Positions 1-64,000 of a stretch of 64,000 nt of DNA are shown here, one piece after another. The notes under the pieces are model-generated. The model was not told the origin of the DNA. It saw only the letters and a list, made by a program, of their open reading frames with translations, and ran no database searches. Position 1 is the stretch's first letter. Every line of letters starts with the position of its first letter. The translations under genes and the position numbers were made by a program. Origin of the DNA: Palleronia marisminoris. Lineage in GTDB: Bacteria > Pseudomonadota > Alphaproteobacteria > Rhodobacterales > Rhodobacteraceae. The stretch lies in assembly GCF_900172315.1 (NCBI RefSeq), contig NZ_FWFV01000002.1:62001-126000 (forward strand). The letters run 5' to 3'.

Positions 1-490
1 CGCGCGCCTCGACGATGGCCTGCGCGATGCGGCGCGAGGCGCGGTCTTCGCCGTAATGGTAAATGATGTCGGCCAGCACGCCCTCGGGCGCATCGTTGAC
101 GACGTCGGCCGCCGTCATCCCCTCGTCACCCATCCGCATGTCGAGCGGCCCGTCGCGCATGAACGAGAACCCCCGCTCGGCCTGGTCGAGCTGCATGGAT
201 GACACCCCGAGATCCAGCACAACCCCGTCGGCCGGCGCCCCCGCCAGCGTGTCGAGGTCCGAGAACGTCCCCTGCACGAGATGAAGCGCCTCGCCATACT
301 CATCCGCCCATTCGGCGGCCATGGCGAAAACGGTCGGATCGCGGTCGATGCCGACGACGGCGTCAGCGCCGGCGGCCAGCAGCCCGCGCGCATAGCCCCC
401 TGCCCCGAACGTGCCGTCGATCCAGAGACCTTGGATCGGCGCGCATTCAGCTATGATCGAGGATAGAAGAACCGGGATGTGCGGCGCCAT
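1..490 (-). CDS. rsmH: 16S rRNA (cytosine-1402-N4)-methyltransferase RsmH, partial
   Basis: The reading frame starts with ATG at 490 and runs leftward off the window edge, so only about 163 N-terminal residues are present. It begins [12 protein letters not shown] and carries the family landmarks: a glycine-rich SAM loop ([14 protein letters not shown]), the acidic strand [18 protein letters not shown] and the block DGPLDMRM. RsmH methylates N4 of C1402 in the ribosomal P site of 16S rRNA using S-adenosylmethionine. It lies 3 bases downstream of the mraZ stop, the normal second position of the division and cell wall (dcw) cluster, and is surely co-transcribed with mraZ. The GTGATCC stretch before the ATG overlaps the mraZ end. 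Identification is firm; the C-terminal half cannot be judged. Confidence 0.93.
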
Positions 491-493
491 GGA

Positions 494-1009
494 TCACTCC
501 TCGTCGTCTTCGTCACCATCGAGGTAGTCCATCGGATCCCGGTCGGGATCGTAGTCGATCGCCGGGTCTGCGGGCGGCCGTTCGGTCGCCGTCGCGTGAG
601 CGTCGGGCTTCCAGAGGCGGAAGCTGTCGCCGCGCCCGGCGAAGACCACGGTATCGTTCGCGGAGATCCCCAGCTTGTCGCGCCCGCGAGCCGGAAGGAC
701 GATACGACCCGTATCGTCGAGGACGAGCTGCTGCGACTTCTCGTAGATTGCCTCCTCGAGCTGATTGCGGCGGGGATCGGACTTGGGCATCCGCCGGATC
801 TGCTTTGTGATCTTCTTGAGCCGCGCGAGGGTCATCCCCTCGAGGTAGGGCGTCCGCTCGTCGCCGAAGACCAGAAGGAAGGTTGCGGGGGTGCCTGGCT
901 CGCGGTCCTGGTGGCCTTGGTCGATCACTTTCCGGAAGTCGGCAGGAATGGAGAGACGCGCCTTGGCGTCGATCTTGTTCTCGTGTTGGCCGATGAACAC
1001 GTCGAACAA
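494..1009 (-). CDS. mraZ: Transcriptional regulator / division protein MraZ
   Basis: This 171-residue protein matches MraZ from its first residues (FIGQHENKIDAKARLSIPADFR), with the second SpoVT/AbrB-like repeat around residues 85-130 (VLDDTGRIVLPARGRDKLG). MraZ forms ring-shaped oligomers that bind repeats in its own promoter and regulate the dcw cluster. The start is read as TTG at 1009 because it is preceded at 8 bases by an AAGGAG ribosome site and because the next residues FDVFIGQHE are the conserved beginning. The C-terminal 30 residues are very acidic (about 10 Asp/Glu in the last 14), longer than the roughly 150 residues of enterobacterial MraZ. It is first gene of the leftward mraZ-rsmH operon and has an unusually long leader containing a terminator. 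Confidence 0.95.
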   Translation of the reverse strand: MFDVFIGQHENKIDAKARLSIPADFRKVIDQGHQDREPGTPATFLLVFGDERTPYLEGMTLARLKKITKQIRRMPKSDPRRNQLEEAIYEKSQQLVLDDTGRIVLPARGRDKLGISANDTVVFAGRGDSFRLWKPDAHATATERPPADPAIDYDPDRDPMDYLDGDEDDEE

Positions 1010-1017
1010 AAAGGCTT

Positions 1018-1023
1018 CTCCTT
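1018..1023 (-). promoter_or_regulatory. Ribosome binding site deciding the TTG start of mraZ
   Basis: On the minus strand the sequence reads AAGGAG followed by 8 bases and then TTG TTC GAC. No ATG or GTG is available in this frame close by, so this site supports TTG initiation, which may hold MraZ translation low. Confidence 0.7.
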
Positions 1024-1079
1024 GACCGACCAGCCGACACGTGATTCAGCTGATTCTGTGGACAGATTTCCCGCGACGG

Positions 1080-1119
1080 AAAACGGCGACCCGAACTGCT
1101 GCCACGGTTCGGATCGCCG
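1080..1119 (-). terminator. Intrinsic terminator inside the mraZ leader (UpsM-type 3' end)
   Basis: Read leftward, the arms 1119-1107 and 1096-1084 form a 13-bp stem (CGGCGATCCGAAC against GTTCGGGTCGCCG) whose only non-Watson-Crick pair is a U-G wobble. The loop is 10 bases and the stem is followed directly by TTTT. It sits 70 bases upstream of the mraZ start and no gene ends before it, so it would stop transcripts begun in the leader. The wobble is only tolerated in the minus-strand RNA, which fixes the direction. Confidence 0.75.
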
Positions 1120-1310
1120 TCAATCCCGTTTACCGGGTTCGTCCGATAGCGCGCGCCACCTGGGGGGATGTCTGCTCGCTCGCGCACCGGATCTTATTGT
1201 CGAAGTGACCGCGTAGTTTTTTGTTTTGAGCTGCCTGTATGAAGCCTGCCATCTTTGCTTTGACGTTCGGGTCTTCGTCGCCCGTTTCGCCTACCGCCCT
1301 TCGATGGGTT
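1080..1310 (-). ncRNA. Candidate leader-derived small RNA upstream of mraZ, UpsM-like
   Basis: In Rhodobacter sphaeroides the dcw cluster is preceded by a long 5' leader that yields the abundant sRNA UpsM, which ends at a Rho-independent terminator before mraZ. The same arrangement is seen here: about 300 non-coding bases, noticeably more A/T-rich than neighbouring genes, ending in a strong minus-strand terminator at 1080-1119. The 5' end given is a guess; no convincing sigma-70 promoter was found. A 63-codon frame on the same strand (1130-1321) lacks a ribosome site and is not thought to be a gene. Primary sequence identity to UpsM was not tested. Confidence 0.45.
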
Positions 1311-1339
1311 AGGTATTCCATGGGAATTCATGGGCGACA

Positions 1340-1466
1340 ACCACAAATCTCGCTCGCCTGCGCCACCGGCTGGGAAAGTATGGCCTAGACCACACAGTCT
1401 CGTGATTCTTTCGTGTTTGATCTGGAATATGTGGTCTCTCCCCGGATCTCGAACACCACATGTGGT
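1340..1466. promoter_or_regulatory. Cluster of ACCACA/TGTGGT half-sites in the mraZ upstream region
   Basis: ACCACA occurs at 1340-1345, AGACCACA at 1387-1394, its inverse TGTGGTCT at 1430-1437, and a perfect 12-bp palindrome ACCACATGTGGT at 1455-1466. These fall in the A/T-richer leader or promoter region of the mraZ transcript. They could be operator half-sites, possibly for MraZ itself, but they do not match the enterobacterial TGGGN direct repeats and no factor can be named. Confidence 0.2.
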
Positions 1467-1469
1467 TGG

Positions 1470-1834
1470 AAAAATTTCCGACCCGAATGTGGCGCAAATG
1501 AGGCCCCGCCCGACTGAACGCCGTGATCAGGGCCGCCACACGCACGGCTCGAGGCGCTTCAGAAGCGGTTTCCCCCGAATCCCGCGGCAGGTCCCATGAT
1601 TTCCCAATAAGCGGGGTGCTTCCGATTCCCCCACCCTTGGCGCGCGAAGGCCGCGTCCCGCAGATCAGACCGGAGACCTGACCTCATGAGGGGATGCGGG
1701 TGCAGTTAGCGGTCGCGGGGCATTGCGCGTGCTGCATAGCGGCATTGACGATGCCCCAGATTGTGCACTCGCAGCAAACGGCTATTTAGGGGTCAACGCC
1801 GGCGACGACGATGCCAACAAGAGGCCAGAATAGA
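1470..1834. other. Intergenic region between divergent mraZ leader and DUF1127 gene
   Basis: No gene is seen in these 365 bases. The right part must hold the promoter of the DUF1127-hairpin array transcript. A weak pair TTGTGC (1761-1766) and CTATTTA (1782-1788) is the best eye-level candidate and could suit a heat-shock-type sigma factor, which drives the related R. sphaeroides operon, but this is not secure. Confidence 0.3.
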
Positions 1835-2044
1835 ATGACACTGTCGAACATCCTTCACGTTCCCTTCGCAGAGAACCGTTTCGATGCGTTCCGCCAGGAA
1901 ATGCGTGCCCGTTACGGCGCCTGGAAGGTGTACCGCCAGACCCGCGACGAACTCGGCGCCCTCTCGGACCGCGAGCTCAACGACCTGGGCCTGCATCGCT
2001 CCGGCATCCGTGCCGTGGCTCTCGAAGCGGCCTACGGCAACTGA
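1835..2044 (+). CDS. ccaF1: DUF1127 small RNA-binding protein (CcaF1-like)
   Basis: A 69-residue basic protein whose C-terminal half is a typical DUF1127 domain (KVYRQTRDELGALSDRELNDLGLHRSGI). In R. sphaeroides the DUF1127 protein CcaF1 is encoded directly upstream of the CcsR small RNAs, is co-transcribed with them, binds RNA and helps their maturation. The same arrangement is present here: the first hairpin of the array begins about 10 bases after the TGA. The ATG at 1835 was preferred over 1811 because AAGAGG lies 10 bases before it and the extra eight residues look non-conserved. The mRNA is expected to be the 5' part of a long precursor that is cut into the small RNAs. The symbol is by analogy. 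Confidence 0.85.
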   Translation: MTLSNILHVPFAENRFDAFRQEMRARYGAWKVYRQTRDELGALSDRELNDLGLHRSGIRAVALEAAYGN

Positions 2045-2052
2045 TTTCCGAT

Positions 2053-2127
2053 TTCGGGCCGGGCGGACCTCCTCCCCCGCGCGTCCCGAACTAGCGGCGG
2101 CACCGACCTCCTCCCCGGTGCCGCCGC
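2053..2127 (+). ncRNA. CcsR-like small RNA unit 1
   Basis: First hairpin closes with TTCGGG (2053-2058) against CCCGAA (2085-2090). Second hairpin has a perfect 12-bp stem, GCGGCGGCACCG (2094-2105) against 2116-2127. Both loops are ACCTCCTCCC. The unit starts 9 bases after the ccaF1 stop. Confidence 0.8.
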
Positions 2128-2142
2128 CCCAAGAACAAGATT

Positions 2143-2212
2143 GCGAGCGCCTACCTCCTCCCGGGCGTGAGCATTCGGCGGCGACGTCCACCTCCTCCCG
2201 GACGTCGCCGCC
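2143..2212 (+). ncRNA. CcsR-like small RNA unit 2
   Basis: The first hairpin has a short CGCCT/GGGCG stem. The second has a perfect 13-bp stem, GGCGGCGACGTCC (2177-2189) against 2200-2212. Both show the invariant ten-base loop. Confidence 0.8.
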
Positions 2213-2221
2213 ACACGTGAC

Positions 2222-2294
2222 ATACGAGCACCCACCTCCTCCCGGGCGCCTCGTATTCGGCGACGACACCGACCTCCTCCCCGGTGTCGTCGCC
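2222..2294 (+). ncRNA. CcsR-like small RNA unit 3
   Basis: The first hairpin pairs ATACGAG (2222-2228) with CTCGTAT (2250-2256) plus an inner CACCC/GGGCG part. The second has a perfect 13-bp stem, GGCGACGACACCG (2259-2271) against 2282-2294. Confidence 0.8.
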
Positions 2295-2302
2295 ACAGAT
2301 TA

Positions 2303-2373
2303 CGCAGCGCCGACCTCCTCCCCGGTGCTGTGTTTCAGGCGGCGATACCTACCTCCTCCCGGGTATCGCCGCC
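2303..2373 (+). ncRNA. CcsR-like small RNA unit 4
   Basis: The first hairpin pairs CGCAGCGCCG (2303-2312) with CGGTGCTGTG (2323-2332) using G-U wobbles. The second pairs GGCGGCGATACCT (2338-2350) with GGGTATCGCCGCC (2361-2373), closed by a U-G pair. Confidence 0.8.
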
Positions 2374-2382
2374 GAACCTGAC

Positions 2383-2454
2383 ATACGGGCGCCGACCTCC
2401 TCCCCGGTGCACGTATCTGGCGGCGGCGCTCACCTCCTCCCGAGCGCTGCCGCC
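2383..2454 (+). ncRNA. CcsR-like small RNA unit 5
   Basis: The first hairpin pairs ATACG (2383-2387) with CGTAT (2412-2416) and GCGCCG with CGGTGC around the loop. The second pairs GGCGGCGGCGCTC (2419-2431) with GAGCGCTGCCGCC (2442-2454), one G-U wobble. Confidence 0.8.
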
Positions 2455-2462
2455 ACAACCGG

Positions 2463-2534
2463 ATGCGTAACGCCTACCTCCTCCCGGGCGTACGTATAGA
2501 GCGGCGACATTCACCTCCTCCCGAATGTCGCCGC
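2463..2534 (+). ncRNA. CcsR-like small RNA unit 6
   Basis: The first hairpin pairs TGCGT/ACGTA outside and CGCCT/GGGCG inside. The second has a perfect 12-bp stem, GCGGCGACATTC (2501-2512) against 2523-2534. Confidence 0.8.
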
Positions 2535-2543
2535 TACAAGATC

Positions 2544-2617
2544 AGCATACGCGCGCCGACCTCCTCCCCGGCGCACGTCAATGGCGGCGATGCCCACCTC
2601 CTCCCGGGCATCGCCGC
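2544..2617 (+). ncRNA. CcsR-like small RNA unit 7
   Basis: The first hairpin pairs GCGCCG (2553-2558) with CGGCGC (2569-2574). The second has a perfect 12-bp stem, GCGGCGATGCCC (2584-2595) against 2606-2617, and is followed by TTTTGTCTTT, so it ends the transcript. Confidence 0.8.
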
Positions 2618-2627
2618 TTTTGTCTTT
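2584..2627 (+). terminator. Rho-independent terminator of the hairpin array
   Basis: The fourteenth hairpin (12-bp GC-rich stem, ten-base loop) runs directly into TTTTGTCTTT. The array transcript thus ends 14 bases before the stop codon of the convergent uvrD gene. Read in the other direction no T-run follows, so it would not stop uvrD transcription. Confidence 0.85.
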
Positions 2628-2640
2628 CAGACCCTGAAAA

Positions 2641-5037
2641 TCAGAACGGGACGTCGCCTGCCTGCGCGGCCTCGACCAGGAAGCGGCCCAGGAGCTTCTT
2701 GGAGCCCGCCTTGTCGAAGGCGACGTCGATCTTGTCCCCCTCGAACGCCGTCACGGTGCCGTAGCCGAACTTCTGGTGGAACACCCGGTCGCCCTCCGCA
2801 AAGGCCGAGATCGCCTCGGCATCCACGACCATGTTGCGCTGCTCGCGCGGCTGGCTCATCGGGCGGCTCTGGCTGCGCGCCTGCATCCGCCGCCACCCCG
2901 GAGAGTTGTAGACATCCGCCCGGCTCGCCTTGTCATGCAGGTCCGACTGCTGGCTCGCCATGATCTGCGGCGAGGCGCTCGCCGCCATGCCGGCCGCACC
3001 GTAGCCGCCGCCATAGAGGCCCGGCGGCGTCAGAACCTCGACATGCGCCTCGGGCAACTCGTCGATGAAGCGCGAGGGCAGCGCCGATTGCCACTGTCCG
3101 TAGACGCGCCGGTTCGCCGCGAACGAGATCGTGCAGACCTCTTCGGCGCGGGTGATGCCGACATAGGCAAGGCGGCGCTCTTCCTCGAGGCCCTTGAGCC
3201 CCGATTCGTCCATCGACCGCTGCGAGGGGAACAGCCCATCCTCCCACCCCGGCAGGAAGACGGCGGGAAACTCGAGCCCCTTCGCCGCGTGAAGCGTCAT
3301 GATCGAGACCTTGGCCCCCTCGGCCTCGCTCTCGTTGTCCATGATGAGCGCGACGTGTTCGAGGAAGCCCTGAAGGTTCTCGAACCCTTCCAGCGCCTTC
3401 ACCAGTTCCTTGAGGTTCTCGAGCCGCCCCGGCGCGTCCGGGTCCTTCGCGTCCTGCCACATCGCGGTGTAGCCGGACTCGTCCAGAAGCGCCTCGGCCA
3501 GGGCGATATGATCGCCGTCGGGGTCGCGGACAGCGTCGTGCCACCGGGCGATGCCGTCAACCAGCACGCGCAATTCGGCCCCGCCCTTGCCGCCGAGCCC
3601 CTTGTCCTGCAGCAGGATCCGCGCGCCGTCGACAAGGCTGACGCCGTTGTCCCGCGCGGCGAGCTGGATTTTCTGCTGCGCCTTGTCGCCGAGGCCGCGC
3701 TTGGGCGTGTTCACGATCCGCTCGAAGGCGAGGTCGTCGTCGGGCGAGACGGCGAGGCGGAAATAGGCCATCGCGTCGCGAATCTCCATCCGCTCGTAGA
3801 AGCGGGGGCCACCGATGACGCGGTAGGGCAGCCCGATGGTCAGGAAGCGGTCCTCGAACGTGCGCATCTGGTGCGAGGCACGCACGAGGATGGCCATCTC
3901 GTCCAGGCTCATGGGCCGTAGCCCCCGCGTGCCCGCGGACATCGATTCGATCTCTTCGCCGACCCAGCGGGCCTCTTCGTCGCCGTCCCAGTGGCCGATC
4001 AGCCGGACCTTCTCGCCCTGCTCTTCCGCCGTCCACAGCGTCTTGCCGAGACGCCCCTTGTTGGCGTCGATGACACCGCTCGCGGCGGCCAGGATGTGCG
4101 GGGTCGAGCGGTAATTCTGCTCGAGCCGCACGACCTTGGCGCCGGGGAAGTCGGTCTCGAACCGCAGGATGTTGCCAACCTCGGCACCGCGCCAGCCGTA
4201 GATCGATTGGTCGTCATCGCCCACGCAGCAGATGTTCTTGTGCCCCTGCGCAAGTAGCCGAAGCCACAGGTACTGCGCGACGTTCGTGTCCTGGTACTCG
4301 TCCACCAGGATGTAGCGGAACCTGTTTTGATAACGCAGCAGCACGAACGGGTGCTCTTGGAAGATCGTTACCATGTGCAGCAACAGGTCGCCGAAATCGA
4401 CAGCGTTCAGCTCTATCAAGCGGCGCTGGTAGTAGTCATAAAGTTCTGACCCACGGTGGTCGAATTCACTCGCCTCGCTGGCCGGAACCTTCGCAGGCTT
4501 CAGAGCGCGGTTCTTCCAACTGTCGATCAACCCCAGTAGCATCCGGGGCGGCCAGCGCTTTTCATCGATGTTCTCGGCAACGATGAGCTGCTTCAACAGC
4601 CGCAACTGGTCGTCTGTGTCGAGGATCGTAAAGCTATCCTTGAGGCCCACCAGCTCGGCGTTCTCGCGAAGAAGCCTGGCGCAGATTGCGTGGAAGGTAC
4701 CCATCCAACGAACTGGTTCCCGTTGGTTGAAGGGAGTCTTTTCCAGCCGGCTCTTCATCTCCCGTGCCGCCTTGTTAGTGAAGGTCACAGCGAGAATCTG
4801 ATTTGCACTCGCGCGGCCTGTCTTCTGTAGGTGCGCGATTCGCGCCATCAGCGCCTTCGTCTTGCCTGTTCCCGCTCCGGCCAGGATCAACAGTGGGCCG
4901 TTGAGTGTCTCAACCGCCTCGCGCTGCGCGGAATTCAGGTCATCCAAATAGCGGTCAGGCTGCGCGCGCGCGGCGGCGGCGCGCTGCGACAGGCTGACCG
5001 CGTTCTCGAAGGCGTTGTCTTCGTCGTAACTCGTCAT
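2641..5037 (-). CDS. uvrD: ATP-dependent 3'-5' DNA helicase UvrD/PcrA
   Basis: A 798-residue superfamily 1A helicase with all motifs in order: Walker A (AGAGTGKTK, about residue 53), DEYQDTN with Walker B, GDDDQSIYGWRGA, LEQNYRS, TLHAAKGLEFP and EERRLAYVGITRA. A C-terminal Tudor-like module (HQKFGYGTVTAFEGDKIDVAF), typical of PcrA/UvrD and implicated in RNA polymerase contact, is present. It unwinds DNA in nucleotide excision repair, mismatch repair and replication restart. A GTTC-N7-GTTC SOS box lies 43 bases before the ATG, so LexA control is likely. The first third of the gene (about 4300-4760) is lower in GC (near 52-58 percent by hand count) than most of the rest (mostly 65-75 percent). 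Confidence 0.96.
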   Translation of the reverse strand: MTSYDEDNAFENAVSLSQRAAAARAQPDRYLDDLNSAQREAVETLNGPLLILAGAGTGKTKALMARIAHLQKTGRASANQILAVTFTNKAAREMKSRLEKTPFNQREPVRWMGTFHAICARLLRENAELVGLKDSFTILDTDDQLRLLKQLIVAENIDEKRWPPRMLLGLIDSWKNRALKPAKVPASEASEFDHRGSELYDYYQRRLIELNAVDFGDLLLHMVTIFQEHPFVLLRYQNRFRYILVDEYQDTNVAQYLWLRLLAQGHKNICCVGDDDQSIYGWRGAEVGNILRFETDFPGAKVVRLEQNYRSTPHILAAASGVIDANKGRLGKTLWTAEEQGEKVRLIGHWDGDEEARWVGEEIESMSAGTRGLRPMSLDEMAILVRASHQMRTFEDRFLTIGLPYRVIGGPRFYERMEIRDAMAYFRLAVSPDDDLAFERIVNTPKRGLGDKAQQKIQLAARDNGVSLVDGARILLQDKGLGGKGGAELRVLVDGIARWHDAVRDPDGDHIALAEALLDESGYTAMWQDAKDPDAPGRLENLKELVKALEGFENLQGFLEHVALIMDNESEAEGAKVSIMTLHAAKGLEFPAVFLPGWEDGLFPSQRSMDESGLKGLEEERRLAYVGITRAEEVCTISFAANRRVYGQWQSALPSRFIDELPEAHVEVLTPPGLYGGGYGAAGMAASASPQIMASQQSDLHDKASRADVYNSPGWRRMQARSQSRPMSQPREQRNMVVDAEAISAFAEGDRVFHQKFGYGTVTAFEGDKIDVAFDKAGSKKLLGRFLVEAAQAGDVPF

Positions 5038-5079
5038 GCCTCACCATACCGCGCCGGAGCCTCCGATCACAAGCGCCAT

Positions 5080-5094
5080 GTTCCCTACTTGTTC
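5080..5094. promoter_or_regulatory. LexA (SOS) box GTTC-N7-GTTC
   Basis: GTTC at 5080-5083 and GTTC at 5091-5094 are separated by exactly seven bases, the direct repeat recognised by alphaproteobacterial LexA. It lies in the 104-base divergent gap between uvrD and the hydroxy-acid oxidase gene, 43 bases from the uvrD start. uvrD is a standard SOS gene, so this orientation is the more likely target. Confidence 0.75.
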
Positions 5095-5141
5095 CTGTCC
5101 GGCAGCCATTGTTTATCATACTCGCCTTCGGAGACCGACCC

Positions 5142-6308
5142 ATGAGCAGGTCTGGAGGCGTGCGCGGCGAGCCGCTAGAAGACGCCATGGATCTCGACGA
5201 CCGCGCCCCCTCTCTCGCCGATCTCTCTGCCATCGCCCGCCGGCGAGTGCCGCGCTTCGTGTGGGAGTATCTCGACAGTGCGACCGGCGACGAGACGTCC
5301 AAGCGCGGGAACACGGCAGCACTCGACGCGGTCAGGCTGGTGCCGCGCGTGCTGTCGCCGGTCGAGGCCGACCTGACCACGAAGGTGCTTGGGCACGATT
5401 GGGCTCTGCCGGTCGGGATGGCGCCTGTGGGCATGTCGGGGCTGGTCTGGCCCGGTGCCGAATCGGCGCTGGCGGGGGCGGCCCATCGGGCCGGCATCCC
5501 CTATTGCCTGTCGACCGTCGCCTCGGCCACGCCGGAAGAGATCGGCCCCCTGACCGGCGGGCGCGGGTGGTTCCAGCTCTACCCGCCCCGCGATTCGGGC
5601 ATAAGGCGCGACATGCTGGCCCGCGCCCGGGACTCAGGGTTCGAGACGCTGATCCTGACCGCCGATGTCGGCACCCCCTCGCGCCGCGAGCGGCAACGGC
5701 GCGCGCGCCTGTCGAACCCGATGCGCCTGACGCCGTGGATCGTGGCGCAGGCGGCCCTTTGCCCCGCCTGGTCGATCGCGACGCTGCGAGCAGGCGTTCC
5801 ACGGCTGAAGACGCTCGAGCCCTATGTTCGGAACGCGCCCGGCGGGACCACGGGGCATATCGGCTATCAACTGCGCGTCTCGCCCGACCGCGCCTATCTC
5901 GAGGCGCTGCGCGCAGAGTGGGACGGCCCCCTCGTCGTCAAGGGGGTCCTACATCCGGCGGACGCCCAGGCGCTGGACGGGGTGGCGGACGCGGTCTGGG
6001 TCTCGAACCACGGGGGCCGCCAGTTCGAGGCTGCACCCGCCGCCGCCACCGTCCTGCCCGCGATCCGCGATGCCCTGCCGGACATGCCGCTGATCGCCGA
6101 TGGAGGCGTCCGGTCGGGGACGGACGTGTTGCGGCTGATCGCGCTGGGGGCCGACATGGTGATGCTGGGGCGCGCGTTTCACCACGGGTACGCCGCGTTC
6201 GGACAAGCGGGGATCGACCACGCGATCCATGTCCTGCGCGAAGGGCTGATCGCGGATATGGGGCAGCTGGCCATCGCGTCCCCGGCCGAAGCGAAAGCGC
6301 GCCTCTAG
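5142..6308 (+). CDS. FMN-dependent alpha-hydroxy-acid oxidase/dehydrogenase (LldD family)
   Basis: A 388-residue member of the L-lactate dehydrogenase/glycolate oxidase family. These enzymes oxidise 2-hydroxy acids to 2-keto acids with FMN in a TIM barrel. Visible landmarks are FVWEYLDSATGDE near the N-terminus, the FMN-contacting PVGMAPVGMSG segment, the active-site SNHGGRQ block with the catalytic histidine near residue 289, and ADGGVRSGTDVLR followed by ALGADMVMLGRAF for FMN phosphate binding. The ATG at 5142 has GGAGA seven bases upstream; an internal ATG at 5187 (MDLDDRAPSL) is where most relatives appear to begin and is possible. The substrate cannot be told from sequence; L-lactate, glycolate or mandelate are all open. 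Confidence 0.85.
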   Translation: MSRSGGVRGEPLEDAMDLDDRAPSLADLSAIARRRVPRFVWEYLDSATGDETSKRGNTAALDAVRLVPRVLSPVEADLTTKVLGHDWALPVGMAPVGMSGLVWPGAESALAGAAHRAGIPYCLSTVASATPEEIGPLTGGRGWFQLYPPRDSGIRRDMLARARDSGFETLILTADVGTPSRRERQRRARLSNPMRLTPWIVAQAALCPAWSIATLRAGVPRLKTLEPYVRNAPGGTTGHIGYQLRVSPDRAYLEALRAEWDGPLVVKGVLHPADAQALDGVADAVWVSNHGGRQFEAAPAAATVLPAIRDALPDMPLIADGGVRSGTDVLRLIALGADMVMLGRAFHHGYAAFGQAGIDHAIHVLREGLIADMGQLAIASPAEAKARL

Positions 6309-6377
6309 CCTTCATGGACAGTGCGGCGGACGCGCACTATCGTTTCGCTGCAACTGCGAAATGAAGGCCTTTCGATC

Positions 6378-9300
6378 ATGACCGATTTCAAGAAGATCCT
6401 CATCGCCAACCGCGGCGAGATTGCCATCCGGGTGATGCGTGCGGCAAACGAGATGGGGAAACGCACGGTCGCGATCTACGCGGACGAGGACAAGATGTCC
6501 CTCCACCGGTTCAAGGCCGACGAGGCCTACCGCATCGGCGAAGGGATGGGACCCGTCCAGGCGTATCTGTCCATCGAAGAGATCATCCGCGTCGCTCGGG
6601 AATGCGGCGCCGACGCGATCCACCCGGGCTACGGCCTGCTGTCCGAGAACCCCGATTTCGTCGATGCCTGCCGCGAGGCCGGGATCACCTTCATCGGCCC
6701 CAAGGCCGAAACGATGCGCAAGCTGGGCGACAAGGCCTCGGCCCGGCGCGTCGCGATCGAGGCCGGGGTGCCGGTCGTCCCCGCCTCCGAGGTGCTGACG
6801 GGCGACATGGACGAGGCGCGCGCCTGGGCCGAGGAAATCGGCTATCCGCTGATGCTCAAGGCGTCCTGGGGCGGCGGCGGGCGCGGGATGCGCGCGATCC
6901 TCGGCCCGGACGAGCTTGAGGACAAGGTGCGCGAGGGCCGGCGCGAGGCGGAAGCCGCGTTCGGCAACGGCGAGGGCTACCTCGAGCGGATGATCAAGCG
7001 CGCGCGCCATGTCGAGGTTCAGATCCTCGGCGACAGTCGCGGCAACATCTACCACCTGTGGGAGCGTGACTGCTCGGTCCAGCGGCGCAACCAGAAGGTC
7101 GTGGAGCGCGCCCCTGCCCCCTACCTCAGCAGCGCGCAACGCGAGCGGATCTGCAACCTCGGCAAGAAGATCGCCGAGCATGTGGGATACGAGTGCGCCG
7201 GCACCATCGAGTTCCTGATGGATATGGACACGGGCGAGTTCTACTTCATCGAGGTGAACCCCCGCGTCCAGGTCGAGCATACCGTGACCGAGGAAGTCAC
7301 CGGCATCGACATCGTCCGCGCCCAGATCCTGATCGCCGAGGGCAAGTCGCTGATGGATGCGACGGGCACCGCCTCGCAATACGATGTCGAGCTGTCGGGC
7401 CACGCGATCCAGTGCCGCATCACCTCAGAGGACCCGACCAACAACTTCATCCCCGATTATGGCCGCATCACGGCCTATCGCGGCGCCACCGGCATGGGCA
7501 TCCGCCTCGACGGTGGCACCGCCTATTCGGGCGCGGTCATCACCCGTTACTACGACAGCCTGCTGGAAAAGGTCACCGCCTGGGCCCCCACCCCCGAGGC
7601 CGCGATTGCGCGGATGGACCGGGCCCTGCGCGAGTTCCGCATCCGCGGCGTCAGCACGAATATCGACTTCGTCATCAACCTTCTGCGCCACCCGACCTTC
7701 CTGTCGAACGAGTATCACACCAAGTTCATTGACCAGACGCCCGAACTCTTCGACTTCGCCCCCCGCCGCGACCGGGCGACGAAGCTTCTGAACTACGTCG
7801 CCGACATCACGGTGAACGGCCATCCCGAGACCGAGGGCCGCGCCCTGCCCCCGGCCGAGGCCAAGACCCCAGTTCCGCCCCGCAAGAAGACTGACGGGCC
7901 CGCGTCCGGGACGCGTCAGATCCTCGACGATTTCGGACCGCAGGCGGTGGCCGACTGGCTGGCCGACCAGCCGCAACTGCTGATCACCGACACCACCATG
8001 CGCGACGGGCACCAGTCGCTTCTGGCCACCCGGATGCGCGGGATCGACATGATCCGCGTTGCACCGACCTATGCCCACAACCTGCCCGAGCTGTTCTCGC
8101 TTGAATGTTGGGGGGGTGCCACCTTCGACGTGGCCTACCGCTTCCTGCAGGAATCGCCGTGGGAGCGCCTGCGCGGCATCCGCGAGCGCGTGCCCAACAT
8201 CATGACGCAGATGCTGCTGCGGGGCTCGAACGGGGTCGGCTACACGAACTATCCCGACAACGTGGTGCAGGGCTTCGTCAAGCAGGCCGCGATCAGCGGG
8301 ATCGACGTGTTCCGCGTGTTCGACAGCCTCAACTGGGTCGAGAACATGCGCGTCGCCATGGACGCCGTGATCGAGCAGAACAAGGTCTGCGAAGGCACCG
8401 TCTGCTATACCGGCGACCTGCGCGACCCGAACCGCGCGAAATACGACCTCGACTACTATGTCCGCACCGCGAAGGAGCTGAAGGCCGCCGGCGCGCATAT
8501 CCTCGGCGTCAAGGACATGGCCGGCCTGATGAAGCCGGGCGCCGCGCGCATCCTCTTCAAGGCGCTGAAGGAAGAGGTCGGGCTGCCGATCCACTTCCAC
8601 ACCCACGACACCGCCGGCATCGCCGCGGGCACGATCCTCGCCGCCTCGGATGCCGGGGTCGATGCCGTCGATTGCGCCATGGACTCGCTGTCGGGCAACA
8701 CCTCTCAGGCGACGCTGGGCACCGTGGTCGAGGCATTGGCCGGATCCGAACGCGACACCGGCCTCGACATCGAGGCGATCCGCGAGATCTCGAACTACTG
8801 GGAGGGCGTGCGCAACCACTACGCCGCGTTCGAATCCGGCATGCAGGCCCCCGCATCCGAGGTCTACCTGCACGAGATGCCGGGCGGGCAGTTCACCAAC
8901 CTCAAGACCCAGGCGCGTTCCATGGGGCTCGAGGATCGCTGGCACGAGGTCGCGCATACCTATGCGCAGGTGAACCAGATGTTCGGCGACATCGTGAAGG
9001 TCACGCCGTCGTCCAAGGTCGTGGGCGACATGGCCCTGATGATGGTCGCACAGGGCCTGACGCGCGAGCAGGTCGAGGACCCGACGACCGACGTCACCTT
9101 CCCCGACTCGGTGGTCGACATGATGCGCGGTTCGCTCGGCCATCCGCCGGGGGGGTGGCCCGAGGCGATCCAAAAGAAGATCCTCAAGGGCGAAAAGCCG
9201 CTGGAGGATCGCCCCGGCAAGCACCTGAAGCCCGTGGACATCGAACTCGCGCGCGCCGAGGCCTCCCATAAATGCGGCGGGGTCGAGATCGACGACGAGG

Positions 9301-9827
9301 ATCTCTTCGGCTACCTCATGTATCCCAAGGTGTTCGTGGATTACCGCAAGCGCCACGAGGAGTACGGCCCGGTAAACACCCTGCCCACGCCCACCTTCTT
9401 CTACGGGATGGAGCCGGGGCAGGAGATCTCGGCCGAGATCGACCCGGGCAAGACGCTCGAAATCCGCTGCCAGGCTTTGGGAGAGATCGCCGAGGACGGC
9501 CTCGTCCGCGTCTTCTTCGAGTTGAACGGCCAGCCTCGCGTCGCCCGCGTCCCGAACCGCAAGCTCGGCGGCAGCGCCGCAGCCAAACCCAAGGCCGAAA
9601 TCGGCAACCCGGCCCATGTCGGCGCCCCGATGCCCGGCGTCGTGGCCTCGATCGCCATCGAGGCGGGCAAGACCGTCAAGCAGGGCGACATGCTGCTGAC
9701 GATCGAGGCGATGAAGATGGAAACCGGCCTCCACGCCGACCGCGACGGAGTGATCAAGGCGGTCCATGTCACGCCGGGGGCGCAGATCGACGCCAAGGAT
9801 CTGCTGGTGGAATACGAAAGCGAGTGA
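6378..9827 (+). CDS. pyc: Pyruvate carboxylase
   Basis: A 1149-residue single-chain pyruvate carboxylase, the full family length. Order of domains: biotin carboxylase (residues about 1-455, with ILIANRGEIAIRV, the ATP-grasp loop SWGGGGRGMRA and EVNPRVQVEHTVTEE), carboxyltransferase from about 535 (TTMRDGHQSLLATRMR; zinc histidines in HFHTHDTAG), and a C-terminal biotinyl domain with EAMKMET near residue 1112, whose lysine is biotinylated. It converts pyruvate, bicarbonate and ATP to oxaloacetate, the main anaplerotic route in many Rhodobacteraceae, including growth on lactate or C2/C3 compounds. GAAGG lies 10 bases before the ATG. The upstream hydroxy-acid oxidase could deliver pyruvate if its substrate is lactate, which is only an inference. 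Confidence 0.97.
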   Translation: MTDFKKILIANRGEIAIRVMRAANEMGKRTVAIYADEDKMSLHRFKADEAYRIGEGMGPVQAYLSIEEIIRVARECGADAIHPGYGLLSENPDFVDACREAGITFIGPKAETMRKLGDKASARRVAIEAGVPVVPASEVLTGDMDEARAWAEEIGYPLMLKASWGGGGRGMRAILGPDELEDKVREGRREAEAAFGNGEGYLERMIKRARHVEVQILGDSRGNIYHLWERDCSVQRRNQKVVERAPAPYLSSAQRERICNLGKKIAEHVGYECAGTIEFLMDMDTGEFYFIEVNPRVQVEHTVTEEVTGIDIVRAQILIAEGKSLMDATGTASQYDVELSGHAIQCRITSEDPTNNFIPDYGRITAYRGATGMGIRLDGGTAYSGAVITRYYDSLLEKVTAWAPTPEAAIARMDRALREFRIRGVSTNIDFVINLLRHPTFLSNEYHTKFIDQTPELFDFAPRRDRATKLLNYVADITVNGHPETEGRALPPAEAKTPVPPRKKTDGPASGTRQILDDFGPQAVADWLADQPQLLITDTTMRDGHQSLLATRMRGIDMIRVAPTYAHNLPELFSLECWGGATFDVAYRFLQESPWERLRGIRERVPNIMTQMLLRGSNGVGYTNYPDNVVQGFVKQAAISGIDVFRVFDSLNWVENMRVAMDAVIEQNKVCEGTVCYTGDLRDPNRAKYDLDYYVRTAKELKAAGAHILGVKDMAGLMKPGAARILFKALKEEVGLPIHFHTHDTAGIAAGTILAASDAGVDAVDCAMDSLSGNTSQATLGTVVEALAGSERDTGLDIEAIREISNYWEGVRNHYAAFESGMQAPASEVYLHEMPGGQFTNLKTQARSMGLEDRWHEVAHTYAQVNQMFGDIVKVTPSSKVVGDMALMMVAQGLTREQVEDPTTDVTFPDSVVDMMRGSLGHPPGGWPEAIQKKILKGEKPLEDRPGKHLKPVDIELARAEASHKCGGVEIDDEDLFGYLMYPKVFVDYRKRHEEYGPVNTLPTPTFFYGMEPGQEISAEIDPGKTLEIRCQALGEIAEDGLVRVFFELNGQPRVARVPNRKLGGSAAAKPKAEIGNPAHVGAPMPGVVASIAIEAGKTVKQGDMLLTIEAMKMETGLHADRDGVIKAVHVTPGAQIDAKDLLVEYESE

Positions 9828-10027
9828 CCCTTCGCACAGGGCCCCCCAATCCGCTGCGCGGCGTGGAGACTTCACGCTCGGCACCAAATAGAATCCGGGG
9901 CTGAGCGACCCGTTCCGCGCGAACAGGGCGCTTTGCCTGATGCCCCAGGCCCGCCTCTCGCCGACGCGCCGTCATCCTAGACGCAGGTCCCCGCCACCCC
10001 ACCTACGGAGAGAAAGGAGGGCCACCC

Positions 10028-11062
10028 ATGACCCAAGCCACCAGCATCCACCTCGCCGCCCGCCCCGAAGGAGAACCGACCGAGGACAACTTCCGCACCC
10101 AGACGCGCGACCTGCCCGACCCCGCCGAGGGCGAGGTACAGGTCCGCGTGATCTGGCTGTCGCTCGACCCCTACATGCGCGGCCGGATGGATGCCGGGCC
10201 ATCGTACGCCGACCCGGTCGAGATCGGCGGCGTGATGACCGGTCAGACGGTGGGAGAGGTCATCGCCTCGAACGCCGAAGGATTCACCAAGGGCGACATC
10301 GTCACCGGCTTCACCGGCTGGGTATCGCACGCCAATACCAAGGCGGCGGGCCTGCGCAAGATCGACCCTTCACGCGCCCCGATCCAGTCGGCGCTGGGGG
10401 TTCTGGGGATGCCGGGCATGACCGCCTGGACCGGTATTTCGGAACTGATCGGCGCGAAGGAGGGCGAGACGGTCGTGATCTCGGCCGCGACGGGCGCCGT
10501 GGGCTCGGTCGCCGGACAGATCGCCAAGGCGCGCGGCTGCCGCGTGATCGGCGTCGCCGGTGGCGCCGAAAAGTGCCGCTACGCCGAGGACGAGCTTGGC
10601 TACGAATCCTGCATCGACCACCACGCCCATGAAGACGGCAAGGCCATGGCCGAGGCGCTGAAAGCCGCCGCCCCCGACGGTGTGGATGGCTATTTCGAGA
10701 ATGTCGGCGGCAAGACGCTGGTGGGCGTCCTGAACAACATGAACACCTTCGGCCGCGTCGCGCTGTGCGGGATGGTCGCTTGGTACAACGGCAAGAACAT
10801 GGACCAGTCCATGCCGCTGCCCGCAGCCTGGGGGACGATCCTGAAGAACCGCCTGACCGTGCGCGGCTTCATCGTGGCCGACCACTGGGACCGCTTCGAC
10901 GCCTTCCTGTCCGAGGTCGCACCGAAGATCGCCGACGGCACGATCCGCTACCGCGAGGACGTGACCGAGGGGCTGGAGAACGCGCCGGCGACCTTCCTGT
11001 CGATGCTCAACGGCGGCAATTTCGGCAAGACCCTGATCCGCGTCGGCCCCGACGCCGATTGA
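10028..11062 (+). CDS. Zinc-independent NADP-dependent alkenal/one oxidoreductase (CurA/YncB-like)
   Basis: A 344-residue medium-chain reductase lacking the zinc ligands of alcohol dehydrogenases. LSLDPYMRGRM near residue 45 and the Rossmann segment VVISAATGAVGSVAGQIAKARG around residues 150-170 identify the leukotriene B4 12-hydroxydehydrogenase / curcumin reductase subgroup. Such enzymes reduce the carbon-carbon double bond of alpha,beta-unsaturated ketones or aldehydes with NADPH, often as detoxification. An AAAGGAGGG ribosome site precedes the ATG. It stands alone between pyc and a cytochrome gene; the 200 bases before it hold no visible gene. Confidence 0.88.
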   Translation: MTQATSIHLAARPEGEPTEDNFRTQTRDLPDPAEGEVQVRVIWLSLDPYMRGRMDAGPSYADPVEIGGVMTGQTVGEVIASNAEGFTKGDIVTGFTGWVSHANTKAAGLRKIDPSRAPIQSALGVLGMPGMTAWTGISELIGAKEGETVVISAATGAVGSVAGQIAKARGCRVIGVAGGAEKCRYAEDELGYESCIDHHAHEDGKAMAEALKAAAPDGVDGYFENVGGKTLVGVLNNMNTFGRVALCGMVAWYNGKNMDQSMPLPAAWGTILKNRLTVRGFIVADHWDRFDAFLSEVAPKIADGTIRYREDVTEGLENAPATFLSMLNGGNFGKTLIRVGPDAD

Positions 11063-11128
11063 CCTCGATCAAGGCGCGGTTCGGTGGTCCGTGGTCTCCT
11101 CGGCGCGAAGATCAACGGAGGATCTACT

Positions 11129-11548
11129 ATGAACACCAACCGCGCCGCGCTTGCCACGGCCCTTCTTCTGCTGACGACGGGTTGCGTCGCGCCGACGATC
11201 GGTGACGACGCCGCCACGACTCCGACCGGCGAGCAGGTCTACCAGACGCAATGCGCCGCCTGCCACGGGGCCGAAGGGCGCGGCGACGGCCCGCTGGCGC
11301 AGCGGCTCGACCGGCGGCCGGCAGACCTGACGCAACTGGCCGACGGCGACGCGTTCCCCCGTGCCCATATCATGGGCTATGTCGACGGCTATTTCCGCGA
11401 CGATGCAGGGCAGGTCATGCCGCAATTCGGGCCCGAGATGGCCGCTGGCCAGCTTGTGCCCTACGACATCGGCGACGGCATCCTCACCCCCACGCCCGCC
11501 GCGCTGATCCGTGTGGCGGATTACGTGGAAAGCCTGCAGGCAGAGTAA
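11129..11548 (+). CDS. Lipoprotein c-type cytochrome
   Basis: A 139-residue protein with a lipoprotein signal peptide ending LTTGC (lipid-modified Cys19), then one haem-binding CAACH motif near residue 41 (QCAACHGAEGRGDGPLA). The distal methionine ligand may be in GQVMPQFG. It should be a membrane-anchored, periplasmic class I cytochrome c that passes electrons. The start at 11129 follows CGGAGGAT; an in-frame upstream ATG at 11084 has no ribosome site and would spoil the signal peptide. No oxidase or dehydrogenase partner lies adjacent, so its electron donor is unknown. Confidence 0.85.
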   Translation: MNTNRAALATALLLLTTGCVAPTIGDDAATTPTGEQVYQTQCAACHGAEGRGDGPLAQRLDRRPADLTQLADGDAFPRAHIMGYVDGYFRDDAGQVMPQFGPEMAAGQLVPYDIGDGILTPTPAALIRVADYVESLQAE

Positions 11549-11570
11549 GGCGAAAAATGTGCACACCCTC

Positions 11571-11599
11571 TTGCGCCCGGCGAACGGTGTCGCTAAATC
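11571..11599 (+). promoter_or_regulatory. Possible sigma-70 promoter of the tRNA-Gly pair
   Basis: TTGCGC (11571-11576), a 17-base spacer and TAAATC (11594-11599) lie about 20 bases before the first tRNA. Spacing is ideal, but each hexamer matches consensus at only three positions. Confidence 0.3.
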
Positions 11600-11618
11600 C
11601 GCGCTCACCAATGATGAT

Positions 11619-11693
11619 GCGGGCGTAGCTCAGGGGTAGAGCATAACCTTGCCAAGGTTAGGGTCGGGCGTTCGAATCGCCTCGCCCGCTCCA
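11619..11693 (+). tRNA. tRNA-Gly (GCC), copy 1
   Basis: 75 bases with encoded CCA. The acceptor arms GCGGGCG and CGCCCGC pair fully, the discriminator is U, the anticodon stem-loop CCTTGCCAAGG gives anticodon GCC, and the T arm has GGGCG-TTCGAAT-CGCC. It reads GGC/GGU glycine codons, heavily used in this genome. Confidence 0.97.
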
Positions 11694-11713
11694 TTGGGAC
11701 AGACGGTTGGCGC

Positions 11714-11788
11714 GCGGGCGTAGCTCAGGGGTAGAGCATAACCTTGCCAAGGTTAGGGTCGGGCGTTCGAATCGCCTCGCCCGCTCCA
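11714..11788 (+). tRNA. tRNA-Gly (GCC), copy 2
   Basis: This is identical over all 75 bases to the copy 95 bases upstream, including encoded CCA; the 20-base spacer and outer flanks are unrelated. The 3' end is 4 bases from the stop codon of the convergent adenine deaminase gene, so no separate terminator fits between them. Confidence 0.97.
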
Positions 11789-11792
11789 TCCG

Positions 11793-13490
11793 TCAGACTT
11801 CTTTCATCAGCTCGAAGCGGTCCACGTCGACCATGCCGCGATCCGTGATCTTCAGATGCGGGATCACCGGCAGGGCGATGAAGGCCAACTGCAGGAACGG
11901 CTCGTTCAGGGTCACGCCTAGCTTCCTGGCCGCCGCGCGTAGATGTTCGAGGCCGCCGCGCACCGTTTCGAACCCTTCGGGGCTCATCAAGCCCGCGACC
12001 GGCAGGGACAGTTCGGCGCGGATTTCGCCGCCTTCGACCACGCAGAACCCGCCCTCGATCTCGGCCAGCCGGCGCGCGGCCAAGGCCATGTCGTCGTAAT
12101 TCACGCCGACGGCGATCAGGTTGTGGTGGTCGTGGCACACGGTCGAGGCGATGGCCCCGCGCTGAATGCCGAAGCCCCGGACGAAGCCGTTCGCGACGTT
12201 GCCGTTGCGTCCGTGGCGTTCGATCACCGTGACGCGGGCGAGGTCGCGCGCGGGATCGGGGCGGCGGTCGCCGTCGGTGGCGGCGATGTCCTCGGACAAG
12301 CGGTCGGTCAGGATCAGCCCCTCGCGCACACCGATAACCGGCGTTGCACCCTTTCCCGACAGCCGGAACGTGTCCGGCGTCACGGCGGGGATCGAGACTG
12401 ACCCGCGCCCGATCCCGGCATCGGGCCCGCCGAACGCTGCCTCGGTCAGTTCCATGCCCCCGGCCCAGACGGCCTGCGCATCGCAGGCCTCCAGCGACGC
12501 AACCGCCACGATATCTGCCCGCTTGCCCGGCGCGATCTGGCCGCGATCCTTCAGGCCAAACGCCTCGGCCCCGGACAGCGAGGCGATGCGGTAGGCCACC
12601 ACCGGGTCCACGCCAGCGGCGATGGCGGTTCGGATCATGTGGTCGAGATGCCCTTCTTCGCCGATATCCAGCGGGTTCCGGTCGTCGGTGCAGAGCGCGA
12701 GGTAGTGTGACAACCGCTCGGTCATCAGCGGGATCAGGGCGTGCAGGTCCTTCGACACCGACCCCTCGCGGATCAGGATGCGAATCCCGCGCGACAGCTT
12801 CTCGCGCGCTTCCTCGGCCGTGGTGGCCTCGTGTTCCGTGCGGATGCCCGCGCTGGCATAAGCGTTGAGACCCTTGCCCGACAGAAGCGGTGCGTGGCCG
12901 TCGATATGGTGCTCGGCGAAGGCCTGGAGCTTCGCCATGACGCCCGGATCGCGATGAATCACGCCGGGATAATTCATGAACTCGGCCAACCCGAGCGCCT
13001 GCGGATGGTCCGCCAGCCGCGCAAGGTCGTCGGCCCCGATCTCGGCGCCCGAGGTCTCCATGTGCGAGGACGGTACGCAGGACGACAGCATCACCCTGAT
13101 GTCGATAGGCGCGGCGGCGGCGGCGGCCAGCGCCCAGTCGAGCGCGGGGATACCCAGCACGTTGGCGATCTCGTGCGGATCCCAGATCGCCGTCGTGATG
13201 CCGCGCGGGCCGACGAGGCGCGCGAATTCGGCTGGTGTCACCAGCGAGCTTTCGATGTGCAGATGCGTGTCGATGAAACCGGGCACCAGCGTCAGGCCCG
13301 AGAGGTCGCGCACCGGGCCGTCATACGCGGCACCGATCCCGGCGATGCGGTCGCCGACGATGGCCACATCGCCCTCGATCAGGTCTCCGGTGACGACATC
13401 GAGAACTTCGGCCCCCCGAAGGACGAGGTCGGCGGGGATGTCACCGTTTCCGGCGGCGATGAGGCGGGCGAGATCGGGCTGGTCTGTCAT
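11793..13490 (-). CDS. ade: Adenine deaminase
   Basis: A 565-residue amidohydrolase of the bacterial adenine deaminase type, deaminating adenine to hypoxanthine in purine salvage. Metal ligands appear in [13 protein letters not shown] (about residue 75), and family blocks [39 protein letters not shown] and the C-terminal [12 protein letters not shown] are all present. The start ATG at 13490 gives [11 protein letters not shown]; the much longer open frame upstream overlaps tadA and is not real. It lies 32 bases downstream of tadA on the same strand, so two purine/adenosine deaminases probably share one transcript, though they act on different substrates. Confidence 0.94.
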
Positions 13491-13522
13491 CCCCGCAGAA
13501 GGCCGCGTTTCGGCGGCAAGGT

Positions 13523-13969
13523 CTACCCCCTGCGAGACGCGAAGAAGCCCCGAAGCAGCGACCCAGCCTCGGCCTCGGCAATCCCCGCGTAGATTTCGGG
13601 AACATGGTGGCTTTGCGGATGCGAGAAGACGCGCGCCCCGTGCGCCACGCCGCCGGATTTCGGGTCCGCCGCGCCGTAATACAGCCGCGCGATCCGGGCC
13701 GCCGCGATGACCCCCGCACAAGCCGCGCAGGGCTCCAGAGTGACGTAAAGCGATGCGCCCGGCAGACGCTCTACCCCCAGCGCGGCGCAGGCGCGGCGGA
13801 TCGCCTGCACCTCGGCATGGGCCGAGGGGTCGCAGGTCGCGCGCGTCTCGTTGCCCCCGCGGCCGACGATCCGGCCGTCCACGACCACAACGGCGCCCAC
13901 CGGAACCTCTCCGCGGGCGGCGGCGGCACGGGCCTCGGCCAGCGCTTCGGACATGAATGCACTTTGCAT
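13523..13969 (-). CDS. tadA: tRNA adenosine(34) deaminase TadA
   Basis: A 148-residue cytidine-deaminase-fold protein with zinc motif HAE ([11 protein letters not shown]) and PCAAC ([12 protein letters not shown]), plus the [11 protein letters not shown] substrate strand. It converts A34 to inosine in tRNA-Arg(ACG). The ATG at 13969 is used; an ATG five codons on (MSEALAEAR) is an equally good choice as neither has a strong ribosome site. It is divergent from the pseudouridine synthase gene with only 29 bases between starts, so the two promoters must overlap. Confidence 0.94.
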
Positions 13970-13998
13970 GGGCGCGATCTGGCTTTAGGTGGCCCCTC

Positions 13999-14817
13999 AT
14001 GTCCAGCCCCGAACCCCCCGCCGGCGATCGCATCGCCAAGGTCATCGCCCGCGCCGGCCGCGCCTCGCGCCGCGAGGCCGAACGCCTGATCGCCGAGAAG
14101 CGGGTGAAGGTGAACGGCAAGACCATCGACAGCCCCGCGCTGAACGTCACCGAATCCGACCGGATCGAGGTCGACGGGACCGTGATCGGCCCGCCCGACA
14201 CCCCGCGCCTGTGGCTGTACCACAAGCCTTCGGGCCTAGTGACCACGACCAGCGACGAGAAGGGCCGCGACACCGTCTTCGACAACCTGCCCGAGGGGAT
14301 GCCCCGCGTGGTCTCGGTCGGGCGGCTCGACCTCAACTCCGAGGGGCTTTTGCTGCTGACCAACGATGGCGGCATCAAGCGCAAGCTCGAACTGCCCGCC
14401 ACCGGCTGGCTGCGGAAATACCGCGTCCGCGTCCACGGCAGCCCCAAGGACGAGGATCTCGAACCGCTCCGCCGCGGGATGGTGATCGACGGGCAGAGAT
14501 TCCTGCCGATGGAAGTGCATCTCGACCGGCAGCAGGGCGCGAACGCCTGGGTCACGATCGGCCTGCGCGAGGGGAAGAACCGCGAGATCCGCCGCGCCAT
14601 GGAAACCGTCGGCCTACCTGTGTCGCGTCTTCTGCGCGTCTCGTTCGGGCCGTTCCGGTTGGGCGACTTGAAACCCGGCGCGGTCGAAGAGGTCAAGGCG
14701 CGCGTCCTGCGCGACCAGCTTGGCCTGTCGACCGAAGGGTTTGCCGAGAAGAAGGCGCCCAAGCGCGGCGTCAAGCGCACCGGCGCACCCCGCCCCCCCA
14801 AGCCCCGCGGACGCTGA
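13999..14817 (+). CDS. rluB: 23S rRNA pseudouridine synthase (RluB/RsuA family)
   Basis: A 272-residue protein: an N-terminal S4 RNA-binding domain ([21 protein letters not shown], residues about 9-60), then an RsuA-type catalytic domain with the active aspartate in [18 protein letters not shown] (near residue 110) and [10 protein letters not shown]. The basic, proline-rich tail ([12 protein letters not shown]) is common in RluB-type enzymes. It probably forms pseudouridine 2605 in helix 89-93 of 23S rRNA; RluE or RsuA-like specificity is less likely given the S4 domain and tail. The ATG at 13999 was chosen over a frame opening at 13957. Confidence 0.88.
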
Positions 14818-14889
14818 TCCGCGGGAAAACGTCTGGAAGGCACGCGGCCGCGTTCATATATCCAAGGCTGCCTGTCCGTCGGAGTGTCC

Positions 14890-15093
14890 ATGGCCCGCCT
14901 GCTTCTTGCCGCGCTCGTGATCGCCATCGTGGTGACGCTCGTGTCGATGGCGGTCCGCCAGTTGACCGACACCGCCTCGACCGCCCGCGCGCGCCTGCGC
15001 GACCTGCCCCTGGGAGAAAGCCCGATGCAACGCCTGTCCTTCGTCCTGCTCGTCGCGCTGATCTTCTACGCCGCGATCTGGGGGGCCGGCTAA
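14890..15093 (+). CDS. Small two-helix membrane protein
   Basis: A 67-residue protein with two hydrophobic segments ([19 protein letters not shown] and [17 protein letters not shown]) joined by a basic, charged linker. GGAG five bases upstream favours the ATG at 14890 over a GTG at 14884. Its stop codon overlaps the next start (TAATG), so translation is coupled to the XpaC-family gene. No family is recognised; its place at the head of the xpaC-telA operon suggests a membrane partner of that system. Confidence 0.7.
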
Positions 15094-15932
15094 TGGCCGA
15101 CGGAACGAGCCGCGGCTGGACCGGCCGACGCCGCAGCCGTGTCGGTGCGAGGGCCAACGCGCTTTACATCGCGCCGATCCCGCTTCTGTTCACCGCGTTC
15201 GGGCAGGGCCCGGCGGGGCTGGCGCTGGATCTGGCCGCGTTCTTCACGCTGATGGGTGCCGCCTGGATGACGCGCGAGGGGCTCCGGGCCGAGGACGCCT
15301 ACGCCGCGCGCGAGGCCGCCCGCCGCCCCGCCCTGCCCCGCAAGCTGCTGGGTGCCGGGCTGACGGGTCTCGGGCTGGCGCTGGCCGGGCTGCCGGTGCT
15401 GGGCGGCGCGATCATCCTCGCGATCCTGGGCGTCGCGCTGCATGTCGCCGCCTTCGGCATCGACCCCCTGCGCAACAAGCACCCCGAGGGCGCCCCCGCC
15501 TGGCAGTCCGAGCGCGTGACTGCCGCCGTGGACGAGGCCGAGGCCCACCTGGCCGAGATGCGCGCCGCGATCGCCCGCACCGGCGACCGCCCGCTTCTGG
15601 CCCGTGTCGACCGCTTCGCCGACACGGCCCGCGCGCTCTTTCGCCGGGTCGAGCGCGACCCCCGCGACCTGCCGCAGGCGCGCCGCTGGCTCGGCGTGTA
15701 TCTTTTGGGGGCTCGCGATGCGGCCCGAAAATATGCAGAATTGTCGCAAGAACAGGATAACGGTCCCGCGCGTTCCGAGTTCGTTGCGTTGCTCGACGAT
15801 CTGGAGGACGGGTTCGCCCGTCGCTCCGAAGCGATGCTGCTGGACGACCGCTCGGATCTCGATATCGAGATCGACGTCCTGCGCGAGCGTCTGGCGCGCG
15901 AGGGTGTTGGCACGGGGACGAAAGGGAACTGA
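15093..15932 (+). CDS. XpaC-like protein (5-bromo-4-chloroindolyl phosphate hydrolysis family)
   Basis: A 279-residue protein with basic N-terminus, two pairs of hydrophobic segments in residues about 25-60 and 85-125 (LLGAGLTGLGLALAGLPVLGGAIILAILGVAL), then a helical, charged cytoplasmic part. XpaC-family genes are typically found next to TelA-family genes, as here. The molecular role is unknown; the name comes from an indirect phosphatase phenotype. The start overlaps the previous stop and the gene ends 3 bases before telA. Confidence 0.72.
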   Translation: MADGTSRGWTGRRRSRVGARANALYIAPIPLLFTAFGQGPAGLALDLAAFFTLMGAAWMTREGLRAEDAYAAREAARRPALPRKLLGAGLTGLGLALAGLPVLGGAIILAILGVALHVAAFGIDPLRNKHPEGAPAWQSERVTAAVDEAEAHLAEMRAAIARTGDRPLLARVDRFADTARALFRRVERDPRDLPQARRWLGVYLLGARDAARKYAELSQEQDNGPARSEFVALLDDLEDGFARRSEAMLLDDRSDLDIEIDVLRERLAREGVGTGTKGN

Positions 15933-15935
15933 GGC

Positions 15936-17069
15936 ATGTCGGAAGTGACGAGGAAAACCGCGCTTCAGGCCGATCTGGCGGAGCCGCGCGAGGGGACCCC
16001 GCCTCTCGACACGACGGATCCCGAGATGCGCACGGCCATCGAACAGCGTATGGCCGAGCTCGATCCGACCGACACCGGCTCGATCCTGGCCTTCGGCTCG
16101 GCCGCGCAGGACGAATTGCAGAAGATCAGCCAGTCCATGCTGGCTGACGTCAAGAACAAGGAGGTCGGCCCGGCCGGCGATTCCCTGCGAGAAATGGTCG
16201 GCGCCCTGCGCGGCTTCTCGACATCCGAGCTGGACATGCGCCGCAAGCGCAGCTTCTTCGAGAAGATGCTGGGCCGCGCAGCCCCCCTCTCGCGCTTCCT
16301 GGCGAAGTACGAGGACGTGCAGGCCCAGATCGACGACATTACCGGCCGGCTGCACGCGCACGAGCATCAGCTTCTCAAGGACATCAAGTCGCTCGACCTG
16401 CTCTACGAGAAGACGCTGAACTTCTACGACGAGCTTGGCCTCTACATCGCCGCCGGGGAAGAAGCGCTGCGTCGCCTGGACGAGCAGGCCATCCCCGACG
16501 CCGAAGCCGCCGCGACCGACGGCCAGGGCGACGACATGATCGACAGCCAGCGCCTGCGCGACCTCCGCGCCGCGCGCGACGACCTCGACCGTCGCGTCCA
16601 CGACCTGAAGCTGACGCGGCAGGTGACGATGCAGTCCCTGCCCTCGATCCGCCTCGTGCAGGAGAACGACAAGTCCCTCGTGGCCAAGATCGGCTCGACC
16701 CTCGTGAACACGGTGCCCCTGTGGGAGACGCAGCTTGCACAGGCCGTCACCATCCACCGCTCCGAGCGGGCCGCCGATGCCGTGCGCGAGGCGGGCGACC
16801 TGACCAACGACCTGCTGCGCGCCAATGCCGAGAACTTGCGCGACGCCAACGCGAAGGTCCGCACCCAGATGGAGCGCGGCGTCTTCGACATCGAGGCCGT
16901 GCAGGCTGCCAACGATACGCTGATCGCCACCATCGAGGAATCGCTCCAGATCGCGGACGAGGGCAGGCAGGCACGTGCAGAGGCCGAAAGCGACCTCCAG
17001 CGGATGGAGAGCGATCTGCGCGACGCGCTCGCCGGTGCCAAGTCCCACGCCGTGAAGGGATCCGTCTGA
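15936..17069 (+). CDS. Toxic anion resistance protein, TelA family
   Basis: A 377-residue, almost wholly helical, highly charged protein. The TelA core is recognisable: FGSAAQDELQKISQSML, KRSFFEKMLGRAAPLSRFLAKYEDVQAQID, DIKSLDLLYEKTLNFYDEL and LPSIRLVQENDKSLVAKI followed by NTVPLWETQLAQAV. TelA relatives were linked to tellurite resistance and to envelope stress and often pair with XpaC; biochemical function is undetermined. It is cytoplasmic with no membrane segment, so it likely works with the membrane-bound XpaC-like partner. Confidence 0.85.
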   Translation: MSEVTRKTALQADLAEPREGTPPLDTTDPEMRTAIEQRMAELDPTDTGSILAFGSAAQDELQKISQSMLADVKNKEVGPAGDSLREMVGALRGFSTSELDMRRKRSFFEKMLGRAAPLSRFLAKYEDVQAQIDDITGRLHAHEHQLLKDIKSLDLLYEKTLNFYDELGLYIAAGEEALRRLDEQAIPDAEAAATDGQGDDMIDSQRLRDLRAARDDLDRRVHDLKLTRQVTMQSLPSIRLVQENDKSLVAKIGSTLVNTVPLWETQLAQAVTIHRSERAADAVREAGDLTNDLLRANAENLRDANAKVRTQMERGVFDIEAVQAANDTLIATIEESLQIADEGRQARAEAESDLQRMESDLRDALAGAKSHAVKGSV

Positions 17070-17070
17070 C

Positions 17071-18030
17071 GTGCGCCAGGCTCTTGCCCTCCTGTCAGCT
17101 GCGCTGCTGGTCGCCGCCTGCGCTGGTCCCGAGCCGGTCGCGCCACCGGTACCCGTTCCGCCCGCACAGTCGGCGCCCCCTGCTCCGCGTGCACCGACCC
17201 CCAGGGCCGAGCCGGAACCGCCGACGGCAGACCTGAGCGCCGACCTGCGCGATTACTATGCACGGGTCCAGCGCGGCCTGCTGGCGCAGGGTTTGCTGCG
17301 CCGCGACGGCGGCGGGGTGGACACCCCCTACGACGCCGATCGCCTGGCCGAGACCTTCCTGCGCCTCGCCTTCTTCGAGGAATACGCCCCGAATGCCGGC
17401 GTCGGCGTCGCGCGCGAGACGCGGTCCAAACTCCACCGCTGGGAGGTGCCGGTGCGCGTGGAGACCCGCTTCGGAGACGACGTGCCTCCGAGGCAGAGGA
17501 TCACGGACGCCAACGCCATCGGCTCCCTCGTCCGCCGTCTTGGCGCCGCGACTGGCCACCCGATCTCGACCACCTCCACCGATGGCAACTTCATCGTGTA
17601 CGTCGTGCGCGAATCCGATCGCCGTGCCCTGGCCCCCGCGCTGCGCCAGCTCGCCCCCGAGCTTCCCGAGGCCGCGCTCGCCACGGTCATCGACCTGCCA
17701 CGCCGGAATTATTGCGTCGTCTTCGCCGTGGATCGCGGCGAGACCGGGCGCTACACCCGAGCCGTCGCGATCATCCGGTCCGAGCATCCCGAATTGCTGC
17801 GCCTGTCGTGCTTTCACGAAGAGATCGCGCAGGGGCTGGGTCTGGCCAATGACAGCCCGCGCGCCCGTCCGTCGATCTTCAACGACGACGAGGAGTTCGC
17901 GCTTCTGACCGACATGGACGAGCAACTCCTGTCGATCCTCTACGACCCGCGCCTGCGCCCGGGAATGACCCTCGAAGAGGCGCGCCCGATCGTGGAACAG
18001 ATCGCCCGCGAGATCCTGCCCTCGGCCTGA
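17071..18030 (+). CDS. DUF2927 lipoprotein
   Basis: A 319-residue protein starting at a GTG one base after the telA stop. The lipoprotein signal ends LLVAAC (Cys17), followed by a proline-rich stretch (about residues 20-50) that would span periplasm. The globular domain ends with CFHEEIAQGLGLANDS, the conserved HEExxQ block of DUF2927, reminiscent of a metallopeptidase helix but not shown to be one. Overlap-type spacing in the operon suggests it works with the XpaC and TelA-like proteins at the envelope. Confidence 0.8.
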   Translation: MRQALALLSAALLVAACAGPEPVAPPVPVPPAQSAPPAPRAPTPRAEPEPPTADLSADLRDYYARVQRGLLAQGLLRRDGGGVDTPYDADRLAETFLRLAFFEEYAPNAGVGVARETRSKLHRWEVPVRVETRFGDDVPPRQRITDANAIGSLVRRLGAATGHPISTTSTDGNFIVYVVRESDRRALAPALRQLAPELPEAALATVIDLPRRNYCVVFAVDRGETGRYTRAVAIIRSEHPELLRLSCFHEEIAQGLGLANDSPRARPSIFNDDEEFALLTDMDEQLLSILYDPRLRPGMTLEEARPIVEQIAREILPSA

Positions 18031-18061
18031 TTCGCTTCTACGCGTCACACCCGACTTCATC

Positions 18062-18121
18062 CTGCCCGAAATACTCCGGGGGTGAATTGGCCGTAGGCCA
18101 AGAGGGGGCAGCCGCCCCCTT
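18062..18121. repeat. Intergenic two-hairpin element
   Basis: After CCCGAAATACTCCGGGGGTG there are two adjacent stem-loops: TTGGCC-GTA-GGCCAA (18087-18101) and AGGGGGC-AGCC-GCCCCCT (18103-18120). This layout is reminiscent of short intergenic elements common in Rhodobacteraceae genomes. It lies between the DUF2927 gene and the sugar kinase and could also help end the operon transcript, though no T-run follows. Only one copy is in this window. Confidence 0.4.
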
Positions 18122-18189
18122 CGCACGTTGCGAAGCAGCACGGCACCCGGCAAAGTGAGCGCAACCATCCCAGGAAAGAGACCCGCCCG

Positions 18190-19110
18190 ATGATCCTCTG
18201 CGCCGGCGAAGCCCTGATCGACATGCTCCCCCGCGAGACGCCGGACGGCACGACCGCCTTCGCCCCCCATGTGGGCGGCGCCGTGCTGAATACCGCCGTC
18301 GCGCTCGCCCGGCTCGGCGCGCCCTGCGGGTTCTTCTCGGGCCTCTCGACCGACCTCTTCGGGGCCCGGATCGTCCAGCGGCTCGAGGAAGACAAGGTCG
18401 ATATCTCGCTCGCCGCGCGATCGGATCGGCCCACGACGCTGGCCTTCGTGACGCTGACCGACGGGCAGGCGCGCTATGCCTTCTACGACGAGAACACCGC
18501 CGGCCGCATGCTGTCCGAGGGCGACCTGCCCCGGCACGTAGACGCCTCGGCCTGTTTCTTCGGCGGCATCTCCCTCGCGGTCGAACCCTGTGCGGATGCG
18601 TATGCGGTGCTGTCCGAACGGCTGGCCCCGGATATGCCGATGATGATCGACCCGAACATCCGGCCGGACTTCATCCGCGACGCCGACCGCTACCGCGCGC
18701 GGATCGAGGCGATGATCGAAAGGGCGGACATCGTGAAGGTCTCGGACGAGGATCTCGAATGGCTGGTTCCGGGCAACACGCTCGAAGCGCGCGCGCAGGC
18801 GCTGCTGCGGCGCGGGCCGGCGCTCGTCTGCCTGACCCAGGGGGCGGAAGGGGCCGTGGCCTTTACCGCGGAGCGGCAGGTCTCGGTTCCCGCCACGCGC
18901 GCCGAGGTGGTCGATACGGTCGGCGCGGGGGACACGTTCAACGCCGGCATCCTCGCGTCATTGTCGGAACAGGGCGTGCTGACGAAGACCGCGCTGCGCG
19001 ATTTGCCCGAAGAGGCCATGGCGGCCGCGCTGACGCTGGGCGTGCGCGCGGCCGCGGTCACGGTCGGTCGCGCGGGCGCCAACCCGCCCCGGCGGACCGA
19101 GCTGGCCTAG
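18190..19110 (+). CDS. PfkB-family carbohydrate kinase, probably fructokinase
   Basis: A 306-residue ribokinase-family sugar kinase. The N-terminal CAGEALIDMLP and GGAVLNTAVALARLG form the sugar site, and DTVGAGDTFNAGIL near residue 245 holds the catalytic aspartate and anion hole. The overall sequence resembles fructokinases (ATP + fructose to fructose 6-phosphate), but PfkB members are hard to assign and no sugar transporter or other sugar gene is adjacent. Its stop overlaps the 3' end of the convergent pqiC by 4 bases. Confidence 0.85.
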   Translation: MILCAGEALIDMLPRETPDGTTAFAPHVGGAVLNTAVALARLGAPCGFFSGLSTDLFGARIVQRLEEDKVDISLAARSDRPTTLAFVTLTDGQARYAFYDENTAGRMLSEGDLPRHVDASACFFGGISLAVEPCADAYAVLSERLAPDMPMMIDPNIRPDFIRDADRYRARIEAMIERADIVKVSDEDLEWLVPGNTLEARAQALLRRGPALVCLTQGAEGAVAFTAERQVSVPATRAEVVDTVGAGDTFNAGILASLSEQGVLTKTALRDLPEEAMAAALTLGVRAAAVTVGRAGANPPRRTELA

Positions 19111-19661
19111 AGCCCGTCGCGCGCGATCAACGTCGCGAGTTCGGCGATCACCGCCGCTTTCGCCGCCGCGATCGACGGTGCGCTGAGGGTCTGGAAGGGT
19201 GCGGCCAGTTCGAAGCGCCGTGCCCGTTCCTGCGCCGTGCCCTCGGTGGACGCGACGAAGTATTGGCCCGCTATGCGATACAGCCCGTCCCGCCCCGGCA
19301 GCGCCCGGCTGAAGCGCACGTCGACGCGCACATCGGCGCGGTCGTAGAACGGCCACGGTTCGGCGGCCACGCGCGCGTTCGTCAGCGCCGCAAGCTGAAG
19401 CGCCAGCCCCTCGGTAAAGCTGCGCTGCGGATCGTCGGCCCACAGGAGGCTGTCGTCGCTGACAAGGGCGCTCGTCTCGTCCTCGAAGAAGATGACCTCC
19501 TGGTCGGCATAGAGGGGCAGCGACACGTCGACCACCTCGACCGAGCCGACCGAGACGGGGATCTTCTGCGTCACCTCGGTTTCGGGCAGGTCGAAGCGAA
19601 GCGGTTGGCCACCGCATGCGGCGAGAAGGGCAAGGGCCGTGGCAGCGGCAAGTCTCATCAT
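19107..19661 (-). CDS. pqiC: PqiC-type ABC transport auxiliary lipoprotein
   Basis: A 184-residue protein with lipoprotein signal LALLAAC (Cys16) and the YajG/PqiC fold pattern: FDLPETEVTQKIPVSVGSVEVVDVSLPLYAD, SDDSLLWADDPQRSFTEGLALQL. In E. coli PqiC is an outer-membrane lipoprotein ring that receives the PqiB needle and helps move phospholipids between membranes. It is the last gene of the leftward pqiA-pqiA-pqiB-pqiC operon, starting 3 bases after pqiB ends. Confidence 0.83.
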   Translation of the reverse strand: MMRLAAATALALLAACGGQPLRFDLPETEVTQKIPVSVGSVEVVDVSLPLYADQEVIFFEDETSALVSDDSLLWADDPQRSFTEGLALQLAALTNARVAAEPWPFYDRADVRVDVRFSRALPGRDGLYRIAGQYFVASTEGTAQERARRFELAAPFQTLSAPSIAAAKAAVIAELATLIARDGL

Positions 19662-19664
19662 GGG

Positions 19665-22600
19665 TCAGCGTCCAAATAGCAGCGAGTTGGGGTTGCGTTC
19701 GATCTCGCGGGCGAGACTGTCGATGGCGGAAGCGGCCGACTGGATGTCGCGCAGGGTCGATTGCACCTCGGCTCCCAGCGCGCCGCGGGCGTTGTAGCCC
19801 TCGACCACCGTCCCGGTCTGGTTCAGCAGCCCGCCCACTTCGTCCAGCAGCGTCGGCAGCCGGTCTGCGGCCTCCTGCACCGAGACGAGAGTGGCGTTGG
19901 CGTTCTCGATGATTCCGCCCTCCTGGATCTCGACCAGCAGACGCTGCGCCTCTTCCAGCGTATCCGCAAGCGCGGTCGGCACCCTCTGCGTCTCGGGCGA
20001 GGAGATCAGCTCGTCGGCCGAGGCCAGCACGCTGGAGGCGCGTTCGCCGATCTCTTCGATGGGAAGGTTGCCCACGTCGTTGACCAGCAGCTCGATCTGG
20101 TCGGCGACGCGCTTGGCACGGGCGGCGACCTCGGGGGCCACGTCGGCGGCATCGGCCACGGCGGCGGCCGCGCGCTGGACGTCCAGCAGAAGCGGCTCGA
20201 GCGCGCCGCGGATGTCCGACACGGCACCGTCCGCCGAGACCAGGACGTCGTTCGCGTTCTCGAGCACGCCGTCCTCTGCGGTGAGGGCCGCGAAGACCCG
20301 GCGCAGGTCGGTCAGCGTCGCCTGCACGTCGGCCGGGAGGGCCGCGACGGCCTCGGACGAGATCAGCGTGTCGAGCGAAACGACCAGGTCGTTCACGTTC
20401 GCGACCGCCTGATCCAGCGGCAGCGCGCCGATATCCTCGGCCACGGCGTCGAGGCTGACGACGAGATCGTCGATGCTGGCGAGCACGCCCGGCAGTTCCT
20501 CGATCGGCTCCTGCGCCGCGGCGAGCGTCGCCTGCAGCTCGGTCAGGACGGGTTGCAGATCGGCCACGACGGTATCGACGGCCGCATTCACGTCGGCGAC
20601 CGTTGCAGTGCCTTCGTCGATCAGGCCGTTGACGCGCGGGATCGTGCCGCCCTCGCCGGCCAGCGAGGTGAGGACGGTCCGCAGATCCGACACCGCGCCC
20701 TGCACGTCGGCCGGCAGGTCCGTCACCGCGTCCGAGGTGACAAGCGCGTTCACCGAAGTCAGGATGCTGTCCACGTTGCCCAACGTCTGGTCGAGGTCCA
20801 GCGCGCTCACGTCCTGCGCCACGTCGTTCAGGCTCGCGACCAGCGCGTCGACATTGCCCAGAAGCGTGGGGAGCGCACTGATCGACCCCTGCGCCGAGGC
20901 GATGGCGCGGCGGGCTTCGGCGAGGATCGGTAGCGCTTCCTCTTCCAGGTTCACCACCGTCGATTCCAGCGTCGCGAGCGTCTGGTTCGCCGTCTCGACA
21001 AGGCCCGACTGGCGGACTTCGGCGACCAGGCCTTCGACCTCGGCCAGAAGGGCCGACACGTCGCCGGTCAGGCCCTGCGTGGCGTCCGAGGCAAGGAAGG
21101 TGCGCAGCGCCTCGAGGGTGCCCTCGACCTCGGCCACGACTTCGGACAGGGGCAGCGTGTTCACCTCGGCGATCAGCGCCTCCAGCTCGGCCACGGCGGC
21201 GTTCACCTGTTCAAGCGTCTCGGGGCCGTCCTCCATCGTCTCGTAGACCGAATCGGCCGCCTCTTCCGCCGCTTCGAGCGCATCGACCAGCGCCGTCACC
21301 GCTCCGGCCTCGTTCAGGCGGGTCACGAGATCCTCGAGCTGCGCGGCCGTCTGGTTGAACGACGCCAGCGTCTCGCCGGTCTGTCCGGGGATGGACTGGA
21401 TCCCTTCGGAATTCACGAAGGCGCGCACGTCGCCCAGAAGGGCCAGAACCTCGTCCGGCGTTTCCTGGATACCTTCGGTGTTCAGTACCCGGTTGACCGA
21501 CTGCATGACGAGGATGGCATTATCCAGCAGTTCCTCGATGGGCAGGTTGTTCACCCGGTTGAACACCCCTTCGGCGGTATCGGCGAAGTCGGTCAGATCG
21601 GCCTCGATCGAGGGGATCTGCGGATAGGGTTCGGTCGAAAGGTCGATCTCGGCATCGGGCACGTCGTCCATCTGGGCCAGCGCGATCTGCAGGCCGCCAA
21701 GCAACGAGGCCGACTGAAGCTGCGCGCGCAACCCGTTCTGGACGGCGAACTGCATGAAATCCAGAACCTCTTCCTGCGTCGCGTCGGGATCGAGGCCCAT
21801 CTTGCCGGGCCGAAGCTCGATCGTGGTCAGAAGGCGTACGCCGCGGTCGCCGAAGGTCTCTTCGTCCAGGACGCCGGTCAGGCCCGACACGCGGCCGACG
21901 ACGATGCCCCCGAATTCGACATCCGCGCCGACCTCGAGGCCCGGAACGGAATCGTCGAAGATCACCGTGAAGTTGACCGGCTCGCCATCCGCATTCGCGT
22001 CGAAAACCGAGGATCGCGCGGCCTCTTGGTCGGGATAGAGGCGAAAGACCGGGTCCTCGGCCAAGTCCTCACCGCCCGAGACCGTGGTCCCGAACTCCAC
22101 CCCTCCCGAGACCAGCGAGGCGAGGGAATTGACGTTGAGCTGCGCACCTTGCGCGCCGAGGTTGAAGGTGAAGCCCGAAATGTCCCAGAACCGCGTCGCA
22201 GTATTGATGAGACGCGCTTCCGGCTCGCGCACGAAGGCGTCGGCGATCACCGACACGCCGTCCTCGGCCAGGCGCAGGTTGCCCACCCGGCCCACGGTGA
22301 TGCCGCGATAGAGGATCGGGGCGTTCTCGGCCAGGCCCGAGACATCGCTTGCGCGCAGCTCGAAGGTCAGGCCCGGCTCGCCGTTGGTGACCAGGGGCGC
22401 GCTGCCCAGTCCTTCGAACTCTCTCTCTTCCACGCCGGCCGTGCCGTCCCAGCTGCCCATGATATAGACGCCGCTCAGAACCGTATCGAGGCCCGAGACG
22501 CCCTGCGCCGACACCTCGGGGCGCACGATCCAGAACCGCGCCTCCGCGTCGATGTAGGGGGCGAGGTCCTGATCCACCATGACCTCGACCACGACCTCAC

Positions 22601-22874
22601 CCAGGTCATCGGTGAAGCGCACGGCTTCGACGATGCCCACGACCACATCGCGATAGCGCAGCTGGGTTTCGTCGGCGCGTACGCCCGCGGCGTTCGGGAA
22701 CGCGATCTCGATGATGACGCCGCGGTCGGAATAGCTGCGCCAGGCCACGCCGAGCGAGATCAGCAGCGCGAGGATCGGAACCGCCCACACGACGGAGACG
22801 CGGCTGAACAGCCCACGGCGGTTGCGTTCCATGGCGGGCTCGGTCGCCTCGCCGTGCTGGTTCTCGTCACTCAT
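19665..22874 (-). CDS. pqiB: Very long PqiB-type MCE protein with repeated helical needle
   Basis: A 1069-residue protein, about twice the 546 of E. coli PqiB. One N-terminal membrane anchor (residues about 28-46) is followed by three MCE (MlaD) domains near 48-145, 160-270 and 298-400 (for example GVRADETQLRYRDVVVGIVE). The remaining 660 residues are helical and acidic with five degenerate copies of a roughly 60-residue unit beginning at about 443, 572, 690, 816 and 936; its core is N-LPIEE, then NxLxxS, LPADV, and GxxENAN. Copies 3 and 4 are most alike, with a 126-residue offset. PqiB hexamers form a periplasm-spanning lipid tunnel; here the coiled-coil needle should be much longer. The start overlaps the upstream stop (TGATG). 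Confidence 0.9.
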   Translation of the reverse strand: MSDENQHGEATEPAMERNRRGLFSRVSVVWAVPILALLISLGVAWRSYSDRGVIIEIAFPNAAGVRADETQLRYRDVVVGIVEAVRFTDDLGEVVVEVMVDQDLAPYIDAEARFWIVRPEVSAQGVSGLDTVLSGVYIMGSWDGTAGVEEREFEGLGSAPLVTNGEPGLTFELRASDVSGLAENAPILYRGITVGRVGNLRLAEDGVSVIADAFVREPEARLINTATRFWDISGFTFNLGAQGAQLNVNSLASLVSGGVEFGTTVSGGEDLAEDPVFRLYPDQEAARSSVFDANADGEPVNFTVIFDDSVPGLEVGADVEFGGIVVGRVSGLTGVLDEETFGDRGVRLLTTIELRPGKMGLDPDATQEEVLDFMQFAVQNGLRAQLQSASLLGGLQIALAQMDDVPDAEIDLSTEPYPQIPSIEADLTDFADTAEGVFNRVNNLPIEELLDNAILVMQSVNRVLNTEGIQETPDEVLALLGDVRAFVNSEGIQSIPGQTGETLASFNQTAAQLEDLVTRLNEAGAVTALVDALEAAEEAADSVYETMEDGPETLEQVNAAVAELEALIAEVNTLPLSEVVAEVEGTLEALRTFLASDATQGLTGDVSALLAEVEGLVAEVRQSGLVETANQTLATLESTVVNLEEEALPILAEARRAIASAQGSISALPTLLGNVDALVASLNDVAQDVSALDLDQTLGNVDSILTSVNALVTSDAVTDLPADVQGAVSDLRTVLTSLAGEGGTIPRVNGLIDEGTATVADVNAAVDTVVADLQPVLTELQATLAAAQEPIEELPGVLASIDDLVVSLDAVAEDIGALPLDQAVANVNDLVVSLDTLISSEAVAALPADVQATLTDLRRVFAALTAEDGVLENANDVLVSADGAVSDIRGALEPLLLDVQRAAAAVADAADVAPEVAARAKRVADQIELLVNDVGNLPIEEIGERASSVLASADELISSPETQRVPTALADTLEEAQRLLVEIQEGGIIENANATLVSVQEAADRLPTLLDEVGGLLNQTGTVVEGYNARGALGAEVQSTLRDIQSAASAIDSLAREIERNPNSLLFGR

Positions 22875-23482
22875 CAGGCGCGGGGTCCCCGTCCGTCATT
22901 GTCCCAGATCATGCGCGGGTCGAAGCTGATCGCCGCGAGCATCGTGAAGATCACCGAAAGCGCAAAGGTGATGGCCGCGGGGCCGGGATTGATCGACGCC
23001 GCGAAGTTGAGTTGCACGAGCGCCGACAGGATCGCAACGACGAATACGTCGATCATCGACCAGCGACCGATGAACTCCACGAAGTGGTAGAGCCTGTGCC
23101 GCTGCTTCGGCCGCAACCGTTCCGGCCGCGCGACCGAGATCGCAAGGTATGCGATCGCGATGAATTTTCCCACGGGAATCGCGACCGAGGCCAGCAGGAT
23201 GATGAGCGCGATGCCCAGGTTGCCGTGGCTCGCCAGCTCGATCGCGCCTTCGACGATCGTGTCCTCGGAGGTGTTGAACAGCACCTGCGTGCGCAGCATC
23301 GGGAACAGGTTCGCCGGGACGTAGCAGATCATCCCCACGACCAGCCACGCCCAGACGCGTTGCAGCGACCCCCAGTCGCGGGACTGGAGGTGGCTGCCGC
23401 AGCGCTCGCACCTCTCCTGCCGCATCGGCCAGACCCTCTGGCAGCGGCGGCAGGCGACGAGGCCCCGCTCGCGTGCGGTCAC
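22874..23482 (-). CDS. pqiA: PqiA-domain membrane protein, second half-size copy
   Basis: A 202-residue integral membrane protein starting with GTG at 23482, which overlaps the stop of the upstream pqiA-like gene by 4 bases (GTGA). It begins with a rubredoxin-like zinc pair CRRCQ and CERCG, then four hydrophobic segments including VVGMICYVPANLFPMLR, the PqiA signature. E. coli PqiA is one 417-residue protein with two such domains; this protein matches the C-terminal half and the neighbour the N-terminal half, together also 417 residues. PqiA works with PqiB in lipid transport across the envelope. Confidence 0.85.
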   Translation of the reverse strand: MTARERGLVACRRCQRVWPMRQERCERCGSHLQSRDWGSLQRVWAWLVVGMICYVPANLFPMLRTQVLFNTSEDTIVEGAIELASHGNLGIALIILLASVAIPVGKFIAIAYLAISVARPERLRPKQRHRLYHFVEFIGRWSMIDVFVVAILSALVQLNFAASINPGPAAITFALSVIFTMLAAISFDPRMIWDNDGRGPRA

Positions 23483-24126
23483 GATGTGCGGTCCAACGCT
23501 TTCCAAATGCTCCACCTGTCCAAGCTGCCGTCCAGAAGGACGGTGACGATCACGAGGGCGCCGAACATGAAGAACGCCGGGCCGAACTCCACCCGGGCGA
23601 GGTCGGCCACCTTCACCAGCGCCACCGCGCAACCGATGATGAAGATCTCGGCCATCGACCAGGGGCGCATGTCCTCGGCCCACCGGAACGCCTTGCGTGC
23701 GCCACGAAGCGGCGCCCGCCCCACCAGAAGCGGCGCCAGGGTGTAGATCACGAGAATCGCGCGCAGCGCCGGGATCATGATGATGAAGAACACCACGAAG
23801 ACCGACAGCCCCGTCATCCATCCCCCGTCGAGGAACGCCAGCGCGGTATCGACCACCGACGCCCGGTTCGAGAAGCCCGCGACGTTGACCCCCAGGAACG
23901 GGAAGAAGATCGCTCCGGCCATCAGGACCACGACCGTTACAGCGAAGGCGACGACGCGCAGGAACGCGTCGCGCCGTGGCGAGATCAGCACGCCGTGACA
24001 GCGGTGGCACACCGCGCGCGTGCCATCCTCGGGCAGGCGCGCATGGTAGAGGGCGTCGCATTGCGGGCAGGCGATCAGCTCGTCGAGCGGCACGCCCGCG
24101 GGCACGTCGGCATCGGTCCCGTCCAT
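23479..24126 (-). CDS. pqiA: PqiA-domain membrane protein, first half-size copy
   Basis: A 215-residue membrane protein with two cysteine pairs, CPQC and CHRCH, at residues about 19-46 and four predicted membrane helices (VVAFAVTVVVLMAGAIFFPF; VFVVFFIIMIPALRAILVIY; IFIIGCAVALVKVADL; FFMFGALVIVTVLL). The ATG at 24126 (MDGTDADVPAG) is chosen because the first cysteine pair follows soon after; the frame is open further upstream without family similarity. First gene of the four-gene pqi operon. The split of PqiA into two coupled genes is clear from the overlapping stop and start. Confidence 0.83.
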   Translation of the reverse strand: MDGTDADVPAGVPLDELIACPQCDALYHARLPEDGTRAVCHRCHGVLISPRRDAFLRVVAFAVTVVVLMAGAIFFPFLGVNVAGFSNRASVVDTALAFLDGGWMTGLSVFVVFFIIMIPALRAILVIYTLAPLLVGRAPLRGARKAFRWAEDMRPWSMAEIFIIGCAVALVKVADLARVEFGPAFFMFGALVIVTVLLDGSLDRWSIWKALDRTS

Positions 24127-24369
24127 GTGGCAGCTCCGTCCTCGGGCACCGCCCCCGGGCGGTATCGGCTCGAGTATATCGCGAGCGGACCCAGAGACCA
24201 CCGCAGGCGCCATCACGCTTCGGTATGCGACCCTTTTGCCGCGGTCGGCCCGGGCAGGTTGCGGCATCGAAACCCTCTGTCTCCCGTGCAAGCCCTTGCC
24301 ACGGCGGCCAAGTGTGCCACCATCGCATGATGACCCCGTTCAGGGGCAACCATTCTCAGGGAGAGACTC

Positions 24370-25419
24370 ATGACGAAGATGATCCGCATCCTCGGCGCCA
24401 CGGCCTTGGCAACGACCTTCGCTGCCCCGGTCGCCGCGCAAGAGCAGCAGGAAAACTTCATCACGATCGGCACCGGCGGCGTGACCGGCGTGTACTACCC
24501 CACCGGCGGCGCGATCTGCCGGCTGGTCAACCGCGACCGGTCCGAGCACGGCATCCGCTGCTCGGTCGAATCCACCGGCGGTTCGGTCTACAACGTCAAC
24601 GCCGTCGAGCAGGGCGAGCTGGAATTCGGCGTCGCCCAGTCCGACGTGCAGTATCAGAAGTACAACGGCACCGAGCAGTTCGAGGACCAGGGCGCCTATG
24701 ACGGCCTGCGCGCGGTCTTCTCGATCCACCCCGAGCCCTTCACCGTCGTCGCCCGCGCCGATGCCGGGATCGAGACCTTCGCCGATCTCGAGGGCAAGCG
24801 CGTCAACATCGGCAATCCCGGCTCGGGCCAGCGGGTGCTGATGGAGCGCCTGATGGAAGAGATGGGCTGGACCACCGGCGACTTCCAGCTCGCCTCCGAG
24901 CTTCAGGCCGCCGAGCAGTCGCAGGCGCTCTGCGACAACAACATCGACGCGATGGTCTATTCCGTCGGCCACCCCTCCGGCTCGATCCAGGAAGCGACGA
25001 CCGCCTGCGATTCCGTCCTCGTCCCCGTGGACAACGAAGCCAGCCAGGCGCTGATCGAAAACAACGACTACTACCGCCAGGCCACGATCCCGGGCGGCAT
25101 GTATCGCGGCAACGACGAGGACACGACGACCTTCGGCGTCGGCGCGACCCTCGTGACCTCGACCGAGGTGTCCGAGGACGTCGTCTACGAGATGGTCAAG
25201 GCCGTGTTCGAGAACTTCGACCAGTTCAAGAGCCTGCACCCCGCCTTCGCCAACCTCGAGAAAGAGCAGATGGCGAATGACGGCCTTTCGGCGCCGCTGC
25301 ACCCCGGTGCCGAGCGCTACTACCAGGAAGCCGGCCTGCTGAACGGGTCCGACGGCTCGGGTTCGGAAAGCTCGGACGCCGAGAGCGCCGAGACCGAGGG
25401 CAGCGAAACCGCCCAGTAA
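24370..25419 (+). CDS. TAXI-family TRAP transporter substrate-binding protein
   Basis: A 349-residue periplasmic protein: signal peptide to about residue 23 (AAPVAAQE), then the TAXI core ([71 protein letters not shown]). It binds a solute and delivers it to the fused permease encoded next. The last 25 residues are a low-complexity acidic/serine tail (Ser, Glu, Asp, Gly), unusual for the family. GGGAGAG precedes the ATG. A terminator between this gene and the permease should make the binding protein the more abundant product. TAXI substrates known elsewhere include glutamate and other carboxylates. Confidence 0.92.
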
Positions 25420-25443
25420 GGCGGCATTACGCAGCGATCTTCG

Positions 25444-25481
25444 ACGGCCCGGCAGACACTCCGCCGGGCCGTTCTTCGTTT
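25444..25481 (+). terminator. Intrinsic terminator after the TAXI binding-protein gene
   Basis: ACGGCCCGGC (25444-25453) pairs perfectly with GCCGGGCCGT (25463-25472) over a 9-base loop and is followed by TCTTCGTTT. Lying inside the transporter operon, it probably attenuates transcription into the permease gene. Confidence 0.8.
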
Positions 25482-25636
25482 GCGGCAGGGACGACCGCCG
25501 AGAAACGCGCGGTGCTTCTTTCTGGTGCGCTTTCGCCTCCCGGCGGCGCGACCGTGTTCACAAAGATTGTGGCATGGAAAAAACCAGCCTACCCTCGACT
25601 TCCATGGCCCGCGGGCCGAAGCAGAGGACGGGGCCC

Positions 25637-28273
25637 ATGGCAGAGCAAACCGACAAGCGCCAGTTCACCGACGACGAACTGCAGGATCTTGTCTCGTCCT
25701 CGGATGCCGGCGCGCGGACGCCGACGACGCGGTGGGTCGCGCTGCTGATCGGTGGCGTGGCGCTGTGCTGGTCGCTGTTCCAGCTGTGGATCGCCCAGCC
25801 GATGCTGTGGTTCGGGGCCTACCTTCCCGTCCTCAACTCGTCCGAGACGCGGCCCATCCACCTGACCTTCGCGATCTTCCTCGCGTTCCTGTGCTATCCC
25901 GCGCTGAAATCCTCGCCCCGCGACCGCGTGCCCCTGTTCGACTGGGCGCTCGCCATCGTCGGAGCGGGCACGGCCTTCTACGTCTTCCTCTTCGCCGACC
26001 AGCTCGCCTCGACCGCCCGCTCGGGGCTGCCGACCGAGACGCAGCTCTGGATCGGCGCGGTCGGCCTCGTGCTGCTGCTCGAAGCATCACGGCGCGCGCT
26101 CGGCCCCGCCCTGACCATAGTGGGCGCCCTGTTCCTCGCCTATGCGTGGTTCGGCGAGGGCTGGCTGATCCCGGACCTGATCGCGCATGAGGGAATATCG
26201 CTCACCTCGCTCATCAACGCGCAGTGGCTCGACACGGCGGGCGTCTTCGGCATCCCGCTGGGTGTCTCGACGGCCTTCGTGTTCCTCTTCGTGCTGTTCG
26301 GGTCGCTTCTGGACAAGGCCGGAGCGGGCAACTACTTCATCCAGCTCGCCTTCGCGGGCCTCGGCCACCTGCGCGGCGGACCGGCCAAGGCGGCGGTCGT
26401 GGGCTCGGCCATGACCGGCCTGATCTCGGGCTCGTCCATCGCCAACGTCGTGACCACCGGCACCTTCACGATCCCGCTGATGAAGCGCGTGGGCTTCACC
26501 AACGAGCAGGCCGGATCGGTCGAGGTCGCCTCGTCGGTCAACGGCCAGATCATGCCCCCGGTCATGGGCGCGGCCGCCTTCCTGATGGTCGAGTTCATCG
26601 GGATCTCCTATGTGCAGGTCATCAAGCACGCCTTCGTGCCCGCCGTGATCTCGTACATCGCGCTGGTCTACATCGTGCATCTCGAGGCACTGAAGAAGGA
26701 CATGCCGGCCCTTGGCGAGGGAGCCTCGCTGCCGCGCATGGCGCTGAACTTCGGCATCGGCTTCGCGGTCTTCGGCGCAGGCTTCACGGCGCTGATCTAC
26801 GGTATCGCCGGCCTCAACGCGGTGCTGCCGGGACTTGCCGGCCCGATCGCCATGATCGCCCTTGCCGCCGTCTATGTCTGGCTGGTCTGGATCGCGGCGC
26901 GGCAGACCGACCTCGACCCCGACACGCTCGACGACACCAGCGAACAGATCAAGCTGCCGCAGGTCGCGGATGTCTGGAAGACCGGCCTGCACTACGTCCT
27001 GCCGATCCTGGTGCTGGTCTGGTTCCTGATGGTCGAACAGCAGAGCCCTGCGAAATCGGCCTTCTACGCCACCGCGCTGATGCTGCTCATCATCATCACG
27101 CAAAAGCCTTTGAAGGCAATGTTCCGCAAGGGGCAAGGCCAGGCCGACGCGTGGAAAGAGGGTGCCCGCGACCTGATCGACGGGCTGATCACCGGCGCGC
27201 GCAACATGATCGGCATCGGCGTCGCCACCGCGGCCGCCGGTATCATCGTGGCGACCGTGACCAAGACCCCCATCGGGACGGAACTTGCCAGCCTCGTCGA
27301 GGCGCTGTCGGGGGGCATCCTGCTGGTCATGCTGATCCTGATCGGCCTCTTCAGCCTCGTCCTTGGCATGGGGCTGCCCACCACGGCGAACTATATCGTG
27401 GTGTCGTCGCTGATGGCCTCGGTCGTCGTGAGCCTCGGCGCGCAGGAGGGGCTGATCATCCCGCTGATCGCCGCGCACCTCTTCGTCTTCTACTTCGGGA
27501 TCATGGCGGACGTGACGCCGCCGGTGGGGCTTGCCTCGTTCGCCGCGGCCGCCGTGTCCGGGGGCGATCCGATCAAGACGGGCTTCACCGCCTTCTTCTA
27601 TTCGCTACGGACCGTCGCCCTGCCCTTCCTCTTCATCTACAATCCGACGCTGATCCTCTACGGGGTGGACCTGACGACCTACTCGGGCATCGCGCAAGCG
27701 GTCTTCGTGTTCATCGTCGCGACCTTCGCCATGCTGCTGTTCGCGGCGGCGACGCAGGGCTACTTCCTCGCCCGGTCGAAGGTCTACGAAAGCGCCGCGC
27801 TGCTCCTGGTGGCCTTCACGCTCTTCGTGCCGAACTTCTGGCTGAACCAGGTCCAGCCCCGCTTCATCGAGGCCGATCCCGCAACCTTCAGCGAGGTGCT
27901 GGCCGAGGCGCCGGCCGAGTCCCGGCTCAGGCTCCGGATCTCGGGACCGGACTTCGCCACGGGGAACGAGGCAGAGACCACCGTCTCGGTCATCGTACCC
28001 GAGGGCGATGCGCAGGCCCGCATGGACGCCACCGGACTGATGCTGCGCCCCGGCGACAACACCGCCGCGCTGGAAGAGCCGATGTTCGGCACGTCGCTGC
28101 AGGAAAGCCTGTCCAGCTTCGACTTCTACGCCGAGAACCCCGTACGCATCAGCCAGATCCTCGCGTCGAACGACAACCGTCTGCCCGCCCAGATCTTCTA
28201 CATCCCCGCGCTCCTGCTGCTTGCCCTCGTGATCTGGCTGCAGCGCCGGCGCCAGACAAAGCCGGCCTTCTGA
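25637..28273 (+). CDS. TRAP transporter fused permease (4TM/12TM) with DUF3394 tail
   Basis: An 878-residue inner membrane protein joining the small (DctQ-like) and large (DctM-like) TRAP subunits, the form that pairs with TAXI binding proteins. DctM signatures include GSAMTGLISGSSIANVVTTGTFTIPLMKR near residue 255 and GMGLPTTANYIVVSSL near 575. Residues about 735-855 form the soluble DUF3394 region followed by a last helix (IPALLLLALVIWLQRRRQ). ATG at 25637 has AGAGGA eight bases before it; upstream ATGs at 25574 and 25604 lack one. It takes up a solute by symport, probably with sodium ions. It is followed after 1 base by the universal stress protein gene. Confidence 0.93.
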   Translation: MAEQTDKRQFTDDELQDLVSSSDAGARTPTTRWVALLIGGVALCWSLFQLWIAQPMLWFGAYLPVLNSSETRPIHLTFAIFLAFLCYPALKSSPRDRVPLFDWALAIVGAGTAFYVFLFADQLASTARSGLPTETQLWIGAVGLVLLLEASRRALGPALTIVGALFLAYAWFGEGWLIPDLIAHEGISLTSLINAQWLDTAGVFGIPLGVSTAFVFLFVLFGSLLDKAGAGNYFIQLAFAGLGHLRGGPAKAAVVGSAMTGLISGSSIANVVTTGTFTIPLMKRVGFTNEQAGSVEVASSVNGQIMPPVMGAAAFLMVEFIGISYVQVIKHAFVPAVISYIALVYIVHLEALKKDMPALGEGASLPRMALNFGIGFAVFGAGFTALIYGIAGLNAVLPGLAGPIAMIALAAVYVWLVWIAARQTDLDPDTLDDTSEQIKLPQVADVWKTGLHYVLPILVLVWFLMVEQQSPAKSAFYATALMLLIIITQKPLKAMFRKGQGQADAWKEGARDLIDGLITGARNMIGIGVATAAAGIIVATVTKTPIGTELASLVEALSGGILLVMLILIGLFSLVLGMGLPTTANYIVVSSLMASVVVSLGAQEGLIIPLIAAHLFVFYFGIMADVTPPVGLASFAAAAVSGGDPIKTGFTAFFYSLRTVALPFLFIYNPTLILYGVDLTTYSGIAQAVFVFIVATFAMLLFAAATQGYFLARSKVYESAALLLVAFTLFVPNFWLNQVQPRFIEADPATFSEVLAEAPAESRLRLRISGPDFATGNEAETTVSVIVPEGDAQARMDATGLMLRPGDNTAALEEPMFGTSLQESLSSFDFYAENPVRISQILASNDNRLPAQIFYIPALLLLALVIWLQRRRQTKPAF

Positions 28274-28274
28274 C

Positions 28275-28697
28275 ATGACCCAGACCATCCTCCTGCCCAT
28301 CGACCTCACCGATTCCGCCACGTGGGAGAACGCCCTGCCCCGCGCGCTCGACCTTGCGTCGGGCGGGGTGCTGCATGTCCAGACCGTCATCCCGAATTTC
28401 GGCATGTCGATGGTCGGCAACTACTTCGGCGAGGGCTTCATCAAGCGGGCGCTGCACGACGTGGGCGAACAGCTTTCGGACTGGACCCGGTCGCACATCC
28501 CCGACGAACAAGAGGTGCACCCCCACGTCACCCACGGCCGCATCTATGACGAGATCATCCGCGCGGCCGCCCGGCTTGGCGTGGACACCATCGTCATCGG
28601 CGCGAAGAAGCCGCACGTGTCGGAATACCTGCTGGGCCCGAACGCCGCGCGGGTCGTGCGCCACGCCCCGCAGTCCGTCTTCATCGTCCGTGGTTAG
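28275..28697 (+). CDS. Universal stress protein (UspA family), TRAP-associated
   Basis: A 140-residue single-domain Usp starting TILLPIDLTD and ending with the ATP-binding pattern GAKKPHVSEYLLGPNAARVVRHAPQSVFIV. Usp proteins coupled to TRAP operons, such as TeaD of Halomonas, bind ATP and modulate transporter activity. Placement one base after the permease stop supports that role here. Its last 8 bases overlap the next gene. Confidence 0.88.
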   Translation: MTQTILLPIDLTDSATWENALPRALDLASGGVLHVQTVIPNFGMSMVGNYFGEGFIKRALHDVGEQLSDWTRSHIPDEQEVHPHVTHGRIYDEIIRAAARLGVDTIVIGAKKPHVSEYLLGPNAARVVRHAPQSVFIVRG

Positions 28698-30012
28698 CGC
28701 GGTCTTCGGCCGATCGTCCAAGGCGCTGCCCATGGCGGTCGCGGGCGAGGGCTGCTGGCTGATCGACGCCGAGGGCAAGCGATATCTCGACGGCTCGGGC
28801 GGCGCGGCGGTGTCCTGCCTCGGCCATTCCGACGCCCATGTGCGGTCGGCCATGACCGCCCAGATCGAGCGTCTGTCCTTCGCCCATACCGGGTTCTTCA
28901 CCTCCGAACCGGCCGAGGCGCTGGCGGCCAAGCTGATCGAGAACGCGCCCGAGGGGATCGCGCGGGTCTACCCCGTGTCCGGCGGGTCCGAGGCCGTCGA
29001 AGCCGCGCTGAAGCTCGCCCGGCAATATTTCCTTGAGGTCGGCGAGCCGCAGCGGTCGAAGATCATCGCCCGCCGGCAAAGCTATCACGGCAACACTCTG
29101 GGCGCGCTGGCGGCGGGTGGCAACGCATGGCGGCGCGAGAAATACGCGCCCCTGCTGATCGAGTGCCACCACATCGCGCCCTGCTACCCCTACCGAGACC
29201 AGCGCCCGGACGAGAGCGCCGAAGATTACGGGCTGCGCGCGGCGAACGAGCTCGAGGCCGAGATCGAGCGCCTCGGCCCCGAGACGGTGATGGCCTTCAT
29301 CGCCGAGCCGGTCGTCGGCGCCACGGCCGGTGCCCTCGCCCCCGTGCCCGGCTACTTCAAGCGCATCCGCGAGATCTGCGACCGCCACGGGGTGCTCCTG
29401 ATCCTCGACGAGGTGATGTGCGGGATGGGCCGCACCGGCACCCTTTTCGCCTGCGAGCAGGACGGCATCGCCCCCGACCTCGTGACCATCGCCAAGGGCC
29501 TCGGCGCCGGCTACGTCCCAATCGGCGCGATGCTGGCCAGCCAGCGCATCCACGACGCGATCGAGGGTGGATCGGGTGCATTCCAGCACGGCCACACCTA
29601 TCACGCGCATCCTCTCGCCGCCGCCGCGGCCCATGCGGTTCTTCAGCGGCTGGTGGATGACGGGCTCGTTGCAGGGGTGCCCGCGAAGGGCGAGGCGCTG
29701 GTGGCGGCACTGACCGACCGGCTGGGCAGTCACGCCCATGTCGGCGACATCCGCGGCCGCGGCCTGTTTCGGGGCATCGAACTTGTCGCGGATCGCGAAA
29801 CCAAGGCGCCCTTCGACCCCGATCGCAAGCTGCACGTGAGGGTGAAGGCTGAAGCGATGGCACGCGGGTTGATCTGCTATCCCGCCGGCGGCACGATCGA
29901 CGGGCGGCGCGGCGACCATATCCTTCTCGCCCCGCCCTTCATCATCTCGCAGACCGAGATCGAGACGCTTGCCGACCGTGTGACCGACGCCATCGACGCC
30001 GCCCTGGCCTGA
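28690..30012 (+). CDS. Class III (PLP-dependent) aminotransferase
   Basis: A 440-residue class III aminotransferase of the omega-amino-acid/amine-pyruvate type. The pyridoxal phosphate lysine is in TIAKGLGAGYVPIGAML, the cofactor aspartate in LLILDEVMCGMGRTGTLF, and the glycine-rich phosphate loop in PVSGGSEAVEAALKLAR. The start is GTG at 28690, overlapping the usp gene by 8 bases, with continuous similarity from AVFGRSSKALPMAVAGEG. Substrate is unknown, but co-translation with the TAXI transporter and Usp suggests it acts on the imported compound, perhaps an amine or omega-amino acid. It is convergent and end-to-end with lolD. Confidence 0.88.
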   Translation: MVSAVFGRSSKALPMAVAGEGCWLIDAEGKRYLDGSGGAAVSCLGHSDAHVRSAMTAQIERLSFAHTGFFTSEPAEALAAKLIENAPEGIARVYPVSGGSEAVEAALKLARQYFLEVGEPQRSKIIARRQSYHGNTLGALAAGGNAWRREKYAPLLIECHHIAPCYPYRDQRPDESAEDYGLRAANELEAEIERLGPETVMAFIAEPVVGATAGALAPVPGYFKRIREICDRHGVLLILDEVMCGMGRTGTLFACEQDGIAPDLVTIAKGLGAGYVPIGAMLASQRIHDAIEGGSGAFQHGHTYHAHPLAAAAAHAVLQRLVDDGLVAGVPAKGEALVAALTDRLGSHAHVGDIRGRGLFRGIELVADRETKAPFDPDRKLHVRVKAEAMARGLICYPAGGTIDGRRGDHILLAPPFIISQTEIETLADRVTDAIDAALA

Positions 30013-30690
30013 TCAGGCGAACCGGCCCTCTGTCAGCCGCAGCGACCGGTCCATGCGCGCCGCCAGTTCGAGGTTGTGGGTGGCGATCAGGGCCGACAGC
30101 CCCGTCTCACGCACGAGGTCCATCAGCGCGCCGAACACCGTCTCGGATGTCCCGGGATCGAGGTTACCGGTCGGCTCGTCCGCCAGCAGCACGCGCGGCT
30201 CGTTGGCAAGCGCGCGGCAGAACGCCACGCGCTGCTGCTCGCCACCCGACAGCGCCGAGGGACGGTGATCGGCCCGGTGCCCCACGCCCACGATCTCGAG
30301 AAGGTTGCGCGCGCGCCTGGCGGCCTCGGCCTGCGACGTGCCCGCGGCGAGCTGGGGGAGGATGATGTTCTCCTCTGCCGTGAACTCGGGCAGGAGGTGG
30401 TGGAACTGGTAGATGAAGCCGACGTGATCGCGCCGCGCCCGCGTTCGGCGCCGGTCGCCAAGGTCGGTCATGTCCTCGCCGCCGAGGATGACGCGCCCCT
30501 CGTCCGCCGAATCCAGCAGCCCCGCGATATGCAGAAGCGTGGACTTGCCGGCCCCAGAGGGCGCGACCATCGACACGACCTCGCCCTGGGCCACGCGCAG
30601 GGACACGCCGCGCAGGACCTGCACCTCCTTCGGGGTGCCGTGGTTGTAGCCCTTGTGGATGTCGCGAAGCTCCAGCGCGGGTTCACTCAT
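30013..30690 (-). CDS. lolD: Lipoprotein-releasing ABC transporter ATPase LolD
   Basis: A 225-residue ABC ATPase: Walker A APSGAGKST, Q-loop FIYQFHHLLPEFTA, signature LSGGEQQR, Walker B VLLADEPTGNLD and H-loop ATHNLEL. LolD powers extraction of outer-membrane lipoproteins from the inner membrane to LolA. Its start overlaps the upstream lolC/E gene by 8 bases, so the two are translationally coupled. Confidence 0.94.
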   Translation of the reverse strand: MSEPALELRDIHKGYNHGTPKEVQVLRGVSLRVAQGEVVSMVAPSGAGKSTLLHIAGLLDSADEGRVILGGEDMTDLGDRRRTRARRDHVGFIYQFHHLLPEFTAEENIILPQLAAGTSQAEAARRARNLLEIVGVGHRADHRPSALSGGEQQRVAFCRALANEPRVLLADEPTGNLDPGTSETVFGALMDLVRETGLSALIATHNLELAARMDRSLRLTEGRFA

Positions 30691-31978
30691 AGCGCAGCGC
30701 CTCCACCGGGTTCATCCGCGCCGCGCGGCGGGCGGGAAAGATCGTGACCACGAAGCTGAGGCCGAGCGACAGCACCACCGCCGACAGCACGTCGCCCCAC
30801 TGCAGTTCGGCCGGGAGGGCATAGATCCCCCGGATCGACGGGTCCCACGCGTTGCCCCCCGACATCCAGTTCACGGCCGAGAAGATCGGGTCGATATAGA
30901 GCGCGAAAAGGCACCCCAAAGCCACGCCAAGCGCCGTGCCGATTACCCCCGTCAACGCGCCGCAGATGAAGAACACCCGCAGGATCGAGCCTTCGGTCAG
31001 GCCGATGGTGCGCAGGATGCCGATGTCGCGGCCCTTGTTCTTCACCAGCATGATGAGTCCCGAGACGATGTTCATCGTGGCAATCAGCACGAGGATCGAC
31101 AGGATCACGAACATCACGTTGTCCTCGATGTCGAGCGCGCGCAGGAACGACCCCGACGCATCGCGCCACGTCCACAGGATCGCGTCCGGCCCGGCCGCTC
31201 GCAGGATCGGCATGGTGTAGGCGTCGATCGCCTCGGGGTCGTCGACGATCACCTCGAGCTCGGTCGCCACGCCGTCTGCGTTGAAGTAGGTCTGCGCCTC
31301 GGCGAAGGGCATGTAGACCCGGGTCCGGTCGATGTCGTAGCGCCCGGCGGTGAAGACGTAGAGGACCTCGTAGTTCGATACGCGGGGGGTGGTTCCGAAG
31401 GGCGTCTGCGCCCCGTCGGGCGAGATCAGGCGGATCACGTCGCCAACCGCCACGTTCAACTCGCGCGCCACGCCCGAGCCGATGGCGATGCCGGCCACGC
31501 CCTCGGCCCCGAAGCGGGACAGGTCGCCCCAGCTTTCGATCGGTTCGACCACGCGGCGCACACCCTGCAGATCCTCGGCGCGGATGCCGTGAACCTCGAC
31601 GCCCGAGGTGGCGCCGTTGAAGCTGGTCATGACCTGCCCCTTGACCAGCGGCGCCACCCGTTCGACCCCCGGCACCTCGCGGATGCGGTCGGCCATCGCG
31701 GCGTAATCCTCGATGTAGCGCGTGCCGGCCGCGCCCTCGGTCCCCTGACCCGCCGAATAGATCGTGGCGTGGGCGTTCGCCCCAAGGATCGTGTCCACGA
31801 ATTCCGACCGGAAGCCCGAGCGCACGGCAAGAGTCGCGATCAGGGCGAAAACGGCCAGCGTGATGCCGATCAGGCTGATCCAGGTCATGACGGACACGCC
31901 GCCCTCGGCCCGGCGGGCGCGCAGGTAGCGCCAGGCGATCATCCACTCGAAACGCGAAAAGGGGGCGGGGTTCGCCAT
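30683..31978 (-). CDS. lolC: Lipoprotein-releasing ABC permease LolC/LolE
   Basis: A 431-residue permease with an N-terminal helix (WISLIGITLAVFALIATLAV) preceded by FEWMIAWRYLRARR, a large periplasmic domain (about residues 50-265) and three C-terminal helices in the FtsX/MacB fold, ending PARRAARMNPVEALRYE. As in most alphaproteobacteria a single LolC/E-like protein probably forms a homodimer with LolD. The ATG at 31978 (MANPAPFSRFEW) is preferred to one six codons upstream. The symbol covers both LolC and LolE. Confidence 0.92.
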   Translation of the reverse strand: MANPAPFSRFEWMIAWRYLRARRAEGGVSVMTWISLIGITLAVFALIATLAVRSGFRSEFVDTILGANAHATIYSAGQGTEGAAGTRYIEDYAAMADRIREVPGVERVAPLVKGQVMTSFNGATSGVEVHGIRAEDLQGVRRVVEPIESWGDLSRFGAEGVAGIAIGSGVARELNVAVGDVIRLISPDGAQTPFGTTPRVSNYEVLYVFTAGRYDIDRTRVYMPFAEAQTYFNADGVATELEVIVDDPEAIDAYTMPILRAAGPDAILWTWRDASGSFLRALDIEDNVMFVILSILVLIATMNIVSGLIMLVKNKGRDIGILRTIGLTEGSILRVFFICGALTGVIGTALGVALGCLFALYIDPIFSAVNWMSGGNAWDPSIRGIYALPAELQWGDVLSAVVLSLGLSFVVTIFPARRAARMNPVEALRYE

Positions 31979-32157
31979 GGTCTGGGGTCCGTCCAAAGGT
32001 CGGCGGAGGCTTGGGGGATCAGGGCGGCGGGGTCAAGTCACGGCTGCGGGCGCCGGGCGCGACGTTCGTTTTCCCGGACCTGCGGCGGCTTTCCGCTCGA
32101 CGCGCGCGGTCTCGACCCTAACTCGTTCGTGGACCCGACAAAACGCGGAGCGGACCC

Positions 32158-33780
32158 ATGCGCCACCCCCATGCCCTCACCCTCGCCGCGGAGGTCGCCG
32201 GGGGGCGGCTGTCGCGCCGTGAATTCCTGACACGCGCGACCTCGCTCGGCCTGACGGCCAGCGCCGCCTATGGCCTGATCGGCCTGTCGGCGCCCCGGGC
32301 CCAGGCGCAGGAGCGCCAGGAGGGGGGCACCCTGCGTATCCAGCAGGACGTCCGCGCCCTGAAGGACCCCCGAGCCTATGACTGGCCGCAGTTGGCCAAC
32401 ATCACCCGCGGGTGGCTCGAATACCTCGTCCGCTACGAGCGCGACGGTGCGCTCACCCCCATGCTGCTCGAAAGCTGGGAGATCGACGACGACGCCACCA
32501 GCTACGTCCTGCGCGTCCGCCCCGGCGTCACCTGGTCGGACGGCACCGCCTTCACCGCCGAGGACGTCGCCTTCAACATCCGCCGCTGGTGCGACGGCAC
32601 GGCCGCGGAGAATGCCATGGCGACCCGCTTCAGCGCCCTGGTCGACGAAGAGACCAACCAGGTCCGCGACGATGCCGTGACGGTCGAGGGCGATGACACG
32701 GTCCGCCTGTCCCTGAGCTTTCCCGACGTCACGCTGATCGCCTCGTTCTCGGACTTCCCTGCCGCGATCGTGCCGCAGGATTTCGGCGGCGACCCGCTGG
32801 AAACCAAGGGAACGGGTCCCTATCGCCCAGCCGAATACGAGGTCGGCGTGCGGGGCGCGATCGAGAAGAACACGGATCACGACTGGTGGGGCACCGAGGT
32901 GTATGGGCCGGCGACGCTCGACCGGATCGAGTTCATCGACTACGGCACCGATCCTGCCTCGTGGTTCGCCGCCGCCGATGCCGGCGAGGTGGACATGGTC
33001 TACGAGACGGTGGGCGAATTCATCGACCTCTTCGACACGTTGGGCTGGGATCGGTCCGAGGCCGTCACCTCGGGCACCCTCGTCATCCGTGCGAACCAGA
33101 ACCACGAACCCTATGGCGACGTGCGGGTCCGCCGCGCACTGCAACTGGCCACCGACAATACGACGCTGCTCGAACTCGGCTATTCCGGGCGCGGCGAGGT
33201 CGCCGCGAACCACCATGTGGCGCCGATCCAGCCCGACTATGCCGATATCGGGCCATCGGAATACGATCCCGAGCGCGCCATGGCGCTGCTGGAAGAGGCA
33301 GGGCAGACCGACCACGTGTTCGAGATCATCTCGCTCGACGATGACTGGCGCCGGAACACGGCGGATGCCACGGCGGCCATGCTGCGCGATGCGGGCATGT
33401 CGGTCGAGCGCAGCGTGGTGCCGGGCACGACGTTCTGGAACAATTGGTTGCAGTATCCCCTGTCCACCACCGATTGGGGGCACCGCCCGCTGGGCATCCA
33501 GACGCTGTCGCTGGCCTACAAGTCCGACGCGACCTGGAACGAGACCGCGTTTTCCGACGAGGAGTTCGACCGCATCCTGCAAGAGGCGCAGGGCATCGCG
33601 GATGCCGGCGCGCGGTCCGAACTGATGGCGCAGCTCGAGACCATCCTGCGCGAGGAAGGCGTGGTCATCCAGCCCTACTGGCGCGCGACCTATCGGCACT
33701 ACGACAGCGCGATCGTCGGGGCCGAGCAGCACCCGACCTTCGAAATCCACCCCTACAGCCTGGGTTTCGTGCGCGTCTGA
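32158..33780 (+). CDS. Tat-exported ABC substrate-binding protein, family 5 (peptide/nickel type)
   Basis: A 540-residue extracytoplasmic binding protein. The N-terminal RLSRREFLTRATSLGL is a twin-arginine signal, with cleavage likely after APRAQAQ near residue 51. The SBP_bac_5 pattern follows: TPMLLESWEIDDDATSYVLRVR, VTWSDGTAFTAEDVAF, YRPAEYEVG, VRVRRALQLATD and PYSLGFVRV at the end. It should bind oligopeptides or similar ligands. No ABC permease or ATPase gene is nearby, so it is an orphan that must share a transporter encoded elsewhere. Confidence 0.9.
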   Translation: MRHPHALTLAAEVAGGRLSRREFLTRATSLGLTASAAYGLIGLSAPRAQAQERQEGGTLRIQQDVRALKDPRAYDWPQLANITRGWLEYLVRYERDGALTPMLLESWEIDDDATSYVLRVRPGVTWSDGTAFTAEDVAFNIRRWCDGTAAENAMATRFSALVDEETNQVRDDAVTVEGDDTVRLSLSFPDVTLIASFSDFPAAIVPQDFGGDPLETKGTGPYRPAEYEVGVRGAIEKNTDHDWWGTEVYGPATLDRIEFIDYGTDPASWFAAADAGEVDMVYETVGEFIDLFDTLGWDRSEAVTSGTLVIRANQNHEPYGDVRVRRALQLATDNTTLLELGYSGRGEVAANHHVAPIQPDYADIGPSEYDPERAMALLEEAGQTDHVFEIISLDDDWRRNTADATAAMLRDAGMSVERSVVPGTTFWNNWLQYPLSTTDWGHRPLGIQTLSLAYKSDATWNETAFSDEEFDRILQEAQGIADAGARSELMAQLETILREEGVVIQPYWRATYRHYDSAIVGAEQHPTFEIHPYSLGFVRV

Positions 33781-33817
33781 TCTTGCACCGCGGCATGGGC
33801 CGAACAACATTGCGCCC

Positions 33818-34132
33818 ATGCTGTTTTTCGAAAGACTGGCTCTCGAGCGCATCGAACGCGCCATGGAAGAAGGCGCGTTCGACGACCTGCCGCACGCGGG
33901 CGAGCGCCTGCCATTCGAGCCGGGCGACCCGGTCGTGCCGAAATCCCTGCGCGAGAGCGGCTATACGCCTCCCGTGGTTGTCCTGGCCCGCAAACTGGAG
34001 GCATTGCGCGCCACGCTTTCGGCCGAGACCGACCGCACGAAGCGCCGCGCGATCCTGGCCGAGATCGCCGAGACCGACATGCGCCGCCGGGTGGAGATCG
34101 AGCGCGCGGTCCGGGACGCCAGGCACGGTTAG
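33818..34132 (+). CDS. DUF1992 (DnaJ-homologue subfamily C member 28-like) protein
   Basis: A 104-residue cytoplasmic protein with the DUF1992 pattern AMEEGAFDDLPHAGERLPFEP near the N-terminus and charged helices after it. The domain occurs in human DNAJC28 but the bacterial protein has no J domain; its role is not known. Its 3' end overlaps the convergent dctM-type gene by 4 bases. Confidence 0.8.
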   Translation: MLFFERLALERIERAMEEGAFDDLPHAGERLPFEPGDPVVPKSLRESGYTPPVVVLARKLEALRATLSAETDRTKRRAILAEIAETDMRRRVEIERAVRDARHG

Positions 34133-35484
34133 CCCGAAAGCACCCTCGGCAGCCAGAGGGACAGGGTCGGGAACGCGATCAGGATGACGACGCGCACGAT
34201 CTCGGACGCGAAGAAGGGGGCGACCCCGCGGAACGTGGTCATCATCGGCACGTCCCGCGCCAGCGACGAGATGACGAAGACGTTCATCCCCACGGGCGGC
34301 GTGATGAGGCCAAGCTCGACCACCACCAGCGCCAATATCCCGAACCAGATCTTCAGCTCTTCAGTGGACATGCCGAAGGCGGCACCCTCGGCGCCTTGCA
34401 GCGCGCCGCCGTTGATCTCGGACAGGACCGGCCAGAAGAAGGGCAGCACCAGCAGGATCATCGACAGCGAGTCCATCAGGCAGCCCAGCAGGATCAGCGC
34501 GATCAGCAGGATCAGCAGCACCATCATCGGCGTCAGGTTCGAGTTCACCGCCCACTCCGCCGCCGCCTGCGGCACCCGGGCGCGGGACATGAAGATCTTG
34601 AGAAGCTCTGCCCCCAGCAGGATCAGGTAGATCATGCCGCTCGTCGCCGCCGTCTCGAGCGCGGATTCGCGCATGTCCTGCCACGACATCGACCCGCGCA
34701 GCAGCCCGAAGACGAAGACGACGAAGACCCCGATCGCCGCAGCCGGCGTGGGGTTGTAGAGGCCGGCGTAGATGCCGCCGATCACGATGCCGAACACGAC
34801 CAGCGTCGGCACGATACCGCGGGTGGCAGCCCAGAACGCGGCCTTGTCCTCGGCCCCGTGGGCCGGTCCGGATTCCGGGAAGATGCGGACGTAGATCGCG
34901 ATGGTCACGAGGAACATCAGCACCGCGATGAGGCCCGGGAACAGGGCGGCGGCGAACATCGAGACGATGTTGGCCTCGACGATGATGGCGTAGACCACCA
35001 GCGCGACCGAGGGCGGGATCAGGATGCCCAACACCCCCCCGGCGGCGATGGAGCCGGTGGCGAGGGCGGGCGAATAGCCGAAGCGGCGCAGCTCGGGCAG
35101 CGCGACCTTGCCCATGGTCGAGGCGGTCGCCAGCGACGAGCCGCAAACCGCGCCAAACCCCGCGCAGGCGGCAATCGAGGCCATGGCCGTGCCGCCCCGC
35201 ATCCACCCGAACCATGCGTTCGCCGCCCGGAACAGGTCGCGCGACAACCCCGTCCGGGTCGCCAGCGCCCCCATCAGGATGAACATTGGCACCACCGACA
35301 GGTCGTAGATCGAGAACTGCCCGTAGGCGAGCGTCTTGAGCTGGCTCAGCAGGATGCCGGGGCCGTTAAGCGATATGATGCCCCCTGCCCCGACGAGGAT
35401 CATCGCGTAGCCGATGGGCATCCGCAGGGCGATCAGGGCGATCAGGACCAACAGTCCGATCATCCCGACGAAGACGGGATCCAT
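34129..35484 (-). CDS. dctM: TRAP transporter large permease (DctM)
   Basis: A 451-residue membrane protein with about 12-13 helices and the DctM signatures FGAVCGSSLATASTMGKVALPELRR near residue 110, GGVLGILIPPS near 140 and LGLITPPVGMNVFVISSLA near the C-terminus. It forms the ion-coupled translocation channel. The ATG at 35484 overlaps the dctQ stop by one base (TGATG). Third gene of the leftward dctPQM operon. Confidence 0.94.
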   Translation of the reverse strand: MDPVFVGMIGLLVLIALIALRMPIGYAMILVGAGGIISLNGPGILLSQLKTLAYGQFSIYDLSVVPMFILMGALATRTGLSRDLFRAANAWFGWMRGGTAMASIAACAGFGAVCGSSLATASTMGKVALPELRRFGYSPALATGSIAAGGVLGILIPPSVALVVYAIIVEANIVSMFAAALFPGLIAVLMFLVTIAIYVRIFPESGPAHGAEDKAAFWAATRGIVPTLVVFGIVIGGIYAGLYNPTPAAAIGVFVVFVFGLLRGSMSWQDMRESALETAATSGMIYLILLGAELLKIFMSRARVPQAAAEWAVNSNLTPMMVLLILLIALILLGCLMDSLSMILLVLPFFWPVLSEINGGALQGAEGAAFGMSTEELKIWFGILALVVVELGLITPPVGMNVFVISSLARDVPMMTTFRGVAPFFASEIVRVVILIAFPTLSLWLPRVLSG

Positions 35485-35978
35485 CAGCGGGCCTCCGACA
35501 GGTCGTGGGTAAGGGTGGCGATCGCGGCGAGCATCAGCATGAAAAGCGAGATCAGGATCGGCACGAAGGCCCACCAGACCGGCACCTGCAGGATCGTGGT
35601 CGCGTAGGAATAGGCCTTCTGGTCCAGAAGCCCCGCCCACATCCGCCAGAGCAGAACAGCGCCGAAGCCCAGCGCCAGCAGCGACCCGCCCGCCGACAGC
35701 ACCGCCACGACCCGCCTGCCGGCCCGCGCGGTGAAGATGTCGGCCGACACGTTCTGGCCGGTCAATTGGCAGTAAGGCAGGAAGGTGAAGACGGCGACGG
35801 CCACGCCCATCTCGGTCAGCTCGAAATCTCCGGCGAAGGGCAGGCCGACGAGGGGGCCGATCACCGCCCAGACGTTGACGGCGACGACCACGGCCAGAAG
35901 CCCGCAGCCGACCAGCGCCCAGGCGATGACGATCCGGCCGAGGATCCCCTCGGCCGGCGTGTTCCGGGCGTCGTTCAT
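35484..35978 (-). CDS. dctQ: TRAP transporter small permease (DctQ)
   Basis: A 164-residue protein with four hydrophobic segments (IVIAWALVGCGLLAVVVAVNVW; MGVAVAVFTFLPYCQLT; VVAVLSAGGSLLALGFGAVLLW; WWAFVPILISLFMLMLAAIATL) and the conserved QNVSADIF block. It supports the large subunit. The start overlaps the dctP stop in an ATGA. Confidence 0.92.
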   Translation of the reverse strand: MNDARNTPAEGILGRIVIAWALVGCGLLAVVVAVNVWAVIGPLVGLPFAGDFELTEMGVAVAVFTFLPYCQLTGQNVSADIFTARAGRRVVAVLSAGGSLLALGFGAVLLWRMWAGLLDQKAYSYATTILQVPVWWAFVPILISLFMLMLAAIATLTHDLSEAR

Positions 35979-37006
35979 TCGGTCTGCGCAGCCTCGATGG
36001 CGTTGCGGGCGGTTTCCGCCAATGCCTGACCGTCGATGCCCTGTCCCGACGTCTCTTCGGTCCAGCGCTCGACGACCGGGGCGACGGCCTCTTCGAAGGC
36101 CGACCATTCCTCTTCGGTCAGCTGGATGTGGGTGTTGCCGTTCTCGACCGCGACCGCGATGCCGTTCTCGTCGGCCTGGCGCCAGACCTCGCCCATCTCG
36201 CGCAGGAAGTCCTCGCCGCTGGCATCGCGGAAGGCCTGCTTGATGTCCTCGGGCAACCCGTCCCAGCGGCCCTGGTTCATCGAGACCTGGAAGACGGACG
36301 TGCCGAGGCGCTCCTTGTTCGGGCCTTCGATCTGGTATTCGGTCTGGTCGAAGATCTTCAGCGCCGGGATGATCTCCCACGGGATCAGCGCGCCGTCGAC
36401 CACGCCCTTCTGCAGCGCCTGCGGCAGTTCCGGCACCGGCATCGCGACCGGCTGGGCCCCCAGCGCCTCGATCACCCAAGAGCCCGAGCGCGAGGGGATG
36501 CGCAGCGACGTCCCTTCAAGGTCCGACGGCGCGCGGGCTTCGATGTCGCCGGTATGGATGCCCTGCCCCGCATGGACATGCAGGAACATGACCTCGAGGC
36601 CCTGATACTCCTCGGCCAGATGCTCGTCGAAGACCTCGCGCATCGCCAGGTTGGCGGCGGCGGGGTCGTTCTCGTAAACCGTCGGCAGCTCGAACACCTC
36701 GGTGCGCGGGAAGAGGCCCGGCGTATAGCCGTTCAGCGTCCAGGCCATGTCGACCACGCCGTCGCGAACCTGGCCGACCAGCTCTTGCGGACGACCGCCG
36801 AGGGTCATGGACGGGAAGATCTCGATGGCGACCTGCCCGCCCGAGTTCTCCTCGACCTGACGGGCCCAGGGCTCCAGCATCTGAGTATGGGCGGGCGCCT
36901 GCGGCCCGAGGAAGTGATGGAGCGTAAACTGATGCTCCTGCGCGTTGACCGCTCCGGCCATGAGTGCGGAGAGTGAAGCCCCGAGGGCGAGCGCCTTGAA
37001 CGACAT
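35975..37006 (-). CDS. dctP: TRAP transporter substrate-binding protein (DctP)
   Basis: A 343-residue periplasmic binding protein: signal peptide to about residue 22 (LMAGAVNAQE), then LHHFLGPQAPAHTQML, FPSMTLGGRPQELVGQVRDGVVDMAWTL and the carboxylate-arginine region LRIPSRSGSWVIEALGAQPVAMPVPELPQAL. GGAGG lies before ATG 37006. DctP-type proteins bind organic acids, usually through an arginine that pairs with the ligand carboxylate. It is divergent from a PcaQ-like regulator and next to pob/pca genes, so an aromatic acid such as 4-hydroxybenzoate or protocatechuate is a reasonable inferred substrate. Confidence 0.92.
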   Translation of the reverse strand: MSFKALALGASLSALMAGAVNAQEHQFTLHHFLGPQAPAHTQMLEPWARQVEENSGGQVAIEIFPSMTLGGRPQELVGQVRDGVVDMAWTLNGYTPGLFPRTEVFELPTVYENDPAAANLAMREVFDEHLAEEYQGLEVMFLHVHAGQGIHTGDIEARAPSDLEGTSLRIPSRSGSWVIEALGAQPVAMPVPELPQALQKGVVDGALIPWEIIPALKIFDQTEYQIEGPNKERLGTSVFQVSMNQGRWDGLPEDIKQAFRDASGEDFLREMGEVWRQADENGIAVAVENGNTHIQLTEEEWSAFEEAVAPVVERWTEETSGQGIDGQALAETARNAIEAAQTE

Positions 37007-37068
37007 GGATATCCTCCCGAGAATCTGGTTCGTCTTGGGGGACGGTAGGCCCCCGTGACGAGATTTGC

Positions 37069-37091
37069 ACAGGTTCGACCGCCATACCTGT
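37069..37091. promoter_or_regulatory. LysR-type operator ACAGGT-N11-ACCTGT
   Basis: Perfect six-base arms at 37069-37074 and 37086-37091 are separated by 11 bases, a textbook T-N11-A LysR box. It lies 27 bases before the pcaQ-like ATG and 62 bases from the dctP ATG, the right place for activation of the transporter and autorepression of the regulator. It differs from the ATAACC-N4-GGTTAA-like site known for Sinorhizobium PcaQ. Confidence 0.75.
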
Positions 37092-37118
37092 AAAATTCCA
37101 CCGGCGAGGCATAGCAAG

Positions 37119-38054
37119 ATGACTATACATCCCGGCGTGAAGCTGCGGCATCTGCGGATTTTTCTGGCAATTGCCGAGGCCGGCTCGATCTCGGCCGCAG
37201 CCCGTGCGTTGGGCATCGCGCAGCCCTCGGTGTCGAAGGCGCTGGCCGACCTCGAGGCGATGGTGGGCGCGCGGCTTCTGGAACGGGCCGGGCGCGGGGT
37301 CGCGCTGACCACGCGGGGCGACACGTTCCGCCGCCACGCCGCGCAGGCGCTCAAATCGCTCGACGCCGGATCCGAAGCCGTCCGGGGGGCCGCGCCGGGG
37401 CGGGTGTCGGTCGGCGTCCTGCCGACCGTAGCGGGCGGCTTCTTTCCCGACGTGGCGCTGCCGTTCCTGAAGCAGCATCCCGACATGCGGCTGTCGATCA
37501 CCACCGGATCGCACCTTCACCTTCTGGGAGAGCTGCGTGCCGGCCGGATCGACATGATGCTGGGGCGGATGCCCGACACGGCCGAGATGCCGGGGCTGCG
37601 CTTCCACTGGCTCTACGACGAGGAAATCGTCCTGGTCGCCCGGCCGGACCACCCCCTTCGCGAGCGTCCCGCCGAAGAGGCGCTGCGCCGCGCACCGCTG
37701 ATTCTGCCGCCCGAGAGCGCCATCATACGACGCGCGGTCGAGGATTACCTGACCGCCATCCATGTCACGCAGCCCGAGGTTTCGGTGCAGACGGTCTCGC
37801 TCGCGCCCGCGCTGCGGTTCCTCGAAGGGTCGGAGATGCTGTGGTTCATCTCGCGCGGCGTGGTCGAACGGGAATTGCAGCGCCGGACGCTGGTGTCATG
37901 GCCGCTGGACGCGCCTTTCCTTGCGGGTGCGGTCGGCATGACAACGCGGGCGAACGAGCGCCACAGCCCCGGCCTGCGCCTTCTGCACGACGCGCTGAGC
38001 GCCGCGGCCCCACCCCGACCCGGTCAGGCAGTCTCGGACCGCGAGGCACGGTAG
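37119..38054 (+). CDS. pcaQ: LysR-family regulator, PcaQ-like
   Basis: A 311-residue LysR protein: winged helix-turn-helix at residues about 7-65 (LRHLRIFLAIAEAGSISAAARALGIAQPSVSKALADLE) and an effector-binding domain (VGVLPTVAGGFFP, GELRAGRIDMMLGRM, LVARPDHPL). It resembles PcaQ, the activator of protocatechuate genes that responds to 3-carboxy-cis,cis-muconate and related intermediates. It is transcribed away from the TRAP transporter and converges on an AraC regulator, overlapping it by 31 bases. It may control the transporter, the pca genes or both; the symbol is provisional. Confidence 0.68.
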   Translation: MTIHPGVKLRHLRIFLAIAEAGSISAAARALGIAQPSVSKALADLEAMVGARLLERAGRGVALTTRGDTFRRHAAQALKSLDAGSEAVRGAAPGRVSVGVLPTVAGGFFPDVALPFLKQHPDMRLSITTGSHLHLLGELRAGRIDMMLGRMPDTAEMPGLRFHWLYDEEIVLVARPDHPLRERPAEEALRRAPLILPPESAIIRRAVEDYLTAIHVTQPEVSVQTVSLAPALRFLEGSEMLWFISRGVVERELQRRTLVSWPLDAPFLAGAVGMTTRANERHSPGLRLLHDALSAAAPPRPGQAVSDREAR

Positions 38055-38875
38055 GCGCTGGGGCTGACCCCCTCGGCCCGGCGGAACGCGCGGGAAAAAT
38101 ACGCCGGATCGTCGTAGCCAAGCGCATGGGCCACCGACGCGACCGAGAGGCGGGTATAGGCAAGGTGCCGCCGCGCCTCCTGCATGCGCCGCGCATCGAT
38201 GAATTGGGCTGGGGATTGGCCGGCCATGGCCCGCGTGATCCGGCCCAGATGCTCGGCCGAGACGCCGATCTCGCGAGCATAGTCCCCGACCGGGCGCCGC
38301 GCGGCCGGGTCGGCGCGGATCAGCGCCTCGAACCGCCGCATGTGGCGCAGGGCAGGAGGGGGGGCGTCGCCGCCGCCCTCGCCCTCGGATCGCAGGACCG
38401 CCGCCGCGATCTCGACCGCGCGCGCGCGCAGCACCGCGTTGCGGAGCGGCAGCGCCCCGGCCAGTTCGCCGCGGATCGCGTCGAACAGTGCGCCGATTCC
38501 CGCCGGCGCGTGCACCATCCGCCACTGCGACAACGGTTCCGGGGCATCGCCGAACAGTTCCGGCAGCGTGTCGGGCAGGACGCTGAGGACGTGCCCCTCC
38601 TGCCCGCCGGGAAAGCGGAAGGCATGGACGGCGAAACGCGGCACCGAGATGAGGCTCGGGCGTTCGATCCGAATCCGGTGGCCATCCAGGGAAACCTCGG
38701 CCCCTGCCCCGTCCAGGTGGAAGAACTGGTGGAGGATGCCGTGCCGGTGCGGCGCGATCGTCCAGCCGAGCCCGCTGGCACGGTCCACGATCCGCTCGCA
38801 ATGCATGATGTCGGGAAAGAGCCGCGTCTCGCCATAGAGATCATAGGCCGGAATGGAGTCCGAAGCTTGGCTCAT
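38024..38875 (-). CDS. pobR: AraC-family regulator, PobR-like
   Basis: A 283-residue AraC/XylS protein: N-terminal cupin-like sensing part (IAPHRHGILHQFFHLDGAGAEVSLDG) and a C-terminal double helix-turn-helix from about residue 185 (VGDYAREIGVSAEHLGRITRAMAGQSPAQFI, LSVASVAHALGYDDPAYFSRAFRRAEGVSP). It is divergent from pobA with 88 bases between starts, the usual position of PobR, which activates pobA on binding 4-hydroxybenzoate. ATG 38875 (MSQASDSIPAYDLYG) is the family start; longer frames reach into pobA. Confidence 0.82.
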   Translation of the reverse strand: MSQASDSIPAYDLYGETRLFPDIMHCERIVDRASGLGWTIAPHRHGILHQFFHLDGAGAEVSLDGHRIRIERPSLISVPRFAVHAFRFPGGQEGHVLSVLPDTLPELFGDAPEPLSQWRMVHAPAGIGALFDAIRGELAGALPLRNAVLRARAVEIAAAVLRSEGEGGGDAPPPALRHMRRFEALIRADPAARRPVGDYAREIGVSAEHLGRITRAMAGQSPAQFIDARRMQEARRHLAYTRLSVASVAHALGYDDPAYFSRAFRRAEGVSPSAYRASRSETA

Positions 38876-38963
38876 GCCGGGAAAGTACAAGAGTTCGGCG
38901 GCCCCGTCCATTCTGTCGCACCCGCGGGGCGCTACCCTTGCGGTGAGAACGAGGGAGGAGTCC

Positions 38964-40130
38964 ATGCGCACGAGTGTCGCGATCATTGGCGGCGGGCCCG
39001 CCGGCCTCATGCTGTCGCAACTGCTCAACCGGGCGGGCATTGCGACCGTGGTGCTGGAACGGCGCAGCCGTGAATACGTGCTGTCGCGCATCCGCGCCGG
39101 TGTCCTCGAACACGGCACGGTCGAGATGATGCACCGGGCCGGCATCGCCGAACGTATGGAGCGCGAGGGTCACCCCCACGCGGGCTGCTACCTGTCCACC
39201 GAACGCGGCAAGTTCCGTGTCGATTTCCAGGAGCAATGCGGCCACAGCGTCATGGTCTATGGCCAGACCGAGGTGACGCAGGACCTCTATGCGGGGCAGG
39301 ACGCGCTCGGGGCGCACGCAATCCACGAGGCGCTGGACGTCAGACCCCATGACATCGACGGCGACCCCTATGTCACCTACGAAAAGGACGGTGAGACCCA
39401 CCGGATCGATTGCGACTTCATCGCCGGCTGCGACGGGTTCCACGGCGCCTCGCGCAAGGCGATTCCCGGCGACAAGAAGCGCGAGCTGGAGCGCATCTAC
39501 CCCTTCGGCTGGTTGGGCATCCTGTCCCGCACCGCCCCCGCCGCCGAAGAGCTGATCTACGCCAACCACCCGCGCGGCTTCGCGCTTGCCTCGATGCGCA
39601 ACCCGCAGCTGTCGCGCTACTATATCCAGGTCCCGATGGACGACTCGCCGGACAACTGGTCCGACGACGCCTTCTGGACGGAGTTGAAGTTGCGTCTGCC
39701 CGATGACGTGGCCGAGGGCCTCGAGACCGGTCCCTCGATCGAGAAATCCCTCGCCCCGCTGCGCAGCTACGTCTGCGCGCCGATGCGGTTCGGCAAGATG
39801 TTCCTCGCCGGCGACGCCGCCCATATCGTGCCGCCCACGGGCGCCAAGGGGCTGAACCTGGCGATGTCGGACGTGCACTACCTGAGCGAAGGGTTGATCG
39901 CGCATTACAAGCGGGGGGATGGCAGCGGACTCGACGGCTATTCAAACCGTGCGCTCACGCGCGTGTGGCGGGCGATCCGCTTTTCGTGGTGGATGACGTC
40001 GATCCTGCACCGCTTCCCGGATCAGGACGATTTCGACCAGAAAATGCAGGAAATGGAGCTTGAAAACCTCCGCGACCTCGACGCCGCCCGTCGCGCCATG
40101 GCGATGAACTACGTGGGCCTCCCCTTCTGA
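38964..40130 (+). CDS. pobA: 4-hydroxybenzoate 3-monooxygenase
   Basis: A 388-residue FAD monooxygenase of the PHBH type and length. It has the dinucleotide fold VAIIGGGPAGLMLSQLL, the DG-type block DFIAGCDGFHGASRK and the FAD ribityl motif GKMFLAGDAAHIVPPTGAKGLN near residue 280. It hydroxylates 4-hydroxybenzoate to protocatechuate with NAD(P)H and oxygen. GGGAGGAG lies just before ATG 38964. Divergent from pobR; about 100 bases separate it from pcaC. Confidence 0.95.
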   Translation: MRTSVAIIGGGPAGLMLSQLLNRAGIATVVLERRSREYVLSRIRAGVLEHGTVEMMHRAGIAERMEREGHPHAGCYLSTERGKFRVDFQEQCGHSVMVYGQTEVTQDLYAGQDALGAHAIHEALDVRPHDIDGDPYVTYEKDGETHRIDCDFIAGCDGFHGASRKAIPGDKKRELERIYPFGWLGILSRTAPAAEELIYANHPRGFALASMRNPQLSRYYIQVPMDDSPDNWSDDAFWTELKLRLPDDVAEGLETGPSIEKSLAPLRSYVCAPMRFGKMFLAGDAAHIVPPTGAKGLNLAMSDVHYLSEGLIAHYKRGDGSGLDGYSNRALTRVWRAIRFSWWMTSILHRFPDQDDFDQKMQEMELENLRDLDAARRAMAMNYVGLPF

Positions 40131-40232
40131 AGCATACCTCGCAGGCTATGGACCAGGGCGCGAAACCGCACTTTCCATGCCGTTTCCTACGCGCCAATAT
40201 AGCCGCGAGGTAAAAAGATGGAGGCGCCGGAC

Positions 40233-40613
40233 ATGACAGACCGTCACGCGCAGGGAATGGCCGTGCGCCGTTCCGTTCTGGGCGACGACCACGTGGACCG
40301 GGCCGAGGCGAAACGGACCGAGTTCGACAGCGCGTTTCAGGACCTCATCACCGAAAGCGCGTGGGGGACGGTGTGGGCCTCGGACGCAATCAGCCGGCGC
40401 GAGCGGTCGATGCTGACCATCGCCCTGCTTGCCGCCACCGGCAATTTCGAAGAGATCGCCATGCATGTCCGCGCCACCGCCCGCACCGGGGCAAGCCCGC
40501 AGGACATCGCCGAGGCATTGCAGCATGTCGCCATCTACGCTGGAGTGCCGCGCGCGAACCACGCGCTGAAGATCGCCCGCGAGACGTTCGCCGAGATGAA
40601 GGAGCAGCCATGA
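40233..40613 (+). CDS. pcaC: 4-carboxymuconolactone decarboxylase
   Basis: A 126-residue all-helical AhpD-like protein with the PcaC opening [18 protein letters not shown] and the core [33 protein letters not shown]. It decarboxylates 4-carboxymuconolactone to 3-oxoadipate enol-lactone. ATG 40233 has GGAGG eight bases before it; an ATG at 40218 is also possible. First gene of a tight operon; its stop overlaps pcaH (ATGA). Confidence 0.93.
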
Positions 40614-41326
40614 CTGCCGAGTATTTCCAGCGCGACCGTCGCTGGCACCCGCCCGCCTACACGCCCGACTACAAGACGACCGTGGCGCGCAGCCCGAACC
40701 TGCCGCTCCTGTCGGTCGAGAACTCGCTGTCCGAAATCACCGGCCCGACCTTCTCCCACGCGGGTTTGGGGCCGCTTGACCACGACCTGATCCGCAACTT
40801 CACCGGCGAGGAAGCGATCGGCGAGCGCACGATCGTCCATGGCCGCGTGCTGGACCAGAACGGTCGCCCCGTGAAGGGTGCGCTTCTGGAGGTCTGGCAG
40901 GCCAACGCGGGCGGGCGCTACCGGCACAAGAAGGACGGCTACCTCGCCCCGGTCGACCCGAATTTCGGCGGCTGCGGGCGGTGCCTCACGGACGAGGACG
41001 GCTACTACTTCTTTCGCACGGTCAAGCCGGGCGCCTACCCGTTCCGCAGTTTCTCGAACTCGTGGCGGATGGCGCATATCCACTTCTCGATCTTCGGCGC
41101 CGGCATGACCCAGCGCCTCATCACCCAGATGTATTTCGAGGGCGACCCCCTGCGCGCCCAGGATCCCATCGCCAACACGGTGCCCGACCAGGCCGCCATC
41201 GACCGGCTGGTGGCGCCCCTGGACCTCGAGGCGTCGGTGCCGCTCGACAGCCTGGCCTACCGCTTCGACATCGTGCTGCGGGGACGCCGGCAGACCATGT
41301 TCGAAAACAAGCTGGAGGGCGCGTGA
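40610..41326 (+). CDS. pcaH: Protocatechuate 3,4-dioxygenase beta subunit
   Basis: A 238-residue intradiol dioxygenase catalytic subunit. Iron ligands are visible as the tyrosine in [10 protein letters not shown], the second tyrosine in the [15 protein letters not shown] region and the HIH pair in [12 protein letters not shown]. It cleaves protocatechuate between the hydroxyls to 3-carboxy-cis,cis-muconate, as a heteromer with PcaG. Both ends overlap neighbours, giving strict translational coupling. Confidence 0.95.
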
Positions 41327-41931
41327 TGCCGCTGGAATATCCCAAGGAAACGCCTTCCCAGACCGCCGGCCCCTTCGTCCATATCGGTATGATGCCCCGC
41401 GTCGCCGGCTTCGAGGTGTTCGAGACCGAGCTGGGACAAGTGCCCGCGGCCGAGGGCGTGCCCGGCACGCGCATCACAATCGAGGGTCGCGTGCTCGACG
41501 GGACCGGCACGCCGATCAAGGACGCGCTGCTCGAGATCTGGCATGCCGATGCGGAAGGCCGCTACGCCCATCCCGAGGATCCGCGCGTGAACGAGGTGCA
41601 TGAGGGTTTCACCGGGTTCGGACGCTGCCACACCGATCTCGACACCGGCACCTTCACCATCGAGACGATCAAGCCCGGCGTGATCCCCGGGCGCCATGCA
41701 AGGCCGCAGGCGCCGCACCTGAACATCTGGATCGTGGCGCGGGGCATCAATATCGGCCTCCACACCCGGATGTATTTCCCCGACGAAGAGAATGACGACG
41801 ACCCGCTGCTTGGCATGGTGGAACACCTTCACCGCCGCGCCACCCTGGTCGCCTCGGCCACGGGCGAGAACGCTTACCGCTTCGACATCCACCTGCAGGG
41901 CCCGCAGGAAACCGTCTTTCTCGACATCTGA
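41326..41931 (+). CDS. pcaG: Protocatechuate 3,4-dioxygenase alpha subunit
   Basis: A 201-residue subunit homologous to PcaH but lacking the complete iron ligand set. SQTAGPFVHIGMMP near the N-terminus, ALLEIWHADAEGRYAHP, and PQAPHLNIWIVARGINIGLHTRMYF are typical. It builds part of the active-site pocket of the dioxygenase. The start overlaps the pcaH stop (TGATG). Confidence 0.94.
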   Translation: MPLEYPKETPSQTAGPFVHIGMMPRVAGFEVFETELGQVPAAEGVPGTRITIEGRVLDGTGTPIKDALLEIWHADAEGRYAHPEDPRVNEVHEGFTGFGRCHTDLDTGTFTIETIKPGVIPGRHARPQAPHLNIWIVARGINIGLHTRMYFPDEENDDDPLLGMVEHLHRRATLVASATGENAYRFDIHLQGPQETVFLDI

Positions 41932-41946
41932 CGCCCGAGGACCTTG

Positions 41947-42774
41947 ATGCCCAACCCCGCCATCATCTGCGTCGCGATCACCGGTTCGGTTCCGACCAAG
42001 GCCGACAACCCGGCCGTGCCGGTGACGATCGACGAGCAGGTCGCCTCGACCCGCGAAGCGTTCGAGGCGGGCGCGACCATCGCCCACTGCCACGTCCGCG
42101 ACGACGAGGGGAAGCCGACCAGCGACCCCGCCCGCTTCGCCGACCTCAAGGCCGGAATCGAAGAGGCCTGCCCGGGCATGATCGTCCAGCTCTCGACCGG
42201 CGGCCGCTCCGGCGCGGGCAAGGCGCGGGGCGGGATGCTGTCGCTGGCGCCGGACATGGCGTCCCTCTCGGTCGGGTCGAACAACTTCCCGACGCGCGTC
42301 TACGAGAACCCGCCCGACCTGGTGGAATGGCTCGCCGCAGAAATGCGCGAGCACGGCGTCGTGCCCGAGATCGAGGCCTTCGACCTCAGCCACATCTACC
42401 AGGCGAAGGCGATGCACGACCGGGGAGAGCTGACCTCGCGCCCCTACGTGCAGTTCGTCATGGGCGTGAAGAACGCCATGCCCGCCGACAAGCGGGTCTT
42501 CGATTTCTATGTCGAGACGGTGAGGACGCTCTTCGGTCCGGACGCGCCGTGGTGCGCCGCCGGGATCGGGCGTCACCAGGCCGAGATCAACGAGTGGGCC
42601 GCGGAAGCGGGCGGGCACCTGCGCACCGGGCTCGAGGACAATATCCGCCTCGACCGGAACACGCTTGCCCCCTCGAACGCCGCGCTGGTCGAGCGGGCCG
42701 CGAAGATCGTCCGCAGCCACGGCCGCAGCGTTGCGGCGCCGGACGAGGCGCGGCGAATTCTGGGGCTAGGATGA
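41947..42774 (+). CDS. Beta-keto acid cleavage enzyme (BKACE, DUF849), probable 3-oxoadipate-acting
   Basis: A 275-residue TIM-barrel protein of the 3-keto-5-aminohexanoate cleavage family. Zinc-ligand motif HCHVRDDEGKPT near residue 47, the Ser/Thr loop LSTGGRSG, EIEAFDLSHI and the final GLEDNIRLDRN block are present. BKACE enzymes condense a beta-keto acid with acetyl-CoA to give acetoacetate and a shortened acyl-CoA. Set between pcaG and pcaD, it could turn 3-oxoadipate plus acetyl-CoA into succinyl-CoA plus acetoacetate, replacing PcaIJ and PcaF, which are absent here. That substrate is inferred from context. ATG 41947 follows GAGGA; its stop overlaps pcaD (ATGA). Confidence 0.85.
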   Translation: MPNPAIICVAITGSVPTKADNPAVPVTIDEQVASTREAFEAGATIAHCHVRDDEGKPTSDPARFADLKAGIEEACPGMIVQLSTGGRSGAGKARGGMLSLAPDMASLSVGSNNFPTRVYENPPDLVEWLAAEMREHGVVPEIEAFDLSHIYQAKAMHDRGELTSRPYVQFVMGVKNAMPADKRVFDFYVETVRTLFGPDAPWCAAGIGRHQAEINEWAAEAGGHLRTGLEDNIRLDRNTLAPSNAALVERAAKIVRSHGRSVAAPDEARRILGLG

Positions 42775-43550
42775 GCTTCGCGCGGATCGACGGGACGGTG
42801 ATCCACTACCGCCACCGCGAGGGCGTGGGGCTGCCAGTGGTATTTCTGAACTCCCTCGGCACCGATTTCCGCATCTGGGAGGGGGTGATCGACCGCCTGC
42901 CCGCCGAGCTGCCGCTTCTGCTGATGGACAAGCCGGGCCACGGTCTCAGCCAGGCGGCCGCGACGACGATGGAGGGCTACGCCCGATGCGCCGCCGGCCT
43001 GATGGCGCTGTGCGGGATCGAGCGCGCGCTGATCTGCGGCGTGTCGATCGGCGGGATGATCGCTCAGTCACTCGCGCTGTCTCGGCCTGACCTGGTCGCC
43101 GGCCTGATCCTGTCGAACACCGCGGCCAGGCTCGGCGACACGCAAAGCTGGCAGGATCGGCTGGATACGCTCGACCGCATCGGCCTCGCCGGCATGGCGA
43201 ATGCGGTGCTCGAACGCTGGTTCTCCGATCGCTTCCGCACCGAGCACCCGGTCGATCTGGAAGGCTACCGCGCCATGCTGACCCGCACCCCGGCCGATGG
43301 CTACGCCACCGCCTGCGCCGCCATCCGCGACACCGACCTGCGCGACCGGGTCGGCGAGATCGACGTCCCCACGCTGTGCCTCGCCGGAACCGAAGATCTC
43401 GCGAGCCCGCCCGATGTGGTCCACGGCCTCGCCGATGCGATCCCCGGCGCCACCTGCCGCGACATCGAGGGGGTCGGCCATCTGCCGATGATCGAGGCTC
43501 CGGCAGCCGTTGCCGCGGCCATTCTGGATCACCACGCCCGCCTGTCGTGA
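42771..43550 (+). CDS. pcaD: 3-oxoadipate enol-lactonase
   Basis: A 259-residue alpha/beta hydrolase. The nucleophile elbow is GVSIGG (serine near residue 86), the acid is in LAGTEDLASPP and the histidine in VEGVGHLPMIEAP-like sequence near the end; the oxyanion region is NSLGTDFRIW. It hydrolyses 3-oxoadipate enol-lactone to 3-oxoadipate. It ends the operon; no pcaB gene follows. Confidence 0.92.
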   Translation: MSFARIDGTVIHYRHREGVGLPVVFLNSLGTDFRIWEGVIDRLPAELPLLLMDKPGHGLSQAAATTMEGYARCAAGLMALCGIERALICGVSIGGMIAQSLALSRPDLVAGLILSNTAARLGDTQSWQDRLDTLDRIGLAGMANAVLERWFSDRFRTEHPVDLEGYRAMLTRTPADGYATACAAIRDTDLRDRVGEIDVPTLCLAGTEDLASPPDVVHGLADAIPGATCRDIEGVGHLPMIEAPAAVAAAILDHHARLS

Positions 43551-43909
43551 CGATAGCGCCTGCCGGCGCGTGACCTTGCCGTGTTTCCACCTATCCTGTG
43601 ACCCCGTGGGGAACAGACGGGGGCAAGGGAATGACCGAACCGGTCGACCGGACGCCGGCTGATGGCGGGGCAGGACATGTGGAATGTCGCCCGGATCGAG
43701 CGGCCGGGCACCGGCGCGCTGCAAGTGACGGATGGCTCCAACGGCGCGCGCGGCGGTGACGACTCCGTCCACGGGACCCGTTCGGCTGCGTTCCCCCTCG
43801 GCATCGCGCCGTCCGAAGATCCCATCCACGAAGACGCAAGATCTTGCATAAAGGGCTGTATCGTGAAGCAATATGATGGCATCCAATGGATGGAAACGGA
43901 GGGACCCCG
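43551..43909. other. Intergenic region between pcaD and the propionate cluster
   Basis: These 359 bases hold no convincing gene. A small hairpin GCGCC-TGCC-GGCGC lies just after pcaD without a T-run. The promoter for the downstream lipoprotein-pccA transcript should lie in the A/T-richer end near 43840-43890. Confidence 0.4.
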
Positions 43910-44077
43910 ATGACGCAACTTCCGGCCCGCATCGCCGCAGCGCTCTGCCTGGCGCTGCTTGGCGCCGCCTGCCAGCCCATCCCCCAGGATGGCGGAATCT
44001 TCGGGACTACCGGCGGCCCGCAATACGCCCCGGACGATCCCTGCAAGGGCGTGGTGCCGCAGCTCTGCGCATATTGA
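43910..44077 (+). CDS. Small lipoprotein upstream of pccA
   Basis: A 55-residue protein with lipoprotein signal LALLGAAC (Cys21), then a short Pro/Gly-rich periplasmic tail with two further cysteines (DPCKGVVPQLCAY) that might form a disulfide. CGGAGGGA precedes ATG 43910. The stop lies 7 bases before pccA, so it is the first gene of that transcript. No family function is recognised. Confidence 0.72.
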   Translation: MTQLPARIAAALCLALLGAACQPIPQDGGIFGTTGGPQYAPDDPCKGVVPQLCAY

Positions 44078-44084
44078 GGACCCG

Positions 44085-46133
44085 ATGTTCAAGAAGCTCT
44101 TGATCGCGAACCGGGGCGAGATTGCCTGCCGCGTCATCAAGACGGCGCGCCGGATGGGTATTCAGACCGTCGCCGTCTATTCCGACGCGGACCGCAACGC
44201 GCTGCATGTCCGCATGGCCGACGAGGCGGTCCATATCGGCCCGCCGCAGGCCAACCAGTCCTACATCGTGATCGACAGGATCATGCAGGCGATCCGCGAC
44301 ACCGGCGCCGAGGCGGTCCATCCCGGCTACGGCTTCCTGTCCGAGAACCCGAAATTCGCCGCCGCGCTGGCGAAGGAAGGGGTCGTCTTCGTCGGGCCGC
44401 CCCAGGGTGCGATCGAGGCGATGGGGGACAAGATCACCTCGAAGAAGCTGGCCGACGAGGCGGGGGTGTCCACCGTCCCCGGCCACATGGGCCTGATCGA
44501 GGATGCCGACGAGGCCGCGCGCATCGCGACCGAGATCGGCTACCCGGTGATGATCAAGGCCAGCGCGGGCGGCGGCGGCAAGGGGATGCGGATCGCCTGG
44601 AATGACGACGAGGCGCGCGAGGGGTTCCAGTCCTCGAAGAACGAGGCCGCCAACAGCTTCGGCGACGACCGCATCTTCATCGAGAAGTTCGTCACCCAGC
44701 CGCGCCATATCGAGATCCAGGTCCTGGCCGACCAGCACGGCAACTGCATTTACCTGGGCGAGCGCGAATGCTCGATCCAGCGGCGCAACCAGAAGGTCAT
44801 CGAAGAGGCACCGTCGCCCTTCCTCGACGAGGCGACGCGGCGGGCCATGGGCGAACAGGCCGTCAGGCTGGCGCAGGCCGTCGGCTACACCAGCGCCGGA
44901 ACGGTCGAGTTCATCGTGGACGGCGACCGCAACTTCTACTTCCTCGAGATGAACACCCGCCTGCAGGTCGAACACCCTGTGACCGAGCTGATCACCGGCG
45001 TGGACCTCGTCGAACAGATGATCCGCGTAGCGGCGGGCGAGAAGCTGTCGCTGGCGCAGGAAGACGTGACGCTGACCGGCTGGGCCATGGAGAGCCGGCT
45101 GTACGCAGAGGACCCCTATCGCGGGTTTCTTCCCTCCATCGGTCGCCTCACCCGCTACCGCCCACCGCAGGAGGTCGCCGCCGGCCCGCTGGCCGAGGCC
45201 GGCAAGTGGCACGAAGCCGACGCGCCCGCGGGCGAAACGGCCGTCAGGAACGACACCGGCGTCTTCGAGGGCGGCGAGATCTCGATGTATTACGACCCGA
45301 TGATCGCGAAGCTCTGCACCTGGGGGCGTGACCGCGCGCAGGCGATCGAAGGGATGCGGCTGGCGCTCGACCGGTTCGAGCTCGAGGGAATCGGCCACAA
45401 CCTGCCCTTCCTTTCCGCGGTCATGGACCACCCCAAATTCACCTCGGGCGACATGACCACCGCCTTCATTGCCGAGGAATATCCCGACGGCTTCTCGGGG
45501 GCCGAACTTCCCGAAGCCGAACTCTCGCGCATCGTGGCGGCGACCGCGGCTATGAACCGCGTGGTCGACATCCGTCGCACGCGCATCTCGGGGCGGATGG
45601 ACAATCACGAGCGGCGCATCGGCAACGAGTGGGTCGTCGTGATCGGCGGACACGAGACGGCCGCCATCGTTGAAGCGGACCGCGATGGCGCGACCGTTAG
45701 GTTCGACGATGGCAGCGCCCACCGGGTCACCTCGGACTGGCGCCCGGGCGAGCCGTTGGCGATCCTGCAGGTGGACGGCGCGCCTCTGGTCCTGAAGGTG
45801 AACCGCATCACCGGGGGTTACCGGGTCCGCACCCGCGGCGCCGACCTGGTGGTGAAGGTCCTCACCCCCCGGCAGGCCGAGCTTGCCCGCCTGATGCCCG
45901 AGAAGGCCGAGGCCGACACGTCGAAGATGCTCCTGTGCCCGATGCCGGGCCTCGTCGTGAAGCTGCATGTCGAGGAAGGCGCCGAGGTGCAGGAGGGTCA
46001 GGCGCTCTGCACCATCGAGGCGATGAAGATGGAGAACATCCTGCGCGCCGAGAAGAAGGGCAAGATTTCGAAGATCAACGCGGCCGAGGGCGACAGCCTT
46101 GCCGTGGACGAAGTGATCCTGGAGTTCGAATAG
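44085..46133 (+). CDS. pccA: Propionyl-CoA carboxylase alpha (biotin carboxylase/biotin carrier) subunit
   Basis: A 682-residue subunit: biotin carboxylase (residues about 1-450; LIANRGEIACRVI, ASAGGGGKGMRIAW, EMNTRLQVEHPVTE), a BT-linker region and a C-terminal biotinyl domain with CTIEAMKMENIL near residue 645. With PccB it carboxylates propionyl-CoA to (S)-methylmalonyl-CoA, used for propionate, odd-chain fatty acids, Val/Ile and DMSP-derived carbon. The GAGGA ribosome site lies within the preceding intergenic bases. pccB lies 4.6 kb away on the opposite strand. Confidence 0.95.
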   Translation: MFKKLLIANRGEIACRVIKTARRMGIQTVAVYSDADRNALHVRMADEAVHIGPPQANQSYIVIDRIMQAIRDTGAEAVHPGYGFLSENPKFAAALAKEGVVFVGPPQGAIEAMGDKITSKKLADEAGVSTVPGHMGLIEDADEAARIATEIGYPVMIKASAGGGGKGMRIAWNDDEAREGFQSSKNEAANSFGDDRIFIEKFVTQPRHIEIQVLADQHGNCIYLGERECSIQRRNQKVIEEAPSPFLDEATRRAMGEQAVRLAQAVGYTSAGTVEFIVDGDRNFYFLEMNTRLQVEHPVTELITGVDLVEQMIRVAAGEKLSLAQEDVTLTGWAMESRLYAEDPYRGFLPSIGRLTRYRPPQEVAAGPLAEAGKWHEADAPAGETAVRNDTGVFEGGEISMYYDPMIAKLCTWGRDRAQAIEGMRLALDRFELEGIGHNLPFLSAVMDHPKFTSGDMTTAFIAEEYPDGFSGAELPEAELSRIVAATAAMNRVVDIRRTRISGRMDNHERRIGNEWVVVIGGHETAAIVEADRDGATVRFDDGSAHRVTSDWRPGEPLAILQVDGAPLVLKVNRITGGYRVRTRGADLVVKVLTPRQAELARLMPEKAEADTSKMLLCPMPGLVVKLHVEEGAEVQEGQALCTIEAMKMENILRAEKKGKISKINAAEGDSLAVDEVILEFE

Positions 46134-46164
46134 AGCGATCCGCCCCACAACCAGCGAGGCAACG

Positions 46165-46767
46165 ATGGAGCCCGGCCCCTTGGGCATCGACCCCCGGATC
46201 TGGCAGGCCATCGTGGCCGGTGCGTTTCTTGCGCTCGGCTGGATCGTCAACGGCTGGCAGAACAGGCGCGAAGCCGCCCGGCGCCGCCATGAACGCCTGC
46301 GCGACAGCCACCGCGCGCTCTATGCCGAGATCGGGACGAACCTCGACGCGCTCGGCGGTCCCGATGTGTTGGAGGCGCACGAAACGACCATGGTTGCGAG
46401 GATGGAGTCCGAACCCGACTTCGTGCCCTTCGTCCCCAGCGAGCGCCCGATGCCGGTCTTCGAAGGGCTGGTCGAGCACGTCCACATCCTGCCGCGGGTA
46501 ACGATCGACCCCATCGTGGCCTATTACAGCCAGATGCAGGCGGTCACGGCGCTGGTGCAGGACATGCGGGGTCCGGCCTTCGCAAGCTTGTCGGCAGAAC
46601 GGCGCATCGCGATCTATCGGGACTATATCGGGATGAAGACGCAGGCGTTCCTCTACGGAGATTACGCGCTGCACCTGATCGCCTCCTTCGCGGAAGGCGG
46701 GAAGTCGGCGGCTGAAAAGACCGCCGCGCGGCTCAGTAGCCGGGACGCGGACCCGAGCGGCCGGTGA
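46165..46767 (+). CDS. Uncharacterised single-pass membrane protein between pccA and mutase
   Basis: A 200-residue protein with one N-terminal hydrophobic segment (IWQAIVAGAFLALGWIVNGW) then a basic stretch (RREAARRRHERLR) and a helical cytoplasmic domain with LYAEIGTNLDALGG and MQAVTALVQDMRG. No family is recognised. It begins 31 bases after pccA in the same direction with a GAGG site, so it is probably co-transcribed with the carboxylase. Its 3' end is overlapped antisense by a possible 23-codon gene. Confidence 0.7.
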   Translation: MEPGPLGIDPRIWQAIVAGAFLALGWIVNGWQNRREAARRRHERLRDSHRALYAEIGTNLDALGGPDVLEAHETTMVARMESEPDFVPFVPSERPMPVFEGLVEHVHILPRVTIDPIVAYYSQMQAVTALVQDMRGPAFASLSAERRIAIYRDYIGMKTQAFLYGDYALHLIASFAEGGKSAAEKTAARLSSRDADPSGR

Positions 46768-46804
46768 CCGGGATCGGCGTGTAGGGAATGTCGCGATTGG
46801 CCAT
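46733..46804 (-). CDS. Possible 23-residue peptide gene, antisense to the preceding CDS end
   Basis: A leftward frame starts with ATG at 46804, seven bases after a strong AGGAGGG ribosome site (46812-46818), and encodes a peptide beginning MANRDIPYTPIPVTGRSG and ending with Tyr. It is rich in Pro, Gly and Arg, and about four fifths of codons end in G or C, as in real genes here. Too short for statistics; it is called on the ribosome site and codon pattern. It overlaps the end of the 200-residue gene by 35 bases. Confidence 0.4.
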   Translation of the reverse strand: MANRDIPYTPIPVTGRSGPRPGY

Positions 46805-46930
46805 GGGTGGACCCTCCTGCCTGTCAATATAGGCGCTCTGTCCTCGCCCTGCAATCGACCAGCGGCTTGCGGCTGGCCCCGCTGCGCGTGAAAGATGCGT
46901 CGAGCTGCGCAACGAGGAGGAGCCAAGCCG

Positions 46931-49042
46931 ATGAGCGACTGGAAGACCCGGGCCGAAAAAGAGCTGCGCGGCCGCTCACTCGACGAGCTGACCTGGCGCA
47001 CCGCCGAGGGGATCGACATCGCCCCCGTCCATGGACCTGCGCAGGATCACGAGCACATGGGCTCCATGCCCGGCGAGCCGCCCTTCACCCGCGGTGTGAA
47101 GGCCACGATGTATGCTGGAAGGCCCTGGACCATCCGCCAATATGCGGGCTTCTCGACCGCAGAGGAGTCAAACGCCTTCTACCGGAGTGCCCTCTCGGCA
47201 GGGCAGCAGGGTGTCAGCGTCGCCTTCGACCTAGCCACCCACCGCGGCTATGACAGCGATCACGAGCGGGTCGAGGGCGACGTGGGCAAGGCCGGCGTGG
47301 CCATCGACTCGGTCGAGGACATGAAGGTGCTCTTCGACGGCATCCCGCTTCAGGACGTCAGCGTCTCGATGACGATGAACGGAGCGGTTATCCCGGTGCT
47401 GGCGAGCTTCATCGTCGCGGGCGAGGAACAGGGCGTGGACCGCGCGCAGCTGTCGGGGACCATCCAGAACGACATCCTGAAGGAGTTCATGGTCCGCAAC
47501 ACGTATATCTATCCACCCGAACCCTCGATGCGGATCGTGGCGGACATCATCGACTACACGGCGCAAGAGATGCCGCGCTTCAACTCGATCTCGATCTCGG
47601 GCTACCACATGCAGGAAGCCGGGGCGAACCTGGTGCAGGAGCTGGCCTTCACCCTCGCCGACGGCAAGGAATACGTGAAGACGGCGATGGCCCGCGGCAT
47701 GGACGTGGACGCCTTCGCGCCGCGCCTGTCGTTCTTCTTCGCCATCGGCATGAACTTCTTCATGGAGGCCGCAAAGCTGCGCGCCGCCCGCTTCCTCTGG
47801 CACGATATCATGACCGAGCTCGGCGCCAGGGACGAGCGGTCGAAGATGCTGCGCACCCACTGCCAGACAAGCGGCGTCAGCCTGGCCGAACAGGACCCCT
47901 ACAACAACATCGTCCGCACCGCCTACGAGGCGATGAGCGCGGTCCTCGGCGGAACCCAGTCGCTGCACACGAACAGCTTCGACGAGGCGATCGCCCTGCC
48001 CACCGACTTCTCGGCCCGGATCGCGCGGAACACGCAGCTGATCCTGCAGCATGAGACCGGCGTGACGAACGTGGTCGATCCGCTGGCGGGCTCTTACTAC
48101 GTCGAGAAGCTGACCGCCGACCTGATCGCGCAGGCGCGCACGCTGATGGCCGAGGTGGACGAACTGGGCGGCATGACGAAGGCCGTCGAGTCGGGGATGC
48201 CGAAGCTCCGGATCGAGGAAGCCGCCGCCGCCAAGCAGGCGCGCATCGACAGGGGCGAAGAGGTCATCGTCGGCGTCAACAGGTTCCGCCTGCCGCAGGA
48301 AGAGGAGCTCGATATCCGCGTGGTGGACAATGCCGGCGTGCGGCAGAGCCAGATCGAGCGACTGGATGACCTAAGGAACACTCGCGATCAAGCTGCCTGC
48401 GATGCCGCGCTTGCAGTGCTGGCTGAGGGCGCGCGGGGCGACGGCAACCTGCTGGGGCTGGCGGTCGAGGCGGCGCGCGCGCGGGCAACCGTGGGCGAGA
48501 TCAGCATGGCGCTGGAGGAGGTGTTCGGCCGCCATCGGGCCGAGGTGCGCACCCTCTCGGGCGTCTATGGCGCGGCCTACGAGGGCGATGCGGGTTACGA
48601 GAAGATTCGGAAGGACGTCGAGGCCTTCGCCGAAGAAGAAGGCCGCAGGCCCCGGATGCTGGTGGTGAAGGTCGGCCAGGACGGGCACGACCGGGGCGCC
48701 AAGGTGATCGCGACAGCCTTCGCCGATATCGGCTTCGACGTCGATGTGGGACCGCTATTCCAGACGCCGGAAGAGGCCGCCCAGGACGCCATCGACAACG
48801 ATGTACACGTCGTGGGGCTGTCGAGCCAGGCCGCGGGGCACATGACCAACGCGCCCAAGCTGATCGATGCATTGCGCGCGCGCAACGCGGGCGACATCCT
48901 GGTGATCTGCGGGGGGGTCATCCCCGCCCGCGACTATACGGCCTTGAAAGAGGCCGGCGTCGCGGCGATCTTCGGACCCGGCACGAACATTCCCGAAGCG
49001 GCGGCGAAGGTGCTTGACCTGATCCGCAACGGGCGGCCCTGA
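46931..49042 (+). CDS. scpA: Methylmalonyl-CoA mutase
   Basis: A 703-residue B12-dependent mutase with both parts in one chain. The substrate barrel has [47 protein letters not shown] and [12 protein letters not shown]; the C-terminal cobalamin domain has the lower-ligand histidine in [11 protein letters not shown] near residue 585, followed by [11 protein letters not shown] and GGVIPARDY. It converts (R)-methylmalonyl-CoA to succinyl-CoA, completing the propionyl-CoA route; no epimerase gene is in the window. GAGGAGGAG precedes ATG 46931. Also called mcm or bhbA. Confidence 0.96.
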
Positions 49043-49082
49043 GCCGCCCCCCTCACGGAAACGAGCTGCGTCCGTTTCCGTG
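49031..49082. terminator. Two tandem hairpins at the 3' end of the mutase gene
   Basis: GGGCGGC-CCTGA-GCCGCCC (49031-49049) spans the stop codon and is followed by a perfect 10-bp stem CACGGAAACG/CGTTTCCGTG (49054-49063, 49073-49082). The convergent lipoprotein gene ends 14 bases on. There is no long T-run in either direction, so terminator strength is uncertain. Confidence 0.4.
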
Positions 49083-49095
49083 TTGCGAAGGACTA

Positions 49096-49284
49096 TCAGA
49101 AATCGTCGATGAGGGCGCCGCCAACGGCACCGATCGCCGCTCCTGCGACCGGCTCATTGACGGCGGTGCCAACGACTGCACCGCCCAAGGCGCCGGTACC
49201 GGCCCGCTCCAGATCCGTGTTGCCGCAAGCCGTCAGGACAGCGAGGGCGGCCAGAGCGACAGAGGCGCGGAAGACGTGATTCAT
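49096..49284 (-). CDS. Glycine-zipper small lipoprotein
   Basis: A 62-residue protein: signal peptide with lipobox LTAC (Cys20), then a mature part with repeated small residues (GALGGAVVGTAVN, GAAIGAVGGALI) like the glycine-zipper segments of OmpA/SlyB-type lipoproteins. It probably sits in the outer membrane. Such proteins are common in envelope-stress settings, but nothing more specific can be said. Confidence 0.78.
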   Translation of the reverse strand: MNHVFRASVALAALAVLTACGNTDLERAGTGALGGAVVGTAVNEPVAGAAIGAVGGALIDDF

Positions 49285-49354
49285 TGGGTGTTCCCTTCAT
49301 TTCACAAGCTAATGAACCGGGAACCCGAACGATGACCCGCGGTTCCCGCCCATG

Positions 49355-49387
49355 AAAAACGGCCCGGACTAAAAAAAGACCGGGCCG
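49355..49387 (-). terminator. Intrinsic terminator for leftward transcripts
   Basis: Read leftward, CGGCCCGG (49387-49380) pairs with CCGGGCCG (49367-49360) over a 12-base T-rich loop and is followed by TTTTT (49359-49355). It would end the transcript of the leftward genes at 49556-50609 and isolates them from the glycine-zipper lipoprotein gene. Confidence 0.75.
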
Positions 49388-49555
49388 GAGGGGGAAGGGG
49401 TATAATATCCAACAGTTCAGGGAACTGGGGACACTTGAAACGATATCGATTCGAAGGAAAAAGGCGATAGCTTCCAGTTCGGCAGCCCTTCAGTCGGTCC
49501 CTTTCCGCCGGTTTCCGAATCGCAGTGGCGATAAACCGCCTTCGGCCGCTGGATG

Positions 49556-49903
49556 CTAATCCTCGAAAGCGTCCGGAAAGCTCGCCCGTGCGCGCGCCTC
49601 GTCGATGCGCAGAAGGGCTTCGTAGCTTTCGGGGTCGAACGGATCCTCGGCCGGCACGACCTCGCGCCCGAACAACCAGGACAGGCGGCCTGCGTCCAGG
49701 TTTCCACGCTCGAACGGGGCGTCGCCGAAATGCTGCCAGAGCGCCCAGAGAAACCCTTCGTCCGCCAGGCGGTCGGCGGGCCTGCGATCGCGGTAGCGCT
49801 CGCGCGCGACCAGCTTGGTAGCGCCGTTCGGCGAACCGCGGCGGATGGTGAACTGGAAATCGGTGCCGGGCAGTCGGCCGGGAAATCCCCGATGTTTCAA
49901 CAT
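49556..49903 (-). CDS. Uncharacterised 115-residue protein
   Basis: A soluble protein with no signal peptide, rich in Arg and aromatic residues: FPGRLPGTDFQFTIRRGSPNGATKLVARERY, then LWALWQHFGDAPFERG and an acidic end. GGAAGGAC lies about eight bases before ATG 49903. Codon use matches neighbours. No family is recognised. It is followed, after about 170 bases without a gene, by a leftward terminator. Confidence 0.6.
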   Translation of the reverse strand: MLKHRGFPGRLPGTDFQFTIRRGSPNGATKLVARERYRDRRPADRLADEGFLWALWQHFGDAPFERGNLDAGRLSWLFGREVVPAEDPFDPESYEALLRIDEARARASFPDAFED

Positions 49904-49963
49904 CTTCGCCGTCCTTCCGGGGGTATCGCGGGCGACCCTGTCGGATGCGCCCGCGACAGGTGT

Positions 49964-50107
49964 TCAGTACTTCGAGTAGGTGGGCTCGGCGACGATCGGG
50001 GCAACCGGCGCCGGATCGGCGTAGACGACCTCGTCGTTACGCTGGCCGCAGGCCGAGACGACGGTCAGGAGGGCGAGGCCCATGATGATCTTGACGCTCT
50101 TCGACAT
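49964..50107 (-). CDS. Small lipoprotein, 47 residues
   Basis: A short frame with GGAGA before ATG 50107 encodes a lipoprotein signal (MGLALLTVVSAC, Cys20) and a mature tail starting GQRNDEVVYADPAPVAPI and ending SKY. A small conserved lipoprotein of this kind is usual next to pccB in roseobacters, from memory. The function is unknown. Confidence 0.72.
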   Translation of the reverse strand: MSKSVKIIMGLALLTVVSACGQRNDEVVYADPAPVAPIVAEPTYSKY

Positions 50108-50216
50108 GAAATTCTCCGTTGATGAAATGAATCGCGTTCGCGACTCCGCGGCACGTTACACGAGCCGATACCGGCTTGGTAGCGGGCTCGTGAACGATAA
50201 GTCACCGATATTGCGT

Positions 50217-50609
50217 CTAGAAGGCCTGCCAGACACACTCGCTGCCTTCAGGCGTGTAGGCCCCGAAGAACTGGACCGCGTCCGGATCGGAGGCGCCGAA
50301 CGGCACCTCGCGGTCGGCCAGCGAAATGACGATCGACCGGGCCGGCGGATCGGCATCGGCGACTCGCGGCAGGGCGTAAGACAGGCACAGATGCGCAAGG
50401 TCCGCCTCGGTCGTAACATAGTCCTGCGCCGGGTTCAGATCGGCCGCGACGAAGCGGAACTGGTAGGCGTAACCGTACCCGTAGCCGGGATCGTCGCCCA
50501 CGACCTCGATGAACGCGACCTCAAGGCCCGAGGGCAGAGGAATCCGCTCTCCGGCGGCGTGGCCGTGTCCGGCAGACAGCACGACCGTGGCGATGGCTAG
50601 GCGCAACAT
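50217..50609 (-). CDS. Secreted DUF6497-type protein
   Basis: A 130-residue protein with a cleavable signal peptide (LAIATVVLSAGHGHAAG), then PLPSGLEVAFIEVVGDDPG, a YGYGYAYQFRFVA strand, LCLSYALPRV and an ending GSECVWQAF. The two cysteines could form a disulfide in the periplasm. It resembles the DUF6497 family of Rhodobacteraceae. ATG 50609 is chosen by the signal peptide; longer frames are not plausible. It is co-directional with pccB, 94 bases downstream of it. Confidence 0.75.
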   Translation of the reverse strand: MLRLAIATVVLSAGHGHAAGERIPLPSGLEVAFIEVVGDDPGYGYGYAYQFRFVAADLNPAQDYVTTEADLAHLCLSYALPRVADADPPARSIVISLADREVPFGASDPDAVQFFGAYTPEGSECVWQAF

Positions 50610-50703
50610 CCGAATGTCCCCGTACCGGATCGAGCTTCGGATTCCACCATAGGCATCGCGGTCCCCGCCCGACAAGTCGCCCGATCGAATTGTCCCTAAC
50701 GCG

Positions 50704-52236
50704 TCAGAGGGGGATGTTGTCGTGCTTCTTCCAGGGATTCTCGACGCGCTTTCCGCGCAAGCTGGCGAAGGCGCGGCAGACCCGGCGGCGGGTGGATTGG
50801 GGCAGGATGACCTCGTCGATGAAGCCACGCTCAGCCGCCTTGAAGGGGTTGGCGAAGTTCGCCTCGTAATCCGCTGTGCGCTCGGCGATCTTGCCAGCGT
50901 CACCGAGTTCGGAGCGGTAGAGGATCTCGACCGCGCCCTTGGCGCCCATCACGGCAATCTCGGCCGTGGGCCAAGCGTAGTTGAAATCGCCGCGCAGGTG
51001 CTTCGAGCTCATCACGTCGTAAGCGCCGCCATAGGCCTTGCGGGTGATGACCGTCACCTTCGGCACCGTCGCCTCGCCATAGGCAAAGAGCAGCTTGGCC
51101 CCGTGCTTGATGACGCCGCCATATTCCTGGCTCGTGCCCGGAAGGAAGCCCGGCACGTCGACGAAGGTCAGGATCGGGATCTCGAACGCATCGCAGAACC
51201 GCACGAACCGCGCCGCCTTGCGCGAGCTGTCGATGTCGAGACACCCCGCCAGGACCAGCGGCTGGTTGGCGACGACGCCCACGGTGCGCCCTTCGAGGCG
51301 GATGAAGCCCGTCAGGATGTTCTTCGCGAACTCTGCCTGGATCTCGAAGAAGTCGCCCTCGTCCGCGACTTTCACGACCACCTCCTTCATGTCGTAAGGC
51401 ATGTTGGGGTTTTCGGGGATCACCGTGTCGAGGCTGTGGTCAATGCGGTCCGGCTCGTCGAAGAAGGGACGGACGGGGGGCTTCTCGCGGTTGTTGAGCG
51501 GCAGGAGGTCGACGAGGCGCCGCGTCTCGATCAGGGCCTCGACGTCGTTCTCGAAGGCGGCGTCGGCGACGCTGGACTTCTTGGTGTGGGTCGAGGCGCC
51601 GCCCAGTTCCTCGGCGGTGACGACCTCGTTGGTGACGGTTTTCACCACGTCGGGGCCGGTGACGAACATGTAGGACGAGTCCTTCACCATGAAGATGAAG
51701 TCGGTCATCGCAGGGGAATAGACCGCCCCACCCGCGCAGGGCCCCATGATGACGCTGATCTGCGGGACCACGCCGCTGGCCATCACGTTGCGCTGGAACA
51801 CCTCGGCGTAGCCGGCGAGGCTCGAGACGCCTTCCTGGATGCGCGCGCCGCCCGAGTCGTTCAGCCCGATAACCGGCGCGCCGTTGCGGATCGCCATGTC
51901 CATGATCTTGCAGATCTTCTGGGCGTGCGTTTCCGACAGCGACCCGCCGAGCACGGTGAAATCCTGGCTGAAGACATAGACCTGCCGGCCGTTGATCGTG
52001 CCCCAGCCGGTGACGACGCCGTCGCCCGAGACCTTGTTGTCGGCCATCCCGAAATCGGTGGCGCGGTGCGTGACGAACATGTCGAACTCTTCGAACGAGC
52101 CCTCGTCGAGCAGCAGGTCCACCCGCTCGCGCGCGGTCAGCTTGCCCTTCTCGTGCTGCTTCTCGATCCGCTCGGCACCGCCGCCCAAGCGGGCGGTCTC
52201 GCGGCGCTCGACGAGTTGTCCGAGAATGTCCTTCAT
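50704..52236 (-). CDS. pccB: Propionyl-CoA carboxylase beta (carboxyltransferase) subunit
   Basis: A 510-residue carboxyltransferase of the PccB type: [25 protein letters not shown], the acyl-CoA oxyanion region [19 protein letters not shown], and [35 protein letters not shown] with the second oxyanion site in [13 protein letters not shown]. It transfers the carboxyl group from biotin on PccA to propionyl-CoA. It is transcribed leftward, divergent from an exporter gene, and not in one operon with pccA. Confidence 0.95.
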
Positions 52237-52356
52237 CGCGCGGTACCTCTGCGATCTTTTTCACGTATCTGTCATCATAGGCCGCGGCGGCGGGCGGCGA
52301 AAGATGCCTGCGCAACGGAGCTTGGACTTTCGAACCGTGCGGTTTAGATCGGCGGA

Positions 52357-53577
52357 ATGCCAGCCAATCGCCATGCCGTTTTCCTAGACAGAACGACCCC
52401 GCCCCACATCGCCTCCATGATCCTGCTGACATCGGTGTCGGCACTGGGGATGAACCTGTTCTTGCCCTCGCTTCCGGGCATGGCCGAGTTTTTCGACGCG
52501 CCCTACGAGGTGATCCAGCTGTCCGTCGCCGGCTACCTCGGTGTGAACGCGCTGCTGCAGATCATCATCGGCCCCCTGTCGGACCAGTTCGGACGCCGCC
52601 GGGTGATGCTGGGTGCGACGGCGATCTTCGTCGTGGCGACGATAGGTTGCCTGTTCAGCACCAATGTCTGGGTCTTCCTGACATTTCGCATGATACAGGC
52701 GGCAATCGTCGCCGGACTGGTCCTGCCGCGGGCGGCGATCCGCGACCTCTATACCCAGGACGAGAGCGCCTCGATGATGGGGTACGTTACCATGGGGATG
52801 TCGCTGGCACCGATGCTCGCGCCGGCCCTTGGCGGGGTGCTGGACCAGGCCTTCGGATGGCACGCCAGCTTCGTGGTCTATCTTCTGGTGGGCATCGGCG
52901 CTTTCGCCCTGACCTATTACGACATGGGCGAGACCGCCGCTGCGGCCACCAGCAACTTCCGCGGGCAGTTGAAGGCCTATCCGGAACTTCTCACCTCGCC
53001 CCGGTTCTGGGGCTACGCGGCGACGGCGGCATTCTCGTCCGGCGCGTTCTTCGCCTACCTTGGCGGCGCCCCCTACGTCGGCTCCGAGGTGTTCCAGTTG
53101 AGCCCGTCCGTCCTCGGCATCTATTTCGGGGCGCCGGCCGTCGGGTATTTCGTCGGGAACTTCATCACGGCGCGGTTTTCCGTCCGGATGGGAACCAACC
53201 GGATGGTCCTTTACGGGTCCGTCGTCTCTGCGATCGGTCTGGGGACAGCCTGTCTGCTGTCGCTGGCCGACCTCGAATCGCCTGCGGTGTTCTTCGGCTT
53301 CATGACCTTCGTCGGGCTGGGCAACGGCCTGGTGATCCCGAACGCGACGGCGGGGATGCTGTCGGTCCGCCCGCACCTGGCGGGCACCGCCTCGGGGCTG
53401 GGCGGCGCGATCATGATCGGAGGGGGCGCGGCGCTGTCGGTGCTGGCGGGCATCCTGCTGGCGGGCCAGTCCAGCGCCCTGCCCCTCACCGCGCTGATGA
53501 CTTTCAGCTCGATCCTTGCCGTGGCCGCGATCCTGTTCGTCCTGCGCCGCGAGGCACGCCTGCGCGCGCGGGGCTGA
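52357..53577 (+). CDS. Bcr/CflA-family multidrug exporter (MFS)
   Basis: A 406-residue 12-helix major facilitator protein. The family pattern is clear: NLFLPSLPGMAEFF near residue 30, the motif A segment GPLSDQFGRRRVMLGA and the RMIQAAIVAGLVLPRAAIRDLY block. DHA1-type proton antiporters of this subgroup export drugs such as bicyclomycin or chloramphenicol, or natural metabolites; the substrate here is unknown. Divergent from pccB with 120 bases between. Confidence 0.88.
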   Translation: MPANRHAVFLDRTTPPHIASMILLTSVSALGMNLFLPSLPGMAEFFDAPYEVIQLSVAGYLGVNALLQIIIGPLSDQFGRRRVMLGATAIFVVATIGCLFSTNVWVFLTFRMIQAAIVAGLVLPRAAIRDLYTQDESASMMGYVTMGMSLAPMLAPALGGVLDQAFGWHASFVVYLLVGIGAFALTYYDMGETAAAATSNFRGQLKAYPELLTSPRFWGYAATAAFSSGAFFAYLGGAPYVGSEVFQLSPSVLGIYFGAPAVGYFVGNFITARFSVRMGTNRMVLYGSVVSAIGLGTACLLSLADLESPAVFFGFMTFVGLGNGLVIPNATAGMLSVRPHLAGTASGLGGAIMIGGGAALSVLAGILLAGQSSALPLTALMTFSSILAVAAILFVLRREARLRARG

Positions 53578-53586
53578 CGCGCAAGC

Positions 53587-54159
53587 TCAGTGAATTTCGG
53601 GTGCGTATTTCAGGATGACCGGGACCACGAGGTCTTCCTCGTCGGTCAGGTGCCGGTCCAGGAAGTCGCCGAACCCCGAAAGCTGCTCGTCGAGCGCACC
53701 GGCCGCCACCTTGGGATCCTTCTCCGACAGTCCCCGAAGCATCGCGTTCGTGCCCTCGGCCAGGTCGTTCAGATGCCCGTCGAGGGCATGGTGGTCGGCG
53801 TCGAGGATCACGAAGCCCCGTTCGAGCCGCTGATCCAGGCTGGTCAGCACCGGGAAATAGTGATGATCCTCAATCGAGTGGTGGCCGTGCAGCTCCTGCA
53901 GGAAGAACTGCGCCATCCGGGCGGTGTTGCGGCCGTATTGTTCGCCGTCCTGCTGCCCGTCGAGATAGCTGCGCGTGCCGGCCTGCAGCTTTTCGAGGAT
54001 CTCGCGGAACATCAGGTGCCGCTGCAGCCAGAACCGCGTCAGGGGCGAGAAGTTCGGATGCGCTTCCCACGTTCCGCGGGGAAGCTCGGCCACCAGGACG
54101 CGCAGGGCATCGGGAAGGCCGTCGCGGCGCTCGAGCGCCAGGATTTCGTCTTCGGTCAT
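53587..54159 (-). CDS. Hemerythrin-domain protein
   Basis: A 190-residue four-helix protein with the di-iron ligand pattern HGHHSIEDHHYFPVL, DADHHALDGHL and FLDRHLTDEEDLVVPVIL. Hemerythrin-like domains bind oxygen or nitric oxide, or sense them. ATG 54159 (MTEDEILALERRD) is chosen. It is divergent from thpR with 62 bases between starts and alone in its transcript. Confidence 0.88.
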   Translation of the reverse strand: MTEDEILALERRDGLPDALRVLVAELPRGTWEAHPNFSPLTRFWLQRHLMFREILEKLQAGTRSYLDGQQDGEQYGRNTARMAQFFLQELHGHHSIEDHHYFPVLTSLDQRLERGFVILDADHHALDGHLNDLAEGTNAMLRGLSEKDPKVAAGALDEQLSGFGDFLDRHLTDEEDLVVPVILKYAPEIH

Positions 54160-54221
54160 GCGGGCCGATATAGGTGTCGGCCCCCTTCCCGTCACCCCGC
54201 CTCGGCCTTAGATCGGGGGCC

Positions 54222-54764
54222 ATGCGCGCATTTCTCGCCCTGACGCCGCCCGACGCCCTTGTCGATGCCCTTTCAGCCCTCCTCTCGGCCCTGAATTGCG
54301 GTCGCCACGTGGATGACGACGACCTGCACCTGACGCTCGCGTTCTTTCCCGAGGTGACGCTGGCAGAATTGGAAGAGCTGAACCTCACGCTCGAGATGAT
54401 GCGGCCGGGTGCTGTTCCGCTTCATGTGACGGGGCTTGGCACGTTCGGCAGCAGCGACCCGCGCTCGCTTCACGCCGCGGTCGCGCCCGATCCCGCGCTG
54501 ATGTACCTCCAGAAGAAGGTCGAGACCGCCGCCCGCCGGTCGGGCATCGACCTGCCCCACCGGCGCTTCGTTCCGCATATCACGCTCGCGCGGTTCCCGA
54601 ACCGGATGCCGCCCGAGGATCACGCCAGGATCGGGCGCTTCCTCGAGGCGCGGGGAAACTTCCGGTTCGATCCCGTGGCGGTGGACGAGGTCGCGCTGAT
54701 CCAGTCCACGCTGGGTCCCGACGGCGCACGCTACGACCTGCTGGAAAGCTACCCGATCGCGTGA
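54222..54764 (+). CDS. thpR: RNA 2',3'-cyclic phosphodiesterase
   Basis: A 180-residue 2H phosphoesterase with both HxTx signatures: HLTLAFFPEV near residue 36 and HITLARFPN near 122. ThpR (LigT) hydrolyses 2',3'-cyclic phosphate ends on RNA. ATG 54222 (MRAFLALTPP) matches the usual start. A GGCGCC-GTGG-GGCGCC hairpin lies just after the stop in the convergent gap. Confidence 0.92.
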   Translation: MRAFLALTPPDALVDALSALLSALNCGRHVDDDDLHLTLAFFPEVTLAELEELNLTLEMMRPGAVPLHVTGLGTFGSSDPRSLHAAVAPDPALMYLQKKVETAARRSGIDLPHRRFVPHITLARFPNRMPPEDHARIGRFLEARGNFRFDPVAVDEVALIQSTLGPDGARYDLLESYPIA

Positions 54765-54794
54765 ACGAGGCGCCGTGGGGCGCCCCGTGCGGGG

Positions 54795-55598
54795 TCAGAG
54801 TTCGCCAGGCTCGTACCAGTCGCCCACGAGAACCTCGGTTTCCGCATCCGTCTCGGCCAGGAGGTCGACAAGCTCCTGCGGATCCTGAGTGCCGCCGTCC
54901 CGACCGCGGTAGTGGTAGGGATACACGTAGGTCGGGGCGAACGCGGCGATGGCGTCGGCGGCCTGCTCGACATCCATCGTGAAGGGCAGGTTCATCGAGA
55001 CGAACGCCAGGAAGATATCCTCGAGCGCGCGCATCTCGTCGGTGCCCTCGGTATCGCCCGAGATGTAGATGCGGCGGCCGCCGATCTCGAACACATAGCC
55101 GTTGTCGCGCCCCTCGGGGTGGAAGTCTTGCCGCCCCTCGGTGATGTTGTAGGCGGGGACCGCCTCGATCATCAGGCCCGAAACGTCGATCGTCTCGCCA
55201 TTCCCTACCTGCTGCGCCTTCGCCTGCAGTTCCGCGGGCAGCATGTCGTACACGGCCGGGTTGGTCAGAAGCTGCGTCTTGCCGACGGCCAGGGCCTGCA
55301 ACGTCTCGGCATCGTAGTGGTCGCCATGCTCGTGGGTGACGAGGATCAGGTCCGGCTCGGGCAGGCCTTCGTAGTTGGACGCCCCGCCGACCGGATCGAC
55401 GTAGATCACGCCGGAAGGTGTCTCCATCACCAAGCTGGCGTGGCTGATCGGATGCACCGTGAGCGGACCGGCCTCGGTCTCGAATGTGCGCGCGCCGCCG
55501 TCCTGGGTGCCGGCATCCTGGGCGAAGGCCGCGAGCGGAAGGCATGTCATGGCGCCGAGCGTGGCGCCGGTGGCGAGAAAGCTGCGTCTGGTGGTCAT
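54795..55598 (-). CDS. Exported metallo-beta-lactamase-fold hydrolase (UlaG-like)
   Basis: A 267-residue protein with a twin-arginine-type signal (TTRRSFLATGATLGAM) and cleavage near AAFAQD. The metal motif THEHGDHYD near residue 90 and later SGDTEG mark the MBL fold; the sequence is close to the UlaG/YcjY-like group of secreted or cytoplasmic lactonases and phosphodiesterases. Being in the periplasm with unknown substrate, it cannot be named further. GGAGAGA precedes the start. Confidence 0.85.
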   Translation of the reverse strand: MTTRRSFLATGATLGAMTCLPLAAFAQDAGTQDGGARTFETEAGPLTVHPISHASLVMETPSGVIYVDPVGGASNYEGLPEPDLILVTHEHGDHYDAETLQALAVGKTQLLTNPAVYDMLPAELQAKAQQVGNGETIDVSGLMIEAVPAYNITEGRQDFHPEGRDNGYVFEIGGRRIYISGDTEGTDEMRALEDIFLAFVSMNLPFTMDVEQAADAIAAFAPTYVYPYHYRGRDGGTQDPQELVDLLAETDAETEVLVGDWYEPGEL

Positions 55599-55780
55599 CG
55601 GTCTCTCCTTTCGGGGCGGTTGATCTCGGAACGAGACTTAGCCCGATGGTGCGCAGCTTCATCTGCACCGCCGAGGAGCGCGCGGGGCGGGCTGGCAGCC
55701 TTGCCGTTTCCGGCATCGCCCCCCGCGATCGACGACGATCGCATCTGTCTTTGCCAGCGATTTCGCGGCAGATTGCCGGC

Positions 55781-56362
55781 ATGACGCCCGACAGCTTCCT
55801 CACCTTCGTTCTCTTCGCCGCCGTCGCCACCGGGACGCCCGGACCGAACAACCTGATGGTCATGGCCTCGGGCGCGAATTTCGGGCTGCGGCGCACGCTT
55901 CCCCACATCATGGGCATCGCCTTGGGATTCGCGGTGATGATCGCGCTGGTCGCTGCAGGCATGGCACGGATTTTCGAGCTGCTCCCATGGCTCGAATTGA
56001 CGCTGATGGCGCTGTCGGCTGTGTTCCTGCTCTATCTCGCGTGGAAGATCGCCACCGCCGCACCGCCCGAGGCGCACCGCCCGCAGGGGCGCCCCCTGAC
56101 GTTCCTGCAGGCCGCCGGGTTCCAGTGGATCAACCCGAAGGCCTGGGCGATCGCGCTGACCACCGTCGCGATCTATGTCGAGCCGTCCCGCGCGCTGCCT
56201 GCCGCACTTGTCTTCGCGACCGTGGCCCTGCCGCTCGTCACGCTCTGGACCGTCGTGGGCGAAGGAATCGGGCGGATTCTGCGGACGCCGCGCGCCCTTC
56301 GGGTGTTCAACGTCGCAATGGCGGCCGTGCTTGTCGGCACGATGATCCCCGCATTCGTCTGA
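55781..56362 (+). CDS. LysE/RhtB-family amino acid exporter
   Basis: A 193-residue six-helix membrane protein with the family signature ATGTPGPNNLMVMASGANFGLRR at residues about 15-37 and QWINPKAWAIALTT mid-chain. LysE-type proteins export basic or neutral amino acids. ATG 55781 (MTPDSFLTF) is the family start. No LysR-type regulator is adjacent. Confidence 0.88.
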   Translation: MTPDSFLTFVLFAAVATGTPGPNNLMVMASGANFGLRRTLPHIMGIALGFAVMIALVAAGMARIFELLPWLELTLMALSAVFLLYLAWKIATAAPPEAHRPQGRPLTFLQAAGFQWINPKAWAIALTTVAIYVEPSRALPAALVFATVALPLVTLWTVVGEGIGRILRTPRALRVFNVAMAAVLVGTMIPAFV

Positions 56363-56448
56363 TCTGCGCTTCGTGATCCGGCGGGACGTGACAAGGGGGT
56401 GACAAGGGGATAAGGGGGCCGCAACACGCCCTCGCCGGAGCCGAGCCC

Positions 56449-57918
56449 ATGCCCGCGATGCCCCCCGCCCACCCGTTCGACGACGACAAGCTCCGCGAGG
56501 AATGCGGTGTCTTCGGCGTGACCGGCGTGGCCGACGCCGCGAATTTCGTCGCCCTCGGGCTGCACGCGTTGCAGCACCGCGGGCAAGAGGCTGGCGGCAT
56601 CGTTAGCCACGACCCCGAGCATGGCTTCAACTCGGCCCGCCGCTTCGGCTATGTCCGCGACAACTTCACCAAGCAGTCGCTGATGGACACGCTGCCGGGG
56701 CCGCTGGCGATCGGCCACGTGCGCTATTCCACCGCCGGCGCGAAGGGAAACACGCAGATCCGCGATGTGCAGCCGTTCTTCGGCGAGTTCTCGATGGGCG
56801 GTGCCGCCATCGCCCACAACGGCAACATCGTGAATGCCGACGCCCTGCGGCGCGAGCTGATCGACCGCGGCTCGATCTTCCAGAGCTCCAGCGACAGCGA
56901 GTGCATCATTCACCTGATGGCCCGCTCGCTGCAGCAGAAGGTTCCCGCGCGGATGCAGGACGCCTTGCGCCGGGTCGAGGGGGCGTTCTCGGTCGTCGCG
57001 ATGACCCGCACAAAGCTGATCGGCGTGCGCGACCCGTTGGGGGTTCGTCCGCTGGTGCTGGGCAAGCTGGGCGACGATGGCTGGGTCCTGTCGTCCGAGA
57101 CCTGCGCCCTCGACATCATCGGGGCCGAATTCATCCGCGAGGTCGAACCGGGCGAGATGGTTGTGATCGAGAACGGCGAGGTTGCCTCGCACAGCCCGTT
57201 CGCGCCGCAAAAGCCCCGCTTCTGCATCTTCGAGCACGTCTATTTCTCGCGGCCCGATTCAATCCTGGGCGGCCGGTCCGTCTACGAGACGCGCCACCAG
57301 ATCGGCGTCGAACTGGCGCGCGAGGCCCCGGTCGAGGCCGACCTCGTCTGCCCCGTCCCCGATTCCGGCACGCCCGCGGCCATCGGCTACAGCCAGGAAA
57401 GCGGGATCCCCTACGCCATGGGGATCATCCGCAACCAGTACATGGGCCGGACCTTCATCGAGCCGACCGAGCAGATTCGCAACATGGGCGTCCGTTTGAA
57501 GCTGAACGTCAACCGCGCGCTGATCCGCGGCAAGCGCATCGTGCTGGTCGACGATTCGGTGGTGCGTGGCACGACGACGGTGAAGATCCGCGAGATGTTG
57601 CTGGATGCCGGCGCCGCGGCCGTCCATTTCCGCATTGCGAGCCCGCCGACCGCGTGGCCCTGCTTCTACGGCGTGGACACGCCCGACCGCGAGAAACTGC
57701 TCGCTGCGACCATGTCCGAGGCCGAGATGGAGGCGCATCTGCGCGTGGATTCGCTGCGCTTCATCTCGCTCGACGGGCTCTACCGCGCCGTGGGCGAAGC
57801 GAACGGGCGCAACGCCGCCCAGCCGCAACATTGCGATGCCTGCTTCTCGGGCGACTACCCGATCTCGCCCAGCGACCGGATCGAGAAGGGCTTCCGCCTG
57901 AAGGAAGCCGCCGAGTAG
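56449..57918 (+). CDS. purF: Amidophosphoribosyltransferase
   Basis: A 489-residue glutamine PRPP amidotransferase, first step of purine synthesis. The catalytic cysteine is in REECGVFGV at residue 19, preceded by an 18-residue propeptide that must be removed to expose it. Ntn-hydrolase blocks LQHRGQEAGGIV, GHVRYSTAG and AHNGNIVN follow, then the PRPP loop VLVDDSVVRGTT near residue 365 in the type I phosphoribosyltransferase domain. Cysteines in the C-terminal half could suit the iron-sulphur cluster of the Bacillus-type enzyme. A bidirectional terminator lies after it. Confidence 0.95.
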   Translation: MPAMPPAHPFDDDKLREECGVFGVTGVADAANFVALGLHALQHRGQEAGGIVSHDPEHGFNSARRFGYVRDNFTKQSLMDTLPGPLAIGHVRYSTAGAKGNTQIRDVQPFFGEFSMGGAAIAHNGNIVNADALRRELIDRGSIFQSSSDSECIIHLMARSLQQKVPARMQDALRRVEGAFSVVAMTRTKLIGVRDPLGVRPLVLGKLGDDGWVLSSETCALDIIGAEFIREVEPGEMVVIENGEVASHSPFAPQKPRFCIFEHVYFSRPDSILGGRSVYETRHQIGVELAREAPVEADLVCPVPDSGTPAAIGYSQESGIPYAMGIIRNQYMGRTFIEPTEQIRNMGVRLKLNVNRALIRGKRIVLVDDSVVRGTTTVKIREMLLDAGAAAVHFRIASPPTAWPCFYGVDTPDREKLLAATMSEAEMEAHLRVDSLRFISLDGLYRAVGEANGRNAAQPQHCDACFSGDYPISPSDRIEKGFRLKEAAE

Positions 57919-57926
57919 GCCGAATG

Positions 57927-57958
57927 AAAAACGCCGCCCCCGAAGGGACGGCGTTGTT
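57927..57958. terminator. Bidirectional terminator between purF and bioY
   Basis: AACGCCG (57930-57936) pairs with CGGCGTT (57949-57955) with extra CCC/GGG pairing inside. Read leftward the stem is followed by TTTTTC, a good terminator for bioY; read rightward only GTTGTTGCTT follows, weaker for purF. Confidence 0.7.
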
Positions 57959-57978
57959 GCTTGCGGCCTGAAGGTCGT

Positions 57979-58557
57979 TCAGCGCGACAGCGCCGACCGA
58001 CCACCCGCCACGACCAGCACAGCCAGCACGGCCTTGACCGCGTCGCCGATCAGGAACGGCTGCATCCATCCCGCCCAAAGCGCCGAGGCCGAGCTAGCGG
58101 CCCATCCCGCTTCGACACCGAGGCCCGAGGCCACCGCATAGGGCCAGGCCAGACCCGGCATGTACAGCACCGCGGCCGCCACGAGCGCAGCGGTCAGCAT
58201 GCCTGCCTTGCCGGCCCGCGCGCCAAGTCCGGCGACCCAGGCCATCATGACGAAGCCGATCAGGAAGCCACCAGTCGGCCCGGCGATGTAGGCAAGCCCC
58301 GCACCGCCATTCGCGAAGACCGGCAGGCCCATGGCACCTTCGGCCAGGTAGGTCAGCAGCGTCACGGCAGCGAGCCGCGAGCCCATCGACAGCCCGACGG
58401 CGATGATCGCCGCACCCTGGAGCGTCATCGGCACGGGCCACATCGGCACCGAAACCTGCGCGGCCAGCGCGATCAGCACCGTCCCGGCCAGTACCAGCGC
58501 GGCCTGCTGCCACATGGCAAGGTCGCGACCGCGAAGAAGAGGGGTGTCGTAGGTCAT
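57979..58557 (-). CDS. bioY: Biotin transporter substrate-binding membrane component
   Basis: A 192-residue six-helix S-component with BioY signatures: QVSVPMWPVPMTLQGAAIIAVG near residue 35, YLAEGAMGLPVFANGGAGLAYIAGPTGGFLIGF near 70-100. BioY takes up biotin alone or with an ECF module; no bioM or bioN is adjacent. Biotin is needed by pyruvate and propionyl-CoA carboxylases in this window. GGAG precedes ATG 58557, and just upstream an inverted repeat AAACC-GGT-GGTTT (58568-58580) could be a regulatory site; no BioR-type TTATAGATAA box is seen. Confidence 0.9.
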   Translation of the reverse strand: MTYDTPLLRGRDLAMWQQAALVLAGTVLIALAAQVSVPMWPVPMTLQGAAIIAVGLSMGSRLAAVTLLTYLAEGAMGLPVFANGGAGLAYIAGPTGGFLIGFVMMAWVAGLGARAGKAGMLTAALVAAAVLYMPGLAWPYAVASGLGVEAGWAASSASALWAGWMQPFLIGDAVKAVLAVLVVAGGRSALSR

Positions 58558-58653
58558 GTCGAACTCCAAACCGGTGGTTTCATCCGTTCTCCACGCGCGG
58601 CTGCGCGTCGTCAAGCACTTGCCAATCCGCGGGCGGGCGCGCAAACCCGCGCC

Positions 58654-59295
58654 ATGACCAAGCTTGCCCTGATCACCGGCGCCTCCCGCGGGCTCGGCGC
58701 CGCGCTTGCCACCGCGCTGGCGCCCACGCATCACATCGTCGCCGTCGCGCGCACGACCGGCGCGCTCGAGGAGCTGGACGACCGCATCCAGGCCGCCGGC
58801 GGCACAGCGACGCTGGCGCCGATGGACGTCACGAACGCAGACGCGATGGCGCATCTGTGCCGCGACATCTACGACCGCTGGGGTCACGTGGACCTTTGGC
58901 TGCACACCGCCATCCACGCCGCCCCCCTGAGCCCGACCGCGCATATCGCCCCCAAGGACTGGGACAAGAGCTTCGCGATCAACGCCACCGCCACGCACAC
59001 CCTGATCCGCATGGTCGAGCCGCTGCTGCTGTCGGCACCGGCGGGACAGGCGGTCTTCTTCGACGACCCTCGTGCCGGAGAGAAGTTCTTCGGCAGCTAC
59101 GGGGCCACCAAGGCGGCGCAGATGTCCCTGGCGCGCAGCTGGCAGGCTGAAACCGTGAATACCGGCCCGAAGGTCTCGATCCTCGAGCCGCGCCCGCTGC
59201 CCACGGCGACGCGCGCGCGGTTCTTCCCGGGCGAGGATCGCGCTCCGCTGAACGATCCGGCGGAAGAGGCCGGGCGGCTCGTCGCCCAACTCTGA
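58654..59295 (+). CDS. Short-chain dehydrogenase/reductase
   Basis: A 213-residue classical SDR with the cofactor motif TGASRGLGAALA at the N-terminus, NATATH in the NAG position and YGATKAA for catalytic Tyr and Lys. The usual serine position before Tyr reads FFDDPRAGEKFFGS, so the serine is displaced or absent. Substrate is unknown; the C-terminal EPRPLPTATRARFFPGED resembles a YciK-like subgroup. Confidence 0.82.
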   Translation: MTKLALITGASRGLGAALATALAPTHHIVAVARTTGALEELDDRIQAAGGTATLAPMDVTNADAMAHLCRDIYDRWGHVDLWLHTAIHAAPLSPTAHIAPKDWDKSFAINATATHTLIRMVEPLLLSAPAGQAVFFDDPRAGEKFFGSYGATKAAQMSLARSWQAETVNTGPKVSILEPRPLPTATRARFFPGEDRAPLNDPAEEAGRLVAQL

Positions 59296-59396
59296 GCGTG
59301 CTCCCGTAATCCTGCTGCAACGCCCCGGGCCGGTCGTTGCGGGACCGCTTGCCGCTTGCCCCGGGCGCCCCTAGACAGGCGAAAAGGGCAGGCATC

Positions 59397-60179
59397 ATGC
59401 GCATTCTCATCACCAACGACGACGGCATCGCGGCGCCGGGGCTCTCCGTCCTGCATGAGATCGCGACCGAGATCGCCGGGCCGGGTGGCGAGGTCTGGAC
59501 CGTCGCCCCAGCCTTCGAACAATCGGGCGTCGGCCACTGCATCTCCTACGCGCGGCCGGCCATGGTGCAAGAGCTCGACCCCCGGCGCTTCGCGGTCGAG
59601 GGATCGCCTGCCGATTGCGTGCTTGCCGCGCTGTTCGACATCCTGCCGGGGCGACCCGACCTGCTGCTCTCCGGCGTGAACCGGGGCAACAACGCGGCCG
59701 AGAACGTGCTCTATTCGGGCACCGTCGGCGGCGCGATGGAGGGGGCGCTTCAGCACGTCCGCTCGATCGCGCTCAGCCAGTATTTCGGGCCCGAGAACGC
59801 GCAGCTCGACGACCCGTTCGAGGCCGCGCGCGCCACCGGCGTCGAAACGGTCCGCCGCCTGATCGAGCGCGCCACGTGGGACAGCGAGGACTACCGCCTG
59901 TTCTACAACGTCAACTTCCCGCCCCTTCCCGCCGCAGAAGTGAGGGGCCGCAAGGTCACCCACCAGGGCTGGCGGCAGGATTCCGGGCACGGGATGACAC
60001 CGCATGTCTCGCCCTCGGGGCGGCGGTTCCTCTATGTTACCGGCGGACCCCAGCAGACCCCGACGGCCGCGGGCACGGATGCCGCAGCGGCGCTGGACGG
60101 CTACGTGGCGATCACCCCGATGCGCGCGGATCTGACGGCGCATGACCTCGTCACCTCCCTGGCAGAGCGGCTCGAATGA
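59397..60179 (+). CDS. surE: 5'/3'-nucleotidase SurE
   Basis: A 260-residue SurE phosphatase opening [16 protein letters not shown], with metal-binding NDD, the [13 protein letters not shown] loop and [25 protein letters not shown]. It dephosphorylates nucleoside monophosphates and is linked to survival in stationary phase. It starts the surE-pcm-nlpD group; its end overlaps pcm in an ATGA. Confidence 0.94.
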
Positions 60180-60817
60180 CCTTCGACGCCGAAACGCGCA
60201 TGCAGCTGCTCTTCGCCCTGCGGTCCAAGGGCGTGACCGAGCATCGCGTGCTCGACGCGATGGAGCGGGTGGATCGTGGCCTCTTCGTCCGGGGCATCTT
60301 CGCCGACCGCTCATACGACGACATGCCGTTGCCGATCGAATGCGGGCAGACGATCTCGCAGCCGTCGGTCGTCGGGTTGATGACCCAGGCACTGGATGTC
60401 AGCCCGCGGGACAAGGTGCTCGAGATCGGGACCGGCTCGGGCTACCAGGCGGCGGTCCTGAGCCATCTTGCGCGCCGGGTCTACACGATGGACCGGCATC
60501 GCCGCCTGGTCCGGGCCGCGCGCGAGGTGCTGGAAAGCCTCGACATCGCGAATGTCACGGTGATCTCGGGCGACGGGGGGCACGGGCTGCCCGAACAATC
60601 CCCCTTCGACCGCATTCTTGTGACCGCAGCCGCCGAGGATCCGCCTCCCGCCCTATTGGCGCAACTGCGCGAGGGCGGTATCATGGTCGTGCCGGTAGGA
60701 CAGTCGGACCACGTCCAGACCCTTCTGAAGGTCACGCGCCACGCGGACGGGTTCGACTACGAAGAGCTTCGTCCGGTCAGGTTCGTTCCGCTTGTCGAGG
60801 GGATGGGCGACGACTAG
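60176..60817 (+). CDS. pcm: Protein-L-isoaspartate O-methyltransferase
   Basis: A 213-residue methyltransferase with the Pcm signatures [17 protein letters not shown] and the SAM motif [19 protein letters not shown], plus VTAAAEDPP. It methylates damaged isoaspartyl residues to start their repair. The start overlaps the surE stop by 4 bases, as in enterobacteria. Confidence 0.94.
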
Positions 60818-60882
60818 GCCGGGAAAATTGGATCGGGTGAGCGTCCGCCAAGAGGCGTCGCCCCGAATGTGAGGACGAGCAG

Positions 60883-62055
60883 ATGACCCGCCAGTATACC
60901 GGGGCCCTGCCCCTGATCGCCGCCGGCCTGTCGCTGGCAGCCTGCGCGCCATCGGGATGGGACGTGGACCTGCGAGACCGCATCGGCGCCCCGTTCGGCA
61001 CCAGTTCGGCCGTGATGGGCAGCGTGCCCGCGAGACCCGACGCGGACAATCGCGGGGTGATCTCGTATCCCGACTACCAGGTCGCCGTTGCGCGCCGCGA
61101 CGACACGGTCGGCAGGATCGCGCAGCGCGTGGGGCTGCCGACCGACGAGCTTGCCACCTATAACGGCCTGCCGCCGAACGAAACGCTACGCGAAGGCGAG
61201 TTGATCGCCCTGCCCCGCCGCGTGGCCGAACCCTCGCCCGCGACCGGCGCCCCGCGAAGCGGGCCGGTCCTGCCCGCCGCGCAACCGATCGCGACCACGA
61301 CCCTCGAGAACCGGGCGGAGGCCGCCATCGACCGCGGCGCCACGGTAACCCCGGCGGTTCCGTCCCTACCCGATGGCGGCCAGCCGGTCCGGCACCGGGT
61401 CGAGGCCGGCGAGACAGCGTTCTCGATTTCGCGGCGCTACGGCGTGCCGGTCCAGGCGCTGGCCGAGTGGAACGGCCTCGACGAGCAGATGACGGTGCGC
61501 CGCGGCGCGGTCCTGCTGGTGCCCGCGGTCGCGACCCGGACCGCCCCGGCCGAAGCGACCAGCCGCCCCGGCGAAGGCACGCTCGCACCGCCGCCGCCAT
61601 CGGCCTCGGAGCCGCTGCCCGACGAAGAGGCGACGCAGGCCCCGCCGAAGGAGACGCCGGCTTCGCCCACCCTGTCGCAACAGGCGACCGAGGCATCCTC
61701 GTCCTCCGGCCGGTTCGCCTACCCGGTGCAGGGTCGGGTGATCCGCGCCTATTCGAAGGGCAAGAACGACGGCATCGACATCGCCGCCGCGCCCGGAACT
61801 ACGGTCAACGCCGCAGCCGACGGGACCGTCGCCGCGATCACGCGCGACACCGACCAGATCCCGATCCTTGTCTTGCGGCACCCGAACAACGTGCTGACGG
61901 TCTATGCCGGAGTCGACAACATCGCGGTCGAGAAGGGCGACAGCGTCACGCGCGGCCAGTCCATCGCCCGGATCCGTGCTGGCGATGCGGCGGCTTTGCA
62001 TTTCGAGGTGCGCGAAGGCTTCGAAAGCGTCGACCCGTCGACCTACCTGGACTGA
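60883..62055 (+). CDS. nlpD: NlpD-like lipoprotein with two LysM and a degenerate M23 domain
   Basis: A 390-residue lipoprotein (signal ending SLAAC, Cys21). Two LysM peptidoglycan-binding modules lie at about residues 65-112 (DTVGRIAQRVGLPTDELATYNGL) and 168-213 (AGETAFSISRRYGVPVQALAEWNGL), separated by Pro/Ala-rich linkers, then an M23/LytM domain from about 283. In that domain the metal ligands are largely missing: the HxxxD site reads NDGID and the second histidine region reads YAGVDN, leaving only LHFEVR. It is therefore likely a non-enzymatic amidase activator like E. coli NlpD. Context surE-pcm-nlpD supports this. Confidence 0.88.
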   Translation: MTRQYTGALPLIAAGLSLAACAPSGWDVDLRDRIGAPFGTSSAVMGSVPARPDADNRGVISYPDYQVAVARRDDTVGRIAQRVGLPTDELATYNGLPPNETLREGELIALPRRVAEPSPATGAPRSGPVLPAAQPIATTTLENRAEAAIDRGATVTPAVPSLPDGGQPVRHRVEAGETAFSISRRYGVPVQALAEWNGLDEQMTVRRGAVLLVPAVATRTAPAEATSRPGEGTLAPPPPSASEPLPDEEATQAPPKETPASPTLSQQATEASSSSGRFAYPVQGRVIRAYSKGKNDGIDIAAAPGTTVNAAADGTVAAITRDTDQIPILVLRHPNNVLTVYAGVDNIAVEKGDSVTRGQSIARIRAGDAAALHFEVREGFESVDPSTYLD

Positions 62056-62089
62056 TCGGCGGCTGGCGCGCCCGCCTCGATCGCGGGAA

Positions 62090-62118
62090 GCGTTACAAAC
62101 CCGTCACCCGACCTTCAT
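62090..62118 (+). promoter_or_regulatory. Possible PHO box upstream of alkaline phosphatase
   Basis: CCGTCAC (62101-62107) and CCTTCAT (62112-62118) are spaced exactly 11 bases and each matches 5 of 7 positions of the PhoB half-site CTGTCAT; a weaker third copy starts at 62090. The site lies 64 bases before the phosphatase start, fitting phosphate-starvation control. Confidence 0.42.
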
Positions 62119-62181
62119 GTAACCGTGTCCCGCGACACGTACCCCCGGCGTCGCAATATCCGCACCCAACGGGGGACACCC

Positions 62182-63765
62182 ATGAAATTCTCGCTTTCCG
62201 TCACGATGGCCGTGCTGCTCGGCTCGACGGCCGCCTTCGCCCAGACCGCCGACCTGCCGCAGCAGGGCAACGAGTGGTTCACCTCCGCGCAAGAGACCTT
62301 GCAGCAGCTTGTTGAGCGGCAGGAGAACACGAACCGCGCCCTCAACGTCATCCTGTTCGTCGCGGACGGCAACGGCGTCGGCACCAACTACGCCACCCGC
62401 CTGTTCGAAGGTCAGCAGCAGGGCGGCCTGGGCGACGACCACAACCTGCCGCAGGACGAGTTCCCCTACTCGGCCCTCGTGAAGACCTATTCCGCGAACG
62501 GTCAGACGCCTGACTCGGCCCCGACCGCGACGGCCATGAACTCGGGCATCAAGACCAAGAACGACCTGATCAACGTGACCGACAACGTCGCCGTCGGCGA
62601 CTGTGCCGCGGGCCTCGAGAACGGCGTCCGCACCTTCGCCGAGATCGTGTCCGACATGGACAAGTCGGTCGGCGTCATCTCGACCGCCCGCATCACCCAT
62701 GCGACCCCTGCCGCCGTCTATGCTCGCACCGCTGACCGAGACTTCGAGGACGACACGCTGATCCCCGAGGGCTGCGAGCAGGACGACATCGCCCTCCAGC
62801 TCTACCAGCAGATGGAGAACGGCGTCATCGACCTCGCCATGGGTGGCGGCCGCCGTCACTTCATCACCACCGACACGACGGATGCCGAAGACAGCGCCGG
62901 CGTGCGTGAAGACAGCCAGAACCTGGCCCAGATGGCGGTCGACAACCTCAGCGCCTCCTACGTCCAGACGCAGGAAGAGTTCGACGCCCTCGACCTGACG
63001 GCCGAAGGTCCGATCCTCGGCCTGTTCGAGCCGTCGCACATGCAGTACGAAGCCGACCGCTCGGGCGAGCCCTCGTTGGCTGAGATGACCACCGCCGCCA
63101 TCGAGAAGCTGAGCCAGAACGATAACGGCTACTACCTCGAAGTCGAGGCCGGCCGCGTCGATCACGCCAACCATGCCGGCAACGCCGCCCGCGTGCTGAC
63201 CGACGGCGTCGCCTTCGCCGAGGCCATCCGCGTCGCCGACGAGATGACCGATGACGCCGACACGCTCATCATCGTCACGTCGGACCACGAGCACGCCATC
63301 GCCTTCAACGGCTATTGCGGCCGCGGCTCGGACATCCTGGGCCTCTGCATGCAGGTCAACGGCGACGGCATCGAAGCGCTGGACGAGCCGAACATGGCCT
63401 CGGACGCGCTGCCCTACACCGTCATCGGCTACCTGAACGGCGCCGGTTCGGTCCTGGTCGAGCAGATCCCCGACGAAGCAGAGACCTCGGCTGCGACCGA
63501 CGTCGACACGGGCGAAGCCAGCCCCGAGGCAGGCGCCCCGATCTACTCGGGCGACCGTTCGGCCATCGCCGATGCCGACGTGACGGACATCGACTACCTC
63601 CAGCAGGCGCTGATCCCGATGTCTTCGGAAACCCACTCGGGCGAGGACGTGGCCGTCTACGCCAAGGGTCCGTGGGCGCACCTCTTCGACGGCACGATCG
63701 AGCAGAACGTGATCTTCCACGTGATGCACCACGCCGCCACCGCCGGCGAAGCGACGTCGAATTGA
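62182..63765 (+). CDS. Alkaline phosphatase, PhoA superfamily
   Basis: A 527-residue exported enzyme: signal peptide to about residue 20 (STAAFAQT), metal site ILFVADGNGVG near residue 58, the nucleophile serine in TPDSAPTATAMNSG near residue 113, zinc ligands in EVEAGRVDHANHAGN and TSDHEH, and a final histidine in ETHSGEDVAVYAKGP. It releases phosphate from phosphomonoesters in the periplasm. The protein is strongly acidic, as in marine bacteria. Spacing and a possible PHO box suggest induction by phosphate limitation. A strong terminator follows. Confidence 0.93.
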   Translation: MKFSLSVTMAVLLGSTAAFAQTADLPQQGNEWFTSAQETLQQLVERQENTNRALNVILFVADGNGVGTNYATRLFEGQQQGGLGDDHNLPQDEFPYSALVKTYSANGQTPDSAPTATAMNSGIKTKNDLINVTDNVAVGDCAAGLENGVRTFAEIVSDMDKSVGVISTARITHATPAAVYARTADRDFEDDTLIPEGCEQDDIALQLYQQMENGVIDLAMGGGRRHFITTDTTDAEDSAGVREDSQNLAQMAVDNLSASYVQTQEEFDALDLTAEGPILGLFEPSHMQYEADRSGEPSLAEMTTAAIEKLSQNDNGYYLEVEAGRVDHANHAGNAARVLTDGVAFAEAIRVADEMTDDADTLIIVTSDHEHAIAFNGYCGRGSDILGLCMQVNGDGIEALDEPNMASDALPYTVIGYLNGAGSVLVEQIPDEAETSAATDVDTGEASPEAGAPIYSGDRSAIADADVTDIDYLQQALIPMSSETHSGEDVAVYAKGPWAHLFDGTIEQNVIFHVMHHAATAGEATSN

Positions 63766-63788
63766 TCGCGAATAATCGCGACAGATCG

Positions 63789-63819
63789 AAACGGGCCCTT
63801 CCGGGGCCCGTTTCTCGTT
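63789..63819 (+). terminator. Intrinsic terminator after alkaline phosphatase
   Basis: AAACGGGCCC (63789-63798) pairs with GGGCCCGTTT (63804-63813) over a 5-base loop and is followed by CTCGTT; the T-rich 3' arm completes a typical terminator. Confidence 0.85.
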
Positions 63820-63857
63820 CCATATCAAGAGATGCACCGATCGCAGAGGAGGGAAAG

Positions 63858-64000
63858 ATGCTCCACCGACGCCACATGCTCGCCCTGACGGGCGCCATCC
63901 TGATCGCGCCCGGCCTCGTCCATGCGCAGAAGGGCCCGATCAAAATCCGGGATCTCTACAACAAGGACGGGTCCATGTCCGACCTCGCCCTGTCCCTCGA
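63858..64000 (+). CDS. Secreted protein of unknown function, partial
   Basis: Only the first 47 codons are in the window. GAGGAGGG precedes ATG 63858. The N-terminus (MLHRRHMLALTGAILIAPGLVHAQ) is a signal peptide with two arginines that could use Sec or Tat. The mature part begins KGPIKIRDLYNKDGSMSDLAL. No family can be assigned from this fragment. Confidence 0.7.
   Translation, partial: MLHRRHMLALTGAILIAPGLVHAQKGPIKIRDLYNKDGSMSDLALSL

Follow-up and report, generated by a model that had tools for sequence, protein, structure and literature searches.

The window analyzed here is a 64-kb stretch of DNA from Palleronia marisminoris. Between a divergent mraZ-like gene and a convergent helicase gene, it carries on its plus strand a promoter region with two dyads, a gene for a small DUF1127 protein, and a tandem array of fourteen hairpins that ends in a probable terminator. 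The features are listed below with the evidence for each in parentheses.

494-1009, minus strand: mraZ-like gene, divergent flank outside the operon (matches to NCBIfam MraZ models fall short of the cut-offs)
1730-1744, plus strand: upstream dyad TGCTGCATAGCGGCA, a PhaR-type operator candidate one base off CTGCN3GCAG (alignments, motif counts)
1760-1776, plus strand: second dyad ATTGTGCACTCGCAGCA, overlapping the presumed -35 region (alignments, motif counts)
1782-1787, plus strand: CTATTT, presumed -10 element (by eye from alignments)
1835-2044, plus strand: gene for a CcaF1-like small DUF1127 protein, 69 amino acids from the second ATG (PF06568, E = 4.5e-14)
2053-2090, plus strand: hairpin 1, loop 2067-2076 (loop motif, fold, unpaired probability)
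2094-2127, plus strand: hairpin 2, long stem, loop 2106-2115 (motif, fold, covariation)
2147-2168, plus strand: hairpin 3, short, loop 2153-2162 (motif, fold)
2177-2212, plus strand: hairpin 4, long, loop 2190-2199 (motif, fold, covariation)
2231-2246, plus strand: hairpin 5, shortest inner stem, loop 2234-2243 (motif, unpaired probability)
2259-2294, plus strand: hairpin 6, long, loop 2272-2281 (inside the Rfam ar14 match at 2218-2338; covariation)
2302-2333, plus strand: hairpin 7, short type with 11 pairs, loop 2313-2322 (motif, fold)
2338-2373, plus strand: hairpin 8, long, loop 2351-2360 (motif, covariation)
2389-2410, plus strand: hairpin 9, short, loop 2395-2404 (motif, fold)
2418-2455, plus strand: hairpin 10, long, loop 2432-2441 (motif, covariation)
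2470-2491, plus strand: hairpin 11, short, loop 2476-2485 (motif, fold)
2500-2535, plus strand: hairpin 12, long, loop 2513-2522 (inside the Rfam ar14 match at 2494-2621; covariation)
2553-2574, plus strand: hairpin 13, short, loop 2559-2568 (motif, fold)
2583-2627, plus strand: hairpin 14, long, loop 2596-2605, followed by TTTGTCTTT at 2619-2627 (stem, covariation, sequence)
2641-5037, minus strand: pcrA/uvrD-type helicase gene, convergent flank (profile matches, shared gene order)

The DUF1127 gene, which has a further in-frame ATG at 1811, lies directly upstream of the array on the same strand, and the first loop begins at 2067. Its PF06568 match bears out an earlier note on this DNA, which had placed such a gene ahead of the array. 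The same note described identical anti-Shine-Dalgarno (aSD) loops arranged in seven two-hairpin units, and both descriptions hold: all 14 loops, which lie within 2067-2605 and start at the loop coordinates given above, are exact copies of ACCTCCTCCC, and short-stem and long-stem hairpins alternate seven times. A scan of the whole 64 kb found no copy of the core CCTCCTCCC outside the array on either strand. Long stems have 12 to 14 uninterrupted pairs and short stems 3 to 11; hairpin 5 is absorbed into a larger fold in the MFE structure and is a hairpin in the centroid. A tandem-repeat search returned a period of 81 nt with 5.8 copies (71%). Linkers measure 7 to 19 nt 3' of long hairpins versus 4 to 13 nt 3' of short ones, ranges that overlap. 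Mean pairwise stem identity is 0.57 for the short and 0.70 for the long hairpins, while the loops are identical in 14 of 14. Because the loop stayed constant while the stems drifted, the long stems in a paired manner, the array copies are not simply recent duplicates, and either selection has apparently preserved each of them or homogenization has acted on the loop only. Hairpin 14 and the following TTTGTCTTT probably form a Rho-independent terminator, as the earlier note claimed: to the eye, a 13-pair stem followed by TTTGTCTTT makes this plausible. The automatic scan was silent at this position because it takes loops of 3 to 8 nt, and the terminator loop has 10 nt.

The 596-nt array RNA has a predicted folding energy of -320.6 kcal/mol versus -213.3 kcal/mol (SD 6.1) in 100 shuffles (z = -17.5), and the mean predicted unpaired probability per loop is 0.985 to 1.000 for all 14 loops. 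In the seven long hairpins of the window, a set with no selection on pairing, 90 of the 91 cells are paired, and both sides have changed in 8 of the 13 pairs; their covariation score of 0.582, versus 0.295 in shuffles, was reached by none of 500. The long hairpins, on whose seven stems this covariation was run, are real RNA structure. Long stems also covary in a set of 50 hairpins that includes relatives, in which the percentage paired is biased because its 43 rows from relatives were picked to have 11 or more of the 13 pairs. In 777 hairpins of the window and its relatives, helix positions with a Watson-Crick pair on either side hold 383 G.U and 44 A.C oppositions, which indicates that the plus strand is the RNA.

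The earlier note had assigned the locus to the CcsR/cuckoo RNAs and proposed a covariance-model search as a check, the lack of a match being one of its two refuting outcomes. That search returned a family match: Rfam RF02344 (ar14) exceeded its gathering score of 58.8 bits twice, with 62.4 bits at 2218-2338 and 61.8 bits at 2494-2621 (scores paired with stretches in the order given). Four further overlapping stretches of the array scored 57.5, 54.6, 53, and 40.2 bits, under the gathering score, and six matches over the array had E < 0.001. Together with the DUF1127 gene upstream and the CcaF1-CcsR1-4 anatomy, the two matches above the gathering score uphold the assignment. Among loci of the known CIN1 kind (CcaF1-CcsR1-4; cuckoo RNAs) this one is large, and its hairpins show the cuckoo/CIN1 trait of stems that vary beneath identical CCUCCUCCC-type loops. 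A match to the Rfam model on contig 27 (L007, 32.5 bits, below the cut-off) had no CCTCCTCCC in the matched stretch and was taken as chance. The cuckoo RNA family reportedly goes back to Reinkensmeier and Giegerich in 2015. As cited second-hand in passages of PMC4504443, the family resembles the window in its conserved loop motif and nonconserved stems but is defined by 2 to 4 hairpins per RNA, whereas the window has fourteen.

In R. sphaeroides, ccaF1 (DUF1127) is described in the cited passages of PMC10253847 as cotranscribed with CcsR1-4 from an RpoHI/RpoHII promoter, with RNase E processing that involves CcaF1 and a terminator, and such loci are called CIN1 there; a role of RNase E also appears in the cited part of PMC7866481. 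The window is like that operon in having a DUF1127 gene followed by tandem aSD RNAs, an end terminator, and one upstream promoter, but two PhaR-type dyads are found at its promoter, where RpoHI/RpoHII are reported for R. sphaeroides (PMC10253847, same passages). It also has seven units as opposed to four, and its kinship to the R. sphaeroides operon is judged from anatomy and from a gene order shared with other named Rhodobacteraceae. We take RS0680a of R. sphaeroides to be CcsR1. The cited part of PMC3927594 gives RS0680a two stem-loops with an aSD motif in each. NfeR1 of Sinorhizobium meliloti, the founder of alpha-r14 (RF02344), carries CCUCCUCCC in every loop on variable stems, and the model of its family matches the window above the gathering score; it silences ntrB through its three loops, an effect that is lost with a loop-mutant RNA (PMC10746234, cited passages). 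However, NfeR1 is a stand-alone RNA of 123 nt that, according to the same passages, has three loops and a promoter of its own, whereas the window has fourteen loops behind a DUF1127 gene.

The order mraZ/DUF1127/array/pcrA recurs in loci with 5 to 14 motifs (e.g., L047, L084, L092, L115, L128, and L157-L162). The named loci with this order are from Rhodobacteraceae and Rhodobacterales, L092 being from an unclassified alphaproteobacterium; on this basis the family shared by the window and the family genomes and arrays below is taken to be Rhodobacteraceae. A DUF1127 frame lies within 700 nt upstream of 33 of the 37 family arrays with at least three motifs, the exceptions being L165, L166, L192, and L196. 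Among the matches listed for named loci, such a frame lies upstream of 47 of 124 arrays with at least three motifs, so the RNA motif often occurs without a DUF1127 gene, and upstream of 26 of 32 arrays with at least five motifs (also among the matches listed). Many of the named arrays without the gene are rhizobial and have three or four motifs. Two loci, L082 and L140, each hold two successive modules of a DUF1127 gene and a short array. In the window, about 825 nt (1010-1834) separate the divergent mraZ-like and DUF1127 genes. The mraZ 5' untranslated region of R. sphaeroides yields the sRNA UpsM (PMC7866481, cited passage), and by analogy a long leader RNA may start within 1010-1834, back to back with the array operon.

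The earlier note stressed that there are seven units instead of four. The number seven is right, but it is not special, since array size varies and large arrays turn up repeatedly at its upper end. Neighboring motif pairs were found in 216 of 295 family genomes (own included), and at least 7 family genomes have 13 or more: the own genome and G300 (13 each), G047 and G135 (14 each), G019 and G079 (15 each), and G193 (25). These per-genome counts are of neighboring exact motifs with gaps of 20 to 45 nt, both strands summed, and the gap limit makes the loop numbers lower bounds (L162 has 14 motifs and 7 pairs). The arrays that were fetched carry 2 to 26 exact motifs, and the crude stem criterion applied to them undercounts hairpins with wider loops; a scan of named records gave at least 120 stretches, some of them in records from Streptomyces, Arthrobacter, and other groups. 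L185, the minus-strand array of G193, follows a DUF1127 gene and holds 26 motifs, which makes it nearly double the array of the window; it is mostly built of a 140-nt three-hairpin unit at 97% identity, while L162 has a 104-nt tandem unit at 93% identity. The units of L162 and L185 are recent copies, unlike those of the window. A motif pair is present in 12 of the 14 genomes of the genus; G004 and G005 (98 to 99% complete) have no loop-motif pair, and in these two either the array is absent or the loop is altered. The window array is in the upper tail of the size distribution and not singular, notable but not exceptional.

It is tenable, although doubtful in our view, that unit number is neutral and reflects slippage or unequal recombination, with two to four hairpins being enough. 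Motif number ranges from none to many within one genus, and the tandem copies in L162 and L185 are nearly identical. The window itself speaks against neutrality: its stems have diverged, yet its 14 loops are identical and its long stems remain paired. This stem-divergent, loop-constant pattern argues that copies have been kept, although homogenization of the loop only is possible. The relatives form a natural dose series (2 to 26 motifs, with many arrays of up to 14 in the same gene order), which makes an effect of unit number testable.

The most informative new signal at the locus is the pair of promoter dyads; the earlier note was silent on the promoter. When nine upstream regions from the same genus are aligned, two dyads and a -10-like element stand out as conserved ahead of the DUF1127 gene. 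The dyads are ~31 nt apart in the window promoter, which has TTGTGCA at 1761 and CTATTT at 1782; an automatic scan of the window promoter gave no match to a sigma-70-type promoter. The cited passages of PMC12542648 give the PhaR site of R. sphaeroides as CTGCNNNGCAG and that of S. meliloti mmgR as CAATTGTGCACCGCAGCATTA. The window promoter contains a copy of CTGCNNNGCAG with one mismatch, and its second dyad resembles the mmgR site save for one extra spacer base.

Motif counts place both elements upstream of DUF1127 genes well beyond the window. CTGCN3GCAG occurs in 26 and TTGTGCA in 32 of 40 family upstream regions (own included, two being from one genome, L202) versus 0 and 2 of the 37 full-length downstream controls, and among the matches listed for 48 named regions, the corresponding counts are 19 and 21, versus 1 and 1 in 39 full-length controls. 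Across 88 DUF1127 upstream regions, CTGCN3GCAG is present in 45 and missing from 43, compared with 16 occurrences (32 on both strands) in a background of 480,552 bases of the same loci outside the upstream regions; this count is an independent test because the motif was taken from the literature. TGCYGCANNGCRGCA and ATTGTGCANNYGCAGCA are present in 34 and 40 of the 88 regions versus 4 and 0 occurrences in the background, ratios that are not an independent test because some of the same data had served to define these motifs. The named and other genome sets may share species, and the 88 regions, the 777 hairpins, and the DUF1127 linkage counts are not fully independent. CTGCN3GCAG and TTGTGCA occur together in none of the regions titled with rhizobial genera or orders among the matches listed, and the dyad pair thus looks like a Rhodobacteraceae trait.

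The P. marisminoris genome encodes PhaR (PF07879 match; TIGR01848 above cut-off), and the sole exact TGCTGCANNGCAGCA in this genome lies between the divergent phaC and phaZ. With one mismatch allowed, the dyad pattern has 20 matches in the genome (both strands, the window's included) versus 4 for the reversed control, and several of the 20 lie inside genes and look like chance. The gene between phaC and phaR is called phasin-like from its position and from a Pfam match below threshold, and its promoter carries TGCCGCAGCGCGGCA and TTGCCGCAGCGCAG, ~29 nt apart. The window's upstream dyad, one base off the consensus, and the dyad of the phasin-like gene share the same departure (GCGG). Elsewhere in the genome (L239), a one-mismatch PhaR-type dyad lies ~90 nt before an aceE-type (pyruvate dehydrogenase E1) frame.

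PhaR keeps phasin and depolymerase genes repressed until it is titrated away by PHB, and it also represses mmgR (PMC12542648, cited passages). By analogy with these genes, PHB would release the DUF1127-array operon. We see an even chance that the DUF1127/aSD arrays of Rhodobacteraceae belong to the PhaR regulon, with a PHB-titrated repressor on two dyads around the -35 region, so that carbon storage would free a burst of identical ribosome-site-blocking loops whose dose is set by unit number. If this is true, the array is the posttranscriptional arm of a carbon-storage switch, and PhaR control would join the CcaF1-CcsR stress RNAs to PHB control, in parallel to PhaR over MmgR in Sinorhizobium. 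The dyads might instead serve another regulator, which we consider unlikely. Regulators besides PhaR also bind short GC-rich palindromes, and it is by sequence that the dyads are classed as candidate PhaR sites. The second dyad also has one spacer base more than the mmgR site as quoted in PMC12542648, but the R. sphaeroides PhaR site published there is CTGCNNNGCAG, the only exact TGCTGCANNGCAGCA of the genome falls between phaC and phaZ, and two such dyads with similar spacing precede the phasin-like gene. PhaR is thus our preferred candidate for these sites.

MmgR of S. meliloti, which is under PhaR/AniA, likewise has an aSD motif in the loop of an sRNA and a very similar PhaR site at its promoter, but it belongs to the alpha-r8 family, is Hfq dependent, and is 77 nt long, and the cited passages describe no array or DUF1127 neighbor (PMC7143759; PMC12542648). 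The link of PhaR to DUF1127/aSD arrays appears to be new. The R. sphaeroides ccaF1-CcsR paper (PMC10253847) contains no mention of PhaR, and a literature search, which missed key cuckoo, CcaF1, and CcsR papers, found among the papers listed no report that joins PhaR to CcsR, CcaF1, or DUF1127.

The loop, ACCUCCUCCC as RNA, repeats ACCUCCU of the 16S rRNA 3' end, adds CCC, and can pair with GGGAGGAGGU. The 16S model had no match in the P. marisminoris draft genome, and the tail was taken from relatives: of 15 genomes searched, GGATCACCTCCTTTCT was found in three, each from the same genus and with the full 16S end ACCTCCTTTCT, while in the other 12 the gene was missing or different.

We consider it likely that the locus is a CIN1-type operon that encodes a CcaF1-like protein and fourteen aSD hairpins, whose RNA would be cut by RNase E and block translation and which would be repressed by PhaR and released by PHB. 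One promoter would give a transcript with the CcaF1-like DUF1127 protein followed by the fourteen hairpins. RNase E, aided by the DUF1127 protein, would probably cut the linkers 3' of each long hairpin, as in CcsR1-4, and free about seven RNAs of ~80 nt with two loops each. By masking the purine-rich ribosome-binding sites of many mRNAs, the loops would block translation, and a higher unit number would mean more identical loops per transcript, for which the earlier note suggested dose-dependent silencing or sponging as a possible outcome. We infer that PhaR would repress the operon and that PHB accumulation, along with stress sigma factors as in R. sphaeroides, would release it. For the present organism, RNase E processing, the role of the DUF1127 protein, and silencing by the loops are proposed from published relatives. 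Blocking of the start site is the best-supported action because it was demonstrated for NfeR1 (PMC10746234, cited passages).

The array could also act as one long uncut RNA, a multivalent decoy of the 16S 3' end that captures, for example, a 16S-tail-binding protein or purine-rich RNA, with unit number tuning sponge capacity. ACCUCCU is indeed common to the loop and the 16S tail of the three same-genus genomes, array size is highly variable (up to 26 motifs), and a Caulobacter sponge RNA antagonizes four sibling aSD sRNAs (PMC12559287, cited passage). However, its relatives CcsR and NfeR1 work as individual small RNAs, with NfeR1 pairing at the start region (PMC10746234, cited passages), and the linkers 3' of long hairpins tend to be longer than those 3' of short ones, as expected from unit cutting. 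A decoy is therefore improbable, and processed, translation-blocking RNAs are the reading we retain. There is next to no chance that the opposite strand is the functional RNA, with loops showing GGGAGGAGGT that could titrate a CsrA-like protein: these loops contain GGA, which CsrA prefers in loops, but such a sponge was ruled out by the absence of any CsrA (PF02599) match in the genome, in a search that was positive in 3 of 14 control genomes, and by the G.U to A.C bias, and the DUF1127 gene and T-rich end are both on the plus strand.

Candidate mRNA targets were sought with the 8-nt loop complement GGAGGAGG, which lies 3 to 11 nt before an ATG at 23 sites in the genome versus 3 for the reversed control; 4 of the 23 are the array's own antisense. 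Eight sites, with 8 to 9 nt of complementarity, were judged by eye to be real gene starts (L212, L214, L215, L216, L217, L221, L230, and L234). NCBIfam names are available for seven of these: uppS, xanthine permease, malic enzyme, formate dehydrogenase gamma, a methanol/ethanol-family PQQ dehydrogenase that is XoxF-like by eye, atpG, and acetate-CoA ligase; L216 had no NCBIfam match. CcsR RNAs affect C1 metabolism, which makes two C1 genes attractive as targets. The PQQ dehydrogenase was rejected, the complement being just 5 nt in all three close homologs. For formate dehydrogenase gamma, the complement is 6 to 8 nt in 8 of 8 homologs (own included, best candidate start), which proves little because the last part of the preceding frame seems to extend over the site. 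Over the own-genome sites and close homologs checked, conservation gave no firm support to the predicted targets of the loop. Elsewhere in the window, two tandem tRNA genes with equal scores are found at 11619-11690 and 11714-11785.
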